From Gemmatimonadaceae bacterium (GTDB lineage: Bacteria; Gemmatimonadota; Gemmatimonadetes; Gemmatimonadales; Gemmatimonadaceae), in NCBI GenBank assembly GCA_035533015.1, contig DATLUQ010000035.1, positions 1-64,000 of the forward strand: a DNA stretch of 64,000 nt, given 5' to 3'. Positions 1-64,000 of the stretch are shown piece by piece (the first letter of the stretch is position 1; each line of letters starts with the position of its first letter). A model generated the notes under the pieces. That model was not told the DNA's origin, did not search any database, and saw nothing but the letters and a program-made list of their open reading frames with translations. The translations under genes and the position numbers were made by a program.

Positions 1-227
1 CCGATGGTGGTCAGCGCGATCACCTCGATGAACCCGCGGCGCTCCGTGGGGTGGGGGCACCCGTCACCCGGGATCAGCGTCCCCCAGGCCCCACACCCCT
101 CGCACCTCTCTACCACCTGGGGATGCAGCGCCAGCGCCCAGACCGGCGGATCCAATCCAGCGTCCTTCCACGCGGGCAGGACCCTGGAGATGATCGAGCG
201 CATCTCCGCGACCAGGCTAGACGTCAT
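1..227 (-). CDS. Partial zinc-ribbon-like protein, cut by the left window edge
   Basis: An open frame on the minus strand starts with ATG at 227 and runs off the left edge without a stop, so only about 75 residues are visible. They contain a CxxC pair (CEGCGAW) followed by GCPHP, which looks like three or four ligands of a small zinc ribbon. No function can be named. It lies upstream of nothing else on that strand within view and is followed (in gene order towards higher coordinates) by two more minus-strand genes of mobile-element flavour. No clear ribosome binding site was seen, so the start is provisional. Confidence 0.45.
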   Translation of the reverse strand, partial: MTSSLVAEMRSIISRVLPAWKDAGLDPPVWALALHPQVVERCEGCGAWGTLIPGDGCPHPTERRGFIEVIALTTI

Positions 228-337
228 GGCGTCGGGCCGGAGCCGGTCCCGTAGAGCCGCAACTCGCGACGACTGCCGCGCCCGGACGGACCGGGGACCG
301 CGCGGCGGCCACGAGCGCAATCGGCCCACGTGTACGG

Positions 338-784
338 TCACGAGTCACGGCGACTCGCGGCCCCGATGATTGTGATCAGAACCGCGGCCACGGCGATCCA
401 GGCCCCCGCGGCGGCCCCGGACGGGCCGTCGATCCAGCCCCCAATTCCATATCCAGCGGCAATGGTCGCGACGACGAGGGCCACCGCCGCGACGGCGGCG
501 AGGAGGCCTAGTGCCAGGCCGCCGATCACCATAAGAATGCTGCCGACGGCTCCCGCGAGCACCTCTATCCCGCTCCAGAACCCGCCGAGTACCCAGGCCA
601 ACGCCTCGAGCCAGAGAGGATCTTCAGGTGGGGGCGCGGGGGGGAGGGCGGGCGGCTGGCTGGTTCGGATCCCGGCGCGCTCCCACCTCAGGGCCCCGTT
701 CTCGTAGTACGCGCGCTCGATGACGCGCTCTTCCGACGAGGGGTCGCCGGGGCGGTCAGGCGGATAGGGCATGGGCGATTTCAT
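338..784 (-). CDS. Small alanine/glycine-rich membrane protein, unknown function
   Basis: The product is 148 residues when started at ATG 784; the frame is open further upstream but that extension is low-complexity and arginine-rich. Residues 1-55 are polar and end in a proline run. Residues about 76-111 form one long or two short hydrophobic segments, and 123-142 form another, so it is probably an inner-membrane protein with two or three spans. I do not recognise a family. It sits beside a replication-relaxation-like gene on the same strand, a setting common in integrative or plasmid-derived elements. Confidence 0.5.
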   Translation of the reverse strand: MKSPMPYPPDRPGDPSSEERVIERAYYENGALRWERAGIRTSQPPALPPAPPPEDPLWLEALAWVLGGFWSGIEVLAGAVGSILMVIGGLALGLLAAVAAVALVVATIAAGYGIGGWIDGPSGAAAGAWIAVAAVLITIIGAASRRDS

Positions 785-971
785 GGCGCCAACACCATAC
801 GGGGACTCGCCGGCTCGCCGATGTGCATGCCTATCACTGGCACATTTTTCGACGCCGTGCGACGGACGACGCGATGCCCGGCGCGGCCAGCCATGCCAGA
901 AGTCCTTGCCACACCGCAATTTGGCGACCGCCAGCCTCGGGGAACCGTTCCGTCGGTCCCCCGGCCCATGG

Positions 972-1946
972 CTACAGCACCCCACCCGGCCGTGTAGCCA
1001 GCCACATCGAGGCCGACCGCGCCGTCAGGGGGCCGGGGACCCCGGCTCGCGCGTACGCGCTCTCTGTCGGGATCTTCAATCGATGCGGATGGGGCAGTTC
1101 GCCATACGGGGGCACGGAATGGATGTTGACGGCGATCGGTCGGCGTGGCTGGCCTGACGGCCGCCGCTTCCCGCGCTTCCCGCCGGAATAGTGCCACCCC
1201 CGGAACCACTCGCGAACCCGCTTCTCCGCGAGGTCCGCAGGGACGTCCGCCGCAACGAGCTCCAGTTCCAGCGGCCGGAATTCCGCGAAATGGGACAGCG
1301 TGGCGAGGCCGCGGCAGACGCGGCGAAGCCCTCGTGTCGATCGCACCGGGACCAGGAGTCGAACGTCGCCGGTGCCGGCGTGGACCAACGCCCACACCTT
1401 CAGGCCGGGGTCCCGTACCCGGGACAGGAGATCATACTCCTGCGCCCCCTGGCGTCCGAGGCGCGCCCGGGCGGCCTTCAGGGTCAGGTCTCGCAGGCGC
1501 GGCCAGGCCTCGGCCCACCGGACGAAGGTCCACCCCGCGGCCTCGCGGATGAGCGCCACCTGCGCCAGTTGCATCAGGTGCGCCTCGGATACGCGGGCCG
1601 CAATCGGCCGGGCGGGCGGCAGCTCGGCCCAGCCGGCGCGTGTCAGCGTGACCACATGTTGCGACCGGTGGCCGGTCCATGCCGTAAGCGGGTGGCGCTG
1701 GAGCAGCCCCTGGGCGACGAGGCGTTGGACGACCCGGAAGCCGTGGCTAGCCGAGACCCCGTCGTACAGCCAAAAACGATAGAGCAGCTGGCGCTCGGTC
1801 ACCGCGCCGTGGATGCCCACCCACGTCACGATCGGCACCCTGAAAATCGAGAATCCGGTCCCGAGAAAGGTCGGCGTCCGGGCCGCCGCCGGAAACAGAG
1901 GCAGCTGGAACGGGTCAGGGTGAGTTGCTGCGCGTTCGGTGGGCAT
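972..1946 (-). CDS. Winged-helix protein of replication-relaxation type
   Basis: The product is 324 residues from ATG 1946; an earlier ATG at 2018 only adds a leucine/arginine-rich stretch. Residues about 30-110 fit a winged helix: a TERQLLYRFW-type helix, a recognition helix near HGFRVVQRLVAQGLL and a wing ending in VTLTRAGW. A helical segment around HLMQLAQVAL resembles the middle of Replic_Relax proteins, which occur in actinobacterial and other plasmids or integrative elements. The C-terminal half is basic and unrecognised. DNA binding is inferred from the fold; a role in replication or transfer of an element is only suggested by family and context. Confidence 0.5.
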   Translation of the reverse strand: MPTERAATHPDPFQLPLFPAAARTPTFLGTGFSIFRVPIVTWVGIHGAVTERQLLYRFWLYDGVSASHGFRVVQRLVAQGLLQRHPLTAWTGHRSQHVVTLTRAGWAELPPARPIAARVSEAHLMQLAQVALIREAAGWTFVRWAEAWPRLRDLTLKAARARLGRQGAQEYDLLSRVRDPGLKVWALVHAGTGDVRLLVPVRSTRGLRRVCRGLATLSHFAEFRPLELELVAADVPADLAEKRVREWFRGWHYSGGKRGKRRPSGQPRRPIAVNIHSVPPYGELPHPHRLKIPTESAYARAGVPGPLTARSASMWLATRPGGVL

Positions 1947-2368
1947 ACGAGCAGCGTGGAGGGCCAGAGGGACCCGCCGCAACAGGGACGCCCGCAACAG
2001 GACGAGTGATCCGCCCATTCACCACGCGGGGCCGTCGCGCGCGGCCGGAAACTCGGCCCGTCCGGGCATGGCCGCCGCCCACACGATAGAAGGGCGAGGC
2101 GGCACGCGGCAACGGCTACCGGTCAGGGACGCGCCGCCAGTACATGGAGTAGGCCGACGGTCGCGCCCCCGTGGTGCGCCAGTCGCCTGACCTCTGCAAA
2201 TGCGCGCGCCAACGGCGCGTGCAAACGCGGGACGATAGGGGGTGGCTGGGCGAGCTTGTCGCGGGAAGAGCTCGACGCCTATCCCCTCGCATCGGAGCGC
2301 AGCCACGGACCGGTATCTCTCATGGGTTACGCGCTCGCCACTCTCAAACACCAATGGAGGACTCCGAC
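1947..2368. other. Intergenic, no gene recognised
   Basis: About 420 bases between divergently read genes. I see only GC-rich sequence with scattered short inverted repeats and no convincing coding frame, RNA or promoter of standard form. It presumably contains the promoters of both flanking genes. Confidence 0.4.
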
Positions 2369-2662
2369 ATGGCCGGCGACGCCATCGCATGGTGCGCAGC
2401 ACACGGGTACACCGACCAGGGCAACGTGCTCAACCGCATGGGCGACCACATCGCGGACCTCGCTGAACAGGACACCCGCCGCGGGTTCGTGGTCTTCGAA
2501 CCCGCGGTCGACGGATTGGACGACGAGGGTGAGGAATGGGCCGGGCCGCTGGTTTGCGAGGCTTTCGCCTTCCCCGACGCATCCGTTATCGCCATCGTTC
2601 CCTACGGATGGCGGGCTCTGACGCCCGCGGACATGACGAAGCAGTACGCCCACTTCATGTGA
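2369..2662 (+). CDS. Small acidic conserved-looking protein, unknown function
   Basis: The product is 97 residues, starting at ATG 2369, which is preceded at 8 bases by GGAGG (2356-2360); this decides the start over the ATG at 2354. The protein is rich in Asp/Glu and aromatic residues, has no signal peptide or membrane segment and no motif I can name. Codon use fits the neighbourhood, and the good ribosome binding site argues that it is real. It stands alone between regions without genes. Confidence 0.55.
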   Translation: MAGDAIAWCAAHGYTDQGNVLNRMGDHIADLAEQDTRRGFVVFEPAVDGLDDEGEEWAGPLVCEAFAFPDASVIAIVPYGWRALTPADMTKQYAHFM

Positions 2663-3165
2663 TCCCGCCCCACAGAGGTTGCCGGGGGGAAGGACTCAGG
2701 CGGGTGCCCGGGCGCCTCACGTCCTGACATTGGCACCGCCGGGGTCCGGCTGGTCGCCGGGGTCCTGGCGTCCTTACTGATGATGACTCATGACTGCACC
2801 CACTCCCCCGGAACGACGAGATATTTAGCGCAGTGCACTCGATCGGCAACACGACGCTTCCGTCCTTCTGCCCGCCGACACGTCGCTCAGCCAGCGCAAC
2901 CGCCTGATGAAATTGGACTCTTCTGGGTTCCTTGGGGTCGATGAGCGCATCAGCTCGGGCGCGTCATGCCCTGGGGGCGGCATACACGAGAAACGATAGC
3001 GGGCCGAGCCGGAGATGGCGGAGGCCAGCTGGCTGCGGCGAGGGATCCCAGGGCGATCGGGGCCGCGATTGCTAATCGACCCAGCGGTGACAGGACCTGA
3101 GCGAGCGGCGACGCCGGGCCGTTCCAACGACGGCGCGCCGCAATAGGCACCGGCGGCGTGTAGGC
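2663..3165. other. Intergenic region without recognisable gene
   Basis: About 500 bases between the small acidic protein and the end of the ubiquitin-like operon. Short open frames exist on both strands but none has a ribosome binding site, plausible composition or a recognisable domain. The change from very GC-rich to more balanced composition occurs around here. Confidence 0.4.
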
Positions 3166-4116
3166 TCAGCCTGAAACTGGCAAGGACACGTGTTCGGATT
3201 CAAACAGCTTGCCACCGTCACTGAGGCTGAGCCTCTGTAGGCAGTAGAGCTGCCAGTAGCGACGCCACACGTCCTCTGTCGCGGGGAGGTAGGCGACGTC
3301 AAGCTCCATCGCCTCGGCCGCTTGACGGTTTATGACCTTCCCATGCGTCAGCCAGTGGTCAGTATCGATTAGCTTCGCTGCTACCGATGTGTAGTTGCCT
3401 TTGTCCCGAAGCATGCCTGTCTTGAGCTGGTCCTCAGCGAGTTTTTGAGAGCGCCTATGGACGGCTTCAAAGAGCTTCAGAGTGCCGGGATCGAGCTTGT
3501 CGAGCATCATTCGAGCGACGGGGTCCGTCGGGTTGGCCCGGAGTGCCTCGGCGTGCTGTCCGTACGCGTCGAGGTAGCTCTTCACCGAGTGGGCCACACG
3601 ATTGCCGTTCGCGTCTGCCACGACGATTTGCGGGTCGATGGGCCCTAGCTCGGACGTGTCACTCATCACGATGCAATCGGCGCCAATCGCCATAAGCGTG
3701 CCGGCACTCTTCGCGAAGTCCGGCACGATAACGCGAAGTCGCCCATTCCCGACCCAGTTCCGTAGGAGCGTGACGAGTTTCTCAGCGGCATCGATGTCCC
3801 CACCGCCCGTGTGCAGCAAGAGGTCGATGTTTGAGCCCCTCTGGACGTTGTGAACCAGGTCTGCAAAGAAAACGACGTCGTCGCGGTCGATTGATGACCG
3901 CGGACCGCAGACGTAGCAGAGGAGACAATTCCCCTCGACTTCTTGGATTTCCCTTATGCGCTCCTGACGGTGATATCGGGCCGCATGAATTGCCTGATAC
4001 ATCGGCGTCTTCGCCGGTCGTGTGGAGAGCGGCGTACCGGCGTCCTCGCGACCCTCGGTCAATGGTTCTCCTCTTGGCCCAGGGGGCAAGGCCGACCCCT
4101 CTTGATTCAAACCCAT
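3166..4116 (-). CDS. Clp-fold serine protease, SDH (serine dehydrogenase proteinase) type
   Basis: The product is 316 residues from ATG 4116, overlapping the end of the upstream gene by 10 bases. It matches the SDH/SppA-like branch of the ClpP/crotonase fold. Visible motifs are LLLHTGGGDIDAAEKL (TGGG at 103-106, oxyanion region), the AKSAG nucleophile motif with Ser137, and SELGPIDPQ at 155-163. There is no signal peptide, so it should act in the cytoplasm. Residues 64-70 hold three cysteines (CLLCYVC). It is the last of five minus-strand genes whose others are ubiquitin-like conjugation factors, so it may cut or process conjugates; that role is inference. An earlier ATG at 4149 would lengthen the overlap. 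Confidence 0.85.
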   Translation of the reverse strand: MGLNQEGSALPPGPRGEPLTEGREDAGTPLSTRPAKTPMYQAIHAARYHRQERIREIQEVEGNCLLCYVCGPRSSIDRDDVVFFADLVHNVQRGSNIDLLLHTGGGDIDAAEKLVTLLRNWVGNGRLRVIVPDFAKSAGTLMAIGADCIVMSDTSELGPIDPQIVVADANGNRVAHSVKSYLDAYGQHAEALRANPTDPVARMMLDKLDPGTLKLFEAVHRRSQKLAEDQLKTGMLRDKGNYTSVAAKLIDTDHWLTHGKVINRQAAEAMELDVAYLPATEDVWRRYWQLYCLQRLSLSDGGKLFESEHVSLPVSG

Positions 4117-4427
4117 TTGACCCGTCCGCTCGTGATAAAGAAATGGCACCGACCAACTGGCCCCAAGGCATCGATGCTTGGTGAGATCGACAGTTTACGT
4201 CCATGAGCGAGGCGCCATACTGGCCGGCGACGCTCATCAAGATTCACTAGAATGCGATGATTGTTGCGGCAAGGGCAGTCAAAGCTCAACCACTTCGGCG
4301 TCTTTCGGTCTCCGACAAGAACCGCGGCCCGCGGCGGCAGGCGACCCGGTACGTCATCCGCGGCTTCGACTACGCCGACGACCCGCCAGGACCACCATGG
4401 CCACCACTCCCAAAAACGCAGTCTCAT
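4107..4427 (-). CDS. DUF6527-type small metal-binding protein of the ubiquitin-like operon
   Basis: The product is 106 residues. The ATG at 4427 overlaps the stop of the JAB-E1 gene as ATGA. A tryptophan-rich N-terminus precedes a conserved core: KWLSFDCPC (Cys51, Cys53) with His57, then RPVWRL, then SISPSI (81-85) and GRCHFFITSGRVKW with Cys94 and His95. This pattern matches DUF6527 proteins found beside bacterial E2/E1-JAB/ubiquitin-like genes. Cys51, Cys53, Cys94 and His95 or His57 could hold zinc. A peptidase or deconjugating role has been suggested for such proteins as far as I know, but nothing in the sequence proves it. Confidence 0.78.
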   Translation of the reverse strand: MRLRFWEWWPWWSWRVVGVVEAADDVPGRLPPRAAVLVGDRKTPKWLSFDCPCRNNHRILVNLDERRRPVWRLAHGRKLSISPSIDALGPVGRCHFFITSGRVKWV

Positions 4428-5806
4428 TGCGACCACGTTTGCTCGAGAAACGGTGTCGTGATCCCAAGTCCCACCTTGCCGGCAGCCTCATGACAATAGT
4501 GCCCAATTCGCGGCTCGGCGCGATTTGTGGAGATCTCCCGCTCGTGCATCCGAAGAAGAACTTCGCTCGGTCGCGGGCTCGGACCATAACCAATAAGGCG
4601 CTCCAGCAGCTCGCAAATTGCCGCGGCCGCCACGGCAGTGGTGAAGCTAACCACAGCGGGCTCTACGCCTCCGAGTGCAGGAGCGTACCCCTCTTCAGCT
4701 CGTCGCTTCCGTTCGTCGGGCGTCAGAAGCTCCGACGCTGCGCGCCTCAGATTGATCCGTCCACGACACACGAGACACGCCTGCCCCGGTACCAAAGTAG
4801 TAACGCGCCCGTCGATCCCGGCCACTCGTGAATGAGCATCTGCACTAAGAAGGACGCCGCAGTCAATGACGGGTAGCATCATGTATGTGGCAAGCCGCGA
4901 TAAGACCAGCCGGCCTGCATTGTCATCGGTGCACCCGAATAGGACGTCGCAATCAGTCAACGACTCTGCCGTCGATTGGACGCAGATGCTCGAACGAAGC
5001 TGATCGACCTGGACCGAAGGATTGATGTCGCGCAGATGAGCTCCGACAACTTCAACTTTGGGTGCGCCTACTTGCGCAAGCGTCGAACCATAGAGGCGTG
5101 TGACGTTCGACGCGGTCAGCTCATCCGGATCCACGAGGGTGAATTGACGCACACCTAATCGAGCCAATTGTTCGGCAACACTCGATCCAGTACCTCCGCA
5201 GCCGATGATGCCCACTCGTAGCTCGTCAAGCGTCGCCTGCATGGCGGGCCCGAAGGCTCGAATGTTGCGATCGAACATGGCGTGTTCAGAGCGCTGGTGC
5301 CTTTCGAACGATGATAGAGCCTGGAGTCGGTCGCCGACGACCTGGATCCGATCGAGTGCCCATCTAGTGTCATCGGACGACCAAATACTACCAGTGAATG
5401 AGAGTGTGTCCGACGTGGGCGCGATGACCATGCTGACGTAGTACGGGCTGCCCGTGCGCAGTCGAAAAACGTCAATCAGCTCCGAATCAACATCGTGGTC
5501 GTGCCGACTGGGGACGGGTCGTGAGCCAACTCCAGGGTGAGTGTGAAGCCAAACGGCGGCGGCTTGCATATTCGCGGCTTCGCCAAGCGCGTGCACATAG
5601 CCCGAGGATCGGATCGAGAGGCCATCGGCCTCCCGTCGAGCGTACGCATCCTCGTTGACCCAAAGCAGCCGGCGCCCGAGCAAACGAGGCCCGGACTTCG
5701 TGCTCACGACAGATGCCAACAGAACTCCTGCGGTTTCTACGGGAAGCCGCGCGGCGCGATTCAGCTCGGCGAAGATGGCGTCGCTCACGACTAGCGTTGA
5801 GGTCAT
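4424..5806 (-). CDS. JAB/JAMM protease-E1 activating enzyme fusion
   Basis: The product is 460 residues. The start at ATG 5806 overlaps the E2 stop as ATGA, which decides it over upstream ATGs inside the E2 gene. Residues 1-140 are a JAB/JAMM isopeptidase domain with Glu24, His88-Thr-His90, Ser100 and Asp103; the gap from HxH to Ser is nine residues rather than the usual seven. Residues about 190-400 are a ThiF/E1 domain: GCGGTG at 202-207, VDPDEL with Asp226 and Asp228, Asn234, Arg237, Lys250, and CTDDN at 292-296. Cys344, Cys347 and Cys438 with nearby histidines may bind zinc or serve in transfer. It would activate the small ubiquitin-like protein as an adenylate and also remove it. Confidence 0.93.
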   Translation of the reverse strand: MTSTLVVSDAIFAELNRAARLPVETAGVLLASVVSTKSGPRLLGRRLLWVNEDAYARREADGLSIRSSGYVHALGEAANMQAAAVWLHTHPGVGSRPVPSRHDHDVDSELIDVFRLRTGSPYYVSMVIAPTSDTLSFTGSIWSSDDTRWALDRIQVVGDRLQALSSFERHQRSEHAMFDRNIRAFGPAMQATLDELRVGIIGCGGTGSSVAEQLARLGVRQFTLVDPDELTASNVTRLYGSTLAQVGAPKVEVVGAHLRDINPSVQVDQLRSSICVQSTAESLTDCDVLFGCTDDNAGRLVLSRLATYMMLPVIDCGVLLSADAHSRVAGIDGRVTTLVPGQACLVCRGRINLRRAASELLTPDERKRRAEEGYAPALGGVEPAVVSFTTAVAAAAICELLERLIGYGPSPRPSEVLLRMHEREISTNRAEPRIGHYCHEAAGKVGLGITTPFLEQTWSQ

Positions 5807-6183
5807 TGAACGCATCGAACCAGCTCTCGTCGGATCAATGCGACGAAACTCTCGAGCGTGTCGATCCCTGAGCGCCATTGACCTGTGCTGAAGTGTCGCG
5901 ACCAGCGTTGCCAAGTGCGACCAAGGTGATTTTCAAACGTGTCAGCCGCCTGGATCGGGCGGCCGTCGGCGCGGCGCAGCGGCGGATCGAACCACCACAT
6001 GTCAGGAGGCACGTCGGGATAGCCGGGGTTCAAGCGCAGGAGGAGATCCGCGCGCTCCCGGTCATAGCCGAGTGGCACCTGAAAACCAGCCAGCACAACG
6101 CACGTCATGTTCGCTTCAATCGCGACGCGGTGTTCGATAATCCGCTCACCAAGGTACTGGAGATCGATTGCCGGAAGAGTCAT
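5803..6183 (-). CDS. E2-like protein (prokaryotic E2 family E)
   Basis: The product is 126 residues, starting 6 bases after the ubiquitin-like gene's stop. The layout follows the Prok-E2_E family: a beta-meander with DLLLRLNPGYPDVPPDMWWFDPP (46-68), then DTFENHLGRTWQRWSRHF (81-98) and a last helix beginning GIDTLESF. Only two cysteines exist, Cys28 in an early strand and Cys124 near the end; none falls after the WWFDPP segment where a classical E2 keeps its catalytic cysteine. His86 and His97 in the NHLGRTW...RH block look conserved-type residues. It probably carries or positions the ubiquitin-like protein after the E1, but by a non-classical mechanism. Confidence 0.8.
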   Translation of the reverse strand: MTLPAIDLQYLGERIIEHRVAIEANMTCVVLAGFQVPLGYDRERADLLLRLNPGYPDVPPDMWWFDPPLRRADGRPIQAADTFENHLGRTWQRWSRHFSTGQWRSGIDTLESFVALIRRELVRCVQ

Positions 6184-6189
6184 ACGGTC

Positions 6190-6456
6190 CTAACCGACGT
6201 ATCGGCCTGGATTGATGTGTGCGGGGGCAGTGAAAAACCGGGCCCCGTCGCGAATCTCAACAACGGTCCCGTCGTCGATCTTTCGATCCGCGCCGCCGGG
6301 CACCACTTCGAAGAGATCTCGATCCTGAGAAATCGGCGGAGTGGGCAGTTGTCGCAGTTCCGTCCCCGTCATTGCCGACGCGGTGACTGTGTAGTGCACA
6401 CGATCAATCTGAATTTGACGGCGTTCAGGTTGCTTCTCGTGATCCGCGGTGACCAT
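6190..6456 (-). CDS. Ubiquitin-like protein (single multiubiquitin-family domain)
   Basis: The product is 88 residues with ATG at 6456 and an AGGAG site (plus-strand CTCCT at 6464-6468) about 8 bases before it. After a polar N-terminus, residues 13-85 fit a beta-grasp domain of the multiubiquitin family: IQIDRVHYTVTAS, MTGTELRQL, DRDLFEVVPGG and DGTVVEIRDGARFFT. The chain ends NPGRYVG, so the C-terminal residue is already glycine and would need no trimming to be adenylated. Only one domain copy is present, whereas many relatives have tandem copies. As first gene of the operon, 6 bases before the E2-like gene, it is the expected conjugated modifier. Confidence 0.78.
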   Translation of the reverse strand: MVTADHEKQPERRQIQIDRVHYTVTASAMTGTELRQLPTPPISQDRDLFEVVPGGADRKIDDGTVVEIRDGARFFTAPAHINPGRYVG

Positions 6457-6478
6457 CTCGACTCTCCTGTTCGGTGGC

Positions 6479-6536
6479 GTGATACCACGGTATCATAGAC
6501 GTTGACAGGAACGGTGTCAAGGTGGTAAGGTATCAC
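6479..6536. promoter_or_regulatory. Divergent promoter with interleaved -35 boxes and GTGATACC operators
   Basis: On the minus strand, TTGACA (plus-strand 6515-6520) and TATGAT (6492-6497) are separated by 17 bases, a near-consensus sigma-70 promoter for the ubiquitin-like operon. On the plus strand TTGACA lies at 6502-6507, with a weak -10 near 6525-6531 for the regulator gene. The two -35 boxes form an inverted repeat with a 7-base gap. GTGATACC at 6479-6486 with GGTATCAT at 6489-6496 makes a near-perfect palindrome over the operon's -10, and GGTATCAC at 6529-6536 repeats the half-site just before the regulator's ATG. The divergent ribbon-helix-helix protein is the likely ligand, giving joint autorepression. 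Confidence 0.75.
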
Positions 6537-6538
6537 GC

Positions 6539-6745
6539 ATGAAACCAGCCAAGGCGATGACTGTTAGACTCTCCCCCGAACAGGCAGAGGCGCTAGAAAC
6601 CGTGGCCGCGGTCGATGATCAGCCGATTGCGGAGGTGATCCGGGCGGCAATCGCGGACCATATTGAGAAGCGCCGACGGGACCGCCGATTCCAAGACAGC
6701 CTTGAGAAGCGGATTCAGCGGGCCAGCCAAATGCTCAACAAGTAG
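6539..6745 (+). CDS. Ribbon-helix-helix (CopG/Arc-type) transcription regulator
   Basis: The product is 68 residues. Residues 6-12 (AMTVRLS) are the beta ribbon, 13-25 the first helix (PEQAEALETVAAV) and 30-43 the second (IAEVIRAAIADHI), as in CopG/Arc regulators and many antitoxins; the C-terminus is basic and helical. It is transcribed divergently from the ubiquitin-like operon and is not followed by a toxin-like gene, so control of the operon is the likelier role. There is only a weak AAGG 8 bases before the ATG, and the predicted transcript start lies close to the ATG, so the message may be nearly leaderless. Confidence 0.85.
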   Translation: MKPAKAMTVRLSPEQAEALETVAAVDDQPIAEVIRAAIADHIEKRRRDRRFQDSLEKRIQRASQMLNK

Positions 6746-7097
6746 GCTAGCGAGTTCGGAGCGCGTGGTCGGTCTGGCAACTCGACTCGAGGGGCCTGTA
6801 TCAAATGGGCAGTTCCCCCGGCGGGGCGCGCCCCCGCGGGTAGGACCAGTCCGACCCCCGAAGACCGACACCTTCCCTCGTGCCGAAGGCGCACCTGCTC
6901 TTGCCGGTCAGCGCACCAGATGTCTGATAGCGCTGAATGGAATTCAGTGGTCACTCCTCCGCCGTAGCCTGCGCAGAAACTGTAACGACAACTGATCGGA
7001 GCGGAGCCGATGGATGAAGCGGCTCAACGCGGAGCTGCAGCGCCTCTTGAGTGGGGCTCGCCTCAACGTTCCCGGCGCAGGCGGGGAAAGAGCGCAC
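6746..7097. other. Intergenic between convergent genes
   Basis: About 350 bases between the regulator and the end of the permease gene. A GC-rich inverted repeat around 6803-6842 could help end transcription. I see no gene or RNA. Confidence 0.4.
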
Positions 7098-9524
7098 TCA
7101 TTCCGACCGCAGCGTGTCCACCGGGTTCACCCGCGCCGCCCGCAGCGCGGACGGGATCCCGGCGAGCACGGTCGCCGCAAATACGAGTACCACTGAAGCC
7201 GCTAGGAAGTAGGGTTCCTGCTCGTCGAATCCGAACAGGAACTTCGCGATGAACTGTTCGCCCCAGTTGGCGACCAGCAATCCAAGGGCGATTCCGAGGA
7301 GCGCCGTGGCGTTTCCGTCGCGCAACACGTACCTGATGATGTCGCTGGCTCTGGCGCCGAGCGCGATGCGGACGCCGAATTCGCGACTCCGGCGCTCGAC
7401 GCCATAGGCCGCCACGCCGTAGACCCCGATCAATGCGAGCAAGAGGCCGATGGCGGCGAAAGTCGCGAAGAGCGACGCGATGAAGTCATGGCTCACCTTG
7501 GCCGCGTCGAGTCCGGTGAAGTCGCCCCAGGTGGTGAGGATGGACCGGCCGCCCGGGTGCGCGGCGGCGATCAGGGGCGTGAGCTGCGCCACTTCGCGGC
7601 TGGGCGCCCCTCGTACGCGGATCGCGTACTCGCCGAAGCTGCGCGGCGCGGCGAACGACGTACTGTTGGCGATGAGGACCAGTGGCCGTTCGCACGGCTC
7701 GTCGATGCCACAGTCCACGCGGAAGAGCATCGGCCGGACCACTCCTACCACCCGCATCCACGGCTGCCCATTCTCCGTGGGCCCAAAGTGAATCAACTGT
7801 CCGATGGACGAGCTGTTTGGCCAGAGCCAGCGTGCCGCCGTCTGGTCCAGGATCACCGACGGGACGGGGCCACCCTCGCCGACTTGGAAATCCCGCCCCT
7901 CGACCAGGGTGGCGCCCAGCGTCTTGAGGAACTGCGGATCCACGAAATAGGTGGAAACCGAAGACTGAATCGGGACCCTCGGCTCGGTGCCGTCCAGCCG
8001 CGCCACGTGCACGTCGCCGGCGAGCTGCGCCTGCCACACCACCGACGCGGAAACCACGCCGGGCATGGACCGGATGCTGGACAGGTCGGCGGAGCGTTCG
8101 GCGGTGAGCGCCCTGGCGTTCGCTCCGGTCGGCGACGTCTGACCGTGCAGGACGGCACTGGGCCCGGCCGGCACCGCCCGGTTCTCGGAGATGAATCCCG
8201 CCACGAGATGGCCGGCATTGTACCCGAGGCTCAGGAACTGGAGCCGCCCCGCGGCGGCGGTGAGCAACGACGCCGAGACGCCGAGCGTGAGCGCGGCGGC
8301 CACCTCTACGACGACGAGCAGACGGAAGCGCGCGCCCCCCACGGTGACGGTCCGGCTTCCACCACCCTTGAGTAGCGTTCCGACGTCGGCGCGGCGGAGG
8401 AGCAGCACGGGAGCGACGCCGAACACGACCGCCGCCATCACCGTGAGCCCCACGCCAGCAGCCACGACGCGCCAGGAGAGTTGCGGCTCCACGAGCCCGA
8501 GGCCCAGCAGATCGGCGGGGAGCGAGGCCGCGAGCAGGTGGATGGTCCAGAAGGAGAGAAACAAGCCGGCAAGACCGCCCGCCGCGGCGACCAACCCGCT
8601 CTCGGCGAACAGGAGGCGCGCGGCCTGCAGGCGCGTAGCTCCGAACGCCATCCGCGTGGCCAACTCCCGACTCCGTGACATGCCGCGGGCGAGGAGCAGA
8701 TTGGCGATGTTGGCGCACGCGATGAGGAGCACCGCGAGCGTTGCCCCGCCCAGCGCCAGCGGAAGGCCGCCCACCTTGGCGTGCAATGGAACCTCGGGGA
8801 CGAGTCCGATGCTCGCGCGATCAGAGTGGTTTGGGTCGATACTTCGCGCGATCGGCTTGAGCTCGGCCATCGCTTGCTGTCGCGTGATGCCTGGCCGGAG
8901 CCGGATCAACGCGAAGCGCCCCACGGCGGCGAGGGGGCGCGTGGCCACGAAGAGATCAACATCGGCCGGGGCGCCGGCGTGCGGCTGGAGCACCCCGGTG
9001 ACCGTGTACATCACGTTGCTCACCGTCACCGTGAACGGCGCGAACGTCCTATGCGCACCGTCGAGCCGGGTCCACAGTCGATCGGCAATCACGGCCAGGT
9101 GGCGGTCTTCGGCTGTGGCATCGTAGAACAACGCGCCGCGCTCGGGCCGCGAGCCAACAACCTTGAAGTAGTTCCCATCCACATGGAGCGCGGCGGCCTG
9201 CATCGCGTGTCCGCCGATGATGACCGGGCCCGGGGCGACGAACGGCCAACCTCCCGCCCATCCGGAGACTCCTTCGTACGTGCGGCCCGAGTCTCCCAGC
9301 GCACCTCGTAGATCCAGCCCCTTCATGTGCATGACGCCGGGCGTGTTGAATACGCCCATCATGAGTTGCTGCGGGTGGGGAAACGCATACGTCGGATAGA
9401 GCAGCGCGTCCACGAGGGCGGACATTGTCGTGTTGGCCGCAATCGCCAGCGCGAGGGCCATGATGCTGAACGTGGCGAACGCCTTGCTGCGGCGCAGCGT
9501 GCGCAGAGCTATCCGGAGTTCCAT
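7098..9524 (-). CDS. ADOP-type ABC transporter permease (MacB/FtsX family)
   Basis: The product is about 808 residues from ATG 9524, giving the typical N-terminus MELRIALRTLRRSKAF of orphan duplicated permeases known from Acidobacteriota and Gemmatimonadota. Order: first TM, MacB-like periplasmic domain (about 60-240), three-TM FtsX block (about 270-400, with NIANLLLARGMSR), second periplasmic domain (about 440-660) and second FtsX block (about 690-800, YGVERRSREFGVRIALGA), ending RVNPVDTLRSE. No ATPase gene is adjacent, as usual for this group. The gene is divergent from a Ser/Thr kinase gene and is the intact partner of a decayed copy at 12.7 kb. The substrate is unknown. Confidence 0.9.
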   Translation of the reverse strand: MELRIALRTLRRSKAFATFSIMALALAIAANTTMSALVDALLYPTYAFPHPQQLMMGVFNTPGVMHMKGLDLRGALGDSGRTYEGVSGWAGGWPFVAPGPVIIGGHAMQAAALHVDGNYFKVVGSRPERGALFYDATAEDRHLAVIADRLWTRLDGAHRTFAPFTVTVSNVMYTVTGVLQPHAGAPADVDLFVATRPLAAVGRFALIRLRPGITRQQAMAELKPIARSIDPNHSDRASIGLVPEVPLHAKVGGLPLALGGATLAVLLIACANIANLLLARGMSRSRELATRMAFGATRLQAARLLFAESGLVAAAGGLAGLFLSFWTIHLLAASLPADLLGLGLVEPQLSWRVVAAGVGLTVMAAVVFGVAPVLLLRRADVGTLLKGGGSRTVTVGGARFRLLVVVEVAAALTLGVSASLLTAAAGRLQFLSLGYNAGHLVAGFISENRAVPAGPSAVLHGQTSPTGANARALTAERSADLSSIRSMPGVVSASVVWQAQLAGDVHVARLDGTEPRVPIQSSVSTYFVDPQFLKTLGATLVEGRDFQVGEGGPVPSVILDQTAARWLWPNSSSIGQLIHFGPTENGQPWMRVVGVVRPMLFRVDCGIDEPCERPLVLIANSTSFAAPRSFGEYAIRVRGAPSREVAQLTPLIAAAHPGGRSILTTWGDFTGLDAAKVSHDFIASLFATFAAIGLLLALIGVYGVAAYGVERRSREFGVRIALGARASDIIRYVLRDGNATALLGIALGLLVANWGEQFIAKFLFGFDEQEPYFLAASVVLVFAATVLAGIPSALRAARVNPVDTLRSE

Positions 9525-9754
9525 GGCCGTTGGAAGCATTCGCCAATGCTCATGCCCGGCCGGGACACGGTCAAGAGTGCGGGATGGGGCGCATGACGCC
9601 AAGGCGGCACGGTGCGGTAATCGCGGGCGGGGCGGCTAATGACTCCAAATAGCCACAACGCAGCCACAATAGCTTAGTATGTCAACCTCACGCACACTGC
9701 ACAAGATACGTGGTGACAATTTGTTACGGTTTCTCCAGGCGAAGATGAAAGCAC

Positions 9755-9798
9755 CCGCTTTCAAGACCGGTGCAATAGCCGTTCTGCCAGCCCTCCCA
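9755..9798 (-). repeat. 5' half of tRNA-Ser(UGA), copy 1 of a 44-bp perfect repeat
   Basis: Read on the minus strand this is the 5' acceptor strand, D arm and anticodon arm up to the loop CTTGAAA of a tRNA-Ser(UGA), beginning GGAGGGCTGGCAGAACGG at 9796. It then departs from tRNA: GCGGG follows where ACCGG is needed to close the anticodon stem, and no T arm follows. It is therefore a fragment. The same 44 bases recur at 13043-13086 with a matching position relative to the next kinase gene. Confidence 0.8.
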
Positions 9799-9961
9799 CG
9801 GGGTCCAATCTAATGAGAGGGACGTCGACTGGTCGAGCCGCCACCCGCCGTCCGTCACCCGCCGTCACGCGACGCATGGTGGCCGGTGCGGCTTGAAGCC
9901 CGTATGTTGGTGGGCGCTGGGCGGTGGGTTCCCATCGCCTGACATCTCACGGCGGACTGAC

Positions 9962-12610
9962 ATGGGCGAGATCGAGACGCTGACCGCGGCCTTGGCTGGC
10001 CACTACGCCATCCAGCGCGAGATCGGCGCCGGCGGCATGGCCACCGTCTACCTCGCCCACGACGTGCGCCACGATCGCGACGTTGCGATCAAAGTCGTGC
10101 ATCCCGATCTCGGCGCAGTACTCGGCGGCGAGCGGTTCCTGGCCGAGATCAAGACCACGGCCAAGCTGCAGCACCCGCACATCCTGCCGCTGCTCGATTC
10201 GGGAAACGCGAACGGGCTGCTGTTCTACGTGATGCCGATGGTGGCCGGCGAGTCGCTGCGCCAGCGGCTCGATCGCGAGAAGCAGCTCCCGATCCCCGAG
10301 GCCGTGCGCATCGCCGGCGAAGTGGCGAGCGCGCTGGACTACGCCCACCGCCACGGCGTGATTCATCGCGACATCAAGCCGGAGAACATTCTACTGCACG
10401 ACGGGCAGGCGCTGGTCGCCGACTTCGGGATCGCGCTCGCCGTTCAGAGTGCGGGCGGCGCGCGCATGACGCAGACGGGACTCTCACTCGGGACGCCGCA
10501 GTACATGTCACCCGAGCAAGCGATGGGTGAGAGGAGCATCGACGCACGCAGCGATATCTACGCCCTGGGCGCCGTGACGTACGAGATGCTCGCGGGCGAC
10601 GCCCCGTTCACCGGGTCGAGCGTGCAGGCAATCGTGGCCAAGGTGCTGGCCGAACGCCCGACGCCGCTCCATACGCTGCGCGACACGGTGCCGCCGGCGG
10701 TGGAGCACGCCGTGCTCACGGCGCTGGCCAAACTCCCCGCCGACCGGTTTGCGACGGCCGCGGAGTTCGGTCAGGCGCTGAGTGACGATGCAGTGGGCGC
10801 CGCGGGTCACCGGCGGCGCGCGCACCCGGCATCAGCCGCCGGCGCGGGCGCTGCCCGCCGGGCGCGTTGGCTGCAGTGGGCCTGGATTCCCGCGGCGCTG
10901 ATCGGCGTGTTCGCCGGCACGCTGCACCGCCCCAGGGGCGCCGAGCCGGAGCCGCCGCTGCGCGCCAGCCTCCTGCCGCCCACCGGGTGCGACTTCGGCG
11001 ACGTGGCCACCAGCAACCTCATGCAGCTCTCCCCCGACGGCGCCGCGATGGTGTTCGTGGTGCGATGCGCTGGCGCGCAGTCGCTCTGGATCCGCACCCT
11101 CGCCACGGGCGCCATGCGCGCGCTCCCCGGTACGGCGAATGCCATCTATCCGTTCTGGTCGCCGGACGGACAGAGCCTGGGCTTCTTTGCCGACGGGAGG
11201 CTCAAGCGCATTGACCTCGCGAGCGGCGCCATTCGCGATCTGGCGCCGGCGTTGAATGGACGTGGTGGAACGTGGAACCGCGATGGTGTGATCCTCTATG
11301 CGCCCGACCTCAATACGTCCATCTATCGCGTGTCGGCGGCCGGCGGCGATGCGCGACCGGAGACCTCGAAGCCGGCCGGCGAAGCCCGGACATACCGGCT
11401 GCCATATTTTCTTCCCGATGGACGGCACTTCCTGTTCGTAGAGGGCGGTGGCGTCGGGCAGGCCGGTGCGGAGGTCGTCGGCGAATTGGGTTCGAACCGG
11501 ACACGGCGCCTGCTCGATGTGCCGTCGAACGTCGCCTTCGCAGATGGCCGGCTCTTCTACGTGCAGGATGGCGCGCTCTTTGCTCGGCCGTTCTCCCCCG
11601 GTACCGCGACGTTCTCCGGGAGCGCGGTCGCCGTCGCGCCCGGGATCGAATCGTGGCCGTTCAAGTACATCGGCAACTTCTCGCCGGCCGGCGACCTTCT
11701 GGTCTATCGAGGGCCGTTGGGGCGCGAACGCCGGATGGTCTGGTTCAACCCCGCCACGCAAACGCAGGTGGCCGTCGTACCGCCGGGGCCGTACGCGTAC
11801 GTCGGCCTGTCACCCGACGGCCGTCAGATCCTGACCGAGCGATCGGAGCCCGACAGCCCGCTGGTCGACGTCTGGCTCTACCAACTGGCGGCGCAGCGCT
11901 GGACTCAATTCACCACCCACCCCGACGTCTACTACGCGGCGGCGTGGTCTCCGGATGGCTCGCGAATCGCCGTGCAGCCAGCTGGCGATACCGTCACGCG
12001 CATCGTCTCGGTGGACCAACGCCCGATCACCAGTTATGCGTCGGGACTCACGGGCCCCGGGTTGATCGACACGTGGTCGCCCGATGGTTCGTTCGCGGTG
12101 GGAACCCGCCAGGTCACGGCCACCGGCTTTGATCTGATCCGATTCCGGTTCGCCGCGCAGCCCGCCGGACCGGAGGTGCTGCTCGCCGCGCCGGGCGATC
12201 AGATGAGTCCTCGTATTTCTCCCTCCGGCCGGTTGCTTGCCTACCTGTCAAATCAGACTGGCGACTGGGAGGTCTACCTGACGGCCTTGCCCGATGCCGA
12301 CGGGCAACAGCCGGTGTCGCAGAACGGAGCCTGGTCGGCGGGCACGGGCCAGGCCGATCCGCTCACCTGGAGCCGCGATGGACGTACGCTTTATTTTGTC
12401 GACGCAACCCAGCACCTGATGTCGGCCGCGGTCGCGGCCGGTCCGCCGGTGCAGATCGGGCGTCCCACACCAGTTCCCGGCGCGCCGGTGGGCGTGGTGA
12501 GTCTGAGCGCGGCACCGGACGGACGCCTGCTGCTGCTGTACGACGACAACCAACATCCCGTGCCGGCGACAGTGATCGCCAACTGGCCGGCGATACTGCG
12601 TAGCCGCTGA
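9962..12610 (+). CDS. PknB-type Ser/Thr protein kinase with extracytoplasmic PD40-like propeller
   Basis: The product is 882 residues from ATG 9962. The kinase domain spans about 15-275: GAGGMATV loop at 22-29, Lys44, Glu62, HRDIKPEN at 135-142 and DFG at 154-156, so it should be active. A linker leads to one membrane span at about 303-320, and the remaining 560 residues form repeated WD40/PD40-like blades (for example SPDGAAMVF, SPDGQSLGFF, SPDGRQILT, SPDGSRIAV). The kinase is cytoplasmic and the propeller periplasmic, probably a sensor. It is divergent from the permease at 7.1-9.5 kb and paralogous to the kinase at 13.2 kb; both chains align from the first residue. Confidence 0.93.
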   Translation: MGEIETLTAALAGHYAIQREIGAGGMATVYLAHDVRHDRDVAIKVVHPDLGAVLGGERFLAEIKTTAKLQHPHILPLLDSGNANGLLFYVMPMVAGESLRQRLDREKQLPIPEAVRIAGEVASALDYAHRHGVIHRDIKPENILLHDGQALVADFGIALAVQSAGGARMTQTGLSLGTPQYMSPEQAMGERSIDARSDIYALGAVTYEMLAGDAPFTGSSVQAIVAKVLAERPTPLHTLRDTVPPAVEHAVLTALAKLPADRFATAAEFGQALSDDAVGAAGHRRRAHPASAAGAGAARRARWLQWAWIPAALIGVFAGTLHRPRGAEPEPPLRASLLPPTGCDFGDVATSNLMQLSPDGAAMVFVVRCAGAQSLWIRTLATGAMRALPGTANAIYPFWSPDGQSLGFFADGRLKRIDLASGAIRDLAPALNGRGGTWNRDGVILYAPDLNTSIYRVSAAGGDARPETSKPAGEARTYRLPYFLPDGRHFLFVEGGGVGQAGAEVVGELGSNRTRRLLDVPSNVAFADGRLFYVQDGALFARPFSPGTATFSGSAVAVAPGIESWPFKYIGNFSPAGDLLVYRGPLGRERRMVWFNPATQTQVAVVPPGPYAYVGLSPDGRQILTERSEPDSPLVDVWLYQLAAQRWTQFTTHPDVYYAAAWSPDGSRIAVQPAGDTVTRIVSVDQRPITSYASGLTGPGLIDTWSPDGSFAVGTRQVTATGFDLIRFRFAAQPAGPEVLLAAPGDQMSPRISPSGRLLAYLSNQTGDWEVYLTALPDADGQQPVSQNGAWSAGTGQADPLTWSRDGRTLYFVDATQHLMSAAVAAGPPVQIGRPTPVPGAPVGVVSLSAAPDGRLLLLYDDNQHPVPATVIANWPAILRSR

Positions 12611-12674
12611 TTTTCCGGGCCCGCCGAATCCGACCATGGATTGGCCCGCCGGGCACTCGAGTCTCTGGGTCCGG

Positions 12675-12790
12675 CTATTCCGCTGCCAGCGTGTCCACGG
12701 GGTTCGTCCGCGACACTCGCGGGGACTGCGGCATTCCGGCCACGCGGTAGACCTCGAGCCGCGCCGGGAAGAGGACGACCGTCGTGAACG
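12675..12790 (-). pseudogene. C-terminal remnant of a second ADOP permease
   Basis: The minus strand encodes a tail reading VAGMPQSPRVSRTNPVDTLAAE before a TAG at 12675-12677, clearly homologous to the end of the intact permease at 7.1 kb (LAGIPSALRAARVNPVDTLRSE). Upstream of about 12790 the homology stops and the sequence continues into a copy of the region upstream of the intact permease gene. Some 2.3 kb of the gene has therefore been deleted. The remnant follows the first kinase exactly as a second permease-kinase unit would require. Confidence 0.75.
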
Positions 12791-12827
12791 ACCCGGATGG
12801 CCTACCGACAATGGGTTGCCGCGCAGC

Positions 12828-13245
12828 ATGTGCAAATGCTCATACTCCGGTCGCTCGCTTTCAAGACTGGCGCGGCGGCGTGCCGCGGAGTGCGGACGTG
12901 GGCGACGGCGGGAGCGGTGGTGGGGGAAGGGCTTCCAATAGCCACATTCGTGCCACAACGGTCGGACCGGGCCGGACTGTGGAATCGGCACAACCGCCCA
13001 GGTGGAAACGGCTTGCACGATCGGCACCGCGTCAAATCACGGCCGCTTTCAAGACCGGTGCAATAGCCGTTCTGCCAGCCCTCCCAAGCATGTCAGATCG
13101 CGGGGGCGTGACCGGATGCCACACGCCTTGCCGAGAGATCCTTCAAGAGTGAAAAGACGCCAGTACAGCCAGCCATCCCCCGAGTCCCCGTCCTCGGAAA
13201 GCACCCTGGTGTCGAGTGCCCCTAGGCGGCATGTTGGCGATGCCT
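12828..13245. repeat. Diverged duplicate of the permease-kinase intergenic region
   Basis: Several blocks match 9541-9961 in the same order and spacing. AAATGCTCAT at 12834 matches 9543-9553, and TCCAATAGCCACA at 12934 matches TCCAAATAGCCACA at 9644; the distance is about 101 bases in both. The 44-bp tRNA fragment follows at 109-111 bases, then the kinase start at 160-164 bases. Between the blocks the two copies are strongly diverged. It presumably holds the promoter of the second kinase. Confidence 0.7.
13043..13086 (-). repeat. 5' half of tRNA-Ser(UGA), copy 2 of a 44-bp perfect repeat
   Basis: All 44 bases are identical to 9755-9798, although the flanking DNA is only patchily alike. On the minus strand it gives the acceptor 5' strand, D arm and anticodon loop CTTGAAA of tRNA-Ser(UGA), after which the tRNA pattern stops at the same base as in copy 1. 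It lies 160 bases before the second kinase start. Confidence 0.8.
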
Positions 13246-14838
13246 ATGCCGATTACCGAGGACTTCCGAAACGGGCTTGCTGACCGCTACCGCATTGAGC
13301 GTGAGCTCGGGCCCGGGGGAATGGCAAATGTGTACCTCGCTCGTGACCTGAAGCACGACCGCGACGTGGTCCTCAAGGTGCTCAAGCCGGAACTCAGCGA
13401 GGCATCCGATGTAGCGCGCTTCCTCGCGGAGATCCGCATTACTGCGAGCCTCCAGCATCCGCACATCCTCACGCTGATTGACTCGGGCGTGAGCGCCGAT
13501 ATGCCGTACTATGTGGTGCCGTACATTCAGGGTGAATCCCTGCGGGACCGGCTGGATCGAGAGCGCCAGTTGAGCCTCACTGACGCGGTTGCCATTGTGA
13601 AGCCGATTGCGGCGGCCCTCGACTATGCACATGCACGTAATGTTGTGCATCGCGACGTAAAACCGCACAACATTTTGCTGCAAGACCGGGAAGCAATCCT
13701 GGCTGATTTCGGCATCGCCCTCGCGGTCCAACGCGCCGGAGGCAAACGGCTCACGGAATCTGGCTACGTGCTCGGGACTCCGGAGTACATGAGTCCGGAG
13801 CAGCTTTTGGGAGATCGCGACCTCGATGCGCGTAGCGACGTGTATTCGCTCGGAGCGGTGGTCTATGAGATGCTGGCCGGGGAGCCACCGGCCAGGGGCG
13901 CGAACTGGCAGGCCCTCGCCGCACGCGTGCTCAATGCCGTGCCCACCCCGTTGCATCTTGTGCGGAGCACCGTGCCGATCGCTGTCGACGAGACCGTGGC
14001 GCGATCTCTCGCCAAGACGCCAGCCGACCGGTTTCAAACTGCCGGTGAGTTCGCGATCGCGCTGGAGGCAGCGTCTACTGAGAACCCGGCGGCGCTCCCC
14101 CGCACGGTCCCACTAGCGCCCCCTCCTGTCTTGCGTGTGCGCCGCCGCGGTGCGCTGGTTGCCATGGGCACCTTAGCCTTCTTTACAGCGGCGCTTTGGT
14201 TTGCTCACCGACCAACCCGGGCAAACGAGCCCCCAGGAGGTAAGCCGTATTTGCACCTCACGGTCGATGGGTCGCATGGGCCGGTGCTGCTTGATCCTTC
14301 TGACGTGGAGTACACCTACTCATGGACATCCGAAGGGACTACCAATGGGGTCTGCGAGATGGTGGCTCCCGCAACCTCCGGCATCATGGCTTCTGGCAGC
14401 AACAAGGTCGTCCGCGGCAACCCATTCTTCCCGGCTGCCGGAACGAGTATGCAAATTGCGATTACGTGCCCATCCATCGATGGAACCGTGCTGGCAGACG
14501 CAGTGACTGTGACGGTTGCTGCCGTGCGAGGGCCCACCGTGCTGCTCACCGTCCATGGTTCGGGTGGCCTGAGTGCTTCGAATGAGGGCTCGGTCGTGCT
14601 CGATAGTGGTGACACGTATGATTACGCTTGGGTGGCGCGACATGCGCAATCGTGCAAGTTAATCAGTCCGCAAGGCGCCCCCATGCAAGCGGCAGGCACG
14701 GTACTGCGGGTTGGACCTGGAGATCCGATGTATCCGAAGGACGTCAACAATCCCCTGATGCTGACAATTGAGTGTACGGACGGTAAATGGGTAGACCTGC
14801 AATGGGTTCGCATACTCCTCGCACCGCCGCGGCACTGA
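13246..14838 (+). CDS. PknB-type Ser/Thr protein kinase with a duplicated Cys-pair sensor domain
   Basis: The product is 530 residues. ATG 13246 is chosen among several because it gives exact N-terminal alignment with the first kinase (15 residues from Met to the conserved Tyr); ATGs at 13231 and 13240 are alternatives. The kinase domain spans 15-275 with GPGGMANV, Lys44, HRDVKPHN at 135-142 and DFG at 154-156. One membrane span lies at about 302-318. The outer part (335-530) is not a propeller: it consists of two related repeats of about 95 residues, each opening with a LTVDGSHG or LTVHGSGG strand and holding two cysteines (C..C, possible disulfide). I do not recognise this domain. Confidence 0.9.
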   Translation: MPITEDFRNGLADRYRIERELGPGGMANVYLARDLKHDRDVVLKVLKPELSEASDVARFLAEIRITASLQHPHILTLIDSGVSADMPYYVVPYIQGESLRDRLDRERQLSLTDAVAIVKPIAAALDYAHARNVVHRDVKPHNILLQDREAILADFGIALAVQRAGGKRLTESGYVLGTPEYMSPEQLLGDRDLDARSDVYSLGAVVYEMLAGEPPARGANWQALAARVLNAVPTPLHLVRSTVPIAVDETVARSLAKTPADRFQTAGEFAIALEAASTENPAALPRTVPLAPPPVLRVRRRGALVAMGTLAFFTAALWFAHRPTRANEPPGGKPYLHLTVDGSHGPVLLDPSDVEYTYSWTSEGTTNGVCEMVAPATSGIMASGSNKVVRGNPFFPAAGTSMQIAITCPSIDGTVLADAVTVTVAAVRGPTVLLTVHGSGGLSASNEGSVVLDSGDTYDYAWVARHAQSCKLISPQGAPMQAAGTVLRVGPGDPMYPKDVNNPLMLTIECTDGKWVDLQWVRILLAPPRH

Positions 14839-14982
14839 TTCGCCGGATCGTCCCTTCATGATTTAGACTTGCACACCGATGTTGATCCAGTCGTTCTGTC
14901 CCAGCCTGAATTGTGGCCTGTGTCCATAAAACTGATCCGCTCCAGAGCGTCAGTTTTGCAGAGTGGCCCGGGGGGCGCCCCT

Positions 14983-16014
14983 TCATCGACCCGACGTCGG
15001 TTTCGCTCGCGGTGCAATGGCCATCCAGGTCCACACGACTTGCGTTTCACCGACTTCTTTTGTCCGTTCAACGCGGACCCCGCCGGCCTGCCACACGAGG
15101 TGCTCACTCGTCAGTTCCCGTGCCCGACGGGGCGCGCCGACAAAGGCGGTCAGGACCCGCGTCGCGATCTCGTCCATGCTGGGTCGGTAATCGTCGGCGA
15201 ACAGGCGCTGCGGATATACCGCCGCGACCCGGGTGACCCTCCCATCGTCGAAGCGCACGGCGACCGTCACCGGTGACCAGGCCAGATCGTTGCCCCCCGC
15301 CGCGGACGGGAGGTCCGTGATTACGGTCGTGCACGTCCCCGTGGCGTCGCTGCCTGTACACCCCACCAGGCGGCGCGAGGTCGCGATGACGTGGAGGAAC
15401 CACGCCCCCACCGGCATGCCGACGTAGTCCGCGGGGCCAGCCGGCGACGTGGATCCGCCCGGCCGAAAATCGAACCCTCGCAACAGCGTGCGCAGCTGAC
15501 CGGCGACGACGTCTGGATTGAGCTGCTGCGAGTCCGCGCGGGCCCGCTGTACCGGCGTGAGCGGTGGCGGGGCGGCGGGGGGCACGGTATCCGTCGTCGC
15601 GAGCGTCAGCATCCGATCGCACGCCGCGAGGATGAACTCCCGCGGTTGCGTGTGGTCTGGCGCAAGCGGCACGGTCCATCCGAGCGGCGAGTGCGACGCC
15701 ACGGTGAACGGCTCCTGGCAATGCAGGCGCACCAGTTCCCAAGACACATCGTCGCCAGGGAGCCACATCGGCGGGAGTGGCCCGTCCGTGTCCAGCTGGT
15801 CGTAGCGGGTGAGGATCCCCACGTCGACCAGGAAGCGGGAATCGTGGGTCCAAGACCAGTCGCTCGTATCGAGCACGAATCGCCGGAGACTGTGGCCGAC
15901 CGTATCTTGATACAGCAGGATCCCCTGCGCCGCCACGCTCGAGACCACCACCGCAGAGGCGATGGCGCTGGCCATCAGGGGGAGCAGGATGCGTCGAGCG
16001 ATGAAGGAGCCCAT
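14983..16014 (-). CDS. Secreted or membrane-anchored protein, unknown function
   Basis: The product is 343 residues starting at ATG 16014. Residues 10-30 are hydrophobic and end VAAQG, fitting a cleavable signal peptide or anchor. The mature part has no motif I know; it contains four or more cysteines (for example VGCTGSDATGTCTTV) and a proline stretch near 146-152. It lies 40 bases downstream of the lipoprotein gene on the same strand, so the two are probably co-transcribed. Function unknown. Confidence 0.6.
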   Translation of the reverse strand: MGSFIARRILLPLMASAIASAVVVSSVAAQGILLYQDTVGHSLRRFVLDTSDWSWTHDSRFLVDVGILTRYDQLDTDGPLPPMWLPGDDVSWELVRLHCQEPFTVASHSPLGWTVPLAPDHTQPREFILAACDRMLTLATTDTVPPAAPPPLTPVQRARADSQQLNPDVVAGQLRTLLRGFDFRPGGSTSPAGPADYVGMPVGAWFLHVIATSRRLVGCTGSDATGTCTTVITDLPSAAGGNDLAWSPVTVAVRFDDGRVTRVAAVYPQRLFADDYRPSMDEIATRVLTAFVGAPRRARELTSEHLVWQAGGVRVERTKEVGETQVVWTWMAIAPRAKPTSGR

Positions 16015-16053
16015 GGGCAGGATGATGGGAAGAGGAACGCCGTCAGGGTCCCG

Positions 16054-17340
16054 TCAGCGCAACGAGAAGCGCGGCCCGGTGCCCTTGAACACCAGGGCCG
16101 CCTGCGGCTTCCCGAAGTGCTTCACGATCTGGATCTGGACGAGGTCGTTGGCCGAGGGCGCGGACGGATTCACCGTCCCGCAGTCGTTTGATACGCTCAG
16201 GACGATGCACAGGTTGCTGTCGGTCCCGCCTACCTGGCCGCTCGGGTAGTTCCAGAACTCCGCGTTCAGGTCCGACACGCTGGCAAAGCTATCGACCACG
16301 GAATAGCCACCAGCGAGCAAGCCCGGGTAGCCCAGCTTTCCGGTGGCGTTATCGCGCTCTCCGAACAACATGACGTTCCGTTGCATCGCGGGAGGGATGC
16401 TGCCCTCGTTCACAACAACGGCGTACGTACCCCGCCACAGCGGCGCCATGACGTTCGTGATCGTGTTCACCCACCCCTGTAAGACTGCATTGTTCATCGG
16501 CCAGAAGGTCGATGACGCTCCCGTGGTGCCCGGCTGCGTCGTGATGTACGCGTAGATGGTGTCGTCCGGGATGACGTCGAGGCCCTTGCCCGGTTCATCG
16601 TACCGCTCGAGGAAGAACGCCTTGTTCCAGGCGGAGTCGGTCGTGTCGATGAGCCGGATCTTCCCACCCACGATGTCGTGGTCGATCGTCACCGTCCGGG
16701 TCGGCTGCGCCGGGAAGACGACCAGGACGCTGTCGTCGTCGTATCCCGGCAGTTCGTACTTCGCGGCGGGTTCGGCGTTGGGGTTGGTCGCGATCCCGAA
16801 CTTGTGGGGCCCCGCGGTCACGCGCCCGCGAATCACCCCGTTCACTTCCGGGTACGCGACGCCGTCAATGATCGCCGCCGTTCCCGGCATCAGTTTGGTC
16901 TCCTGCAGGGCTGAGTACGCCGTGAAGTCAAACGCGTAGGTGATCGGGGCTGCCGTGAAAGGCGTGCCGCTGCTGGCAACAGGGCTCGTCGATGCCCGCG
17001 TGCCGAAGGCGGCCACGGTCGCCGTGTGAGCACCCGCGGCGGCCGTGGTGTAGGTCACGGAACCCGCGGGGCCCGCCACGACGCCAACCCGGGCACCGTC
17101 GATGCGGAACACGAGGGAGTCCACGGTGGCGGGCGCGCTCGCGGTGGCCAGGCCGCTCAGCGTCACCACCGCGCCGACGGTGACGGACTCGGGCGCGACC
17201 GTGGGGGCCGCGATGGTGAGCGACCCGGTGGCCGGCGGCGCGGGCGTGCTGTCGCCCGGCGACGTCGCGGAGCCGCCGCAGGCGGCCAGGGCGACGGCGA
17301 GCAACGGGCCCATCACGCGAGGCGCGCGGCGGCGTGGCAT
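16054..17340 (-). CDS. Lipoprotein with N-terminal Ig-like region, unknown function
   Basis: The product is 428 residues from ATG 17340, which puts the lipobox cysteine (LAVALAACGGS) at residue 21; the frame is open further upstream with ATG at 17361 as alternative. After a Ser/Thr/Pro-rich linker, residues about 40-125 look like an Ig-like beta-sandwich (SLTIAAPTVAPESVTVGAVVTLSG). The rest (130-428) is acidic and aromatic, without a recognised catalytic motif. The protein should be anchored to the outer or inner membrane and face the periplasm or outside. Confidence 0.7.
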   Translation of the reverse strand: MPRRRAPRVMGPLLAVALAACGGSATSPGDSTPAPPATGSLTIAAPTVAPESVTVGAVVTLSGLATASAPATVDSLVFRIDGARVGVVAGPAGSVTYTTAAAGAHTATVAAFGTRASTSPVASSGTPFTAAPITYAFDFTAYSALQETKLMPGTAAIIDGVAYPEVNGVIRGRVTAGPHKFGIATNPNAEPAAKYELPGYDDDSVLVVFPAQPTRTVTIDHDIVGGKIRLIDTTDSAWNKAFFLERYDEPGKGLDVIPDDTIYAYITTQPGTTGASSTFWPMNNAVLQGWVNTITNVMAPLWRGTYAVVVNEGSIPPAMQRNVMLFGERDNATGKLGYPGLLAGGYSVVDSFASVSDLNAEFWNYPSGQVGGTDSNLCIVLSVSNDCGTVNPSAPSANDLVQIQIVKHFGKPQAALVFKGTGPRFSLR

Positions 17341-18046
17341 GAGCAGTGAGGCGACGGGCATGATGACGGGGCGGTTGGTGTGGCGGCAGTCCATGAGCAG
17401 CCGTCGATCCGCGCCCCGACACACTCCTCGGGGCCGTGGGAAACGTGACGCCTGGGTCCAGCGATGGCAATCGGCGATCGCCCGATGCCGCGCATCAGGA
17501 ATGACTCAAGGCGTGGATTGGCCTCGGACGGGGGCCCCGCCCGCGGGATAGGTCTTCCCGGCCGGGGTTCGGACTCGCGCCCCGGCCCCGGTAGAGTCGG
17601 GCATGTCTCGTGCCCTTGATATTGCCCGGCAAAGTCCGATCCCGAGTCTTTCAGCGGCCGCCGATCAATCGGGGACGCCCGGCGGCGAGGGGGCGGTGCA
17701 GCTGGGTATGCTCGGGCGTCCGGCCCGTTCCCACCCTGTGGCCGGTGCAATGGCCGCCTCGCCCCCACCGCTGGGGGCCCCCACTACTCAACGGCCAGCG
17801 TGCACACATATGCTGTCCGCTGTAGACCTCTCGAACCCCCCTCGTCCTCTGGCAATTCCGGTTGCAGCGGATCCCGCCTCGGCGGATTCCGTCCCCCCGC
17901 CGGCCCGGCCTCGGGCGACCCCGATGGCCATCCTCCAACGCGGACTCGGTCGCGCAGGTGAAGGGCGTGCGCCCCGACCTGCCCGTCCGCCCCGCATTGG
18001 ATCGTGGGCCGAATCGGGTACGGTGGATGAACACCTCCCTCGCCAC
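17341..18046. other. Long intergenic region before the recombination module
   Basis: About 700 bases without a credible gene; the open frames here are low-complexity Pro/Arg/Ala strings typical of non-coding GC-rich DNA. I looked for a second copy of the tRNA-Ile 3' end found at 19868 and did not see it. The excisionase promoter should lie near the right end. Confidence 0.4.
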
Positions 18047-18337
18047 ATGTCAGATCAAGACTTCCCCCGCCGACTGCTGCCGCAGCACTGGACGCCGCCC
18101 CTGAAGGGCGGCGTCCTGGCCGGGCTTGGTCCGAAAGAGTCTTGGCCTGCGCTGCTCACCCTCAAGCAAGCCGCCGCCTACCTGAACGTCTCGGAGACGT
18201 GGGTGGAGGAGTCCGGGATCCCGCAGGTGCAGATCCCGACCACGGGCAAGAGCGATCGCAAGATGCGCCGGTATCGCGTCGAAGATCTGGACCGCTACAT
18301 GGAGGCGCACCTGTGTCGCGATCCACGGATCAAGTGA
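18047..18337 (+). CDS. Excisionase-like helix-turn-helix protein
   Basis: The product is 96 residues if started at ATG 18047; the open frame reaches further upstream without conserved content. Residues about 41-90 form a MerR/excisionase-type winged helix: LLTLKQAAAYLNVSETWV, then a basic wing and YRVEDLDRYMEAH. Such proteins bend att DNA and favour excision. It overlaps the recombinase start by four bases (GTGA), so the two are translated together. No strong ribosome binding site precedes the ATG, so the start is uncertain. Confidence 0.72.
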   Translation: MSDQDFPRRLLPQHWTPPLKGGVLAGLGPKESWPALLTLKQAAAYLNVSETWVEESGIPQVQIPTTGKSDRKMRRYRVEDLDRYMEAHLCRDPRIK

Positions 18338-19815
18338 GTCGGGATCCATCGTCGCGGGCGGAGGGGACCGCCGACACTGCGGCGCCCGAGCCGCGCGTCG
18401 GCAGTCGCGACCTTCCTGCCAACATCGTGCGGGTGAAACGGTCGCCCTTCCTCTATCTCTATGTCCCGACCAGTTCGGGCAGTCGACGCCGCATCGGCAC
18501 GCGCATCCCGGATGATGTGCGCGGCCGCAAGCTCGCGCAGGCGGTGCTGCATCGTCTCGAGGAACTGCAACGCGACGCAACCCGTCGGCGTGCGTTGGAC
18601 CTTCTCCATGACCGGAAGATCGGTCTCTTTCCCGACGATCGCCGGTGGCCGGATCGTCCGGGGCTCAACGATGTGCTCGCCGGGCGAGGACCCGCCGGGG
18701 TGGACGAACTGCTCGCGAAGATCGATGCCGACGAGTGTGACATTGACCTGGCGCTCCTGATCGCGGAATTCGCGGCGGACCCGGTCTCGCTGCATACGCG
18801 GAAGCGCGGGCAGGTGATGAAGAGCGATGCACGTGCGAACGACGCTGCGCACGTCTCGGCGGTGCTCGACTGGTGCGCACTCGACGAGTCTCAGGGCGCG
18901 GAGGGATGGGCCACCCTCGCGGCCATCGAGGACCCCAAGGCGTGCGCCGCGGAGTACCGGGTCCGCATCAAGACGCTGCCGCCGGTCCGGCGCCTGTCGC
19001 TGCTGACGACCGACCGTGTCCGCCGCTACCTCGATGGCGTGCTCGCGCGCGAGCGCGCGAAAAAGCCGGGCCACGACACCGCCGGCCGCGCGGCTCGCCG
19101 CAAGCACCAGCTCGCGATCCGGACGTTCGCGCGCTGGCTGGCCGTTCGAAAGGGTCTGCAATGGGTGGTGGATCCAACCGTGGACGTGATTCTCGAAACG
19201 ACGCCGGCCGGTCGTGTGCTGCACCTGGAGCGCTGGGAGATTGAGCTCCTTGCCGCCACCCTGGACGAGTTGGCCCCTCCCCACGGGGATTTCTGCCGGA
19301 TCCAACACGGCACGGGTCTCGATACGAGCGATGTGGCGCGGCTCCAGGTGCGTGATGTCGATCTGACCGAGCGTCGGATTCGTGGCCTGTCGGGCAAGAC
19401 GTTCAATCGGCGGCGTCGCGTACTCGTCCTCGACTGGGCCTGGTCCGCCGTCGAGCGGCGGGTTGCCAACAAGCGGCCGACGGACCGGCTCTTCGAGGGC
19501 CTGCCCCCCGACCGGCATGCCCACTCCAAGGCGATGCAGACGGTTCGCGTGCACCTCGTGGGCCTGGGTCATCTCCAGTTTGCGCTGTACCAGGCCCGCG
19601 ACGCGCGGCACTCGGTCGCCGTGATGATGCTGGCTGCCGGGGTGCCCGTGAAGGCGGTGGCCCGTCAACTGGGGCACGACCCGGCGACGCTGCTCCGGAC
19701 GTATGCGGAGTGGGTTCCCGACGCGGCCGACGAGGCGCTCTGGCGCGAGATGATCGCCGCGCGCGACGAGCGGAAGAAGGCGGAAGCGCACGGGCAGGTG
19801 GCGACGACCGACTAG
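18334..19815 (+). CDS. Tyrosine recombinase / phage-type integrase
   Basis: The product is 493 residues when started at the GTG that overlaps the excisionase stop as GTGA. The C-terminal catalytic domain shows RDARHS (Arg425, His426), LGHDPATLLRTYAEW with His448 and nucleophile Tyr457. Two usual residues are altered: the first arginine motif reads HGTGLDTSDVARL, with Asp330 where TGLR is expected, and box II begins with Arg422 rather than His. The enzyme may be a divergent family or impaired. The gene ends 52 bases before a 3' fragment of tRNA-Ile, the classic position for an island integrase beside its attachment site. Confidence 0.85.
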   Translation: MSRDPSSRAEGTADTAAPEPRVGSRDLPANIVRVKRSPFLYLYVPTSSGSRRRIGTRIPDDVRGRKLAQAVLHRLEELQRDATRRRALDLLHDRKIGLFPDDRRWPDRPGLNDVLAGRGPAGVDELLAKIDADECDIDLALLIAEFAADPVSLHTRKRGQVMKSDARANDAAHVSAVLDWCALDESQGAEGWATLAAIEDPKACAAEYRVRIKTLPPVRRLSLLTTDRVRRYLDGVLARERAKKPGHDTAGRAARRKHQLAIRTFARWLAVRKGLQWVVDPTVDVILETTPAGRVLHLERWEIELLAATLDELAPPHGDFCRIQHGTGLDTSDVARLQVRDVDLTERRIRGLSGKTFNRRRRVLVLDWAWSAVERRVANKRPTDRLFEGLPPDRHAHSKAMQTVRVHLVGLGHLQFALYQARDARHSVAVMMLAAGVPVKAVARQLGHDPATLLRTYAEWVPDAADEALWREMIAARDERKKAEAHGQVATTD

Positions 19816-19867
19816 CAACTGTTCAGCAACTCGCCCGTAAGTTGTTGATTTTCCGTGCTCAAACCAT

Positions 19868-19912
19868 CCCTGATAAGCGTGAGGTCAGAGGTTCAACTCC
19901 TCTCAGGCCCAC
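19868..19912 (+). other. Attachment site: 3' part of tRNA-Ile(GAU)
   Basis: The sequence carries the anticodon loop CTGATAA, the 3' anticodon strand GCGTG, the T arm AGAGG-TTCAACT-CCTCT and the acceptor strand CAGGCCCA of a tRNA-Ile(GAU). The bases before it (AACCATC) cannot pair with GCGTG and no 5' acceptor or D arm exists upstream, so this is a fragment. Together with the recombinase ending 52 bases upstream it marks the right end (attR) of an integrated element. The restored tRNA should be at the left end, outside this window. Confidence 0.78.
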
Positions 19913-19926
19913 TCCCTGCGAACATC

Positions 19927-19964
19927 AAGCCCCGCTGCGACTTCCAGCGTCGAGCGGGGCTTTC
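19927..19964 (+). terminator. Rho-independent terminator behind the tRNA fragment
   Basis: An inverted repeat AAGCCCCGCT (19927-19936) and AGCGGGGCTT (19953-19962) with T residues following forms a strong hairpin. It fits the original terminator of the tRNA-Ile gene. Confidence 0.75.
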
Positions 19965-20152
19965 GCACACTCCGGCACTGCACATACCGCGCGGTCCCGA
20001 CCGACTCGCCCGGGCTCGTGCCGCGCGGACGCGAATGTCGCCCTCATCGATTGCCGCTCCCGCTCGGTTCGCGCAGCTTACGCGGGTGGCGCCGCGCCAC
20101 GCCGTTCCATACTCCCCCCGGCGCATCTGACGGCCGACACCGCGACCATCCA

Positions 20153-20902
20153 ATGAGCAAACCCCAACCTCCGGTTCCCTGTCCCAACTGCGGCGCGCCC
20201 ACGACGGGCAAGTTCTGCACGCTGTGCGGCGAGGCGATGCCCGCCGCGGTGCCGGCCGCGCCCAGCGCCGCACGGACCGGTGCTGCTCCGGGCCCGGTGC
20301 ACCACTCGCGCAGCCGGATGTGGACGGCGCTCTCACTGCTCGCCTTTCTGGCGCTGGCGCTCTACGTGGCCGGCCGGTCGATGACGGCGGGGCCGCCGGC
20401 GCCCCCGGGGGGCGGCGGCATGGGGGCCGGTCCCACGGGCGGCGGAGCGGCCGGCGCCGCGCCCGACATCAGCCAGATGTCGCCGGCCGAGCGTGCGCAG
20501 CGGCTGCACGACCTCGTGATCCGCGCGTATGGGGAACACGCCATGGACACGGTGCAGCGGTTCTCGCCAATGGCCATCGCGGCATATCAGATGTTGGATA
20601 CCATGACCCTGTCGCAGCGCTACGATCTGGGACGGGTCGCGCTGGCGGCGGGGCGCACGGCGCTGGCCGCCGCCCAGGCCGACACGATTCTGGCCCGGCA
20701 CCGCAACGACCCGCTCGGGCTGGTGCTGGCGCTCGAGGCGGCGCGCTCGGGCAACGACGCGGCCGCCGAACGGCGGTTCTTGGCGCGGCTGCGGAGCGCG
20801 GCGCCGGACGGAGCCGCGTCGGTGGCGGGCACGGAATACGCGCCGTATCGGAGTGACATCGACGCGGCGCTCGGCGCGGGCGGTTCGAACCCCCAACGCT
20901 GA
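20153..20902 (+). CDS. Zinc-ribbon membrane protein with helical C-terminal domain
   Basis: The product is 249 residues from ATG 20153. Residues 9-25 hold a zinc ribbon (CPNCG...CTLCG), followed by a Pro/Ala linker, one membrane span at about 60-77, a Gly/Pro-rich linker and a helical domain from about 100 to 235 resembling TPR-like repeats (ALAAAQADTILARHRNDPLGLVLALEAA). The N-terminus is probably cytoplasmic. Gemmatimonadota encode many such small zinc-ribbon proteins, but I cannot name a function. It is the first gene to the right of the attachment site. Confidence 0.65.
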   Translation: MSKPQPPVPCPNCGAPTTGKFCTLCGEAMPAAVPAAPSAARTGAAPGPVHHSRSRMWTALSLLAFLALALYVAGRSMTAGPPAPPGGGGMGAGPTGGGAAGAAPDISQMSPAERAQRLHDLVIRAYGEHAMDTVQRFSPMAIAAYQMLDTMTLSQRYDLGRVALAAGRTALAAAQADTILARHRNDPLGLVLALEAARSGNDAAAERRFLARLRSAAPDGAASVAGTEYAPYRSDIDAALGAGGSNPQR

Positions 20903-20993
20903 GACGGCGGCCGCACCGCCCGGTTCCGCCGGGCGCTCGTGGCCGCGCCCGCAGTCCCCCGTAGCGCGATGCACGTTCAATCGGAGGAGCGAC

Positions 20994-21467
20994 ATGTTCA
21001 AGAGCAACGCGGTGCGAAGCTGCGTCGAACTCCACGAGATCGAGATGCGACGGTTCCATGACACGTGGCTCGCCTTTCGTGCTTCCGGCGCGCCACTGCC
21101 GGCGACGGACGATCCGTCCTACCAGTCGAACGAGCACCTCGCCGGGCACGTGTTGCGTTCGTCCCGCAACTACCTGACCTGGATCGGCGAGTGCGTGAAG
21201 CGACAGGTCACCGACCTCGATTCGGAAACGGACCGCGTGGCGATCGCTGGCCGAAGCGCTGCATTCTTGGAAGAGATCCTCGCCGGCTGGCGCCGCCATC
21301 TTGCGTTGCTCGAAGATCGCGAACTCGCCCCGGTCACCTACAAGTCCCGCTGGGGCGAGGACTACAACATCGAGCAGATGCTGGAGCACGCGGTCGTGCA
21401 TCCGATGCGGCACCGCATCCAGCTCGAGCGGCTGGAGGCTGGCGGCGCTGCCCGGGATGAGAGGTGA
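20994..21467 (+). CDS. DinB-like four-helix protein
   Basis: The product is 157 residues from ATG 20994, with GGAGGA about 8 bases before it. It matches the DinB/YfiT-like four-helix bundle: NEHLAGHVLRSSRNYLTWI in the second helix and EHAVVHPMRHRIQLERL near the end, supplying histidines in the positions where this superfamily binds a divalent metal. Family members act as thiol transferases or damage-induced proteins of unknown role; no specific substrate can be given here. It is a single gene, followed by the multicopper-oxidase relic on the other strand. Confidence 0.75.
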   Translation: MFKSNAVRSCVELHEIEMRRFHDTWLAFRASGAPLPATDDPSYQSNEHLAGHVLRSSRNYLTWIGECVKRQVTDLDSETDRVAIAGRSAAFLEEILAGWRRHLALLEDRELAPVTYKSRWGEDYNIEQMLEHAVVHPMRHRIQLERLEAGGAARDER

Positions 21468-21599
21468 GGTGGAGGAGGCTGGATGGTCGGCGCGACCGGC
21501 CAGAGCGTTCCTTGATCGAAGGGGCCGTCTCACGCAGATGCTGGCTGCCCGGCGGCCAGCCTGCCGCTGGGCCCGGGTCCCCAAAGCGGAACACGACTC

Positions 21600-21836
21600 T
21601 CTGATGGTATCGCCCACCTGCGCGTGGATGATCGGGCCGAGGATACCCAGATATTGCTGATCCGCCGGCCGTGGCATGAGATGCATGAAGGTCGCGTCGG
21701 TATACTCGCGATAGACGGGCTTCAGATACTTGCTGCCAACGCGGTGTGGGTCGCTGACGGTGAACACGATCGCCGTCTTGTCGAACGGTTGGCCGGTCAC
21801 CATGTTCATGCCCTCCCACCTCCGCAACGCCGAGAT
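21600..21836 (-). pseudogene. Fragment of a multicopper oxidase (ceruloplasmin-like N-terminus)
   Basis: About 75 codons on the minus strand read like the first cupredoxin domain of multicopper oxidases: EGMNMVTGQPF, then GSKYLKPVYREYTDATF and YLGILGPIIHAQVGDTIRE. After the VGDTIR segment the frame no longer matches; the next residues that would give VVF and the copper-binding HxH are shifted or absent. No copper ligands remain. It is therefore a truncated and probably frameshifted relic, ending where the GH89 gene begins on the other strand. Confidence 0.6.
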
Positions 21837-21841
21837 CGTCC

Positions 21842-24097
21842 ATGACGCCCGGTGGTCGCACCGCCCGACTCGCTGTTCTGGCCGTTGCCCTGGCCGCCGC
21901 GCTGGCCGCGCCGGCCGGCGGGCAGACCTCCCACTCCGTTGACCTCGCCGCCGCACGAGCGCTTGTCGCCCGCGTGGTTCCCGCGAACGCCTCGGACATC
22001 GACGTCGCCGCCATTCCCGACAGCGCGGGCCACGACGTGTTCGAGGTCCAGAGCCAGGGCGGCAAGCTGGTGCTCCGCGGCTCGTCGGGCGTGGCCATCG
22101 CGTCGGCGCTCGACTGGTACCTGGAGCACGTGGCGGGAGTGAACGCCTCGCTTCCGCTCACGCCCATCACGCTCCGCACGCCGCTGCCCCGCGTGCAGAC
22201 CCCGGTGCGCATCACCACGCCGTACACCGTCCGCTACTTCTTCAATTATTGCACGTTCTCATATTCCATGGCGTGGTGGAACTGGACCGACTGGCAGCCG
22301 ATGATCGACTGGATGGCGCTCAAAGGCATCAACGCGCCGCTCGCGGTCACGGGGCAGGAAGGCGTGTGGCGCCTGGTGCTCCACGACTTCGGATTCACCT
22401 CCAAGCAGATCGGGGACTTCCTGGTGGGCCCGGCGTATCTCCCCTGGGGGTGGATGGCCAACATCGACGGCCTCGGCGGACCGCTTCCCGACAGCTGGAT
22501 CGACGGCCACATCGCGCTCGAACGCCAGATCCTCTCCCGGGAGCGCTCGCTGGGCATGACGCCGGTGCTGCAGGGCTTCACGGGGCACGTGCCCAAGTCC
22601 ATCACGCAGGTCTTTCCGGGCGTGGCCATCCACCAGACGGGCGACTGGTCGGCGGGATTTCCCGGCACCTGGTTTCTGGACCCGCACGACTCGCTCTTCC
22701 AGCGATTCGGGCGGCAATTCATCAAGCGACAGACGGAACTGTTCGGGACCGACCATCTCTACGCCGCCGATCCGTTCAACGAGATCAACCCACCCACGAA
22801 CGACTCGACGTTCATCGCCGGCATGGGAAGTGCCATCTACGCGGGCATGCACTCCGCCGACTCCAGCGCCACGTGGGTGATCCAGGCCTGGTTCCTGGTG
22901 AACGATGCGAAGTTCTGGCAGGCGCCGCAGGCCGAGGCGCTCCTGGGCGCGGTGCCCAACGACCGGATGCTGGTGCTGGACCTGTGGGGCGACCGCGTGC
23001 CCGCATGGAAGGTGCGCGATGCCTTCTACGGCAAGCCGTGGATATGGAATGTGCTATATAACTTCGGCGGCAAGACCAGCCTGAACGGCGACCTGCCGCA
23101 GATCGCCGCCAACCTCGACAGCGCCATCCGGAGCCCCGCCAAGGGGCGGCTGGAAGGGCTCGGGATGACGATGGAGGGATTGGGCACCAACCCGATCGTC
23201 CCGGATTTCGTGATGGATCAGGTGTGGCGCGACAGCGTGCCGAACGTGACCACGTGGACCCGCGGCTACGTGACTCGTCGCTATGGCCGGTTCGATGCCT
23301 CGGCGTGGAGCGCGTGGCAACTGCTGCTCGCCACCGCGTTCAAATCCGCGGCGCAGACGGGGAACTTCCTTGCCGAGCGTCCGCAGTTCTATATGAAGGG
23401 GCGGTCGTACCGAACCGAGCCCATCGCGCCGTACGACGACCGGATCCTGGCCAACGCGCTGGATTCGCTGCTCGCCGCGGCGCCGGTGCTCGGCGCCAAC
23501 GATGCCTACCGCTACGACGTGGTGAATCTGACCCGGCAGGTGCTTGGCCAGCTGGGGCTGCCGCTCGTGAACAAGGTGCAGGCCGCCTACGGCCACAAGG
23601 ATCGCGCTGCACTGCTCGCGGCGGAGGGGCAGGTGGAGGCGCTGCTGACGGACCTCGACACCCTGGTGGGAACGCGGCGTGAGTTCCTGCTCGGCCGGTG
23701 GATTGCCGACGCCAGGCGCTGGGGGACGAACGACGCGGAGCGTCGCCTGTACGAGTGGAATGCGCGCAACATCATCACGCTGTGGGGCACCAAGTGCACC
23801 GAGGGTGAGAACGACGACCTGAACCTCTACGCCTACAAGGAGTGGGAGGGCATGTTCACCTCTTACTTCTTGCCGCGGTGGGAGGCGTTCTTCGCGCAGC
23901 TCAACTCGTCGTTCGACGGCGGTACCGCGTTCGACCGGAAGCCGTTCGCCGAGGTGTCGTGCGAGTGGGAGCAGCTGTGGTCGCGCGATACGACGCCGTT
24001 TCGCACGCAGCCGGTGGGCGATCCGGTAGCGACGGCCCAGCGGCTCGTGGGCAAGTGGCGGGGGGAGTTGGCGGGCGATTTCGAGGGATCGCCCTGA
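21842..24097 (+). CDS. Secreted alpha-N-acetylglucosaminidase, GH89 (NAGLU-like)
   Basis: The product is 751 residues with a signal peptide (cleavage near APAGGQ, residue about 28). It follows the GH89 layout: small N-terminal alpha/beta domain (about 35-110), the catalytic barrel beginning VRYFFNYCTFSYSMAWWNW and TGQEGVWR, and a C-terminal helical domain from about 470. The two catalytic glutamates are visible: Glu314 in DPFNEINPP and Glu445 in MTMEGLGTNP, close to the positions in human NAGLU. It would hydrolyse terminal alpha-linked N-acetylglucosamine from glycans outside the cytoplasm. It shares the region with a secreted GH78 rhamnosidase. Confidence 0.95.
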   Translation: MTPGGRTARLAVLAVALAAALAAPAGGQTSHSVDLAAARALVARVVPANASDIDVAAIPDSAGHDVFEVQSQGGKLVLRGSSGVAIASALDWYLEHVAGVNASLPLTPITLRTPLPRVQTPVRITTPYTVRYFFNYCTFSYSMAWWNWTDWQPMIDWMALKGINAPLAVTGQEGVWRLVLHDFGFTSKQIGDFLVGPAYLPWGWMANIDGLGGPLPDSWIDGHIALERQILSRERSLGMTPVLQGFTGHVPKSITQVFPGVAIHQTGDWSAGFPGTWFLDPHDSLFQRFGRQFIKRQTELFGTDHLYAADPFNEINPPTNDSTFIAGMGSAIYAGMHSADSSATWVIQAWFLVNDAKFWQAPQAEALLGAVPNDRMLVLDLWGDRVPAWKVRDAFYGKPWIWNVLYNFGGKTSLNGDLPQIAANLDSAIRSPAKGRLEGLGMTMEGLGTNPIVPDFVMDQVWRDSVPNVTTWTRGYVTRRYGRFDASAWSAWQLLLATAFKSAAQTGNFLAERPQFYMKGRSYRTEPIAPYDDRILANALDSLLAAAPVLGANDAYRYDVVNLTRQVLGQLGLPLVNKVQAAYGHKDRAALLAAEGQVEALLTDLDTLVGTRREFLLGRWIADARRWGTNDAERRLYEWNARNIITLWGTKCTEGENDDLNLYAYKEWEGMFTSYFLPRWEAFFAQLNSSFDGGTAFDRKPFAEVSCEWEQLWSRDTTPFRTQPVGDPVATAQRLVGKWRGELAGDFEGSP

Positions 24098-24312
24098 GCC
24101 CCAGCTCCCCCGTCTATTGACTCGCCTTCCGGCGTAATGGGGACCGGTGCCCCCACGACCTCCCTGCCGATCTCTCTTGTTGCTGCTCGATCCGCACCGC
24201 GGCTGCTGGGACCTCTCGCTCATTGCGCATACGCCGACTTCGAGAATCGGCCCTGCCGATCGCTTCCCGATGAAACGCACGCTCCCCGGATCTGAAGCGC
24301 TTGCCTCACTGA

Positions 24313-24648
24313 TCATCCCGCGGCGTGGATGTGCATATGGCCATCAGGCGACTGTTTGGTGTCCTGCGGGTCCACCCGTTCGAAGTCCGATGATCGCGCG
24401 GATACCAGGGCCGGGCCGCGGTCGGACATGACCTTGGTCACGAAGCGCTGCGATTCGGATACGCGCTCGATCTCGACAGCGATCGCATCGATCGACTGTT
24501 CAAGGCGACTGAAGCGGTCGGCGACGTCGCGCTCGAACTCGCGGCTCGGGGCCGGCTTCCGGCGCCGCAACGCGAGCAATGCCATGAACCCGCAAGCACA
24601 GATCGTGCTGCAGCCAAGGGCGAGGGAAACGACTTCATTGATCCCCAT
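24313..24648 (-). CDS. Small membrane-anchored coiled-coil protein
   Basis: The product is 111 residues. Residues 5-27 form a membrane span (VVSLALGCSTICACGFMALLAL), followed by basic residues and a helical segment (36-75, FERDVADRFSRLEQSIDAIAVEIERV) with heptad spacing. The tail contains HMHIH. Small proteins of this layout, a membrane anchor plus a coiled coil, are frequent in Gemmatimonadota; function unknown. It is a single gene in opposite orientation to its neighbours. Confidence 0.6.
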   Translation of the reverse strand: MGINEVVSLALGCSTICACGFMALLALRRRKPAPSREFERDVADRFSRLEQSIDAIAVEIERVSESQRFVTKVMSDRGPALVSARSSDFERVDPQDTKQSPDGHMHIHAAG

Positions 24649-24824
24649 CAGGTCCCCCGGCGTAACAGCAGAATCGCTTCAGCGTTCAACTCATGGAGTG
24701 GATACGGCGGGATCTGGCCGGTGGTCTCTTCTGGGCCGCGGCACCGCTGCCGGACTGTAATCTTCCTGGCAGGTACGGCGAGTACGTTCGTCGTACACTC
24801 AGCGAACCCTCACCGAGACCGACC

Positions 24825-25769
24825 ATGCGTCCCCTCCGCGCGTCCGCAATTACCGCCTTCGCTCTGGCGATCCTCGCAGCGCCCAATCTCACGGCCCAGA
24901 CCGCCCACTATCACGTGGTCAAGACGATCGAACTCGGCCATACCCGGGCTGACTACGTCACGGTCGATCCGGTGGGCCGGCGCCTCTATGGCCTGGGTGA
25001 CAAGGTCATCGACGTGGACCACGACAGCATCATCGGGAGCGTGGAGGGCGGGGGCGGCGGCTACGCGATTGCCGCGGACCTGAATCGCGGCTTCGTCCGC
25101 AACGGGATAGTCTTCGACCTCAAGACGCTCGCCGTCACGGGCCACGTGGACGCCAGGGGCGACGGCATTCGCTACGATCCCTTCACCCATCGGGCGTTCA
25201 CCTGGGAGGGCCCGAACGCCTGGGTGCTGGACATGCGGACCGGCAAGCTGATCACCAAGTCGACGCTCGGCGACGGGCTCGAATCGGGCGTGGCCGACGG
25301 GCGTGGATACCTGTTTCTCAATGTCGAAGACTCGGGGTACGTGCGGCGGGTCGATGCCCGGACGCTCAAGATCGGACCCACGTACGAGATTCCCGGCTGC
25401 GGGCATGCGCAGGGGTTGTCCATGGATACCCGCACGCGGCGGCTCTTCATGGCGTGCGACACGAACGTGATGGTCGTCAATGCCGACAACGGGAACGTCG
25501 TGGCACGCATCGGAGTGCCCAGTCGCGCCGACATGAATTGCTTCGACCCGGTGACCCGGCTTGCCTTCAATCCCAATCGCGTGGACAGCACGTTGACCGT
25601 CATTCACGAGGACTCGCCCGATAAGTTCTCGGTGGTCGAGAAGGTGCCGATGGGCGGCGCGGCTCGGACCTGCGGGGTGGACGAGAGGACGCACAAGGTA
25701 TACGTCTTCTACTACGAGGGCACGACGCGAGAGAACGCGCAGCTCGTGCTGGCGGTGCTGGCGCCGTAA
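24825..25769 (+). CDS. Secreted YncE-like beta-propeller protein
   Basis: The product is 314 residues from ATG 24825, which gives a signal peptide ending near LTAQ (residue about 25). The mature chain has repeated blades of the YVTN/YncE kind: DPVGRRLYGLGDKVIDVD, DPFTHRAFTWEG, DTRTRRLFMACDTNVMVVNADNGNVVARI, DERTHKVYVFY. It is probably a periplasmic binding scaffold; the ligand is unknown. The stop codon is followed at once by a remnant of a different gene in another frame. Confidence 0.8.
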   Translation: MRPLRASAITAFALAILAAPNLTAQTAHYHVVKTIELGHTRADYVTVDPVGRRLYGLGDKVIDVDHDSIIGSVEGGGGGYAIAADLNRGFVRNGIVFDLKTLAVTGHVDARGDGIRYDPFTHRAFTWEGPNAWVLDMRTGKLITKSTLGDGLESGVADGRGYLFLNVEDSGYVRRVDARTLKIGPTYEIPGCGHAQGLSMDTRTRRLFMACDTNVMVVNADNGNVVARIGVPSRADMNCFDPVTRLAFNPNRVDSTLTVIHEDSPDKFSVVEKVPMGGAARTCGVDERTHKVYVFYYEGTTRENAQLVLAVLAP

Positions 25770-25771
25770 CC

Positions 25772-25891
25772 GGCGGCGCGGTCACGCTCTGGGTGCTGGC
25801 GGGCTCGAGCCCGCTGGCGCGCGTGGTCGGCGCTGCCTGGTTCGCAACCGGTGTGCTGGTGTTCGTCGCCAACGGCGAACCCGTCGACTAG
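25772..25891 (+). pseudogene. Possible C-terminal remnant of a membrane protein
   Basis: In a frame different from the preceding gene, the sequence just after its stop reads GGAVTLWVLAGSSPLARVVG, then a hydrophobic stretch and NGEPVD before TAG at 25889-25891. Composition and hydrophobicity look like the last membrane span of a transporter, for instance an amino-acid permease, but there is no start codon and the piece is only about 40 codons. It may be a deletion relic or chance. Confidence 0.3.
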
Positions 25892-25962
25892 GTTTCCTCT
25901 CTCAACGCGCCTCTGGCACCTCCCGAGTGCCTTCACGCATTATCGGACCGCGGAGTGTCAGT

Positions 25963-26916
25963 ATGTCGGCCAAGAGGATCATCGCAGTATTCGGCGCCAC
26001 AGGTGCACAGGGAGGCGGCCTCGCGCGCGCCATCGCCGCGGACCGCGACGGGCCGTTCGCCGCACGTGGCATCACCCGCAATCCGAACTCCGACAAGGCG
26101 AAGGCTCTCGCCGCGCTCGGGGTGGAAGTGGTCGCGGCCGATGCGGACGATGCCTCCACCTTGCCGGGCGCCCTGGCGGGGGCATACGGTGCCTATTGCG
26201 TCACGAACTTCTGGGAACACCTTTCGGCGGAGCGCGAAGGGGTCCAGGCCGCGGCCATGGCACGGGCCGCGCGGCAGGCGAAGCTGCAGCATGTAGTCTG
26301 GTCGACGCTCGAGGACACGCGCAAATGGGTGCCGCTTTCCGACAATCGCCTGCCCACACTGTACGGCAAGTACAAGGTGCCGCACTTCGATTCCAAGGGC
26401 CAGATGGACGACCTGTTCACCAGGGAGGCCGCGCCCACCACGTTCCTGTTGGCCGCGTTCTACTGGGAGAACTTCATCCACTTCGGTATGGCCCCGCGCG
26501 TCGGCGAGGACGGCAACCTCGTGCTGGCCATGCCGCTCGGTGGCGCCAAGTTGCCGGGCATCGCCACCGAGGATATCGGCCGGTGCGCGTACGGCGTGTT
26601 CCGCAAGGGCGTGAGCACGGTCGGGGAGCACATCGGCATCGCTGGCGAGTCGCTCTCGGGCGCCGAAATGGCGGCCAAGATGGGGCGCGCGCTCGGGCGC
26701 ACGGTGAACTTCTTCGACATGCCGTTTGACGCCTATCGCGGGCTGGCTTTTCCCGGCGCCCAGGATCTCGGCAACATGTTCCAGTTCCACGCGATTCTCG
26801 GCGACGAGTTCCAGCGGAACCGCGACCCGAAACGCGCTCGCGAGCTGAATCCCGCGTTGCTCGACTTCGACGCGTGGCTAGCGGCCAACATTACGAGGTT
26901 TCCCATCGGCACGTGA
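25963..26916 (+). CDS. NmrA-like NAD(P)-binding protein
   Basis: The product is 317 residues from ATG 25963. The N-terminus has a Rossmann motif of the atypical SDR/NmrA class, GATGAQGGGLARAI at about 10-23, followed by an Arg in ARGITRNP suited to NADP. Typical NmrA features continue: DADDASTLPGALAGAYGAYCVTNF, WSTLEDTRKW and YGKYKVPHFDSKGQMDDLF. Relatives include human NMRAL1 (HSCARG), a redox sensor, and quinone or stress-related reductases. No Tyr-x-x-x-Lys catalytic pair of classical SDRs is clear. It stands alone on the plus strand. Confidence 0.88.
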   Translation: MSAKRIIAVFGATGAQGGGLARAIAADRDGPFAARGITRNPNSDKAKALAALGVEVVAADADDASTLPGALAGAYGAYCVTNFWEHLSAEREGVQAAAMARAARQAKLQHVVWSTLEDTRKWVPLSDNRLPTLYGKYKVPHFDSKGQMDDLFTREAAPTTFLLAAFYWENFIHFGMAPRVGEDGNLVLAMPLGGAKLPGIATEDIGRCAYGVFRKGVSTVGEHIGIAGESLSGAEMAAKMGRALGRTVNFFDMPFDAYRGLAFPGAQDLGNMFQFHAILGDEFQRNRDPKRARELNPALLDFDAWLAANITRFPIGT

Positions 26917-27033
26917 GCATTCGAGGCCGGCAGCTTTCCGTTAGCATGGGGGCGTCGCCGCCAGGTTGATCCCGGCGCCCGGTGTGCCAGATTTGCATCT
27001 ACCGTCTCGCCGCCAGACTCCGACCCCGGTGCA

Positions 27034-29817
27034 ATGCCAACACTCCGTGCAGTACTCGAGAGATCGGCCGTCCTGCTTCTGCCGCTCTCCGCTGTGGCCC
27101 ACACGCCGGTTGTGCGCCCGGTGCCGGCGCCTAGTCGCGTGGCGGTTGTCGGTCTCCGCGCGGAATACCTCACCGACCCCGTTGGGCTGGACGCGATGCG
27201 CCCGCGCCTGAGCTGGCGCATCGCGAGCGGCGTCCGCAACACGGTGCAGTCGGACTACGAGGTGCAGGTGGCGACCAGCGAGGCCGCGCTCGCGCACGGC
27301 GTCCACCTGGTGTGGGATTCGGGAAAGCTGAAGTCCGACGCGTCCGTGTTCGTGAACGATGCCGGGCCGGCGCCGGCGTCAGCCACGCGTTACTACTGGC
27401 GCGTGCGCGTCTGGACCGCGGCCGGCGACGTCTCCGCATGGAGTCCGGCGGCCTACTGGGAGACGGGACTGCTCCGCGCCACGGACTGGACTGCCAAGTG
27501 GATAGGCCCGGCTCCCCAGCCTGGCGACAGCGGCGTCACGCCATCGCCGCTGCTGCGCCGCGAGTTCGAACTGCACGGCCGGGTGCGCTCGGCACGGCTG
27601 TACGTGACGAGCCTCGGCCTCAACCAGGTGTATCTCAATGGCCGGCGAGTAGGCCGCGCGGAACTCACGCCCGGCTGGACGTCGTACCACCACCGCTTGG
27701 AGTATCTGACGTACGACGTCACGGCGCTGCTCCGCGCCGGCGACAACGCGGTGGGCGCGATGCTCGGCGACGGCTGGTACCGCGGGTATCTGGGGTTCGA
27801 CCACGCGCGCAACCTGTACGGCGAACATCGCGCGCTGCTGCTGCAGCTGGACGTCCGCTACGATGACGGACGCACGGAACGCATAGCGTCCGACGGGAAA
27901 TGGAAGACGATCGACGGCCCCGTGCGATCGTCCGACATCTACAACGGCGAGACGTACGATGCGCGCCTGGAGCGTACGGGATGGACGTCGGCTCCGTACG
28001 ACGACGGCAGTTGGGCGCCGGTGGCCGTGCTCGACGCGCCGGCCGCGCAGTTGGTGGCGCCCGTGGCGCCCCCCGTGCGGCGGGTGCGGGAACTCAAGCC
28101 GGTGTCGATACGCACCGCTCCGAACGGAGAGATCGTGTTCGACCTTGGCCAGAACTTCGCCGGCTGGGCCCGGCTCACCGTGCACGGGCCGGCGGGCACG
28201 CCGGTTACCATGCGCTTCGCCGAGGTGCTCGACCATGACGGGAACATCTACACGGGCAATCTTCGGCGGGCCGAGCAGACCGACCGCTACATACTGAAGG
28301 GCGGGGGGACCGAGGTCTACGAGCCGCACTTCACGTACCACGGGTTCCGGTACGTTGCCGTGTCGGGGCTTCCGGGAGCGCCCGACAGCTCGACGATCAC
28401 TGGTATCGCGTTGTCGTCGGATCTCGAGCGGACCGGTACGTTCGTCACGTCCGACACGATGCTGAATCAGCTCCAGCACAACATTCAGTGGGGGCAGCGC
28501 AGCAACTTCATGGGCGTGCCCACCGACTGCCCACAGCGCGACGAGCGGCTGGGGTGGACCGGCGACGCCCAGGTGTTCGCGCGCACCGCGGCGTTCAACA
28601 TGGACGTCGACGGGTTCTTCTCGAATTGGCTTGCCGATGTGGCCATCGATCAGCACGCGGACGGCAGCCTGCCGTGGGTGATTCCCAACCCTATGGGCGG
28701 CGACTCCACCGACAAGGCGGGCACGGCCGGTTGGGGGGACGCGTCGGTGATCGTGCCGTGGACGATGTTTCTCGCCTACGGCGACCGTGGGCTGCTGGCG
28801 CGCCAGTATCCGAGCATGCGCGCGTGGGTGGATTTCGAGAAGCGGCAGACCGGTGCCGACCACGTGTGGCGTCCGGGATGGCAGTTCGGCGACTGGCTGG
28901 CCTATCACAGTACCGACGCGGGCTATCCGGGCGCGACCACCGGCACCGATCTGATCGCCACGGCGTTCCTGGCGCACTCTGCCGATCTGGTGGCGCGCGC
29001 CGCGCGGGCATTAGGGAAAGCGGATGACGCGGCCGAGTACGAGGCGCTGTTCCGCACGGAACGCTCGGCGTTCGACCATGAGTTCGTGACGCCGGCGGGG
29101 CGGGTGGGCGAGAGCACGCAGACCGCGTACGCGCTGGCCCTGCAGTTCGACCTGCTGCCCGATTCGCTCACCGCCACGGCCGGCGCGCGGCTCGTGCAGG
29201 ACGTGCACCTGCACGACGGGCATCTCACCACCGGGTTCCTGGGCACGCCGTACATCCTGGACGCGCTGGCGCGCACCGGCCACCTGCATGCGGCGTACGC
29301 GCTGCTGCTGCAGCGCACGTATCCGTCGTGGCTCTATCCCATCACGCGGGGCGCGACGACCATGTGGGAGCGGTGGGACGGCATCGAGCCTGATGGGACG
29401 TTCGAGGATCCGAGCATGAATTCGTTCAACCATTACGCGTTCGGCGCCGTGGGCGATTGGATGTACCGGACCATCGGTGGTCTCGACGTCGATCCGGCGG
29501 CACCGGGATATAAACATTCACTGATTGCACCGCGACCCGGCGGTGGCCTGACGAGCGCCCGCGCGTCCATCGTCACGCAGTACGGCACGCTGGCGTCGGC
29601 GTGGCGGCTGGAGGACTCGGTATTCACGCTCGACGTAACCGTGCCTCCGAACACGTCGTCGGCGGTCACGCTGTGGGGCACCACGGTGGACCGGGTGCGC
29701 GACGGCGGACGGCCGCTGGCGGGCGATCCCGGCGTGCGTTCGGTTCAACAGCGCGGCGCCGACGTCGTAATGGAAGTGGGGTCCGGGGAGTATCGGTTCA
29801 CGATCGCCAAGTCGTAA
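27034..29817 (+). CDS. Secreted alpha-L-rhamnosidase, GH78
   Basis: The product is 927 residues. A hydrophobic N-terminus (about 8-23) is a signal peptide. Order: fibronectin-like domain (about 38-145), the N-terminal beta-sandwich domains of Bac_rhamnosid (about 150-450), the alpha/alpha-barrel (about 470-800) and the C-terminal beta domain. Catalytic-region motifs are GVPTDCPQRDERLGWTGDAQVF, holding the acidic residues of the active site, and TTMWERWDGI with the second glutamate. It removes terminal alpha-L-rhamnose from polysaccharides or glycosides. Together with the GH89 enzyme it suggests use of complex plant or microbial glycans. Confidence 0.95.
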   Translation: MPTLRAVLERSAVLLLPLSAVAHTPVVRPVPAPSRVAVVGLRAEYLTDPVGLDAMRPRLSWRIASGVRNTVQSDYEVQVATSEAALAHGVHLVWDSGKLKSDASVFVNDAGPAPASATRYYWRVRVWTAAGDVSAWSPAAYWETGLLRATDWTAKWIGPAPQPGDSGVTPSPLLRREFELHGRVRSARLYVTSLGLNQVYLNGRRVGRAELTPGWTSYHHRLEYLTYDVTALLRAGDNAVGAMLGDGWYRGYLGFDHARNLYGEHRALLLQLDVRYDDGRTERIASDGKWKTIDGPVRSSDIYNGETYDARLERTGWTSAPYDDGSWAPVAVLDAPAAQLVAPVAPPVRRVRELKPVSIRTAPNGEIVFDLGQNFAGWARLTVHGPAGTPVTMRFAEVLDHDGNIYTGNLRRAEQTDRYILKGGGTEVYEPHFTYHGFRYVAVSGLPGAPDSSTITGIALSSDLERTGTFVTSDTMLNQLQHNIQWGQRSNFMGVPTDCPQRDERLGWTGDAQVFARTAAFNMDVDGFFSNWLADVAIDQHADGSLPWVIPNPMGGDSTDKAGTAGWGDASVIVPWTMFLAYGDRGLLARQYPSMRAWVDFEKRQTGADHVWRPGWQFGDWLAYHSTDAGYPGATTGTDLIATAFLAHSADLVARAARALGKADDAAEYEALFRTERSAFDHEFVTPAGRVGESTQTAYALALQFDLLPDSLTATAGARLVQDVHLHDGHLTTGFLGTPYILDALARTGHLHAAYALLLQRTYPSWLYPITRGATTMWERWDGIEPDGTFEDPSMNSFNHYAFGAVGDWMYRTIGGLDVDPAAPGYKHSLIAPRPGGGLTSARASIVTQYGTLASAWRLEDSVFTLDVTVPPNTSSAVTLWGTTVDRVRDGGRPLAGDPGVRSVQQRGADVVMEVGSGEYRFTIAKS

Positions 29818-29961
29818 GTACCCCTCGGCGCGGAGCCCATTCACGCTTGCGGGTTGCGCTTGATCCGCACCAATGGCACGATTCAGAAATGCCAGGCCGG
29901 CAACCTGGCACCCCCCCCGAGCCCGTTGGTCTGAACGGGCCTAACAGCGCGAAGGCACCAT

Positions 29962-32643
29962 ATGGCGGCGACGCCCTTGAAGTCATTGCAGGCCCCGTCG
30001 GTTCGCACATTCATTGCGCTCGGCTTGCTCCTCGGTGCCTGTAGCGGCGGCAGCAAGGACTCGACTCCAACCATTCCGAACACGCTCACGACCGTCGTCG
30101 TGGCCCTATCGCCAGCGTCCATTCCCGTAGGACGGACGTCGACGGCGAGTGCGTCGGGGCTCGACCAGAATGGAGCGCCGATCGGCGTCGGTGCAGTCAC
30201 GTGGTCATCGGGTTCACCCGGTGTGGCAACGGTGAACGCGGGTGGCGTGGTCAGCGGCGTCGCGGCCGGGCAAGCTCAGATCATTGCCACCTCGGGCACC
30301 AAGCAAGGTCAGCAGACGATCACGGTGACGCCGATCCCAGTTGCGACGGTAGCGGTCACGCCAGCCGCCGCGACCCTCGGCATCGGCGCCACGCAGCAAC
30401 TGACGGCTACGGAACGCGACGCCAGCGGCGACACACTCGCGGGCCGAGTCGTCACCTGGTCCACGTCCGACGCAACGAAAGCAACGGTCAGCGCGAGCGG
30501 GATCGTGACCGGTGTGGCTCTTGGCACGGCAACGATCACCGCCACGAGCGAAACGAAGACGGGCACGGCGGCGATCACGGTGGCGATCATTCCGGTTGCC
30601 AGCGTCACCATCGCTCCGCCAACGGCTGTGCTTGCGGTGGGAGGTACCTCGACCATGACGGCCACCGCACGTGATGCCAACGGCAACGTGCTCACGGGGC
30701 GCACCTTCACCTGGACCACGAGCAACCCAGCCATCGTGAGCGGAACCGCCACTGGGAACGTGGTTTCCCTGACCGCCGTTTCGGTTGGCACTGATACGGT
30801 CACCGCGACCAGCGAGGGGAAGAGCGGCTCCGCGGTCGTGACCGTGAGCGGAAGCGTAGCCAGTGTAACGCTCGGCACGCCGGGGCAGTCCGCCGTGTTC
30901 CTGGACTCGCCCAACTTCAACGCCGCCCTGAACGTACAACCCGGATCACAATATCTGATCGCCGTAGTCAATACGGACCCGTCCAGCACGTTGCGTGAGG
31001 ACTTCACCCTCGGCGCGAGCTTCGGATCGAGTTCAGGGTCCCGGGTGTTGTCGGCCCCGGTCGTACGGTCGCCGCAAGCGCCCGTTCCATCGCCCCGTGT
31101 ACGCGGGCCGGGGATCGCCCTGAGCAACCGTTCCTTTAATGGCGTCGCCTCCCGTCTGCGTATGGAGCAGAACCATCTGGCGATGCTCGAGGGGAATCAG
31201 CAGATCTTCGCGCGATTCGGAAGTCCCGCCGCAGCCTGGTCAAAGGCGCGGGCGCAGGGTGGGCGGGTGCTACCGCTGAGCGCGTCGGTCACGCAGACGA
31301 TCGGGTCCGTGAATAGAGTGTACGTGCGGAACACACTCGCCGGTTCGTGCACCACCGTGGATTCCATCGGAGCGCGCACGGTCGCCGTGGGCCAACACGT
31401 GATCGTCCTCGCCGACACGAACCTCACCACATGGACACAGCCGTACCGGCCAGATTCGGCGTTCTACCAGACATTTGCCAATGAGTACGACCAGATCACC
31501 TATCCAACTCTGCTGGCGTACATCGGCAATCCGCTGGCCTACGATGCGTCGCTCTCCGGAATCGGAAAGGTGACGGTGGTCATCACGCCGGTGCTCAACA
31601 ATCTCGGCGGCCTCACAGGAGGCGGAACGGTCATGGCGTTCGTCAATGGCTGCGACTTCTACCCCTACGCGGCCAGCGGGGCCAACGCGAATTTCAGCAA
31701 CCAGACCGAAATGATGTACTCGATGGTGCCGGCAGCGAACGCGTTCAGCGTCGCGAACTGGGAGAAAGAAATTCGCGCGACCGCCGCCCACGAATCCAAA
31801 CACATCGTTTCCTACTCCGATCGCATCCTGCTCGGCAGTGGCGGGGGCGACGAGATCTGGCTCGAAGAGGGGCTGGCGCAGATCTCTTCGGAAATCTGGG
31901 AACGCCACTTCAATCAGGCCACATGGAAGGGGCACGCGACCTTCCTCCAGACCGTCGCCTGCGAGTACGCCCTCGGAGCCGCTGCCCCGTGCGACCAGTT
32001 GAACGACCGTCCACTCGCCCTCCTCGCCAGTCACCTGCCATTCACCTTCGCCTACCTGAAGAACGAGAGCGATTCCAATTCGGAGGGACTTGGCCTGGAC
32101 ACTCCCGCCAACTACGGCGCGGGCTGGACGTTCGCCCGCTGGGCCATCGATCAGTACGCCTCGACCGGCGAAGGACCGTTCATCCAGTCGCTCATCAACA
32201 CCACGCAGACCGGCCTGAACAACCTCTCGGCTCACACGGGCCAGTCGATCCCGCTGCTGCTCACGTATTGGAACGTGGCCTCCGCCGTCTTCCAGACCCC
32301 GACCTATACGGCGGCCGACGTTCGCACCACGATTCCAAGCTTCAACTTCGCCGACATCTTCAAGGTCGCACAGGCCGGTCTACCCGGGAGCAGCTGGGTG
32401 TGCAATGGAACGCCGTGCGGTTTCTTCACCAGTACTGGACTGCCGGTATTTCCGGTGCAGCCCATCGCGTTCTCCTCGGGGCCGTTCTCCAGGGCGGTGA
32501 CGGGAGTGCCCGGCACGTCGGCATCGTACTTTCTGCTTTCGGCATCGGCGGCGGGTGTCGAGACGCTGCAGTTGCTCAGCGGGAGTGGGGGTGTGCTGTC
32601 AGCGGGCAGCGGGTTCCGCGTCGCGATCCTCCGGGTGCAATGA
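29962..32643 (+). CDS. Lipoprotein with Ig-like (Big_2) repeats and HExxH zinc metalloprotease domain
   Basis: The product is 893 residues with a lipobox LLLGACSGG (Cys27). Three bacterial Ig-like (Big_2) domains follow at about 43-127, 128-212 and 213-295, each with a TVTATSEGKSG-type final strand. The C-terminal region contains HESKH at 610-614 and WLEEGLA with Glu635/Glu636, the ligand layout of gluzincin-type zinc proteases, and ends with paired cysteines (CNGTPC). It should sit on the cell surface and cut an outside protein. Its stop overlaps the next lipoprotein gene's start (ATGA). Confidence 0.85.
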   Translation: MAATPLKSLQAPSVRTFIALGLLLGACSGGSKDSTPTIPNTLTTVVVALSPASIPVGRTSTASASGLDQNGAPIGVGAVTWSSGSPGVATVNAGGVVSGVAAGQAQIIATSGTKQGQQTITVTPIPVATVAVTPAAATLGIGATQQLTATERDASGDTLAGRVVTWSTSDATKATVSASGIVTGVALGTATITATSETKTGTAAITVAIIPVASVTIAPPTAVLAVGGTSTMTATARDANGNVLTGRTFTWTTSNPAIVSGTATGNVVSLTAVSVGTDTVTATSEGKSGSAVVTVSGSVASVTLGTPGQSAVFLDSPNFNAALNVQPGSQYLIAVVNTDPSSTLREDFTLGASFGSSSGSRVLSAPVVRSPQAPVPSPRVRGPGIALSNRSFNGVASRLRMEQNHLAMLEGNQQIFARFGSPAAAWSKARAQGGRVLPLSASVTQTIGSVNRVYVRNTLAGSCTTVDSIGARTVAVGQHVIVLADTNLTTWTQPYRPDSAFYQTFANEYDQITYPTLLAYIGNPLAYDASLSGIGKVTVVITPVLNNLGGLTGGGTVMAFVNGCDFYPYAASGANANFSNQTEMMYSMVPAANAFSVANWEKEIRATAAHESKHIVSYSDRILLGSGGGDEIWLEEGLAQISSEIWERHFNQATWKGHATFLQTVACEYALGAAAPCDQLNDRPLALLASHLPFTFAYLKNESDSNSEGLGLDTPANYGAGWTFARWAIDQYASTGEGPFIQSLINTTQTGLNNLSAHTGQSIPLLLTYWNVASAVFQTPTYTAADVRTTIPSFNFADIFKVAQAGLPGSSWVCNGTPCGFFTSTGLPVFPVQPIAFSSGPFSRAVTGVPGTSASYFLLSASAAGVETLQLLSGSGGVLSAGSGFRVAILRVQ

Positions 32644-33143
32644 TGAGCGTCCGGGACGGCGCACGCCTGTTGGCAGTGCTGGCCGTGGTCGCCATCGCTT
32701 CCGCCTGCCATCGCGGGTCTGGCGGCGCGGCGCGAGAGGCGCCGCCCGTAGTCGTCGCCGACTCGGTCCAAGGGCTGGTCCAGGTGGTGGGGGGCGAGCC
32801 CTTTCCCCAGATGGTACTCGTCCTGGACGACAGTTCGCCGGCGGTCACGCTCGATGGCCCCCCTTCACTCCATCACGTTGCGGGCTTGCGAGTGGCTGTC
32901 GTGGGGGCCCGTGTCGGAACACGACTCACCGTGAGCCGGTTCATCGTGGTTGCCGCCAATGGCATTCCGGCCACCGACGGCACGCTTGCGGCGAGCGGTG
33001 ATGCGCTGACGCTCGTCACGGCAGAGGGGAAGCGGTTCCCGCTCGTCGACCCGTCTCCGGCGCTTCGCGCGGCCGTCGGGCACCGGGTATGGATCTCCGG
33101 CCCGTTGGATCATGAGCCAATCGCCTATGGGGTCATCGAATAG
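32640..33143 (+). CDS. Small lipoprotein or secreted protein, unknown function
   Basis: The product is 167 residues. ATG 32640 overlaps the stop of the metalloprotease gene as ATGA (a second ATG follows at 32643), so the two genes form an operon. The N-terminus RLLAVLAVVAIASACHRG is a signal peptide with a possible but imperfect lipobox at Cys24. The mature part is beta-rich (QVVGGEPFPQMVLVLDD and later strands), perhaps an OB-like fold, but no family is recognised. It may serve the protease as a partner; that is only context. Confidence 0.65.
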   Translation: MMSVRDGARLLAVLAVVAIASACHRGSGGAAREAPPVVVADSVQGLVQVVGGEPFPQMVLVLDDSSPAVTLDGPPSLHHVAGLRVAVVGARVGTRLTVSRFIVVAANGIPATDGTLAASGDALTLVTAEGKRFPLVDPSPALRAAVGHRVWISGPLDHEPIAYGVIE

Positions 33144-33172
33144 GCCGAGTTCCGCGCGCAGGATGGGGGCGC

Positions 33173-33207
33173 CGATCCCAAGGGTCGTTCACGACCCTGG
33201 GGATCGG
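33173..33207. terminator. Long hairpin downstream of the lipoprotein operon
   Basis: CGATCCCAAGGGTCG (33173-33187) and CGACCCTGGGGATCG pair around a TTCA loop with a single mismatch. There is no T tract, so termination efficiency is uncertain. The right arm runs into the 29-bp repeat that recurs at 34724. Confidence 0.5.
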
Positions 33208-33225
33208 TCAGCGGTAGCACGCCGG
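33197..33225 (+). repeat. 29-bp repeat, copy 1, upstream of amtB
   Basis: CTGGGGATCGG followed by GTAGCACGCCGG after seven less constant bases. It matches 34724-34752 with three differences in 29 bases. Each copy lies between the previous gene and a transporter gene on the plus strand. Confidence 0.55.
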
Positions 33226-33337
33226 GCGCCAACCCGGTGATTCCCCGGTGGCGGTTGGCGTCCATTTGCGCCCCCCGTGTCCGTACCGCAGCTTAGACGG
33301 TCCCGCGCGACCTTCCTGCCTTCGAGGAGCGGCCCCG

Positions 33338-34585
33338 ATGCAACATCTGACCATAGACACCGGCAACACGGGCTTCATGCTGCTGTGCTCCAGTCTCGTG
33401 ATGCTGATGACGCCCGGCCTCGCGTTCTTCTACGGCGGACTGGTGGGCCGCAAGAACGTGCTCGCCATCATGATGCAGAGCTTTGCCTCCATGGGGTGGA
33501 CCACGGTGCTCTGGTGGGCCTTCGGCTTCTCGATGTGCTTTAGCGGCAATCTGAAGACCGGCACCGACATCGCGGGCATCGTCGGCAACTTTCACTGGGC
33601 GTTCCTCCGCGGGGTCTCGCTCGACATGCCCTCGCCGGCCAACGCGACCATCCCGCTCATCGTGTTCTTCGCGTATCAGATGATGTTCGCCATCATCACG
33701 CCGGCCCTGATCACGGGTGCATTCGTCAACCGCGTGCGGTTCCCGGCCTATATGCTCTTCCTCACCGCATGGCTCACGCTCGTCTACTTTCCCTTCGTGC
33801 ACATGATTTGGGGCGGGGGGATCATGGCGCAGTGGGGCGTACTCGACTTCGCCGGCGGCATCGTGGTGCACAACATTGCCGGCATTGCGGCGTTGGCCTC
33901 CGTGCTGTACGTCGGGCGGCGCAAGGTCGTGGATCGCGGACCGCACTCCATTCCCCTCGTGGCCCTGGGCACGGGGCTGCTCTGGTTCGGGTGGTACGGC
34001 TTCAACGCGGGCAGCGAATTCCGCGTGGACGCGGTGACGGCGGTGGCGTTCGTGAACACGGACCTCGCGGCGAGCTTCGCTGCCATCGCCTGGCTCGCCA
34101 TGGACTGGATGTCCGCACGAAAGCCCAAGTTCCTCGGCCTGCTCACCGGCGCGGTGGCCGGCCTCGCCACGGTCACGCCGGCTGCTGGGTACGTGTCTCC
34201 CAAATCGGCGGTCGTGATCGGTCTTCTGGCCGGCGTGGTGTGCTACTACGCGGTGGCGTTGAAGAACAGGCTGCGCTGGGACGACGCGCTGGACGTCTGG
34301 GGCGTGCACGGGGTCGGCGGGTTTCTCGGCATCCTCTGCTGCGGCATCTTCGCCTCCGTTGCGATCAATCCGGCGGGCACCGACGGTCTCATCCACGGCA
34401 ATTCGCACTTCTTCCTCATCGAGCTCGGCGCGGTGTGTCTGTCGTCGGTGTGGGCATTTGTGTTCACATATGGCATGCTCTGGCTCATCGACCGGGTCAC
34501 GACCGTCAAGGTGGACGAGGCAGGGGAGACCGAAGGGCTCGACAGCGCCCTCCATGGAGAGGTGGCGTACCTCGAGGCGGGGTGA
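33338..34585 (+). CDS. amtB: Ammonium transporter
   Basis: The product is 415 residues from ATG 33338, with GAGGAG 8 bases before it. It has eleven hydrophobic segments in the Amt/MEP/Rh pattern, beginning TIDTGNTGFMLLCSSLVMLMTPGLAFFYGGLVG. The two pore histidine motifs are present as DFAGGIVVHNIAG and VWGVHGVGGFLG. It conducts ammonium across the inner membrane. There is no glnK gene next to it, which is usual in many bacteria but not here. Confidence 0.97.
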   Translation: MQHLTIDTGNTGFMLLCSSLVMLMTPGLAFFYGGLVGRKNVLAIMMQSFASMGWTTVLWWAFGFSMCFSGNLKTGTDIAGIVGNFHWAFLRGVSLDMPSPANATIPLIVFFAYQMMFAIITPALITGAFVNRVRFPAYMLFLTAWLTLVYFPFVHMIWGGGIMAQWGVLDFAGGIVVHNIAGIAALASVLYVGRRKVVDRGPHSIPLVALGTGLLWFGWYGFNAGSEFRVDAVTAVAFVNTDLAASFAAIAWLAMDWMSARKPKFLGLLTGAVAGLATVTPAAGYVSPKSAVVIGLLAGVVCYYAVALKNRLRWDDALDVWGVHGVGGFLGILCCGIFASVAINPAGTDGLIHGNSHFFLIELGAVCLSSVWAFVFTYGMLWLIDRVTTVKVDEAGETEGLDSALHGEVAYLEAG

Positions 34586-34723
34586 AGGCATGGGGCGGCG
34601 CCGCCGCGAGGAACCCGTCGTGAGCGGCGACGACCGAGATAGCGATCGGACTCGGGATCGGATGGCGGCTCGTACCAGATAGTGCAGGCGTCGAATTTGG
34701 CGGGGGCCGGCCGGGCCCACTCG

Positions 34724-34752
34724 CTGGGGATCGGCAAGCAGTAGCACGCCGG
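34724..34752 (+). repeat. 29-bp repeat, copy 2, upstream of the Nramp-like gene
   Basis: Second copy of the repeat at 33197-33225, 26 of 29 bases identical, lying 33 bases before the start of the Nramp-like gene. Confidence 0.55.
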
Positions 34753-34785
34753 TACCTGGACCCTAATACCCATACACTACGCGGG

Positions 34786-36063
34786 ATGTCAACGCCTTCC
34801 GATGCCCAGCCCAGGATTTCTGCGCTACGCCGCGTTGCGAAAGCGCTGGGACCGGGTGTCGTCACGGGCGCCGCCGACGACGATCCGTCAGGCATAGCGA
34901 CCTATTCGATCGCCGGCGCGCGGTTCGGCACGGGATTGCTCTGGACCGCGCCGGTGCTCTGGCCGTTGATGGCGGCCGTACAGATGATGTGCGCGAGAAT
35001 CGGGTTGGTCACCGGCCGCGGGCTCGCGGGCGCACTGCGGCAGAAGTACCCGGAGTGGGTGCTCGCCACCGCCGCCACCGCCCTGTTCATCGCCAACACG
35101 ATCAATGTCGGCGCCGACCTGGGCGGGATGGCGGACGCCGCGCACCTGCTCACCGGCGTGCCGGCGTTCGTCTGGGTGCTGGCGTTCGGCATCGGGATCA
35201 CGATCGCGACGATCCGGCTGAGATATGCGATGATCGCCAATACACTCAAGTGGCTGGCGCTGATCCTCGCCGTGTACGTGGTCGCCGCCATCGACGTCCA
35301 TCCCGACTGGGCTGCCGTGCTGCGGGCGACCGTCGTTCCGCACCTGCCGCACGGTCGAGCCGCGTGGGCCACGCTCGTCGCGATTCTCGGGACGACGATC
35401 AGTCCCTACCTCTTCTTCTGGCAGGCGTCGCAGGAAGTCGAGGAAGAGAAGGCGGCCGGCCATCTCACCCTCAAGGCGCGGCAAGGAGCTACCAAGACGG
35501 AGATCGGCGATCGGAAGATCGACATCGGGTTCGGCACGCTCTTTTCGAATATCGCGATGTTCTTCATCATCGTGACCACGGCGAGCACACTGCACACCCA
35601 CGGCCAGACGCACCTCGCGACGTCGGCCGACGTCGCGGCCGCGCTCCGCCCGCTGGCGGGCCGCTTCGCGATGCTGCTCTACACCATCGGCATCGTCGGG
35701 ACCGGTTTGCTGGCAATCCCGACGCTCGCTGGTTCCGCCGCGTACGCGTTCGCCGAGACGTTCAACTGGCGCCAGGGCATCGATCAGAAATTCACGAGGG
35801 CACGCGCTTTCTATGCGGTGATCGGCGTCTCGGTCGCGATCGGCATCGCGATGGGTTTCGTGGGCATCAGCCCGGTGAAGGCGCTCTACTGGACGGCCGT
35901 GATCAATGGCCTGCTGGCCCCGTTCCTGTTGGTCGGCATTCTCCACGCGGCGTCGGATCGCAAGCTGATGCTCGGCCAGCCGAGTTCGTGGCCGAGTCGC
36001 GTCGTGGTGGGCGTTACCACCGCGGCGATGTTCGCGGCCGGGATCGCGATGTTCGTGGTCTAG
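34786..36063 (+). CDS. Nramp-related metal transporter (divergent DPSG type)
   Basis: The product is 425 residues with about eleven membrane spans. The first span carries DDDPSGIATYS in place of the DPGN metal-binding motif of true Nramp/MntH proteins, and the sixth-span motif reads TTISPYLFFWQASQE rather than MPH. It therefore belongs to the divergent bacterial branch annotated as divalent metal cation transporters, whose substrate may differ (Mg2+ or others). A charged loop (EVEEEKAAGH) follows the sixth span. A canonical MntH is encoded separately at 42-43.3 kb. It stands alone on the plus strand. Confidence 0.85.
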   Translation: MSTPSDAQPRISALRRVAKALGPGVVTGAADDDPSGIATYSIAGARFGTGLLWTAPVLWPLMAAVQMMCARIGLVTGRGLAGALRQKYPEWVLATAATALFIANTINVGADLGGMADAAHLLTGVPAFVWVLAFGIGITIATIRLRYAMIANTLKWLALILAVYVVAAIDVHPDWAAVLRATVVPHLPHGRAAWATLVAILGTTISPYLFFWQASQEVEEEKAAGHLTLKARQGATKTEIGDRKIDIGFGTLFSNIAMFFIIVTTASTLHTHGQTHLATSADVAAALRPLAGRFAMLLYTIGIVGTGLLAIPTLAGSAAYAFAETFNWRQGIDQKFTRARAFYAVIGVSVAIGIAMGFVGISPVKALYWTAVINGLLAPFLLVGILHAASDRKLMLGQPSSWPSRVVVGVTTAAMFAAGIAMFVV

Positions 36064-36207
36064 TGGATGATCCGCGCCCGCCCCGCGTCCGGCGCGGCGC
36101 CAGCCGGAGGTCCCCCACCCCCGGTTCGGCATATCCCGGCTTGGGGGTGGCGCCGGATCAGGGCATATTCCGGATTGCGCCCGGCTGCCATAACGTATGC
36201 CAACGGT

Positions 36208-36227
36208 CCCGGGCCCAAGGGCCCGGG
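36208..36227. other. Perfect GC hairpin before the 36.26-kb gene
   Basis: CCCGGGCCC-AA-GGGCCCGGG, nine perfect pairs with a two-base gap, 33 bases before the next start codon. It could be a terminator for the upstream gene or a control hairpin; there is no T run. Confidence 0.4.
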
Positions 36228-36259
36228 CCGGGCAGCAGATTTGACGCAAGGGACACCGT

Positions 36260-36733
36260 ATGACGCTCATGGACATTTTCGACCTGCCGCAGCGTGCCGA
36301 GGGGAACGACCTCGATGCGATTCCAGAGCTGCAGCCGCAGTCCGACTACACGTTGCGGTATCTCCGCGAACGTGCACTCGATGGCGCCGTGCCGGTGTAC
36401 TTTGCGGCGATTCCGCGCGACCGCATCCGCCCTTTCGACACCGCCTTCGATCCGGCCAACCACCCGGTAGGTGCGGCTGCCGTTGCGCGGACCGAGGCCG
36501 ACTGGCGCGCCGAGATTTTCCCTCGGGTCTGGGTGTACCCCACCCACGACGCGTACGTGCTCTCCGACGACTACATCCCCTGGGCTGCGGCGCAGCGCGC
36601 GCAGCCTGACTATCTGCCGTGCTGGGTGCTGTGTTATCCGAGCGTGGCCGGGGCTATCTATATCGAAGGGCCGATCGGAGCCGCGCGGGTTCGGCAGCTC
36701 CTGCAAGGTTCGGCTGAGACCCCCGCGCAATGA
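36260..36733 (+). CDS. Conserved-looking cytoplasmic protein, unknown function
   Basis: The product is 157 residues, acidic, rich in Pro, Trp and Tyr, without signal peptide or membrane span. Segments such as PVYFAAIPRDRIRPFDTAFDPANHP and the closing CWVLCYPSVAGAIYIEGP look structured but no family comes to mind. Lone gene between the Nramp-like transporter and the bactofilin. Confidence 0.55.
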   Translation: MTLMDIFDLPQRAEGNDLDAIPELQPQSDYTLRYLRERALDGAVPVYFAAIPRDRIRPFDTAFDPANHPVGAAAVARTEADWRAEIFPRVWVYPTHDAYVLSDDYIPWAAAQRAQPDYLPCWVLCYPSVAGAIYIEGPIGAARVRQLLQGSAETPAQ

Positions 36734-36850
36734 TGACGCGTGGCATTTGGCACTTCCCCACGCGATCCGGGTAGGACCCACCGCAGTTTCACTGCTGGCG
36801 AGTGGCGATGCCGCCCCGCTCGCTGCCCACCCAAACTGGACCACGCTGCC

Positions 36851-37390
36851 ATGGCCATCTGGAAAGAATCAGCCGCGCCGAAGAAGCCCGAACCATCCAC
36901 GGGCCTCGACCCCGTCATCCGCCGCGACGCCGAGCCCCGCATCGACTTCGCGCCGCAGCCGGCATCCACCGCGGCATCGCCATCACCCAGCATCGCGCCG
37001 GTGCGGCGGGCCCCGGGGCGTGACGCCAAAGAGTCGCTGGTGAGCGAAGGGCTGACCATCGAAGGAACCATTCAGGGCACCGGCCACATCCGCATTGCCG
37101 GCCGCTTTACCGGCGACGTGAACGTGGACGGCAATGTGAGCATCGAAGCCGGCGCGAAAGTCGTGGGCGGGGTCGTAGCCGACACCGTGACCATCGGCGG
37201 CGAACTGGACGGCAACATCGACAAGGCGGCGCGCGTGGAGCTGCTCGAGTCGGGGGTGCTGAACGGGGATCTCAAGGCCGACTCTCTCACCGTGGCGGCT
37301 GGCTCGCGCATGCGGGGCCGGGTCGAGTTCGGGTGGCCGGCTGATCAGTCCAAGAAATCCGGTCTCAAGGTAGAAACCGGCTCGAACTGA
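36851..37390 (+). CDS. Bactofilin
   Basis: The product is 179 residues from ATG 36851. After a disordered Pro/Ala/Ser N-terminus (1-60), residues about 63-160 are the bactofilin right-handed beta-helix: LTIEGTIQGTGHIRIAGRFTGDV, then repeated short strands (VNVDGNVSIEAGAKVVGGVVADTVTIGGELDGNI). Bactofilins polymerise without nucleotide into cytoskeletal filaments near the membrane. The stop codon overlaps the ATG of the zinc-ribbon gene (TGATG), so the two are co-translated and may work together. Confidence 0.92.
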   Translation: MAIWKESAAPKKPEPSTGLDPVIRRDAEPRIDFAPQPASTAASPSPSIAPVRRAPGRDAKESLVSEGLTIEGTIQGTGHIRIAGRFTGDVNVDGNVSIEAGAKVVGGVVADTVTIGGELDGNIDKAARVELLESGVLNGDLKADSLTVAAGSRMRGRVEFGWPADQSKKSGLKVETGSN

Positions 37391-37785
37391 TGGCCATGGC
37401 GCGCCAGGGCGCACCGGGCGCGACCCGGGTTTGCCCGCACTGCCGGCAGTCGATTCTCGAGAGCGCGGCCGTCTGCCCCGTGTGCCGGCACCACCTGCGT
37501 GTCGGGGCCGGGGTGGACGTGGCCGCGCCCGCCCCGGCGTTCTCGCCCCTCCGCGTGGAAGGCACGATCAAACACCCGGGCAACGATGAAGCCTGGGAAT
37601 ACGCCATCATGGTCTCCATTCGCGACGGCAGCGGCGAGGAGATCTCGCGGCAGCTGATGGGGGTCGGGGCGATGCAAGGCGCCGACGAGCGCACATTCGT
37701 GATGGCCGTAGAGGTCTTCGCGCGAAAGCCGATTGCCTCGGTGGTCGAGCCGCGGTCCGAGCCAGTCTCCGTGCCGGTCAAGTAG
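37390..37785 (+). CDS. Zinc-ribbon protein co-translated with bactofilin
   Basis: The product is 131 residues, with its ATG inside the bactofilin stop (TGATG). Residues 15-34 are a double CxxC zinc ribbon (CPHCR...CPVCR). After a Pro/Ala linker the rest is a beta-rich domain (LRVEGTIKHPGNDEAWEYAIMVSIRDGSGEEISR) that may bind the filament; this is inference from gene coupling. No membrane span. Confidence 0.75.
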   Translation: MAMARQGAPGATRVCPHCRQSILESAAVCPVCRHHLRVGAGVDVAAPAPAFSPLRVEGTIKHPGNDEAWEYAIMVSIRDGSGEEISRQLMGVGAMQGADERTFVMAVEVFARKPIASVVEPRSEPVSVPVK

Positions 37786-37957
37786 CGACCGCGCAACGTG
37801 ATGACGCTGTGACCGCTGGACCAGAATGGCGAGAATGCTGCCATTTTGGCGCGTGCGACCTCAGTCCGTAAATAATTGTAAAACAATCATTTAAGAGCAC
37901 TCGCGCGCAATAACCTCGTTGCGTGGCACCTGCAGCGCGAGTACCTTCCGTATGCGA

Positions 37958-37984
37958 TTAGCACTCTCGACTTGCGAGTGCTAA
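37958..37984. promoter_or_regulatory. CIRCE element (HrcA operator) of groES-groEL
   Basis: TTAGCACTC and GAGTGCTAA are exact inverted repeats with a 9-base gap, the complete CIRCE consensus. It lies 55 bases before the groES start, so HrcA should repress the operon until heat shock. Confidence 0.97.
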
Positions 37985-38039
37985 GGCAATGATCGCTGTT
38001 TCTACTGGCTGTCCAGTTCATGCAACGAGGGTACTCATC

Positions 38040-38402
38040 ATGGCAGTGAAAACGCACGCCGCCTCCAAGGCCGCGCCGGCGCATACGGCCCCCAATTCCG
38101 CGCCCACCCGCACGCCCACCAAGATCGCGCCGCTCGCTGATCGCGCGGTGGTACAGCCGCTCGAGGAATCGGAGCAGATGCGCGGCGGGCTGTACATCCC
38201 CGATACGGCCAAGGAAAAGCCGCAGCAGGGCAAGATCATCGCCGTCGGCCCGGGCCGCTTCGAGAAGGACAAGCGCGTGCCCATGGAAGTGAAGGTCGGG
38301 GACCGCGTGTTGTATGGGAAGTACAGCGGCGCCGAGATCACGGTGGACGACGCGCAGGTGCTCATCCTCCGCGAGTCCGACATCCTCGCCATCATCGGCT
38401 GA
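38040..38402 (+). CDS. groES: Co-chaperonin GroES
   Basis: The product is 120 residues from ATG 38040. It is longer than usual (about 97) because of an Ala/Pro/Thr-rich N-terminal extension of about 28 residues. The fold begins [19 protein letters not shown], followed by the mobile loop [18 protein letters not shown] and the closing [12 protein letters not shown]. It caps the GroEL ring. It is the first gene of the CIRCE-controlled operon, 48 bases before groEL. Confidence 0.96.
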
Positions 38403-38450
38403 CCGTCCCCTCTGAATCGAACGTCATCTTTCCATTGAAGGAATCATATA

Positions 38451-40082
<1,632 letters not shown>

Positions 40083-40120
40083 AACAGCTTCCGGTCTTCA
40101 GTCGAGAGTGGAGAGTGAAA

Positions 40121-40158
40121 ACGCGGGGCGGGGCGGCGAAAGCGGCTCCGCCCCGCGT
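40121..40158. terminator. Hairpin terminator between convergent groEL and DtxR-type genes
   Basis: ACGCGGGGCGG (40121-40131) pairs exactly with CCGCCCCGCGT (40148-40158). It lies between convergent genes and may serve both strands. Confidence 0.7.
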
Positions 40159-40189
40159 CTCGCATGCTGGACGCAGCACGTGGGTCGCG

Positions 40190-40942
40190 TCATCTCCGCC
40201 GCAGTCGCACGAACAGCCGCTCGGCCAGCGCCGGTCCGATGGCGCGAATGCTGCCCCCCACCTTCAGGGTGATGGGACCGCCGAACGGCGCGCGCTCCAC
40301 CACCCGCACGGTGCTCCCCCGCTTGATCTCGAGGTCGGTGAGATAGCGCAGAAGATCGGGGTCGTCATCTGAGATGCGCATGACCTCCGCCGTCGCACCG
40401 ACCTTGACGTCGCCGAGTGTGCACAGCCGCTCCTCCTCCTCCACCGCGCCGTCGCGGCTTGGAATGGGCGCGCCGTGCGGATCGACGCTCGGCTCGCCGA
40501 TCGCCGCCGCCATGCGGTCGACCAGGTCGTCCGAGGCCGCGTGCTCCAGCCGCTCCGCTTCGTCGTGGACCTCGTCCCAGCTGTAGCCCAGCGCCTCGGC
40601 CAGATATGCCTCGATCACCCGATGCCGCCTGAGCGTGCGGAGCGCCACGAGCCGGCCCTGTGGCGTGAGGCGAACCCCGTGATACCGTTCGTGGGTCAGC
40701 AGCCCCTGGTCGGCGAGCCGCCGCACCATGCCCGTCACCGACGGCGGCGCCACGTTCAACTGCGCCGCGAGCGCCGTGGTGGCCACGGCCACTCCGCCGC
40801 GCGCCAATTCGTATATGGCTTTGAGATAGTCTTCCACGGGACCGGTGACGTCGGCGTCGGCCACCGCGTCGGCGCCCCGCGCGCGGGGCAGCTCGGGCGG
40901 GCGGGGGGCCGGCGTACTGCGCCGGGCACGCGCGGCACTCAC
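40190..40942 (-). CDS. DtxR/MntR-family metal-dependent repressor
   Basis: The product is 250 residues. After a Pro/Arg-rich N-terminus, residues about 33-95 are the winged helix (VEDYLKAIYELAR, VAPPSVTGMVRRLADQGLL, GVRLTPQGRLVA), then the dimer and metal domain (RHRVIEAYLAEALGYSWDEVHDEAERLEHAASDDLVDRM) with His, Glu and Cys-type ligands, and a C-terminal SH3/FeoA-like domain (about 175-248). It overlaps the upstream universal stress gene by four bases. With mntH in the same transcript it is most likely a manganese or iron sensor acting on the box before mntH. Confidence 0.92.
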   Translation of the reverse strand: MSAARARRSTPAPRPPELPRARGADAVADADVTGPVEDYLKAIYELARGGVAVATTALAAQLNVAPPSVTGMVRRLADQGLLTHERYHGVRLTPQGRLVALRTLRRHRVIEAYLAEALGYSWDEVHDEAERLEHAASDDLVDRMAAAIGEPSVDPHGAPIPSRDGAVEEEERLCTLGDVKVGATAEVMRISDDDPDLLRYLTDLEIKRGSTVRVVERAPFGGPITLKVGGSIRAIGPALAERLFVRLRRR

Positions 40943-41964
40943 GAGAGAGCCTCGGGCGCCGGGCGTGCGGCGGCGCCCGGGCTGGACGCCGGCTCGACGA
41001 TCGGCACGAGCAGAATCGGCGCGTTCGTACGCTTGAGCAGCCGGGTCGCGACGCTCGTGGACCAGATCGCCTGCAGCCCCGCCCGCCCGTGAGTGGCCGC
41101 CACCACAAGGCCGTCGGCGTGCTCGGCGGCGTCGGCAGCCAGCTCTGCCACCGGCGCGCCGCGCCGGACTTCGGCCACGCTCGACACACCCGCCTCGCGC
41201 AGCGACTGCGCGAGATCTTCCAGGTAGGCGGTTGCCTGCTCCTGCTGCACGTCCAGGAGTACGCGGGTCGTGCCGGGAAGAAACGTGGCCCGGGGCTGGT
41301 GGTCTCCGGCCACGGTTTCGAGCGTCGGCACCACCATCACGAGCCGCAGTTGCGCGCCCAACGCACGCGCCAGCTTGGCCGCCAGCGGTAGCGCCGCTTC
41401 GGCCGCCACGGTGCCGTCGAGCGGCACCATGATGGTCGCCGGCTCGAACGGCGGGGGAACCGGCGGAACCCGTTCGGTGCGAACGAGCAGCACCGGGCGG
41501 CGGCAGATCTGCAGCACACGCTGGGCGTTGGAGCCCCAGAGCCCCCGCCGGAGGTCTCCCGCTCCGTGCGTGCTCATCACGACGACATCACTCGCCTGCT
41601 CGTCGGCGTGGCCGGCAATGCTCCGCGCCACGTCGCCCACCGGGACCTCGTGCACGTGGTAGTCCACGGTTCGACCGCCCGATGCGAGCCGTTTCGCCAG
41701 CCGTTCCAGATACGCATCGGCTTCCGCGCCCTTGGCCAGATGCGGCTCCCCGTGAATGCTGGACGGCGCCGCCTTCTCGATCACGTGGAGCAGGGTGATG
41801 GCGGCGCCGCACGCTTCGGCGAGCCGGGCGGCGATCGGAATTGCCGTTTCGGCCAGACGCGATCCGTCCAGCGGAACGAGGATCCGGTCCGTGCGTGCGG
41901 CGGTGGTCGACACGGGAGTCTGCCGCGGTCGGTTCGGGCGGTCCGCTGGGGACATGGTCACCAT
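40939..41964 (-). CDS. Tandem-domain universal stress protein
   Basis: The product is 341 residues with two Usp domains. The first (about 27-165) begins RILVPLDGSRLAETAI and ends STHGAGDLRRGLWGSNAQRVLQICRRPVLLV; the second (about 178-325) begins TIMVPLDGTVAAEAAL and ends ATHGRAGLQAIWSTSVATRLLKRTNAPILLV. Both keep the G-x2-G-x9-G-[S/N] type ATP-binding pattern at least in part. It lies between mntH and the DtxR-type gene, 26 bases after mntH, so it belongs to the metal operon. Confidence 0.92.
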   Translation of the reverse strand: MVTMSPADRPNRPRQTPVSTTAARTDRILVPLDGSRLAETAIPIAARLAEACGAAITLLHVIEKAAPSSIHGEPHLAKGAEADAYLERLAKRLASGGRTVDYHVHEVPVGDVARSIAGHADEQASDVVVMSTHGAGDLRRGLWGSNAQRVLQICRRPVLLVRTERVPPVPPPFEPATIMVPLDGTVAAEAALPLAAKLARALGAQLRLVMVVPTLETVAGDHQPRATFLPGTTRVLLDVQQEQATAYLEDLAQSLREAGVSSVAEVRRGAPVAELAADAAEHADGLVVAATHGRAGLQAIWSTSVATRLLKRTNAPILLVPIVEPASSPGAAARPAPEALS

Positions 41965-41990
41965 CTCCTCATTGCCTGTGAAACGACCGG

Positions 41991-43310
<1,320 letters not shown>

Positions 43311-43369
43311 TCGGCCGCCTCCAGCGGGACGATGCAGTTGCCGTTGATACAGCCGCGACCAATAATTAA

Positions 43370-43386
43370 TGTAGGCATTCCTAAAA
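43370..43386. promoter_or_regulatory. DtxR/MntR-type operator before mntH
   Basis: On the minus strand the sequence reads TTTTAGGAATGCCTACA, containing the perfect palindrome TAGG-N4-CCTA (43372-43383). The DtxR/IdeR consensus is TTAGG-N4-CCTAA. It lies about 60 bases before mntH and about 45 bases before the divergent outer-membrane gene, so it may control both. Confidence 0.65.
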
Positions 43387-43428
43387 CACAATCGGTGTGT
43401 GCCCTTAAAAGGCGAGGAAGGCACGATC

Positions 43429-44208
43429 ATGGGCCGGCGTAAGGGAGGGATCTTCGTGGGGGCGGCCATCTGCGGGCTGGCAGGGGCGGCCGCGCTCGGC
43501 GCCCAGGACGTGCCCTCGCCACACGACGCGCAACCCGAGCGGCCCACCGTGGCGACGCATGCCGGAACGGTGGCGCCGGGGTGGTTCGAGATCGAATCGG
43601 GGATCGAGCGGGACCGGGTGGGCCCCGGCGTCGCATCGCTCGCCACGCCGACCCTGCTCAAATTCGGCGTGGCGTCGCACGTGCAGTTGGATCTCGCGGT
43701 CACCACCGCGCGTCCCTCGAGCGCGCAGGCGCTGGGACTCGGCGATGCCGCGATCGCGGTCAAGTGGCGCCTGCTCGACGACGCTCCGATCGTCGGCGAC
43801 TTCGCGTTGCAGCCGTCGCTGAAGGCGCCCACCGGGTCCGCGCTGCGCGGCACCGGCACCGGGACCACCGATGCATCGTTGCTCGCCATTTCAAGTCACG
43901 TCATCGGACCGGTGTCGCTGGACATCAACGTCGGGTACACCAGGCGGAGCGCGCGCGGCGACTTGGCGAATGCGATGTTGTGGACCGTTTCTACGGGCAC
44001 GACCGTGGCGGGGCCGTTAGCGTTCGCCGCCGAGCTGTACGGCTATCCGGGATTCGGAGGGCCGGCGTCGGTGGGCTTTCTTGCCGGCCCCACGTACGCC
44101 GTGCACCCGTGGTTCGTGGCCGACGCCGGCTTCATCGCTCACGTGGCTGGCGCCCAGCCGCCCGCCGTCTACGCCGGCCTCACCTGGAACGTCGGGCGGC
44201 TCTGGTAG
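43429..44208 (+). CDS. Secreted or outer-membrane beta-barrel-like protein (MetA-pathway/transporter-like)
   Basis: The product is 259 residues from ATG 43429 with GAGGAAG upstream. A signal peptide ends near ALGAQ (about residue 25). The mature part has alternating beta strands resembling the Phenol_MetA_deg/transporter family of outer-membrane proteins: GTVAPGWFEIESGIERD, FGVASHVQLDLAV, ALGLGDAAIAVKWRL, PSLKAPTGSA and SLDINVGYTRR, ending with an aromatic residue (Trp). Divergent from mntH across a DtxR-type box, so it may be metal-regulated, perhaps an outer-membrane pore; this is inference. Confidence 0.7.
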   Translation: MGRRKGGIFVGAAICGLAGAAALGAQDVPSPHDAQPERPTVATHAGTVAPGWFEIESGIERDRVGPGVASLATPTLLKFGVASHVQLDLAVTTARPSSAQALGLGDAAIAVKWRLLDDAPIVGDFALQPSLKAPTGSALRGTGTGTTDASLLAISSHVIGPVSLDINVGYTRRSARGDLANAMLWTVSTGTTVAGPLAFAAELYGYPGFGGPASVGFLAGPTYAVHPWFVADAGFIAHVAGAQPPAVYAGLTWNVGRLW

Positions 44209-44275
44209 CCGATGGCGGCTTCCGAGACACGGCGCCTCCCTTCGGTGCGTCTCATAGCCGCACCTGAATTAAGCA

Positions 44276-45055
44276 TCAGTGTGCCGCAACCGCCTGTCGA
44301 TCTGCGAATGCCTCGAATGCGGTCGCGGCGTCGTCGGACAGGAAGCACCGGATTTGGGCACTGCGCTCGAACTCGAGCGCGGAATCCAACTCGGCGAGTG
44401 AAGCGCGACCCACGGACGCCTTGATCGCCTGCACCGCCGCCGGAGACGTTCGTGCCAGGTCGGCGGCCATGGCATTCACGAATTCCGTAAATTGATCTGG
44501 CTCAACGAGATGGTGCAGCAGCCCCAGGCGCAGTGCCTCGGCGGCCTCCACCCGGCGAGCGGTGAGCAGCAGCTCGCGGGCGCGGTCCACCCCTACGATG
44601 CGGGGCAGCGTCACACTACCGCCCCAGTCGGGGCCCAGCCCGATGCGCGCGAAGCTCTGGATGAATGCACTTTTGGTGCTGCCGATGCGGATGTCGCAGG
44701 CGAGCGCCAGATTGGCGCCGCCGCCGGCGGCCACCCCATTGACCGCGGCAATGACGAGCTTGGGAGAGTGCCAGATCTCTCGTACCACCGAATTCGCCGC
44801 GTCGAGGATGCGCGAAAAGTCGGCCAGGTGACCCGTGGTCCGTAGTTCGTGCATGTAGGCCACGTCACCCCCGGCACAGAACGCACGACCGGCTCCGGTG
44901 ATCACCACGACTCGAATGGAAGGATCCTGACCGGCCTCGCGCAGGGCGTGGCCGATGTCCTCGCGCATGTTCGCAAAGAAAGCGTTAAGTTTTTCTGGGC
45001 GGTTGAGGGTGATGCGCAAGACGCCGGATGAGCATTCGAGCTGGATGTATTCCAT
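44276..45055 (-). CDS. Enoyl-CoA hydratase/isomerase family protein, PaaG-like
   Basis: The product is 259 residues with the crotonase fold: LNRPEKLNAF, oxyanion segments GRAFCAGGDVAYM and VNGVAAGGGANLALACD. The two hydratase glutamates are replaced (GGGANLAL instead of GGGCELAM, and no Glu in FARIGLGPD), while GLGPDWGGS keeps the aspartate used by PaaG-type isomerases. It is thus more likely an isomerase such as 2-(1,2-epoxy-1,2-dihydrophenyl)acetyl-CoA or delta3-enoyl-CoA isomerase than a hydratase. No other phenylacetate genes are in view. Confidence 0.88.
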   Translation of the reverse strand: MEYIQLECSSGVLRITLNRPEKLNAFFANMREDIGHALREAGQDPSIRVVVITGAGRAFCAGGDVAYMHELRTTGHLADFSRILDAANSVVREIWHSPKLVIAAVNGVAAGGGANLALACDIRIGSTKSAFIQSFARIGLGPDWGGSVTLPRIVGVDRARELLLTARRVEAAEALRLGLLHHLVEPDQFTEFVNAMAADLARTSPAAVQAIKASVGRASLAELDSALEFERSAQIRCFLSDDAATAFEAFADRQAVAAH

Positions 45056-45070
45056 GCGGGCGGCCTCCCG

Positions 45071-45724
45071 ATGAACCCACTAAGAAAAGTTAACACTGTC
45101 CTGGGTGTGCGTCGCCAGGCAGGCTGGCGGGGAGTGCTGGACAGCGTGGACCGCCGCCTGCGGCCCTACAGCCGGCGCATCTACTTGTTTGCCCTCAGTA
45201 CGCCGCGTCCCAATCCGGATGCGGTGGGCGCCGCCGCTACGCACGACATGCGTTTCGCCACCCCGGATGAACTGTGCGCCATCCGGTCGAGACCAGATAC
45301 GACCTTGTCGGACAATGACTTACTCGCGGCTCGCAAGGGCGATCGCTGCCTGCTCCAACTGGACGGCAGCACGCTCGTGGGCTACGCATGGATTGCCGGC
45401 TCGTCCCTGGTGTACATCGCCGACGGCTTCTACATCCGCCTTCCCGACGACACCATCTACAACTACAAGGCTTGGACGAACCCGCAGTACCGCGGCTTCG
45501 GATTCCAGGCCCTGCGGCACCTGCGCCTGCTCGAGGCCACCGCGGCGGAGGGCGTGCGGCGGCTGTTCGGATACGTGGACGCCGTGAACTTCAATTCCCT
45601 GCACGGCGTGGCCAAGAGCGGATACGAACGCGTTGGCGACCTACGCATCACGCGGCGTGGCGGCCGGGCGCGGGTGCGGCTGGATGTGGCGTCGGACATG
45701 TGGTGTGACATCCGGCAGGTCTGA
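45071..45724 (+). CDS. GNAT-like acyltransferase
   Basis: The product is 217 residues. Residues about 55-200 resemble a GNAT domain: MRFATPDELCAI, GDRCLLQLDGSTLVGYAWI, then a short-chain equivalent of the acetyl-CoA motif (NPQYRGFGFQALRHLRLLEA) and YVDAVNFNSLHGVAKSGYERVG, the typical last strand with Asn and the G-F/Y-E motif. The substrate is unknown. It is divergent from the PaaG-like gene with a very short gap. Confidence 0.75.
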   Translation: MNPLRKVNTVLGVRRQAGWRGVLDSVDRRLRPYSRRIYLFALSTPRPNPDAVGAAATHDMRFATPDELCAIRSRPDTTLSDNDLLAARKGDRCLLQLDGSTLVGYAWIAGSSLVYIADGFYIRLPDDTIYNYKAWTNPQYRGFGFQALRHLRLLEATAAEGVRRLFGYVDAVNFNSLHGVAKSGYERVGDLRITRRGGRARVRLDVASDMWCDIRQV

Positions 45725-45759
45725 ATGGCGGCGCCGGCGCGCGCCCGCTCATGCCTCGA

Positions 45760-46437
45760 TCACGTCCCTGCCCACATTCTGAAGCCGCCCCGGAACGCGT
45801 TGGCATTGCTCCCGCGGCGCGTGCCCTCGGGCAGGGTCTTCAGCTTGGCCGCGTTGCCGCCGCCGATCACGATGTCGTCAGGTTCCAGGGCGGCGCTGAG
45901 TTTCTCGACCACGTCGGCCACGCGCTTCCGCCACTTCTTCTTGCCCAGGTCCTCGAGCCCCCGTTTGCCCAGATAATCCTCGTACGTCTTGCCGTTGTCG
46001 TACGGCAGGTGCGCCAGTTCCATCGGCTCGACGATGCCGTCCACGACCATCGCCGATCCCAGCCCGGTGCCGAGCCCGAGAAAGAGCATGCGCCCGCCGC
46101 GGTAGCTGCCCAGCGCCTGCATGGCTGCGTCGTTCATGATCTTCACCGGGCAGCCGAACGCCTTGGAGAAATCGAACCGCACCCACCCGCCGCCCAGGTT
46201 CGCGGGTTCGTGGAGCGGCCGCCCGCTCACCACGGGACCAGGATAGCCCATCGCGACGCAGTCGTACGTCCACCCGCGCGCGGCCTGCTTGACGCCGCGC
46301 ACCATCCGTGCGGCGGTCATCTCGGGACCCGAGTCGAACTTGCGACGCGCGCCCGCGCCCTTGACGAGCATCTTGACGTGCGTGCCGCCCACGTCGATCG
46401 CCAGCACGCGCCGGCCGGCCGGCCGTCTGACCGTCAT
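45760..46437 (-). CDS. ppgK: Polyphosphate glucokinase (ROK family)
   Basis: The product is 225 residues. ATG 46437 overlaps the zwf stop as ATGA. The ROK/actin-like fold shows [15 protein letters not shown] (phosphate 1), [25 protein letters not shown] (catalytic Asp) and [15 protein letters not shown]; the pattern matches polyphosphate-dependent glucokinases. It would make glucose 6-phosphate from glucose with polyphosphate or ATP, feeding the dehydrogenase encoded just upstream. The length is slightly below the usual 250. Confidence 0.85.
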
Positions 46438-47900
46438 TCGGCCGGTTCCGCCCCGCCCGTGGTCGCGAGCACCGGCGCGTGCCACCCACCGTCGGCAGCC
46501 ACGAGTTCGTCGGCCTGCGCGGGGCCCCACGTGCCCGGCGCGTACGGCAGCGCCGGCCCGTGCGTCTCGAGCACGGGGTCGACCACGGCCCACGCGGCCT
46601 CCACGGAATCCTCGCGCGCGAACAGCGCGGCGTTGCCCACGAGGGCGTCGCCGAGCAACCGGTCGTACGGCGCCCGCGCGTCGGCCTGCGCATCGAGCAG
46701 GTAGAGTTCACGCTGGTCGCCCACGAACGCCTCGCCCACGCGCTTGACGCGCGCCGCCAGCGCCACGGCGGGGCCGGGGGAGAGCCGGAAGCGCACGTAG
46801 TTCGTATGGCCCGGGGCCTGCGCCGAGTCGGCGAACAGCTTCTGCGGCGGCGCCTTCAGTTCCACGCGCACCTCGGCCGCGGTCTCGGCCAGGCACTTAC
46901 CAGAACGCAAATACCAGGGCACGCCGGCCCAGCGCCAGGAGTCGATGGTCAGGCGCAGGGCGCAGAACGTCTCGACGTCCGACTGCTTGGCCACGCCCGG
47001 CTCGTCGCGATAGCCCACGAACTGGCCGCGCACCACGTCTGAAGGCTGGAGCTGGCGCATGGACCGGAACACCTTGGCTTTCTCGTCGCGCAGGGCCTCG
47101 AACCCGCCGGTGGCCGGCGGCTCCATGGCGAGCAGCGCCACCACCTGGAAGAGATGGTTCTCGATCACGTCGCGCAGGCACCCGGCAGTCTCGTAGAACG
47201 CACCGCGCCCCTGCACGCCGAAGTCCTCGGCCAGCGTGATCTGCACGTTGGCCACGTGCTGGCGATTCCAGATGGGTTCGAGAAAGGAGTTGGCGAACCG
47301 GAAGTACAGGATGTTCTCGATGGCCTCTTTGCCCAGGAAGTGATCGATGCGGAAGATCGCCGCCTCGGGGAACACGGCGTGGGCCACGCGGTTCAACTCG
47401 CGAGCCGAGGCCAGGTCGCGCCCGAACGGCTTCTCGACGATTACGCGGGCGCCGGCGGCCAGGCCCGATGCGCCGAGCGCCTCGATGACCGTTTCGAACA
47501 GAATGGGCGGAATGGCGAGGTAGTGCGCCGGGTGGGCGGCACCGCCGAGCGCCTTTTTCAGCGCCCGGAAGGTGGCCGGGTCGGCGTAGTCGCCGTCCAC
47601 GTAGCGGAGCAGGCCGAGCAGCCGGTCGAACGCCGCCTGGTCGTCGATGCCGCCGTACGTGGTGATGCTGTCGCGGGCGCGCGCGCGCAGTTGGTCGAGA
47701 TTCCAATGCGAGAATGCGACGCCGATCACCGGCACGCGCAGCGCGTTGCGCTTGACCATCGCGTACAGCGCAGGGAAGATCTGCTTGTGCGCCAGGTCTC
47801 CGGTGATGCCGAAACAGACCAGCGCGTCCGACGGCGTGTGGTCGTCGGGCGCGCTGGGCATTGAGGAATCTTTTTGCGTGTCCGTCATGCGTGAGGGCAT
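46434..47900 (-). CDS. zwf: Glucose-6-phosphate 1-dehydrogenase
   Basis: The product is 488 residues from ATG 47900, with a weak AGGA before it; ATG 47888 is an alternative. The NADP-binding region is [16 protein letters not shown], and the active site is [21 protein letters not shown] with the catalytic histidines. It oxidises glucose 6-phosphate to 6-phosphogluconolactone. It is the middle gene of a minus-strand operon: flavodoxin, zwf, glucokinase, with a 9-base gap on one side and a 4-base overlap on the other. Confidence 0.97.
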
Positions 47901-47909
47901 CCGGACATC

Positions 47910-48512
47910 CTATGCGGTGTTCCCCGAGAATGCGAGTGCGCCGCGCGCGTCGCCCGTGGCGGCGTGGGCCTCCACCGCTTCCTCGAACCGCATGGCGAAG
48001 CGATCGACCTGCACCCAATCGGTGTACTCGTGATCGCGGGTCGTGTCGGTGGATCCGCCTTCCTTTGCGCTGATGCGCTTCATGACCCACCGCAGCAGGA
48101 CGTTGTACTTCGTGTAGGCGATGGCGCCGGCAACCGGTTCAACGATGGCCGGCCGCCATCCGGCCGCCTTGCAGAACTCCTCGGCCAGCCGCCGCGCCTC
48201 GGCGCGCTCGAGGGGATTGGTGCTCCCCGCCGAGCCGCTCACGGCGAAGAACGCGCTCGGGTTCGCGTTGAGCGCCGCGGCGTGCCGCTTCGCGAAGGCC
48301 GCGATGTACGGCTGATAGCCGTGCCTGATCATCGACGCGCCCACGAGCACGCCGTCGAATTCCCCCACCCGCACGTCGGGCGTCAACTCGTCACCCTGGC
48401 GGACCGTGACCACGTGGCCGCGCTCGGTGAGCGTGTTGCGGATGCGGCCCGCCACGCGGGCCGTCTGTCCATAGCGGGTGCCGTAGACGATGAGAATGTG
48501 TCGCATGGTCAT
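47910..48512 (-). CDS. Flavodoxin-fold protein, HemG-like
   Basis: The product is 200 residues from ATG 48512, or 198 from ATG 48506; a GGAGG lies 4 or 10 bases before these. The FMN loop reads YGTRYGQTARVAGRI, like protoporphyrinogen oxidase HemG and other long-chain-insert flavodoxins, followed by GEFDGVLVGASMIRHGYQPYIAAF and FFAVSGSAGSTNPLERAEA. HemG passes electrons to menaquinone, but relatives also act as general quinone or stress reductases. It leads the zwf operon, which may supply its NADPH context. Confidence 0.82.
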   Translation of the reverse strand: MTMRHILIVYGTRYGQTARVAGRIRNTLTERGHVVTVRQGDELTPDVRVGEFDGVLVGASMIRHGYQPYIAAFAKRHAAALNANPSAFFAVSGSAGSTNPLERAEARRLAEEFCKAAGWRPAIVEPVAGAIAYTKYNVLLRWVMKRISAKEGGSTDTTRDHEYTDWVQVDRFAMRFEEAVEAHAATGDARGALAFSGNTA

Positions 48513-48633
48513 GCGTCCTCCAGAGGGCTCGACTGCAGGATACCGGGAGGGGCGGGAGCGGTGGGTGCGGTGAACTTCCGGAATCGCTGTGGCGGGTTCC
48601 CTCACGCGGGAGAGGAATCACGGCGGTACATTC

Positions 48634-49614
48634 ATGTCGGACCGACCGAGGCCTATGCCGATCATCGAGACCCAACACCTCACCAAGCGCTACGAGTCGC
48701 TCGTGGCGGTGGACGATCTCGAACTCGCCGTGAACGAGGGCGAGATCTTCGGCCTCCTCGGTCCCAACGGCGCCGGCAAGACGACCACCCTGCTCATGCT
48801 CACGACGCTGCTCCGCCCTACGGCGGGCACGGCGACGATCAACGGGCACGATATCGTGCGCGAGCCGGGGCGGGTGCGGCGGTCGATCGGCATCGTGTTC
48901 CAGGACCCGAGTTCCGACGACATCCTCACCGGCTACGAGAATCTCAAGGTGCACGGCATGCTGTACCACATGCCGCCGGCCCTGCGCGAGCGACGCATTG
49001 GCGAAGTGCTGGAATTGGTGGAACTCACGGCGCGCAAGGACGACCTGGTGAAGAAGTACTCGGGCGGCATGCGCCGCCGTCTGGAATTGGCGCGCGGCCT
49101 GATGCACGACCCCAAGGTGTTGTTTCTCGACGAGCCGACGCTGGGCCTCGACCCTCAGTCGCGCGACAAGCTGTGGCAGTACATCGAGAACCTGTCACGC
49201 ACCAAGCGCATCACGGTGATCATCACCACCCACTATATGGAAGAGGTCGATCGCCTGTGCCACCGCATGGCGATCATGGACGAGGGACGCATCCGCGCGC
49301 TGGATACGCCGGCCAACCTCAAGCGCGTGATCGGCGGTGACGTCGTGAAGATGCGCGTGACCGCCCCCGACGTCGCCGCGCTGGAACGGCTGGCCTTCGT
49401 GCAGAAGGTCGAGGCTCGGGACCACGATCTCATGCTCACGGTCACCGACGCCAGCGCGCACCTCCCCGAACTGCTGCGGGCGGCCGGGTCCGTGGATGCG
49501 GTGGAGGTGCGGTCCCCCACGCTCGACGACGTGTTCCTGCACTTCACGGGCCGCGCCATTCGCGAGGGATCGGCCGAAGGTGGGTGGGCCGAACGCATGA
49601 TGCACCACCGGTGA
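48634..49614 (+). CDS. ABC transporter ATP-binding protein (DrrA-like)
   Basis: The product is 326 residues from ATG 48634. Walker A is GPNGAGKTT, the signature YSGGMRRRLELARGL and Walker B VLFLDEPTLGLD, followed by the switch histidine in ITTHYMEE. A C-terminal domain of about 90 residues, ending SPTLDDVFLHFTGR, is typical of DrrA/NatA/CcmA-like exporters. It pairs with the permease 5 bases downstream. The substrate may be a lipid, drug or polysaccharide. Confidence 0.95.
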   Translation: MSDRPRPMPIIETQHLTKRYESLVAVDDLELAVNEGEIFGLLGPNGAGKTTTLLMLTTLLRPTAGTATINGHDIVREPGRVRRSIGIVFQDPSSDDILTGYENLKVHGMLYHMPPALRERRIGEVLELVELTARKDDLVKKYSGGMRRRLELARGLMHDPKVLFLDEPTLGLDPQSRDKLWQYIENLSRTKRITVIITTHYMEEVDRLCHRMAIMDEGRIRALDTPANLKRVIGGDVVKMRVTAPDVAALERLAFVQKVEARDHDLMLTVTDASAHLPELLRAAGSVDAVEVRSPTLDDVFLHFTGRAIREGSAEGGWAERMMHHR

Positions 49615-49618
49615 CGCG

Positions 49619-50389
49619 ATGAACGACATCCATGGGGTGCTCGCCATCTGGTACCGGGAATACAAGGTCTTCCTGCGCGAGAAGTCGCGCATCGTGGCAT
49701 CGATCGTCACGCCGGTGCTGTGGCTGTTCATCTTCGGCGGCGGGCTGGGGAGCAGCGTGTCCATTCCGGGCACCAACTACGAGGCGTTCATCTATCCGGG
49801 CATTCTCGCCCAGTCGGTCCTGTTCTCGTCCATCTTCTTCGGCGTGTACATCGTGTGGGACCGCAAGGTGGACTTCCTCAAGGAAGTGCTCGTGGCCCCC
49901 GTGTCGCGCTCGGCGATCTTCGTGGGCAAGGTGGTGGGGGGCGCCACCGACTCGATGATCCAGGTGGTGATCCTGCTCGTGCTGGGGCTCGTGCTGAGCG
50001 GGTCGGGCGCGATCACGGGGCTCCACATGGATGCCGTCCGCCTGCTGCTGGCGCTGCTGGTGCTCGCGATGACCACTGTGGCATTCGTGAGTGTGGGGCT
50101 GATCATCGGCTCGATGATGGAGAGTCCCGAGGGATTCCAGCTCGTGTCGAGCTTCGTGGTGTTTCCGCTGTTCTTTCTCTCGGGCGCACTCTTTCCCATC
50201 GACAAGCTGCCGGTGTGGCTTGCGCCGTTCACGCTGCTCGACCCGCTCACCTACGGCGTGGACGCGCTGCGCGGCGTGCTGCTCGACACGTCGCACTTTC
50301 CCGTGGCATTGGATCTGGGCGTGATGGCGGCGTTCACCGTGCTCGTGATCGCGGCCGGCACCTACGCGTTCGAGCGGATGAAGGTCTAG
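49619..50389 (+). CDS. ABC-2 type permease (DrrB-like)
   Basis: The product is 256 residues with six membrane spans. It begins IWYREYKVFLREKSRIVASIVTPVLWLFIFGGGLG and contains the ABC-2 signature region ESPEGFQLVSSFVVFPLFFLSGALFPIDKLPVWL. It partners the ATPase 5 bases upstream, making a two-gene exporter. Confidence 0.94.
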   Translation: MNDIHGVLAIWYREYKVFLREKSRIVASIVTPVLWLFIFGGGLGSSVSIPGTNYEAFIYPGILAQSVLFSSIFFGVYIVWDRKVDFLKEVLVAPVSRSAIFVGKVVGGATDSMIQVVILLVLGLVLSGSGAITGLHMDAVRLLLALLVLAMTTVAFVSVGLIIGSMMESPEGFQLVSSFVVFPLFFLSGALFPIDKLPVWLAPFTLLDPLTYGVDALRGVLLDTSHFPVALDLGVMAAFTVLVIAAGTYAFERMKV

Positions 50390-50552
50390 CGTGGACGAGC
50401 GGTTAAGTGCCGAAATTGCCCGTTTTGCGACCTGCCTACCTGTCGCGTAAATGACGGTGCAACCTTCGTTTGCGCCGGTGTATACAAACACGTAACCGGG
50501 CTGGACACACCGGTCCCAATAGCGTAGGGTTCCAGGAGAGGAGGAGGTGCGT

Positions 50553-51794
50553 ATGAAGAAAATCTTGTCTGCTGCAGTGTCGCTCGGCACGGCGTCGGCT
50601 CTGGCGTTCAGTCTGATCATGGCGCCGGTGGCGACTGCCGCGGCGCAGGATCCGACGCTCGCGCCCATGCCGGCTTCCTACCAGCCGCTGAGCGCCGACC
50701 AGTTGGACAATCTGGTGGCCCCGGTGGCGCTGTACGCCGATCCGTTGCTCGCTCAGGTGTTGCTCGCGGCCACGTTTCCCGAGCAGATCCAGGAGGCGGC
50801 GCAGTACGTACGCGCCAACGGGACCGACGGAATCGACGATCAGTACTGGGACGTGAGCGTGAAGGCCGTGGCGCACTATCCCACGATTCTCAACATGATG
50901 GACCAGAAGATCGATTGGACGTCGGCGCTCGGACAGGCGTACGCCGGGCAGTCCAGCGACGTGATGCAAGCCGTGCAGTACATGCGCGGGTTGGCCCAGC
51001 AGGAGGGGAACCTGCAGAACACGCCGCAGCAGCAGGTGGTGACCAACGACGGCAACATCAGCATCTGGCCGGCCCAGCCGTCGGTTATATATGTTCCTGT
51101 ATACGATCCGGCGGTGGTGTTCTACCGCCCGATGTATCTGAGCGCCGGGTTCAATTCCTTCTTCAGCTTCGGCATCGGCTATCCGATCGGCGCCTGGCTG
51201 ATGTACGACTGGGATTGGCCGGCGCGGCGGATCGTGTACACGGGCTGGCGGGGTGGCGGGTGGATCGCGCGGTCGCGCCCGTACGTGCGGCTCACGGGTG
51301 TGTACGTGAACCCCGGATATGGCCACGTGCGCTACGGCGATGGCCGTGGGCGCGACGCCGGCCGGTATGCGGTGCCGGTCAGCCACGGCGTGCTGGTCAA
51401 GGGCATGGGCTACCGTGAAGGTCAGATGGCGGGCGCCGACGGCCGTCAGCGCGGTCTCGTGACCCGCGCGCCGGCCCCGGGGCGGGTGTCGGTGTACACC
51501 CAGCCGCCCAATCAGGGACGGACGGCCCGCCGGTCCGACGGCTATTACCAGGCGCCGGCGGTGCAGCCGCGGTCGTACCGGTACGCCCAACCGCCGATGG
51601 TGCGGCCGCGTCCGTACGGCGGCAATTCACGGCCGGCGGTGGTCCAGCCGCGCTCGTACGGCGGGTACTCGCAGCGGCCGATGGTGCAGCCACGGCGTGC
51701 AGCGCACGCCCCATCTGCGGCTCCTCGCGGGCGGCCAGGGCCTGCGCCGTCCGGTGGCGGCCGTACCGCGCATCGCGGCGGCCACGGCCACTGA
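50553..51794 (+). CDS. DUF3300 secreted protein
   Basis: The product is 413 residues from ATG 50553 with a long purine-rich ribosome binding site (GGAGAGGAGGAGG). A signal peptide ends near TAAAQ (about 29). Residues 45-220 are a DUF3300 domain: LSADQLDNLVAPVALYADPLLAQVLLAATFPEQI, later SIWPAQPSVIYVPVYDPAVVFY. The C-terminal 150 residues are low-complexity, rich in Arg/Tyr/Pro/Gln with repeated MVQPR or MVRPR PYGG phrases. It should be periplasmic or on the surface; function unknown. Confidence 0.88.
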   Translation: MKKILSAAVSLGTASALAFSLIMAPVATAAAQDPTLAPMPASYQPLSADQLDNLVAPVALYADPLLAQVLLAATFPEQIQEAAQYVRANGTDGIDDQYWDVSVKAVAHYPTILNMMDQKIDWTSALGQAYAGQSSDVMQAVQYMRGLAQQEGNLQNTPQQQVVTNDGNISIWPAQPSVIYVPVYDPAVVFYRPMYLSAGFNSFFSFGIGYPIGAWLMYDWDWPARRIVYTGWRGGGWIARSRPYVRLTGVYVNPGYGHVRYGDGRGRDAGRYAVPVSHGVLVKGMGYREGQMAGADGRQRGLVTRAPAPGRVSVYTQPPNQGRTARRSDGYYQAPAVQPRSYRYAQPPMVRPRPYGGNSRPAVVQPRSYGGYSQRPMVQPRRAAHAPSAAPRGRPGPAPSGGGRTAHRGGHGH

Positions 51795-51984
51795 TCGCGG
51801 CGTTCGCGGTTGAGTGGGATCACGACGGGCGCTCGGGACACCGGGCGCCCGTCGTGCGCTCGGCACTGCGTTCGGGGCCCGACGGGCGTTCAAGGATTCA
51901 CCGATTGCGCCCGATGCTGCCGTCGGGCAATGCTACATTTCGCAGGGGAGTTCGATGGTCGGCCATTCTCGGGGGGATTCACGC

Positions 51985-53796
51985 ATGACTGCCACCTCGG
52001 CACCGGCTGCCGGCCCGTCCGGCAAAGCCGCCCAGCCTCATCTCGCCGCGCCCGACGTCAATCCGTCGTTCACGCGCGGCGTGTTCCTCGGCGAGATCCA
52101 CGAAGACCTCGTCTTTCCGTTCCCGGCGCTGAGCGCCGAAGAAAAGGAATCGCTGGACGCGATCCTCGGCACCTTCCGGGCGTTCGCGGCCGATCATATC
52201 GATTCTGCAAAATTCGACCACGACAGTCACTTCCCCGACGAGATGCTCGAGGGGTTGCACGAGCTCGGACTGATGGGGCTGAGCATTCCCGAGGCCTACG
52301 GCGGCTTCGGCGCCAGCGCCAAGGTGCACAACCGGGTTTTCGGAGAGATCGGCGGCACCGACCCCGCGCTCACGGTGTACTTCGGTGCGCACCAGTCCAT
52401 CGGATGCAAGGGGATCGTGTTGTTCGGCACCGAGGCGCAGAAGCAGAAATACCTGCCCAGATGCGCGAGCGGCGAATGGGTGGCCGGCTTCTGTCTCACC
52501 GAACCGGGCTCTGGCTCCGATGCGCAGGCCATGAAGACCACTGCCGTGTTGAGTGCCGATGGGTCGCACTACCTGCTCAACGGCCAGAAGATGTGGATCT
52601 CGAATGCCGGCTACGCCGACATCTTCACCGTGTTCGCCAAGGTGGCCGTCGAGATCGACGGCAAGCAGAAGCAGCGCGTGACGGCGTTCGTCGTGGACGC
52701 GCACGCGCCGGGCGTCCGGCTGGGCAAGCTCGAACAGAAGATGGGCATCAAGGCGAGCGACACGCGCGGCGTGTTTTTCGAGAACGTGAAGGTGCCGGTG
52801 GACGACCGCCTGGGCACCGTGGGGCAGGGTTTCCACGTGGCGCTCGAGGTGCTCAACTCCGGACGCCTGGGTCTCGCCGCCGGCTCGGCGCGTGGGGCGC
52901 GGCGCATCATGCGCGAAGCGATCAAGTACGCCAATGAACGGCAGCAGTTCGGGAAGTCCATCGGGTCGTTCGAGATGATCCGCAAGAAGATCGCCATCAA
53001 CGCGGTGGAGACGTACGCCACCGACTCGGCGGTGCAGCTGGCCGGCGGAATGATGGACCGCGGCGGCGTCGACTTCTCGCTCGAGACCGCGGCGTGCAAA
53101 GTGTACGCCAGCGAACTCGCCTTCCGCGCCGCCAACGACGCCATGCAGATTGCCGGCGGCATCGGCTACTCCAAGGAGTTCCCGTATGAGCAGGCGGTGC
53201 GCGATTCGCGCATCAACCTGATCTTCGAGGGCACCAACGAAATCCTGCGGGCGCTGATCGCCCTCATGGGGCTGCAGCAGCCGGGTGAGAAGCTCAAAGC
53301 GCTGGGCAAAGCGTTCAAGGATCCGCTCCACTCGCTGGGTTCGATCAGCCATTACCTCTCCGACCGCGCCAAGCGGCAGATCACGAAGCCGAGCTTCACC
53401 AAAGTGCATCCCACGCTGGCCAAGGAGGCCGATCAGGTGGCCGAACTGGTGCACAACTTCGCGCTGAGTGTGGAGAGCGTGATCGTGAAGCACGGCAAGA
53501 ACGTTCTCGACCGCCAGTATCTCCAGGAACGGATGGCCAACGCGGCCATCGACATTTTCTTCGCGACCGCGGTGCTGTCGCGCGTCACGTGGGAGATCGA
53601 ACGGGCAGGCGGTCCCGACACCGATGGAGCCAGACCGCACGTGGACATGGCGCGGATCTTCGTGCCCATGGCTTTCCGGCGCGCTCGCCGGAACATCCGG
53701 GGCCTGCGGCGCAACCAGGACGCTCGTGTGGACGCGATTGCCGCCCGGAGTCTGGAAACGGGGGAGCTGGGGCTGGAGGCCGCCACCGACGAGTGA
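51985..53796 (+). CDS. Long-form acyl-CoA dehydrogenase
   Basis: The product is 603 residues from ATG 51985 (GGGGGG about 10 bases upstream; ATG 51955 possible). The acyl-CoA dehydrogenase core (about 45-430) has GLSIPEAYGGFG, FCLTEPGSGSDAQAMKT, MWISNAGYADIFTVFAK and catalytic-region IFEGTNEILRALIALMG. A C-terminal extension of about 150 helical residues resembles that of VLCAD/ACAD9-type and bacterial FadE-like enzymes, often membrane-attached. It catalyses the first step of beta-oxidation with FAD. Confidence 0.95.
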   Translation: MTATSAPAAGPSGKAAQPHLAAPDVNPSFTRGVFLGEIHEDLVFPFPALSAEEKESLDAILGTFRAFAADHIDSAKFDHDSHFPDEMLEGLHELGLMGLSIPEAYGGFGASAKVHNRVFGEIGGTDPALTVYFGAHQSIGCKGIVLFGTEAQKQKYLPRCASGEWVAGFCLTEPGSGSDAQAMKTTAVLSADGSHYLLNGQKMWISNAGYADIFTVFAKVAVEIDGKQKQRVTAFVVDAHAPGVRLGKLEQKMGIKASDTRGVFFENVKVPVDDRLGTVGQGFHVALEVLNSGRLGLAAGSARGARRIMREAIKYANERQQFGKSIGSFEMIRKKIAINAVETYATDSAVQLAGGMMDRGGVDFSLETAACKVYASELAFRAANDAMQIAGGIGYSKEFPYEQAVRDSRINLIFEGTNEILRALIALMGLQQPGEKLKALGKAFKDPLHSLGSISHYLSDRAKRQITKPSFTKVHPTLAKEADQVAELVHNFALSVESVIVKHGKNVLDRQYLQERMANAAIDIFFATAVLSRVTWEIERAGGPDTDGARPHVDMARIFVPMAFRRARRNIRGLRRNQDARVDAIAARSLETGELGLEAATDE

Positions 53797-53858
53797 GGGG
53801 CCGAACATTGCGCGAGCCCAAGGGTACGAGGGACGTCTCGCGACCCAGGTCGTGTGTC

Positions 53859-55046
53859 ATGTTCCGTGCGTCCTCCATCCGTCTGCCGTTCGCCGCCGCC
53901 CTTGCGGCGGCGCTCGCCGCGTGTGCGTCCGGTGGGCCAAGACCACCCGATCAGAACCCGGCCCTCGTAGCCGCGGTGCGGGCCACGCCCCGCGTGGTGG
54001 CGGGAGAGAGCACGTGGGTGACGAGCGGACCGGGGTACGACATCGTGGCGTTCTCCAGGCGCGACATCGCCGATGTGGACTCGTCGGTGGCGCAGCAGAG
54101 CCGAGTGTACACGGAGCTATTCGGCAGTCCGCCAGCCAAAGTGGTGGTGAGCGTGCATCGCATCGCCGCGCCCACCCTGCTGAGCGCAGCGGGGATGGCA
54201 TTCGCGTCTGGCCCGCCGCTGCCCGCGGGGTCCATGGAGCCCGTGGTCGACATTCCGCTGTTCGCTCCGTCGGCCCGCGAACACGACACGCCAACCGACC
54301 GCGTGATGCGCGCCTGGCTCTCGGCGCGTGCCACGACGCTCACCGGTCATCCGCCGGCCCAGGGCTCCACGGGGCTGGTGAACGATCCGCGCGTTCCCGA
54401 TTGGGCAGAAGCGATGTTGCCCGCGCTCGTGGCACCCGGCGCGACGGTGGACCGGATGGTGGCGGCGCTGTCGGCCGCCAACGTGCGCGTCTATCCGTTG
54501 GACGAGTTCTTCAGCATGCAGCCGCCGGTGCCGCTGATGGCGGGTCTCGAGGGCGGCCCTGATACCGCCGCCGGCCGCCGGGGCGCCGCGGGCCGCGCTG
54601 GCCGTGGCGACGAGGGCGGTGGTGAGCGGGGTGGCGGCGGTGAAGGTGGCGGTGAAGGTGGCGGCTATGGCGGAGGGTACGGCGGAGGGTACGGCGGAGG
54701 ATACGGTGGTGGGTACGGCGGGCGTGAGGGCTTTGGCGGCGACATGGGGCGCGGCGGCATGGGTGAGCGCGGAATGCGCGGCGGCGGATCGCCGTCGCGC
54801 TCACGGCCGGCCGAGCCGTTGCGCGGTGCCGCGCTCTACGAGGTGCAGGCCACGGTACTCGGCCATTATCTCATGGCACGCGAAGGTGCGTCGGCGCTCG
54901 GACAACTGGTCGACGCGCAGATCGCCGCCAAGCCGGTGGATGCGGTGCTCGCGGCGCAGTCGGCGGGCCCCAGAACGTTGCCCCAACTCGATTCGGATTG
55001 GCGGCAGTGGTTGAGCGCGCGCGCCGACCGCGCGAGGAAGCGTTGA
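53859..55046 (+). CDS. Lipoprotein with glycine-repeat tract, unknown function
   Basis: The product is 395 residues from ATG 53859 with a lipobox AALAACASG (Cys22). Residues 35-230 form a beta/alpha region without a recognised motif. At about 253-300 there is a tract of GGGEGGGEGGGYGGGYGGG type that comes from a 12-bp DNA repeat. The C-terminal 90 residues (LYEVQATVLGHYLMAREGASALGQLVDAQ) are helical and may be the real functional end. It is anchored in a membrane and faces the periplasm or outside. Confidence 0.7.
   Translation: MFRASSIRLPFAAALAAALAACASGGPRPPDQNPALVAAVRATPRVVAGESTWVTSGPGYDIVAFSRRDIADVDSSVAQQSRVYTELFGSPPAKVVVSVHRIAAPTLLSAAGMAFASGPPLPAGSMEPVVDIPLFAPSAREHDTPTDRVMRAWLSARATTLTGHPPAQGSTGLVNDPRVPDWAEAMLPALVAPGATVDRMVAALSAANVRVYPLDEFFSMQPPVPLMAGLEGGPDTAAGRRGAAGRAGRGDEGGGERGGGGEGGGEGGGYGGGYGGGYGGGYGGGYGGREGFGGDMGRGGMGERGMRGGGSPSRSRPAEPLRGAALYEVQATVLGHYLMAREGASALGQLVDAQIAAKPVDAVLAAQSAGPRTLPQLDSDWRQWLSARADRARKR
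54641..54722 (+). repeat. Coding minisatellite, 12-bp unit
   Basis: Four 12-base units of GGCGGAGGGTAC or near copies occupy 54669-54716, preceded by 9-base relatives (GGTGAAGGTGGC). Units keep the reading frame and encode GGGY. Copy number could vary between strains by slippage without breaking the gene. Confidence 0.75.
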
Positions 55047-55090
55047 GCGGCGCCGCGCCGTCCTAATGAAATCCTAACGGCAGGGGCGGA

Positions 55091-55119
55091 TTGACACATG
55101 GCGGACTATTTTCTTTAGT
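55091..55119 (+). promoter_or_regulatory. Sigma-70-like promoter of the Gld-type ABC operon
   Basis: TTGACA at 55091-55096 and TTTAGT at 55114-55119 with a 17-base spacer, about 90 bases before the ATPase start. The -35 box is perfect; the -10 matches four of six positions. Confidence 0.5.
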
Positions 55120-55208
55120 ACGATTGCTGGCCGGTCGCCCGCGGGGCCGTCGGCCGCTGAGGATGCCGCGCCGCCAGCTTCTCCTGACAGTTTCCACGAA
55201 CCCATACC

Positions 55209-56177
55209 ATGTCGCTTCTTTCCCTGGAGCGCGTCACCAAGCGCTTTGACGGAATCACCGCGGTGGACGACGTATCGTTTACCGTAGATCGCGGCCAGGT
55301 GGTCGGCTTTCTGGGGCCCAACGGGGCCGGCAAGTCCACCACCATGCGCATGATCACGCAGATCTTCGAGCCCGACGCCGGAGAGATTCGCCTGGACGGC
55401 GTGCCGCTCGCCGAAGCCGGGCGCGACGCCAAGCGGCGCATCGGATTTCTGCCCGAGAACAATCCGCTGTACGTCGAGATGCTCGTAGCCGAGTACCTCG
55501 ATTTCGTGGGCCGGTTGCGCGGGCTGGTGGGCGCGGAGCGTGCTCGGGCCACCGACGAGGCGGTGACGTCGACGGGTATCGAGCCGGTGTTCAACCGGCC
55601 GATCGGCGAGCTCTCCAAGGGCTACAAGCAGCGGGTGGGGCTGGCGGCGGCGATCCTGCACCGTCCGGACCTGCTGATTCTCGACGAGCCCACCGAAGGG
55701 CTCGATCCGAATCAACGCGTGGAGATTCGCCATCTGATCGGACACCTCGGGCGCGAGCGCACCGTGATGTTGTCCACGCACGTGCTGCCCGAAGTACAGC
55801 ATACGTGTTCTCGGCTACTGATCATCAACAAGGGGCGGCTGGTAGCGGACGGGTCGGTGGACGAACTCGTGACGCGCGCCACGGCGGGTGTCCGGATCGG
55901 CGTCGAAGCGCGCGGCGCGAACGCCGAGTCGCGGCTGGCGGCGCTGCCCGGCGTGCGGACCGTGGAAGTGCAGGACGCGGACGACGGCCGGTGGCGGGCG
56001 CAGGTGTCGGCATCGTCGGAGACCGACCTGCGCCCCCGCATCTTCGAGATGGCGAAGACCGAGGGGTGGACGCTCTACGAACTCCACCAGGACACGGGGA
56101 GTCTGGAAGATCTGTTCCGTCAGTTGACGGGCGTTTCCGACGCGGCCGCCGGCGTGGCCGAGGAGTCCGGCACATGA
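55209..56177 (+). CDS. ABC transporter ATP-binding protein (GldA-like)
   Basis: The product is 322 residues. Walker A is GPNGAGKST, then LPENNPLYVEM (Q-loop variant with Glu), signature ELSKGYKQRVGLAAAIL and Walker B LLILDEPTEGLDPNQR. The C-terminal 90 residues are variable. The two genes that follow encode a GldF-GldG fusion and a DUF4340 protein, with starts overlapping the preceding stops (ATGA), so this is a three-gene operon. GldAFG-type systems are needed for gliding or secretion in Bacteroidota; elsewhere the role is not settled. Confidence 0.94.
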   Translation: MSLLSLERVTKRFDGITAVDDVSFTVDRGQVVGFLGPNGAGKSTTMRMITQIFEPDAGEIRLDGVPLAEAGRDAKRRIGFLPENNPLYVEMLVAEYLDFVGRLRGLVGAERARATDEAVTSTGIEPVFNRPIGELSKGYKQRVGLAAAILHRPDLLILDEPTEGLDPNQRVEIRHLIGHLGRERTVMLSTHVLPEVQHTCSRLLIINKGRLVADGSVDELVTRATAGVRIGVEARGANAESRLAALPGVRTVEVQDADDGRWRAQVSASSETDLRPRIFEMAKTEGWTLYELHQDTGSLEDLFRQLTGVSDAAAGVAEESGT

Positions 56178-58411
56178 TCGGGCGCATCTGGACGATTGCC
56201 CGCCGCGAAGTGAAGGCGCTGTTCGATCATCCCACGGGCTACGTACTGCTGGTCGTGTTCCTGGCCGGCAACGCGTTCATGTACTTCCGCCAGACGTATC
56301 TGGACGGCGAGGCGACGCTGAGGCCGATGCTCGAGCTGCTGCCGTGGCTGTTCCTGTTCTTCGTGCCGGCGGTGGCGATGCGGACGCTGGCCGAGGACAA
56401 CCGGAGCGGCGTCCTTGAAGTGGTGCTCACGCAGCCGGTGAGCGAACTCGAGCTGCTCCTCGGGAAGTTCGCGGGGGCGGTGATTTTTCTGTGGATCGGC
56501 CTGGCCCTCACGCTGCCCATTCCGTTCGCGTTGACGCTCGGCGCCACGCTGCAGTGGGGGCCGATCGTGGCGCAGTATGTGGGCGCCGCACTGCTCGCCC
56601 TGGGGCTGGTGGGTGTGGGGGTGTGGGCATCGAGTGTGGCGCGCAGCCAGATCACGGCGTTCATCCTCGGCGTGGCCGTGATGTTCGTGCTCATTCTGTT
56701 CGGGCTCGATCCGCTGATCGTCGGGCTGCCGCCCACGCTGGGCACGATCGCGGCCAACCTGGGAGTGTTGTCGCACTTCCAGAACATGGGCCGTGGCGTG
56801 ATCGACCTGCGCGACGCGATCTACTTTCTGTCGCTCGCCGGCGTCTTTCTGGCGCTGGCGTACGGTACGCTGCTGGGACGAAAGCTGGCGCCCGGCCGTG
56901 CGGCGCGGCGGCGTCTGGTGGTCGGCGTGGCGCTGGCCGTGGCCACGCTGGTCGTGGTGAATCTGATGGGCAGCCACATCAATGGCCGGCTCGATCTCAC
57001 GCCCGGGCACATGTACACGTTGTCATCGGGCACGAAGCAGATCGTGGACGCGTTGCCCGATGTCGTGACGATCAAGGAGTTCGCGTCGGATGCCCTTCCG
57101 ACCCAGGTGGCGCTCACCAAGCGCGACGTGGACGATCTGCTGCGCGATCTGCGGTCCGCGGCCCATGGCAAGATCCGGGTGGAGGAGCGCGATCCGAGCG
57201 CCGACACCGCGGCGGCCAACGATGCCCAGCGGCTTGGCGTCCGGCCCGTGCAGTTCAACGTCGTCGGTCGTTCCTCGTTACAGGTCAAGCAGGGGTACTT
57301 CGGGCTCGCCATCCAGTACGAGGGCCGCAAGCAGGCCATCGGGTACGTGAACGAGACCGATGATCTCGAGTACCAACTGGCCACCGCCATCCAGTCGCTG
57401 ACGCGGCCCTCCAAGCCGGCGATCGCGCTGTACGACATGGCCACCGGACCAGGCGTGACCTTCCAGATCCTCAAGACCCAGCTGGACAAGTCGTACGACG
57501 TGCGCGCCCTGACGCTGGCCGACACCACGCAGCCGGCGGCCGACGTGAAGACGGCGGTGATCATCGGCGGGCCCGATTCGGTGCCGCCCCCGGTGCGCGC
57601 GCGATTTGCGGCGATGTTCCAACGCGGGGGCAGCGCGCTGTTCCTGGTGAACGGCATGCATCCATCGACGCAGGAGCCGGTTGCCTACACGAGGCCCGTG
57701 GGGTGGAACCAGGTGATCGCGCCATTCGGCGTGTCGGTGGTGCCCGATCTGGCGTACGATCTCGTGTCCAGCGAACTCGTGCCGATGCCGTCGCCCGCCG
57801 GCCAGGTCCTGTCGCGATATCCGCTGTTCATCGACGCGCACACGAGCGGGCAGTCGGTGGTGAACCGGCAGATCGACAACGTCCTGCTGACGTGGGCGAG
57901 CACGGTGGACACCACGGCCAAGTCGCCGTACGAGCGCACGCCGTTGTACGTGACCACGCGCGACGCCGGGATCCTCACCGGCACGGCGTCGATCAGTCCG
58001 GGACGCGACTTCCCGCAGGACAGTCTGGGCGTGCGGCTGTTGGGCGTGCAGGCGGAGGCGCGCTCGCCGGCGGACAGCGCCGCGGCGCGCGGCCGCGTGA
58101 TCGTGGTCGGAACCTCGAACATCGTGGCCGACCGGATCGTGCCCCATGCGCCGCAGAACATGGACTTCGTGCTCAACGCGGTAGACTGGCTGGCGCAGGA
58201 TGCCGCGCTCATCTCCATCCGGTCCAAGAACCGGGCGCTGCCCAAGCTCGCGTTCACCAGCGATGCCACGCGGAACGGCGTGAAGTATCTGAACCTGATC
58301 GTGGTGCCGCTGCTGGTGGGCGTGGCGGGGTTGTTCACCCTGGCGCGCCGGCGCCGCAAGACCCGCGAGCCGTACCGGCCGCTGCGCGCGGCGGGGGAGG
58401 GCGCCGTATGA
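56174..58411 (+). CDS. GldF-GldG fusion: ABC permease plus substrate-facing domain
   Basis: The product is 745 residues from ATG 56174, overlapping the ATPase stop. Residues 1-235 are a GldF-like ABC-2 permease with six spans (starting IWTIARREVKALFDHPTGYVLL, with LAEDNRSGVLEVVLTQPVSELELLLGKF). After a further span (about 252-272) comes a GldG-like extracytoplasmic domain (about 280-700: LTPGHMYTLSSGTKQIVDALPDVVTIKEF, ABC_transp_aux type), and a last membrane span at about 715-732 with a basic tail. Fusion of both parts is common outside Bacteroidota. Confidence 0.93.
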   Translation: MIGRIWTIARREVKALFDHPTGYVLLVVFLAGNAFMYFRQTYLDGEATLRPMLELLPWLFLFFVPAVAMRTLAEDNRSGVLEVVLTQPVSELELLLGKFAGAVIFLWIGLALTLPIPFALTLGATLQWGPIVAQYVGAALLALGLVGVGVWASSVARSQITAFILGVAVMFVLILFGLDPLIVGLPPTLGTIAANLGVLSHFQNMGRGVIDLRDAIYFLSLAGVFLALAYGTLLGRKLAPGRAARRRLVVGVALAVATLVVVNLMGSHINGRLDLTPGHMYTLSSGTKQIVDALPDVVTIKEFASDALPTQVALTKRDVDDLLRDLRSAAHGKIRVEERDPSADTAAANDAQRLGVRPVQFNVVGRSSLQVKQGYFGLAIQYEGRKQAIGYVNETDDLEYQLATAIQSLTRPSKPAIALYDMATGPGVTFQILKTQLDKSYDVRALTLADTTQPAADVKTAVIIGGPDSVPPPVRARFAAMFQRGGSALFLVNGMHPSTQEPVAYTRPVGWNQVIAPFGVSVVPDLAYDLVSSELVPMPSPAGQVLSRYPLFIDAHTSGQSVVNRQIDNVLLTWASTVDTTAKSPYERTPLYVTTRDAGILTGTASISPGRDFPQDSLGVRLLGVQAEARSPADSAAARGRVIVVGTSNIVADRIVPHAPQNMDFVLNAVDWLAQDAALISIRSKNRALPKLAFTSDATRNGVKYLNLIVVPLLVGVAGLFTLARRRRKTREPYRPLRAAGEGAV

Positions 58412-59331
58412 GCACCAAACAACTGCTGCGGTTGGTCATCATCTTGGTGGTGCTGCTGGGTGTGTGGGGGGTGATGGTGCTGACGCGCCGTCCCTCGCAC
58501 GACCGCGACGTGCGACTCGCCTTCCCATCCATCGATACCGCGACGGTGGACACGGTGGCGATCACGGCACACGGCGATACCGCGCTGCTCGTGCGCGCAG
58601 CCGGCCGCCAGTGGATGGTGAACGGGTACCCGGCCGCGAAGACCAACGTGCGGCAGATGCTGTACGCGCTCCGGGACACCAGCAACCGCCTGATCGTCGT
58701 GGCCCAGAGCCCGGCGGCCGAAGCCTCACTCGGGGTGACGGCCGATAGCGGGCAACGGGTGCGGATCGTGGCCGGTGGGCGCACGGTGCTCGATTGGACG
58801 ACGGGGCACCAGACCGACGACTACGCCGGGCTGTACGTCCGGCCGACGGCGGGCGACGCGGTGTACGCCATGCACGGCACGCTGGTGGGATCGTTCGGCC
58901 ACAAGCTGGACGAATGGCGCGACCGGACGATCGTCGCCCTGGCGCGCGAGGGCGTGCAGCGGGTGGACGTGGAGCACGGCCGCGATAAGTATTCCGTCAT
59001 ACGCGGACCCAAGGCGTGGATGGTGGGCCAGGCGACGGCCGACTCCGCGGTGGCGGCCCGGCTGGTCAATCAGCTGAATCCGCTCACGGCCCAGGCCTTC
59101 GCCACGCCGGCGCAGGCTGCCGCGGCGAATTTCGGCCACCCGACGGCGCGGGTGCGGGTGTTCGGGCCGACGGGAGCGCTGCTGGCCGACATCCTGTTCG
59201 ATTCCACGAAGGCCGGCGTGTGGGCCCGGGCCGATTCCGGCCGCACGGTCTACCAGGTCGGGGACTGGGTGCTGGCCACCCTCGCTCCCACCGAACGCAC
59301 GCTCCGGGCGGGCGTGCCGAGAGCTCGCTAG
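58408..59331 (+). CDS. DUF4340 membrane-anchored protein of the Gld-type operon
   Basis: The product is 307 residues, starting inside the previous stop (ATGA). One membrane span at about 7-25 anchors a beta-rich domain made of two DUF4340 repeats (AFPSIDTATVDTVAITAHGDTALLVRAAGRQWMVNGYPAAKTNV; and VALAREGVQRVDVEHGRDKYSVIRGPKAWMV). Such proteins regularly accompany GldF-GldG fusions and are probably part of the complex on the outer face of the membrane. Confidence 0.88.
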   Translation: MSTKQLLRLVIILVVLLGVWGVMVLTRRPSHDRDVRLAFPSIDTATVDTVAITAHGDTALLVRAAGRQWMVNGYPAAKTNVRQMLYALRDTSNRLIVVAQSPAAEASLGVTADSGQRVRIVAGGRTVLDWTTGHQTDDYAGLYVRPTAGDAVYAMHGTLVGSFGHKLDEWRDRTIVALAREGVQRVDVEHGRDKYSVIRGPKAWMVGQATADSAVAARLVNQLNPLTAQAFATPAQAAAANFGHPTARVRVFGPTGALLADILFDSTKAGVWARADSGRTVYQVGDWVLATLAPTERTLRAGVPRAR

Positions 59332-59374
59332 CGGCCGCCGGCCGCGCGATCGGGCGCGCGGCCCCGGCGCATGC

Positions 59375-60064
59375 TCACGGGCGGGCCGGCGTGGCGCTGT
59401 AGAGCTCAGGCAACTCCCGTTTGAGATTCACCACCTTGGGCGCGTCGTTGATCACGATGTACGCGTTGTCCGGGTGGTTGCGGGCGTAATCCTGGTGGTA
59501 TGCCTCGGCGTCGTAGAACGCCGTGAACGGAGCGACCTGCGTGACGATCGGCCGGCCAAACACCTTGGCCGCCGTCAACTGCGCGATGTACGCGTCGGCG
59601 ATGCGTTGCTGGTTGGCGTTGGTGACGAAGATCGCCGAACGATACTGCGTGCCGACGTCGGGCCCCTGGCGGTCGAGCTCGGTGGGATCGTGCGCCACCG
59701 CGAAGAACACCTGGAGCAGCCGCCCATATGTGATCTTGGATGGGTCGAACACGATCTTTACCGACTCGGCGTGGCCCGAGGTGCCGCTGCTCACCATCTC
59801 GTAGTCGGGGTTCGCCACGTGGCCGCCCGTGTAGCCCGCGGTGGCGCTGATCACGCCCTTCACGTGCTCGAACACCGCCTGGATGCCCCAGAAGCAGCCG
59901 CCCGCGAACACGGCCACCCGCTGGCCGGACGCGGGGGTGAGGGGCGCATCGACGAGGGGATCGGGGATGGTGACGGCGGCGCTGGCCACGCGGCAGGAAG
60001 CGGCGCTGAGCATGAGAATCAAGGCTCCGGCAAGAAGTACGGCGGGGGGCGTGGTTCTGGTCAC
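59375..60064 (-). CDS. msrA: Exported peptide-methionine (S)-S-oxide reductase
   Basis: The product is 229 residues from GTG 60064, with GGGAG 7 bases upstream. A signal peptide or lipoprotein signal (LLAGALILMLSAASC, Cys24) precedes the MsrA domain, which has the catalytic AGGCFWGIQAVFEHVKG and the SGTSGHAESVKIVFDP and YRSAIFV segments. It repairs oxidised methionine in exported proteins. No recycling cysteine pair is obvious in the tail; a thioredoxin-like TlpA is encoded nearby on the other strand and could supply electrons. Confidence 0.94.
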   Translation of the reverse strand: MTRTTPPAVLLAGALILMLSAASCRVASAAVTIPDPLVDAPLTPASGQRVAVFAGGCFWGIQAVFEHVKGVISATAGYTGGHVANPDYEMVSSGTSGHAESVKIVFDPSKITYGRLLQVFFAVAHDPTELDRQGPDVGTQYRSAIFVTNANQQRIADAYIAQLTAAKVFGRPIVTQVAPFTAFYDAEAYHQDYARNHPDNAYIVINDAPKVVNLKRELPELYSATPARP

Positions 60065-60225
60065 GGAACGGCTCCCGGGGTGCCGGGCGCCCCGAGGGGC
60101 GTTCCGGTGCGACTTGGCGGCGCGGCGGCGCTCGGAACGAACGCCGCCGGTCCGTGCTGTATCAATGCGCGAGGAGCGGGAAAGTTCCAGGGTAGGAGAG
60201 TAGGAGGGGGTAGGCGCTGGCGAGT

Positions 60226-61383
60226 CTACGCCAGCGCGCCCCGGATCACCTCGACCGCCCGCTGCATCTCGGCCATGGTCCCGATGGACACCCGCAGGTG
60301 CGTGTTCAGCGGCGGGAATGGCCGCCCGAGCGACACGCCCTGCTTGAGGCATTCGGCCTTGAAGGTCTTCACGTCGCGCCGGATGTCCACCATCACGAAG
60401 TTGGCCTGCGAATCGCTGGTGGCATAGCCGGCGTTGCGGAAGAAGTCGAGGGTGAACGCGCGCGCGCTGCGGTTGAGCCGCTGCTCGTCCGCAATCCGTC
60501 CGGTGTCGGCCACCGTGACCGTCGCGCCGGCCAGCGCCGGCTGGTTGGTGTTGGTCTCGAGCAGCCAGGGGCGCATGCGTTTGAGCGTTTCCGGCCGGGC
60601 GATGGCGTATCCGAGGCGTAGCCCCGCCATCCCGTACACCTTGGAGAAGGTGCGGGCGACGACGACGTTCGGGTTCTCGAGCGCCAGCGGGATGGCCGTG
60701 GCGTACGATGGATCGTCCACGTACTCGTGGTACGCCTCGTCGATCAGCACGACCGTGGCGGGCGAGGCGGCCGCCACCTGCTCCACGAACTGCCGCACGG
60801 CGGCCGCCCCGAGCACCGTGGCCGTGGGATTGTTCGGATTGCACAGATACACCACGCCGGCGCCCTTGGCGGCGCTCGCCATGGCGTCCAGATCGAGCCG
60901 TAGCTTGGCGTCCACGGGCACGTTGCGAACCGGCGCGTTCACCGTCGGCGCGAACCGCCCCATGACCTCGAACGTGGGTGAGCCCTGGACGAGCGCGCGC
61001 CCCGGTCCGGCGAACGCCGCCGTCGCCACGCGCAGAATCTCCGTGGAGCCGCAGCCCAGCATGAGGTTCTCGACCTTCACGCCGCGCGCCGCCGCGATCG
61101 CATCGAGGGCCGCCCGCTCCTCTCCGCGTGGATAGCGGTTGGCCACGCCGAACGAATCGCGTACGGCGGCGAATACACGATCACCGGGCCCGTTTGGATT
61201 CTCGTTGCTGTCGATGCGGACGAGGCTGGCCGGCGGGACGCTCCACGCGGGCGGGTCGCCGGGTTCGGGGCGGCCGAGCGCGAGGAGTGCTTCGGCGCCG
61301 CGCGCCGAGATGATGGGCCGCAACATGACGCCGGCGCTGCCGGCGCCCACGGAGGCGAGAAAGGCGCGACGGGAGAGCGACAT
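60226..61383 (-). CDS. HisC-like PLP aminotransferase with a twin-arginine signal
   Basis: The product is 385 residues from ATG 61383. The N-terminus MSLSRRAFLASVGAGSAG is a twin-arginine (Tat) signal, so the folded enzyme should be exported. The rest is a class I/II aminotransferase of histidinol-phosphate type: SNENPNGPG, LGCGSTEILR, LCNPNNPTATV (Asn/Asp region), IDEAYHEYVD and the PLP lysine in RTFSKVYGMAGLRLGY. The substrate outside the cytoplasm is unknown; similar Tat-exported enzymes occur in Gemmatimonadota and Acidobacteriota as far as I know. No his genes are near. Confidence 0.9.
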   Translation of the reverse strand: MSLSRRAFLASVGAGSAGVMLRPIISARGAEALLALGRPEPGDPPAWSVPPASLVRIDSNENPNGPGDRVFAAVRDSFGVANRYPRGEERAALDAIAAARGVKVENLMLGCGSTEILRVATAAFAGPGRALVQGSPTFEVMGRFAPTVNAPVRNVPVDAKLRLDLDAMASAAKGAGVVYLCNPNNPTATVLGAAAVRQFVEQVAAASPATVVLIDEAYHEYVDDPSYATAIPLALENPNVVVARTFSKVYGMAGLRLGYAIARPETLKRMRPWLLETNTNQPALAGATVTVADTGRIADEQRLNRSARAFTLDFFRNAGYATSDSQANFVMVDIRRDVKTFKAECLKQGVSLGRPFPPLNTHLRVSIGTMAEMQRAVEVIRGALA

Positions 61384-61511
61384 CGGACGGCTCCGGAAGG
61401 GTGGCCGCGAAGAACATAACCCGGCAGCAGCGGACCACAACCACGGGCCGAACGCCGTGGGCCGCGAGCTGCGATCCCGCGGCAAGGGTGCGGAGAGAAG
61501 GGAGCTCGGCG

Positions 61512-61919
61512 CTATTTCGCGAACGTACTCGTATGCCCGTTGACGGGCACGGTGACGGTGTCCTGCGACAGGGACAGGGTCGCGGCGTACACCGATGAGT
61601 TCGACGCGATGAGCGTGAGGTTGTTGCCGAGCACGGTCCATTGCCCGGAGGCCGTGAACGTGGACGTCGTGCCGGCGCTGCTGTCCGTCTGGCTCAGGGT
61701 GAATTTCACATCGGAGCCAATGATGAGCGAACCGCGCACGAAGATGCCCGAATCGGTCTGGGCGGGAAGATCCGTGCCATCGACGGCCACCAGCTGGTAG
61801 GTGCCGACCATGTGAAGCCCCGAGGCGGGATTGGCAACGCCTGTGTTGCACGCGCTGATCGTGCCGGCCGCAGCGATCAGTAGGGTGAGAGCCGAAAATC
61901 TGAGCGAGAACCGCGTCAT
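61512..61919 (-). CDS. Small lipoprotein, lipocalin-like beta domain
   Basis: The product is 135 residues from ATG 61919 with lipobox AGTISACNTG (Cys24). The mature part is a short beta-barrel-like domain: HMVGTYQLVAVDGTDLPAQ, VKFTLSQTDSSAGTTSTFTASGQWTVLGNNLTLIA. This layout recurs in many Gemmatimonadota lipoproteins; function unknown. It is divergent from the TlpA gene and 129 bases before the aminotransferase on the same strand. Confidence 0.7.
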   Translation of the reverse strand: MTRFSLRFSALTLLIAAAGTISACNTGVANPASGLHMVGTYQLVAVDGTDLPAQTDSGIFVRGSLIIGSDVKFTLSQTDSSAGTTSTFTASGQWTVLGNNLTLIASNSSVYAATLSLSQDTVTVPVNGHTSTFAK

Positions 61920-61974
61920 ATCGAGAACTCCGTGCGGCGGGCGTGGAAGCAACCGGAATGGATGCGCGTCGACG

Positions 61975-62700
61975 ATGCCCGGGTTGAAGACGCCCGGACC
62001 TCATAAGAAGACACCTGCGGGACCGAAAAGTGTCACGCTGGCCGGCCCGCCGCCGCCGCAGGTGGCCGCCGGTGCCGAGTCCGAGCTGGGGGAAGCGGAA
62101 ACTGCGAGGCCGATATTTATTTCGGAGCATGTCGATCCCGATCGCGTGACGGAACCGCGCCGGCCGTGGGCGCTCGCGGCCATCGGCGTGACGGCGTTCG
62201 TGGCGGGTGCCGCGTGGCTGCTGCGCGGATGGCTGGCCACGGCGCCGGCGCCCGTCACGGCCGGTTCCCTGGCGCCGGCGTTCGAAGCCACGACAGTGGA
62301 TGCCTCGCGCGCAACGCGCGCGCTGAGCGACTACGCCGGCCATCCCGTGCTGCTCAACTTCTGGGCCACCTGGTGCCAGCCCTGCCGCGAGGAGATGGCG
62401 AGCTTCGAGCAACTGTATCGCGACGATGGCCCGCGCGGGCTGCGCATCGTGGCCGTGAGCGTGGACGATCCCGGCGCCGACCCGGCAATTCGTGCCTTCG
62501 TGAGCCGGTACGGACTCACGTTCGACGTGCTGCACGACCGCCGCTCGCGTGCGAGGGACCGCTACCAGGTGCGCGGCGTACCCGAGACCTTCTTCATCTC
62601 GGCGGACGGCCGCATTGTCGGCACGCAGTTCGTGCGTGACTGGGCATCGGGCGCGAGCCGCGCAATGGTCGATTCACTGCTGTTCGGCGGCCGTCCGTAG
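61975..62700 (+). CDS. Membrane-anchored TlpA-like thioredoxin
   Basis: The product is 241 residues from ATG 61975. Residues about 63-83 form a membrane span (WALAAIGVTAFVAGAAWLL), placing the thioredoxin domain (about 95-238) in the periplasm. The active site is WATWCQPCREEM and the cis-proline segment VRGVPETFFIS. TlpA/ResA-like proteins reduce disulfides for cytochrome c or copper-site assembly. The MsrA nearby may be a client. The N-terminal 60 residues are disordered. Confidence 0.9.
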   Translation: MPGLKTPGPHKKTPAGPKSVTLAGPPPPQVAAGAESELGEAETARPIFISEHVDPDRVTEPRRPWALAAIGVTAFVAGAAWLLRGWLATAPAPVTAGSLAPAFEATTVDASRATRALSDYAGHPVLLNFWATWCQPCREEMASFEQLYRDDGPRGLRIVAVSVDDPGADPAIRAFVSRYGLTFDVLHDRRSRARDRYQVRGVPETFFISADGRIVGTQFVRDWASGASRAMVDSLLFGGRP

Positions 62701-62795
62701 CGGGCCGCTGGTCCCCCGGCGCGCGCCGGTTCATATTCGGACGTTCGACGCCCGCCGCGTCGGGCCCCCGCCGTCCCACCATCCGGAGAATGCAG

Positions 62796-64000
62796 ATGGA
62801 GCCGCGTGATCTTCGTCGTACGCCCGTCGCGTTTGCCCTGGCGCTCGCCGTCGCGTCCCTGGCCGCGCCGGCCGTGGCCCACGCCCAGCGGCCGGTCATT
62901 CCCACGCCGCAATCGGTGTTCGGATTTCCGGTGGGGGCCGACTTCCACCTCATCGACTACGACGCGTCCATCGCCTACTTCAAGCGGTTGGCCGCGGTGA
63001 GCGATCGCATCAAGCTGGTGGACGTCGGGGTGACGGCCAACGGACACCCGTGGACGCTGGCCATCATCTCGTCGCCCGAGAACCTGGCCAAGCTCGATCA
63101 CTACCGAGACATCGCGCAGCGGCTGGCGCATCCCGAGGGGTTGGCCGCCGTCGACGCGCATCTGCTGGCGCGGGAGGGGCGCGCGTTCGTGGACATCAGC
63201 GGCGGCCTTCACGCCAGCGAAGTGGCCGGCGCGCAGCACACCATCCAGCTGGCGTATGACCTGCTGGCGCACGCCGACGATCCTGAGATGAAGGAGATTC
63301 TGGACAACGACGTGCTGCTGCTCTGGCCGTCGATCAATCCCGACGGACAGAACATCGTGGTGCACTGGTACGAGGAAAACGTCGGTACGCCGTACGAGGT
63401 GGCCCCGCTGCACGAGTTGTACGAGAAATACGTGGGTCACGACGACAACCGCGACGCCTACATGCTCAACGTGGTCGAATCGCGCGTCATCGCGCGCACC
63501 TGGCGGGAGTGGGAGCCCGACATCATCTACGTGCACCACCAGTCGTCGCCGGTGCCCACGCGCATCTGGCTGCCGCCGTTCGCCGAGCCGATCGCGCCGG
63601 AGGTGCCGGCGCTCATGTCGCGCGAGGTGAACACCATCGGCATGACGATCGCGCAGGAGCTCGAGTCGCACGGCATGCCGGGCGCCACGCACATGGGCAC
63701 CGGGTTCGACGCCTGGTATCCCGGCTACATCGACTATATGCCGATGCTCATGAACATCGACGCCTTCTGGACCGAGACCGCGCTGTACCAGTACGCGACG
63801 CCCCACTTCTACACGATCCGCGATTTCCCGCCCGAATACCGCGACCTGCGACCGCGTTCCCTGTATCCCAGCCCGTGGAAGGGTGGATGGTGGCGGCTGC
63901 GCGACGCGGTGGACTACATGGAGACGGCGTCGCTCGCCGTGCTGGACTATGCCGCCAAGTACCGCGAGGAGATTCTCTACAACCGATACGTGGCGGGCAC
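62796..64000 (+). CDS. Secreted M14 zinc carboxypeptidase, cut by the right window edge
   Basis: The frame starts at ATG 62796 (GGAGA 6 bases upstream; an ATG at 62790 touches the GGAGA and is less likely) and stays open to the end, giving about 401 visible residues. A signal peptide ends near VAHAQ. The M14 domain begins FGFPVGADFHLIDYDASIAYFKRL and holds the zinc motif GGLHASEVAG (His, Glu) and INPDG. The segment DIIYVHHQSS fits the third zinc-ligand histidine. It would remove C-terminal residues from outside peptides. The C-terminus lies beyond the window. Confidence 0.9.
   Translation, partial: MEPRDLRRTPVAFALALAVASLAAPAVAHAQRPVIPTPQSVFGFPVGADFHLIDYDASIAYFKRLAAVSDRIKLVDVGVTANGHPWTLAIISSPENLAKLDHYRDIAQRLAHPEGLAAVDAHLLAREGRAFVDISGGLHASEVAGAQHTIQLAYDLLAHADDPEMKEILDNDVLLLWPSINPDGQNIVVHWYEENVGTPYEVAPLHELYEKYVGHDDNRDAYMLNVVESRVIARTWREWEPDIIYVHHQSSPVPTRIWLPPFAEPIAPEVPALMSREVNTIGMTIAQELESHGMPGATHMGTGFDAWYPGYIDYMPMLMNIDAFWTETALYQYATPHFYTIRDFPPEYRDLRPRSLYPSPWKGGWWRLRDAVDYMETASLAVLDYAAKYREEILYNRYVAG

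What the first reader, a model, noticed from the sequence alone, without database searches (positions are those of the whole stretch)
3166..6456. Five-gene ubiquitin-like conjugation operon with a built-in protease
Seen: five minus-strand genes in tight coupling (6-base gap, two ATGA overlaps, one 10-base overlap) encode a beta-grasp protein ending in Gly, an E2-like protein, a JAB-E1 fusion, a DUF6527-type protein and a Clp-fold serine protease. Known: bacterial operons with multiubiquitin-type protein, E2 family E, E1-JAB and DUF6527 have been recognised by comparative genomics and linked to phage defence. Inference: this locus conjugates a small modifier to targets and probably defends the host or controls protein fate. 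It lies in a region with mobile-element features.
Basis: partly seen in the sequence, partly recalled or inferred. Interest (0 to 1): 0.9.

Follow-up and report, generated by a model that had tools for sequence, protein, structure and literature searches.

The report
Bub ubiquitin-like operon with ClpP-like protease
A bacterial operon predicted to attach a small ubiquitin-like tag to proteins (a known 'Bub' system) comes in a widespread form that carries its own ClpP-like protease gene and usually its own regulator gene, which suggests a compact tag-and-cleave system.

Summary
Five coupled minus-strand genes (6456-3166) encode a Multi_ubiq-family Ubl, a family-E E2, a JAB-E1 fusion, DUF6527 and a ClpP-fold SDH-type protease. 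The first four form a Bub operon: E2 and JAB-E1 match the solved Citrobacter BubB and BubCD, a layout recognised in 2006. What stands out is the fifth gene. In a genome scan, all 19 protease relatives scoring above 270 bits, plus one cut by a contig end, sit directly after DUF6527 of a Bub operon; none of the other 60 has Bub genes nearby. Protease-bearing operons form one E1 clade and one protease clade across seven phyla, with correlated divergence. They usually share a divergent ribbon-helix-helix gene with TGATACC/GGTATCA sites at the promoter, and a Ubl ending in invariant INPG plus a variable tail, so the working glycine is probably Gly84, not the last residue. Rhizobium has an SDH protease beside a different Bub lineage. 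Most likely mechanism: JAB trims the Ubl, E1/E2 conjugate it, the protease acts on tagged proteins; the last step is inference. Phage defence is not shown.

The parts
6190..6456 (-). BubA-like ubiquitin-like modifier (88 aa, one Multi_ubiq domain); INPG at residues 81-84, tail RYVG 85-88
   Evidence: PF14452 E 7e-9; alignment with 16 relatives, G84 invariant; weak profile match to solved multi-ubiquitin proteins 9cd2, 9d5b and to 8u38 BilA, E 0.004-0.015
5803..6183 (-). BubB-like E2 (Prok-E2 family E, 126 aa); no conserved Cys, invariant S95 and W103
   Evidence: PF14462 E 9e-35; Citrobacter BubB 9eae/9eav E 1e-9; alignment
4424..5806 (-). BubCD-like JAB-E1 fusion (460 aa from ATG 5806); JAMM E27/H91/H93/S103/D106 and adenylation R240/K253/D297, numbered from the upstream ATG at 5815
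   Evidence: ThiF E 4e-39; Citrobacter BubCD 9ea4 E 5e-25; alignment
4107..4427 (-). DUF6527 protein (106 aa), invariant C51, C53, H57, C94, H95, probable metal site; probably the one called BubE (name inferred from gene order)
   Evidence: PF20137 E 2e-16; alignment; model pLDDT 87 with no significant PDB match
3166..4116 (-). ClpP-fold SDH-type serine protease (316 aa), predicted nucleophile S137 in AKSA, invariant G105-G106, invariant H258
   Evidence: PF01972 E 1.4e-14; alignments; model pLDDT 91, best PDB matches PH1510-N protease and ClpP
6539..6745 (+). divergent ribbon-helix-helix (CopG-type) regulator, 68 aa
   Evidence: RHH_1 PF01402 over cut-off; homologue at the same place in 25 of 30 protease-bearing loci
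6480..6495 (.). palindrome TGATACC-N2-GGTATCA, probable RHH operator overlapping the -10 hexamer
   Evidence: only copy in the window, none in 100 shuffles; a half-site occurs in 21 of 25 loci against 0.7 in shuffles
6492..6520 (-). sigma-70-like promoter TTGACA-N17-TATGAT upstream of the Ubl gene
   Evidence: 11 of 12 consensus positions; about 0.9 such sites are expected by chance in the 3.9 kb scanned, so its position and overlap with the palindrome carry the weight

Best explanation
This is a Bub (bacterial ubiquitination-like) operon of a distinct six-gene subtype: RHH regulator, Ubl, E2, JAB-E1, DUF6527 and a ClpP-fold SDH protease. Proposed working: the RHH protein holds the promoter shut at the TGATACC/GGTATCA sites; when it is released, the JAB domain removes the short tail after INPG and exposes Gly84; the E1 domain adenylates it; the cysteine-poor E2, with or without DUF6527, passes it to target proteins; and the co-expressed SDH protease cleaves tagged proteins or their attached partners, a tag-and-cleave cassette. 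Shown by sequence: gene order, homology, conserved active-site residues, the conserved INPG with a variable tail, the conserved RHH gene and sites, and the linkage and co-inheritance of the protease. Inferred: every catalytic step here, the repressor role, and above all that the protease acts on tagged proteins.
For: Homology to Citrobacter BubB and BubCD. JAMM residues invariant, and MoeB R73/K86/D130 map at identical spacing to R240/K253/D297. INPG is followed by 1-26 variable residues in 27 protease-type Ubls readable as separate genes. Linkage: 19 of 19 protease relatives above 270 bits, plus the contig-truncated L071, lie at a Bub operon; 0 of the other 60 do. 28 protease-type E1s form one clade, SH-aLRT 100; 29 Bub-linked proteases plus one orphan form one clade, SH-aLRT 99. 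Distances of E1, E2 and DUF6527 track those of the protease, r 0.78-0.84, 0 of 2000 permutations as high. An SDH protease also follows DUF6527 in a different Bub lineage in Rhizobium. Conserved nucleophile and fold. RHH gene and operator.
Against: Most Bub operons sampled lack the protease, so it is not needed for conjugation itself. There is no ATPase gene in the operon, so degradation of folded targets is not assured. No conserved counterpart of PH1510-N Lys138 was found, so the catalytic base is unidentified. No fusion joins the protease to a Bub protein in the loci scored.
Confidence: 0.5

Rival explanations
1. The SDH protease is a second processing or deconjugating peptidase: it matures the Ubl tail or strips Ubl from conjugates, beside or instead of the JAB domain.
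For: The Ubl tail needs removal and varies in length. Protease and INPG-type Ubl are confined to the same clade; other Bub Ubls mostly end in TEG.
Against: The JAB active site is fully intact in the protease-bearing proteins, and Bub lineages without the protease also have Ubls with tails, so a processing enzyme is already present.
Confidence: 0.22
2. The SDH protease regulates the operon: it cleaves the RHH repressor on a stress signal, like the HTH repressor and peptidase pairs reported to control other Bub operons.
For: RHH gene and protease co-occur in 25 of 30 loci. CapH+CapP pairs flank other Bub operons (PMC13373217).
Against: The protease is the last gene of the operon it would control. 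The Rhizobium Bub lineage has an SDH protease with an HTH gene instead of RHH, and L044, L079 and L085 have the protease without a recognised RHH gene.
Confidence: 0.12
3. The protease is an autonomous cargo gene, such as a toxin-like protease, that travels with the operon on mobile DNA but has no part in Ubl chemistry.
For: Several copies lie on plasmids, and integrase, Fic and restriction genes occur nearby. One partial protease of the clade without Bub genes exists (L073).
Against: Constant position after DUF6527, mostly with overlapping ends, across seven phyla; correlated divergence; a second association in another lineage.
Confidence: 0.13

Closest known systems
Bub operons (bacterial ubiquitination-like; Citrobacter BubB/BubCD structures 9ea4, 9ea5, 9ea8, 9eae, 9eav; Ye et al. 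2026 and Gong et al. 2025, cited in PMC13373217, not readable here)
   Same: Multi_ubiq Ubl, family-E E2, JAB-E1 fusion and DUF6527 in the same order; conserved JAMM and adenylation residues; E2 without a conserved cysteine
   Different: Single Ubl domain in a separate gene (the Citrobacter plasmid operon fuses Ubl and E2); C-terminus INPG; RHH gene instead of CapK/CapS; additional SDH protease gene; separate E1 clade
Class 6e operons of Iyer, Burroughs and Aravind 2006 (PMC1779556)
   Same: Ubl, inactive-type E2, JAB fused to E1, and a metal-binding protein (their Y, by position probably DUF6527)
   Different: Neither ClpP nor 'serine protease' occurs in that paper's text
Bil operons (BilABCD)
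   Same: Ubl, E1, E2 and JAB in one operon
   Different: Separate BilC JAB and BilD E1; here JAB and E1 are fused and a second protease is present
PH1510-N stomatin-specific protease and ClpP
   Same: ClpP fold; Ser97 of PH1510-N aligns with S137
   Different: No strongly hydrophobic segment that would suggest a membrane anchor, no ATPase gene alongside, no conserved counterpart of Lys138 found

Membership tests
Bub operon | Multi_ubiq-type Ubl gene at the head | tested here: met
   PF14452 over cut-off
Bub operon | E2 homologous to BubB | tested here: met
   phmmer 1e-9, family profile 3e-38
Bub operon | JAB-E1 fusion homologous to BubCD with JAMM and adenylation residues | tested here: met
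   JAB by conserved residues, the Pfam JAB score alone is sub-threshold
Bub operon | DUF6527 gene after E1 | tested here: met
   same place in the Citrobacter plasmid operon
Bub operon | Ubl conjugation activity | not testable with these tools
   needs purified proteins
Bil operon | separate JAB (BilC) and E1 (BilD) genes | tested here: not met
   JAB and E1 are one protein here
SDH_protease (PF01972) | score over the family cut-off | tested here: met
   54.3 against 31.3 bits
SDH_protease (PF01972) | ClpP fold and conserved serine nucleophile | tested here: met
NF047768 Clp_like_SDH equivalog | score over its cut-off of 250 bits | tested here: not met
   67.8 bits; so a relative, not that equivalog
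known anti-phage system in PADLOC-DB | several components recognised by its models | tested here: not met
   only the E1 matches, to E1-E2 models, over part of their length
anti-phage defence system | protects a host from phage | not testable with these tools

The most novel reading that the evidence does not exclude
A self-contained bacterial counterpart of the ubiquitin-proteasome idea: a Ubl conjugation cascade whose tagged targets are handed to a dedicated ClpP-fold protease encoded in the same operon, arisen at least twice (the main RHH-linked clade and a Rhizobium lineage).
Probability: 0.3. Interest if true: 0.88.

Novelty: new variant of a known kind. Interest (0 to 1): 0.64.

Why it matters
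If the protease acts on Ubl-tagged proteins, this would be a compact system built like ubiquitin tagging coupled to proteolysis, testable in one bacterial operon. It also splits Bub operons into sub-lineages with their own regulator, Ubl C-terminus and accessory gene, and gives a lead to what Bub conjugation is for, which is an open question.

Tried and rejected
Canonical E2 or E1 thioester cysteine: no conserved cysteine in the E2 alignment, and the only invariant E1 cysteine (C295) lies beside adenylation residue D297. Terminal Gly88 as the working residue: rejected, not conserved. Phage carriage: no E2 match in phage records, and no confirmed match in viral contigs with the window protein. 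Fold of DUF6527: a good model (pLDDT 87) but no PDB match below E 0.7; repeated weak USP-domain hits are not significant; no sequence relative in the PDB. Protease relatives by plain phmmer in the PDB: none credible; the profile was needed. Defence-island context of protease-type loci: only scattered restriction, MADS, Fic and Abi matches among 103 crudely called neighbour ORFs, without a control set, so left as a lead. Reading Ye et al. 2026 and Gong et al. 2025: not held, so I cannot exclude that they mention the protease.

Full report
What is there. Pfam names them Multi_ubiq, Prok-E2_E, ThiF (with a sub-threshold Prok-JAB), DUF6527 and SDH_protease. PADLOC sees only the E1.

What it is. 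The E2 and the JAB-E1 protein match the solved Citrobacter BubB and BubCD (family profile against BubB E 3e-38). A Citrobacter plasmid operon has the same order: Ubl and E2 fused, then JAB-E1, then DUF6527. So the first four genes are a Bub operon, a type recognised in 2006 as class 6e (PMC1779556) and recently named Bub (PMC13373217). [quoted passage not shown]

Active sites. In the JAB-E1 protein the JAMM residues E27, H91, H93, S103 and D106 are invariant in 17 relatives, and R240, K253 and D297 stand at the same spacing as MoeB R73, K86 and D130. The E2 has no conserved cysteine; S95 and W103 are invariant over 21 sequences, in line with the 2006 description of an inactive-type E2. Whether S95 carries the Ubl is open. 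DUF6527 keeps C51, C53, H57, C94 and H95, a likely metal site; its predicted fold has no significant PDB match.

The Ubl tail. In the protease-type operons the Ubl ends in invariant INPG followed by 1-26 residues without conservation. Most tails have 9 residues or fewer. Other Bub Ubls mostly end in TEG, often also with a tail. I infer that the JAB domain trims the tail as deubiquitinases trim ubiquitin precursors, which makes G84 the working residue.

The protease. A profile of the fifth protein finds PH1510-N (E 5e-7) and then ClpP in the PDB. An AlphaFold2 model with pLDDT 91 gives the same answer (best Z 14.3, rmsd 3.5 over 178 residues). S137 aligns with the PH1510-N nucleophile Ser97. 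The base is unknown; H258 is invariant in Bub-linked and other relatives alike. There is no ATPase gene in the operon and no strongly hydrophobic segment.

The linkage. I scanned one genome per species with the protease alignment and scored the 80 best loci for Bub genes. Twenty loci have Bub genes directly upstream: all 19 whose protease scores above 270 bits, and L071, whose protease is cut by the contig end (229 bits). In 18 of the 20 all four Bub genes are found; L056 begins inside the E1 gene, and in L079 my crude gene calls run together. None of the other 60 loci (250 bits or less) has any Bub gene; one of them, L073, a partial copy, belongs to the Bub clade by tree. By record title the linked loci come from seven phyla: Planctomycetota, Pseudomonadota, Actinomycetota, Acidobacteriota, Gemmatimonadota, Spirochaetota and Chloroflexota.

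Co-inheritance. Twenty-eight protease-type E1s form one clade with SH-aLRT 100; the 21 E1s of operons without the protease lie outside it. The Bub-linked proteases form one clade with L073, SH-aLRT 99. Pairwise distances of E1, E2 and DUF6527 correlate with those of the protease at 0.78, 0.81 and 0.84, with 0 of 2000 permutations as high. These are quick trees without bootstrap. Neighbouring branches mix phyla, which points to spread of the whole unit between phyla, partly on plasmids.

A second association. Rhizobium gallicum and R. leguminosarum plasmids carry a PF01972 protease after DUF6527 of a Bub operon; the E1 of the R. gallicum operon (L031) groups with the Citrobacter type. Its protease lies far from the main clade (a long branch), so this looks like separate recruitment. 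Other Bub operons have unrelated peptidase-like genes nearby (L029 and L034 HExxH proteins, L151 SprT-like, L148 and L156 S8 peptidases), a lead that I did not test against background.

Regulation. A divergent RHH gene (6539-6745) has a homologue at the same place in 25 of 30 protease-bearing loci and is rare in the others sampled. Half-sites TGATACC or GGTATCA occur in the intergenic region of 21 of 25 loci against 0.7 in shuffles, and in none of 8 other Bub operons tested. In the window the palindrome 6480-6495 overlaps the -10 hexamer of a TTGACA-N17-TATGAT promoter. Two pairs of loci in these counts are near-copies (L039/L069, L023/L059). Repression by the RHH protein is inferred.

How common. 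In 395 genomes of the phylum 21 have the E2 family, and 4 of these loci, the window's included, carry the protease. In plasmids 99 records have the E2, and the 7 records with a full-length protease match all have it at a Bub operon.

Surroundings. The same-genus genome G395 shares window 1-1982 at 74% identity but has a tyrosine-recombinase-like ORF further along where the window has the operon. That fits a mobile setting; the exact ends were not mapped.

Verdict. The finding is real and of a known kind. The protease-bearing subtype with its RHH gene is a variant that I found no mention of in the papers I could search, but the two main Bub papers were not readable. Its function is inferred.

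Noticed in passing
L136:4869-5753, L031:7081-7991, L137:3932-4480: Rhizobium Bub operons outside the main protease clade with their own SDH-type protease after DUF6527; apparently shortened or split in L031 and L137.
   Followed up: partly
L029:7623-8576, L034:7171-8100, L151:8638-9270: Genes for HExxH or SprT-like peptidase-like proteins downstream of other Bub operons, possibly alternative proteases at the same end.
   Followed up: no
L148:8218-11812, L156:2583-5378: S8 peptidase plus ATPase gene pairs directly beside two Bub operons.
   Followed up: no
L022:3563-4353, L023:3608-4398, L024:3599-4377, L025:3590-4368: A small gene and a Fic-family gene next to the RHH gene in four plasmid-borne protease-type Bub loci.
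   Followed up: no
L157:5059-6561 against window 1-1982: A same-genus genome has a tyrosine-recombinase-like ORF beyond the stretch it shares with the window, where the window has the Bub operon.
   Followed up: partly
L073:6779-7438: A partial protease of the Bub clade in Subtercola boreus without Bub genes nearby, perhaps a remnant.
   Followed up: no
window 9893-12610 and 13216-14838: Two neighbouring Ser/Thr kinase genes, the first with PD40 beta-propeller repeats; the kinase part has many similar copies in this genome and its relatives.
   Followed up: no

Follow-up and report, generated by a model that had tools for sequence, protein, structure and literature searches.

In Bub operons, conjugation of the ubiquitin-like protein (Ubl) proceeds by oxyester chemistry. 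Type 6e operons, as described by Iyer et al. in 2006, comprise a polyUbl, an E2/RWD-like protein without the cysteine, a JAB-E1 fusion and the metal-binding protein Y (PMC1779556). That description included no SDH-type Clp-fold protease, and the terms "ClpP" and "serine protease" are absent from it. A review refers to "a specific protease" in Bub operons but describes it no further (PMC12687455). Here, we report a distinct and horizontally spread Bub subtype in which such a protease forms the last gene of all intact copies that we found.

Gene content and layout of the operon

The window, a 64,000-nucleotide stretch of Gemmatimonadaceae DNA, encodes on its minus strand (ORF calls and Pfam matches) a Ubl, an E2-like protein, a JAMM-E1 fusion, a DUF6527 protein and the protease, in that order, with a gene for a ribbon-helix-helix (RHH) regulator lying divergently (Table 1). 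The E2/E1 and E1/DUF6527 junctions are ATGA overlaps of 4 nt each (starts at ATG 5806 for E1 and ATG 4427 for DUF6527), and the protease ATG at 4116 overlaps the DUF6527 gene, with its stop at 4109-4107, by 10 nt. An alternative start at TTG 4110 would give a 4-nt overlap resembling the ATGA overlap of about 23 relatives. A preliminary description of this DNA had placed the protease start inside the end of the DUF6527 gene on the same strand and considered the two translationally coupled, which was borne out beyond the window: in nearly all loci, the start overlaps or touches the DUF6527 gene, within -13 to +5 nt of its stop. Two minus-strand ORFs beside the module (972-2018 and 338-985) had no Pfam match.

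Table 1. Features of the protease-bearing Bub operon, in coordinates of the window
Feature	Position	Strand	Evidence
SDH-type Clp-fold serine protease (predicted fold), 316 aa, last operon gene	3166..4116	-	ATG 4116; PF01972 54.2 bits
Codon of putative nucleophile Ser137 (KSAGT)	3706..3708	-	invariant in 29 sequences; aligns with PH1510-N Ser97
Codon of Asp161 (ELGPIDPQ)	3634..3636	-	invariant in 29 sequences
Codon of His258 (THGKVI)	3343..3345	-	invariant in 29 sequences
DUF6527 protein ("protein Y" of Iyer type 6e), 106 aa	4107..4427	-	PF20137 59.2 bits; alignments A7, A9
JAMM (JAB)-E1 (ThiF) fusion, BubCD type, 460 aa, JAMM motif HTHPGVGSRPVPSRHD	4424..5806	-	ThiF 134.4 bits, Prok-JAB
E2-like protein (Prok-E2_E, BubB type), 126 aa, without conserved Cys	5803..6183	-	119.6 bits
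Ubiquitin-like modifier (Multi_ubiq, one domain), end INPG-RYVG	6190..6456	-	36.2 bits; C-termini of 42 Ubls
Putative divergent promoter/operator, GATACCGTGGTATC repeat	6457..6538	.	TTGACA (6520), 17 nt, TATGAT (ends 6492) on the minus strand
Divergent ribbon-helix-helix (RHH) regulator, conserved in module	6539..6745	+	RHH_1 23.1 bits; alignment A5; 31/35 loci

Among solved structures, the best match of the E1 was Citrobacter BubCD (6.1e-25); the E2 matched the solved Citrobacter BubB (1.2e-9), and the Ubl score for Multi_ubiq (PF14452) exceeded the cut-off of 24.5 bits. The sole cysteine shared among the E2 proteins (C28) is Asn in one locus (L014). The JAMM motif HxHP...SxxD is kept in every intact E1 of protease-bearing operons, and D104 of BubCD, the residue changed in a PDB entry (D104A), is the JAMM aspartate by position. 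With its Multi_ubiq Ubl, Cys-less E2/RWD-like protein, JAMM-E1 fusion and DUF6527 protein, the operon contains the genes of Bub/type 6e operons and, judged from these sequences, is a Bub operon of Iyer type 6e.

In the DUF6527 alignments, Ser84 and His95 (numbered from ATG 4427) are invariant, and the Cys adjoining His95 is not kept in all Bub clades, a pattern that argues against a simple zinc finger and fits a Ser-His enzyme. Ye et al. reportedly described, from Bub operons, a family of serine proteases that use a Ser-His dyad, which Ser84 and His95 would fit. However, DUF6527 had no match among solved structures, its predicted fold giving no convincing PDB match, and we therefore keep a protease activity of DUF6527 as a lead only.

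Between positions 2900 and 6900 of the window, the sole promoter-like site lies upstream of the Ubl gene; it is a consensus match, and such matches were no more frequent than in shuffled sequences. GGTATC/GATACC repeats were found in the RHH-Ubl intergenic region of 27 of 31 loci, compared with about 1.3 in shuffled sequences, where they adjoin a TTGTCA/TTGACA box, and are probably the RHH operator lying over the operon promoter. The G+C content drops from about 0.70 to 0.60 across the module, and neither the E2 nor the protease occurs in three congeneric genomes, so that the module looks like an acquired island.

Linkage of the protease to the operon

On plasmids, the seven records with a full-length protease relative coincide with the seven whose E2 and E1 are closest; the whole operon is present in each of the six that were examined closely, one copy being broken. 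Among genome contigs, we found 32 protease relatives, 28 of them in loci with the operon in identical gene order; the four without it are three distant stand-alone relatives (34-39% identity; L043, L045 and L047) with unrelated neighbours, and one broken fragment (L041). A six-gene set that keeps its order over dozens of loci is well beyond chance. Carriers belong to seven phyla (Pseudomonadota, Actinomycetota, Chloroflexota, Acidobacteriota, Planctomycetota, Spirochaetota and Gemmatimonadota). The protease scan of viral contigs returned no relatives, the E1 scan of these contigs returned four matches, all distant E1s, and phage records held distant relatives only.

Sampling anchored on E1 or E2 avoids the bias of fetching loci by their protease. 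Anchored on E1, the seven plasmid records with an E1 identity of at least 50% were the seven protease carriers (next E1, 36.5%), and among 395 Gemmatimonadota genomes, the protease was present in four of four close operons (E1 <1e-180) and beside none of the ten distant E1s (1e-40 to 1e-72), some of which lie near contig ends. Close operon relatives without the protease were not found, save copies that are broken or truncated where a contig stops. A tree of 46 E1 rows places the protease-bearing E1s in a single clade (support 100/100), and on it presence of the protease requires one change, compared with 10 in shuffles. Pairwise divergence of the protease correlates with that of E1 (0.81), E2 (0.82) and DUF6527 (0.84; 0 of 2000 permutations each). 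In the protease tree, L085 branches among the Bub proteases, a placement that we ascribe to a long-branch artefact (branch 7.9).

Clustering of neighbouring genes over 35 loci recovered the six module genes in 31-35 loci; the next most frequent were only a Fic-domain gene and its small partner, beside 11 of the 35 (L010, L011, L012, L013, L020, L026, L027 and L030, among others). No gene downstream of the protease recurs in these loci, so the module ends there. Neither does an ATPase or unfoldase gene recur beside the module, in agreement with the preliminary description, which had seen none in the operon; a partner might be encoded elsewhere.

Most other Bub operons lack the protease, which therefore marks a Bub subtype. 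The preliminary description did not know it as a standard part of such operons; among loci with a protease relative, 28/32 in genomes and 7/7 on plasmids have the operon in one gene order. In that description, the link was to be seen as accidental if relatives of the operon almost never carried the protease and its transcript was separate; rarity of the protease is found across Bub operons generally and not inside the clade. An accidental neighbour, as the many Bub operons without a protease and the commonness of the SDH family in genomes might suggest, is barely credible, being effectively refuted by the strictness of the linkage, the constant gene order and overlap, the parallel divergence and the restriction to one clade, and we ruled it out on linkage, congruent divergence and E1-anchored sampling. 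Taken together, these results support the protease as a real, co-inherited and translationally coupled fifth component of the operon (sixth counting the RHH regulator).

Among the broken copies are L014, on a Microbacterium plasmid, where E1 and protease are both split, L041 in Subtercola, where the protease is a fragment, and L044 in Bradyrhizobium ivorense, where it is disrupted.

Protease family and candidate role in the pathway

The protease scored above the Pfam gathering score of 31.3 bits for SDH_protease (PF01972), and at 67.6 bits fell below the curated cut-off of 250 of the NCBIfam equivalog NF047768 ("Clp_like_SDH"), and so belongs to a divergent subfamily. A profile match to PH1510-N (5.9e-7) aligns Ser137 with Ser97, the residue mutated in 6m4b, and so puts Ser137 at the nucleophile position. 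In 29 protease sequences, the most divergent of them 34% identical to the window protein, R50, G105, G106, K113, A135-K136-S137-A138, E156-L157-G158, D161, Q163, H258, W284, W288 and E306 are invariant. These residues would provide a GG oxyanion loop (G105, G106) and a catalytic order of Ser137-Asp161-His258, unlike the Ser-His-Asp order of ClpP; a Ser-Asp-His triad is used by the Pfam SDH family. The AlphaFold model of the protease (pLDDT 91.1) resembles PH1510-N (3viv; VIA Z 14.0, 3.6 Å over 179 residues) and many ClpPs (Z 13.5-13.9), and the predicted fold is of the Clp/crotonase type, similar to ClpP and PH1510-N. Both the SDH-type Clp-fold assignment and the choice of Ser137 as active-site residue in the preliminary description are thereby upheld. 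The N-terminal ~35 residues are variable and modelled with low confidence, whereas the C-terminal extension is common to stand-alone relatives and is therefore not a Bub-specific adaptor; no Ubl-binding region could be shown in the protease.

Comparison of the C-termini of 42 Ubls revealed that those of protease-bearing operons carry TAPxxINPG, in which INPG never varies, and then a tail of variable sequence, and those of operons without the protease mostly have TEG-type ends, likewise in tails that need trimming. Since tail type and protease mark one clade, SDH could be a second modifier protease, adapted to this clade's TAPxxINPG tail, that trims the Ubl precursor after INPG or strips the Ubl from targets. 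We consider this rather unlikely: a processing enzyme is already present, given the intact JAMM motif and the correspondence of BubCD D104 to its aspartate; DUF6527 may be another, and similar tails are processed by operons without SDH. The suggestion that the protease matures the modifier is accordingly weakened, and SDH as a stand-in for a lost JAMM was ruled out, the motif being intact in every intact E1. Ubl maturation should thus not need SDH, which leaves a downstream role, on conjugates, on their targets or under control by the Ubl.

On these sequence grounds, we give about an even chance that SDH serves this Bub subtype as its dedicated proteolytic effector. RHH // Ubl-E2-JAMM.E1-DUF6527-SDH forms a single co-inherited unit whose genes overlap and follow one conserved, probable promoter/operator region. 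In this reading, the JAMM domain, possibly together with DUF6527, would expose the INPG end of the Ubl, which E1 and E2 would then conjugate to targets; SDH would act downstream, either cutting or degrading Ubl-marked proteins or being recruited or switched by the Ubl, and would do so without a dedicated unfoldase. Lacking an unfoldase, the protease could degrade folded proteins only to a limited extent, and limited cleavage is as likely as destruction. The interpretation in the preliminary description is therefore partly supported, "tag-and-destroy" and the substrates being what we infer.

A latent toxic protease, in which a cell-harming SDH is restrained by Ubl conjugation or by forming a complex with E1/E2 and freed on infection or stress, would also suit the effector position at the operon end, the mobile module with its own RHH regulator and the neighbouring Fic-type pairs (11/35 loci). 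Although Bub operons are considered putative immune pathways, their protection against phages has not been demonstrated (PMC13373217), and we regard such a toxic role as clearly unlikely. By analogy with CapP, which cleaves CapH, SDH might instead cleave the RHH repressor and so switch the operon on. This would accord with the near-constant presence of the RHH gene and with CapH+CapP, a protease-controlled repressor pair known beside other Bub operons (PMC13373217), but two loci (L046 and L073) retain the protease with no RHH gene detected, and the protease is last in the operon rather than adjoining the regulator, making this very improbable. The likelihoods given for the effector role and for its rivals belong to overlapping readings.

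One gene set across at least seven phyla suggests a compact bacterial tag-and-cut system. We tentatively suggest, while thinking it less than probable, that the six genes form a self-sufficient, mobile tag-and-cleave system in which Ubl conjugation hands targets directly to the coupled Clp-fold protease, with no unfoldase. Such a system would possibly, and with similar doubt, correspond in bacteria to ubiquitin-directed proteolysis, having arisen separately from the proteasome and from Pup. If tagging does lead to cleavage, plasmids and islands of seven phyla would carry a bacterial E1-E2-Ubl proteolysis route unrelated to Pup and the proteasome. For the effect of Bub conjugation on its targets, the protease-linked subtype offers a direct handle through Ser137.

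Comparison with known systems

The Bub operons of Ye et al. 2026 (cited in PMC13373217), reportedly 544, share with this module the Ubl, the BubB-type E2, the BubCD-type JAMM-E1, DUF6527 and the order of these genes. Compared with them, the module adds the SDH protease, has an RHH regulator in place of CapW, CapH+CapP or CapK+CapS, and has a Ubl that ends in INPG, with one or two Ubl domains and no fusion to E2. A Bub operon on a Citrobacter braakii plasmid (L086; Enterobacterales), whose BubCD is close to the solved one, has CapK/CapS and no SDH gene, and its CapK and CapS accessions are those named in PMC13373217. Among other Bub loci without SDH, one (L050) is adjoined by a subtilase and AAA ATPase pair and another (L066) by a BrxL-like gene, which was ruled out as a tandem effector because it lies on the opposite strand.

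With type 6e polyUbl operons (PMC1779556), the module has in common the polyUbl, the Cys-less E2/RWD-like protein, the JAB-E1 and the metal-binding protein Y. Stand-alone SDH proteases (PF01972) and PH1510-N/NfeD share the Clp fold and the KSAGT serine with the window protease. PH1510-N differs in being membrane-bound and in using a Ser-Lys dyad. Both Bil (BilABCD) and the Pup-proteasome system use a Ubl or Ubl-like tag, and Pup feeds a protease. To our knowledge, the Bil protease is a JAMM enzyme (BilC) and Bil has no Clp-fold member, whereas Pup has an unrelated fold and uses an ATPase-proteasome. Although the tables of the primary Bub paper may list it, what is new in an otherwise already known Bub pathway is the SDH protease, absent from the 2006 description.
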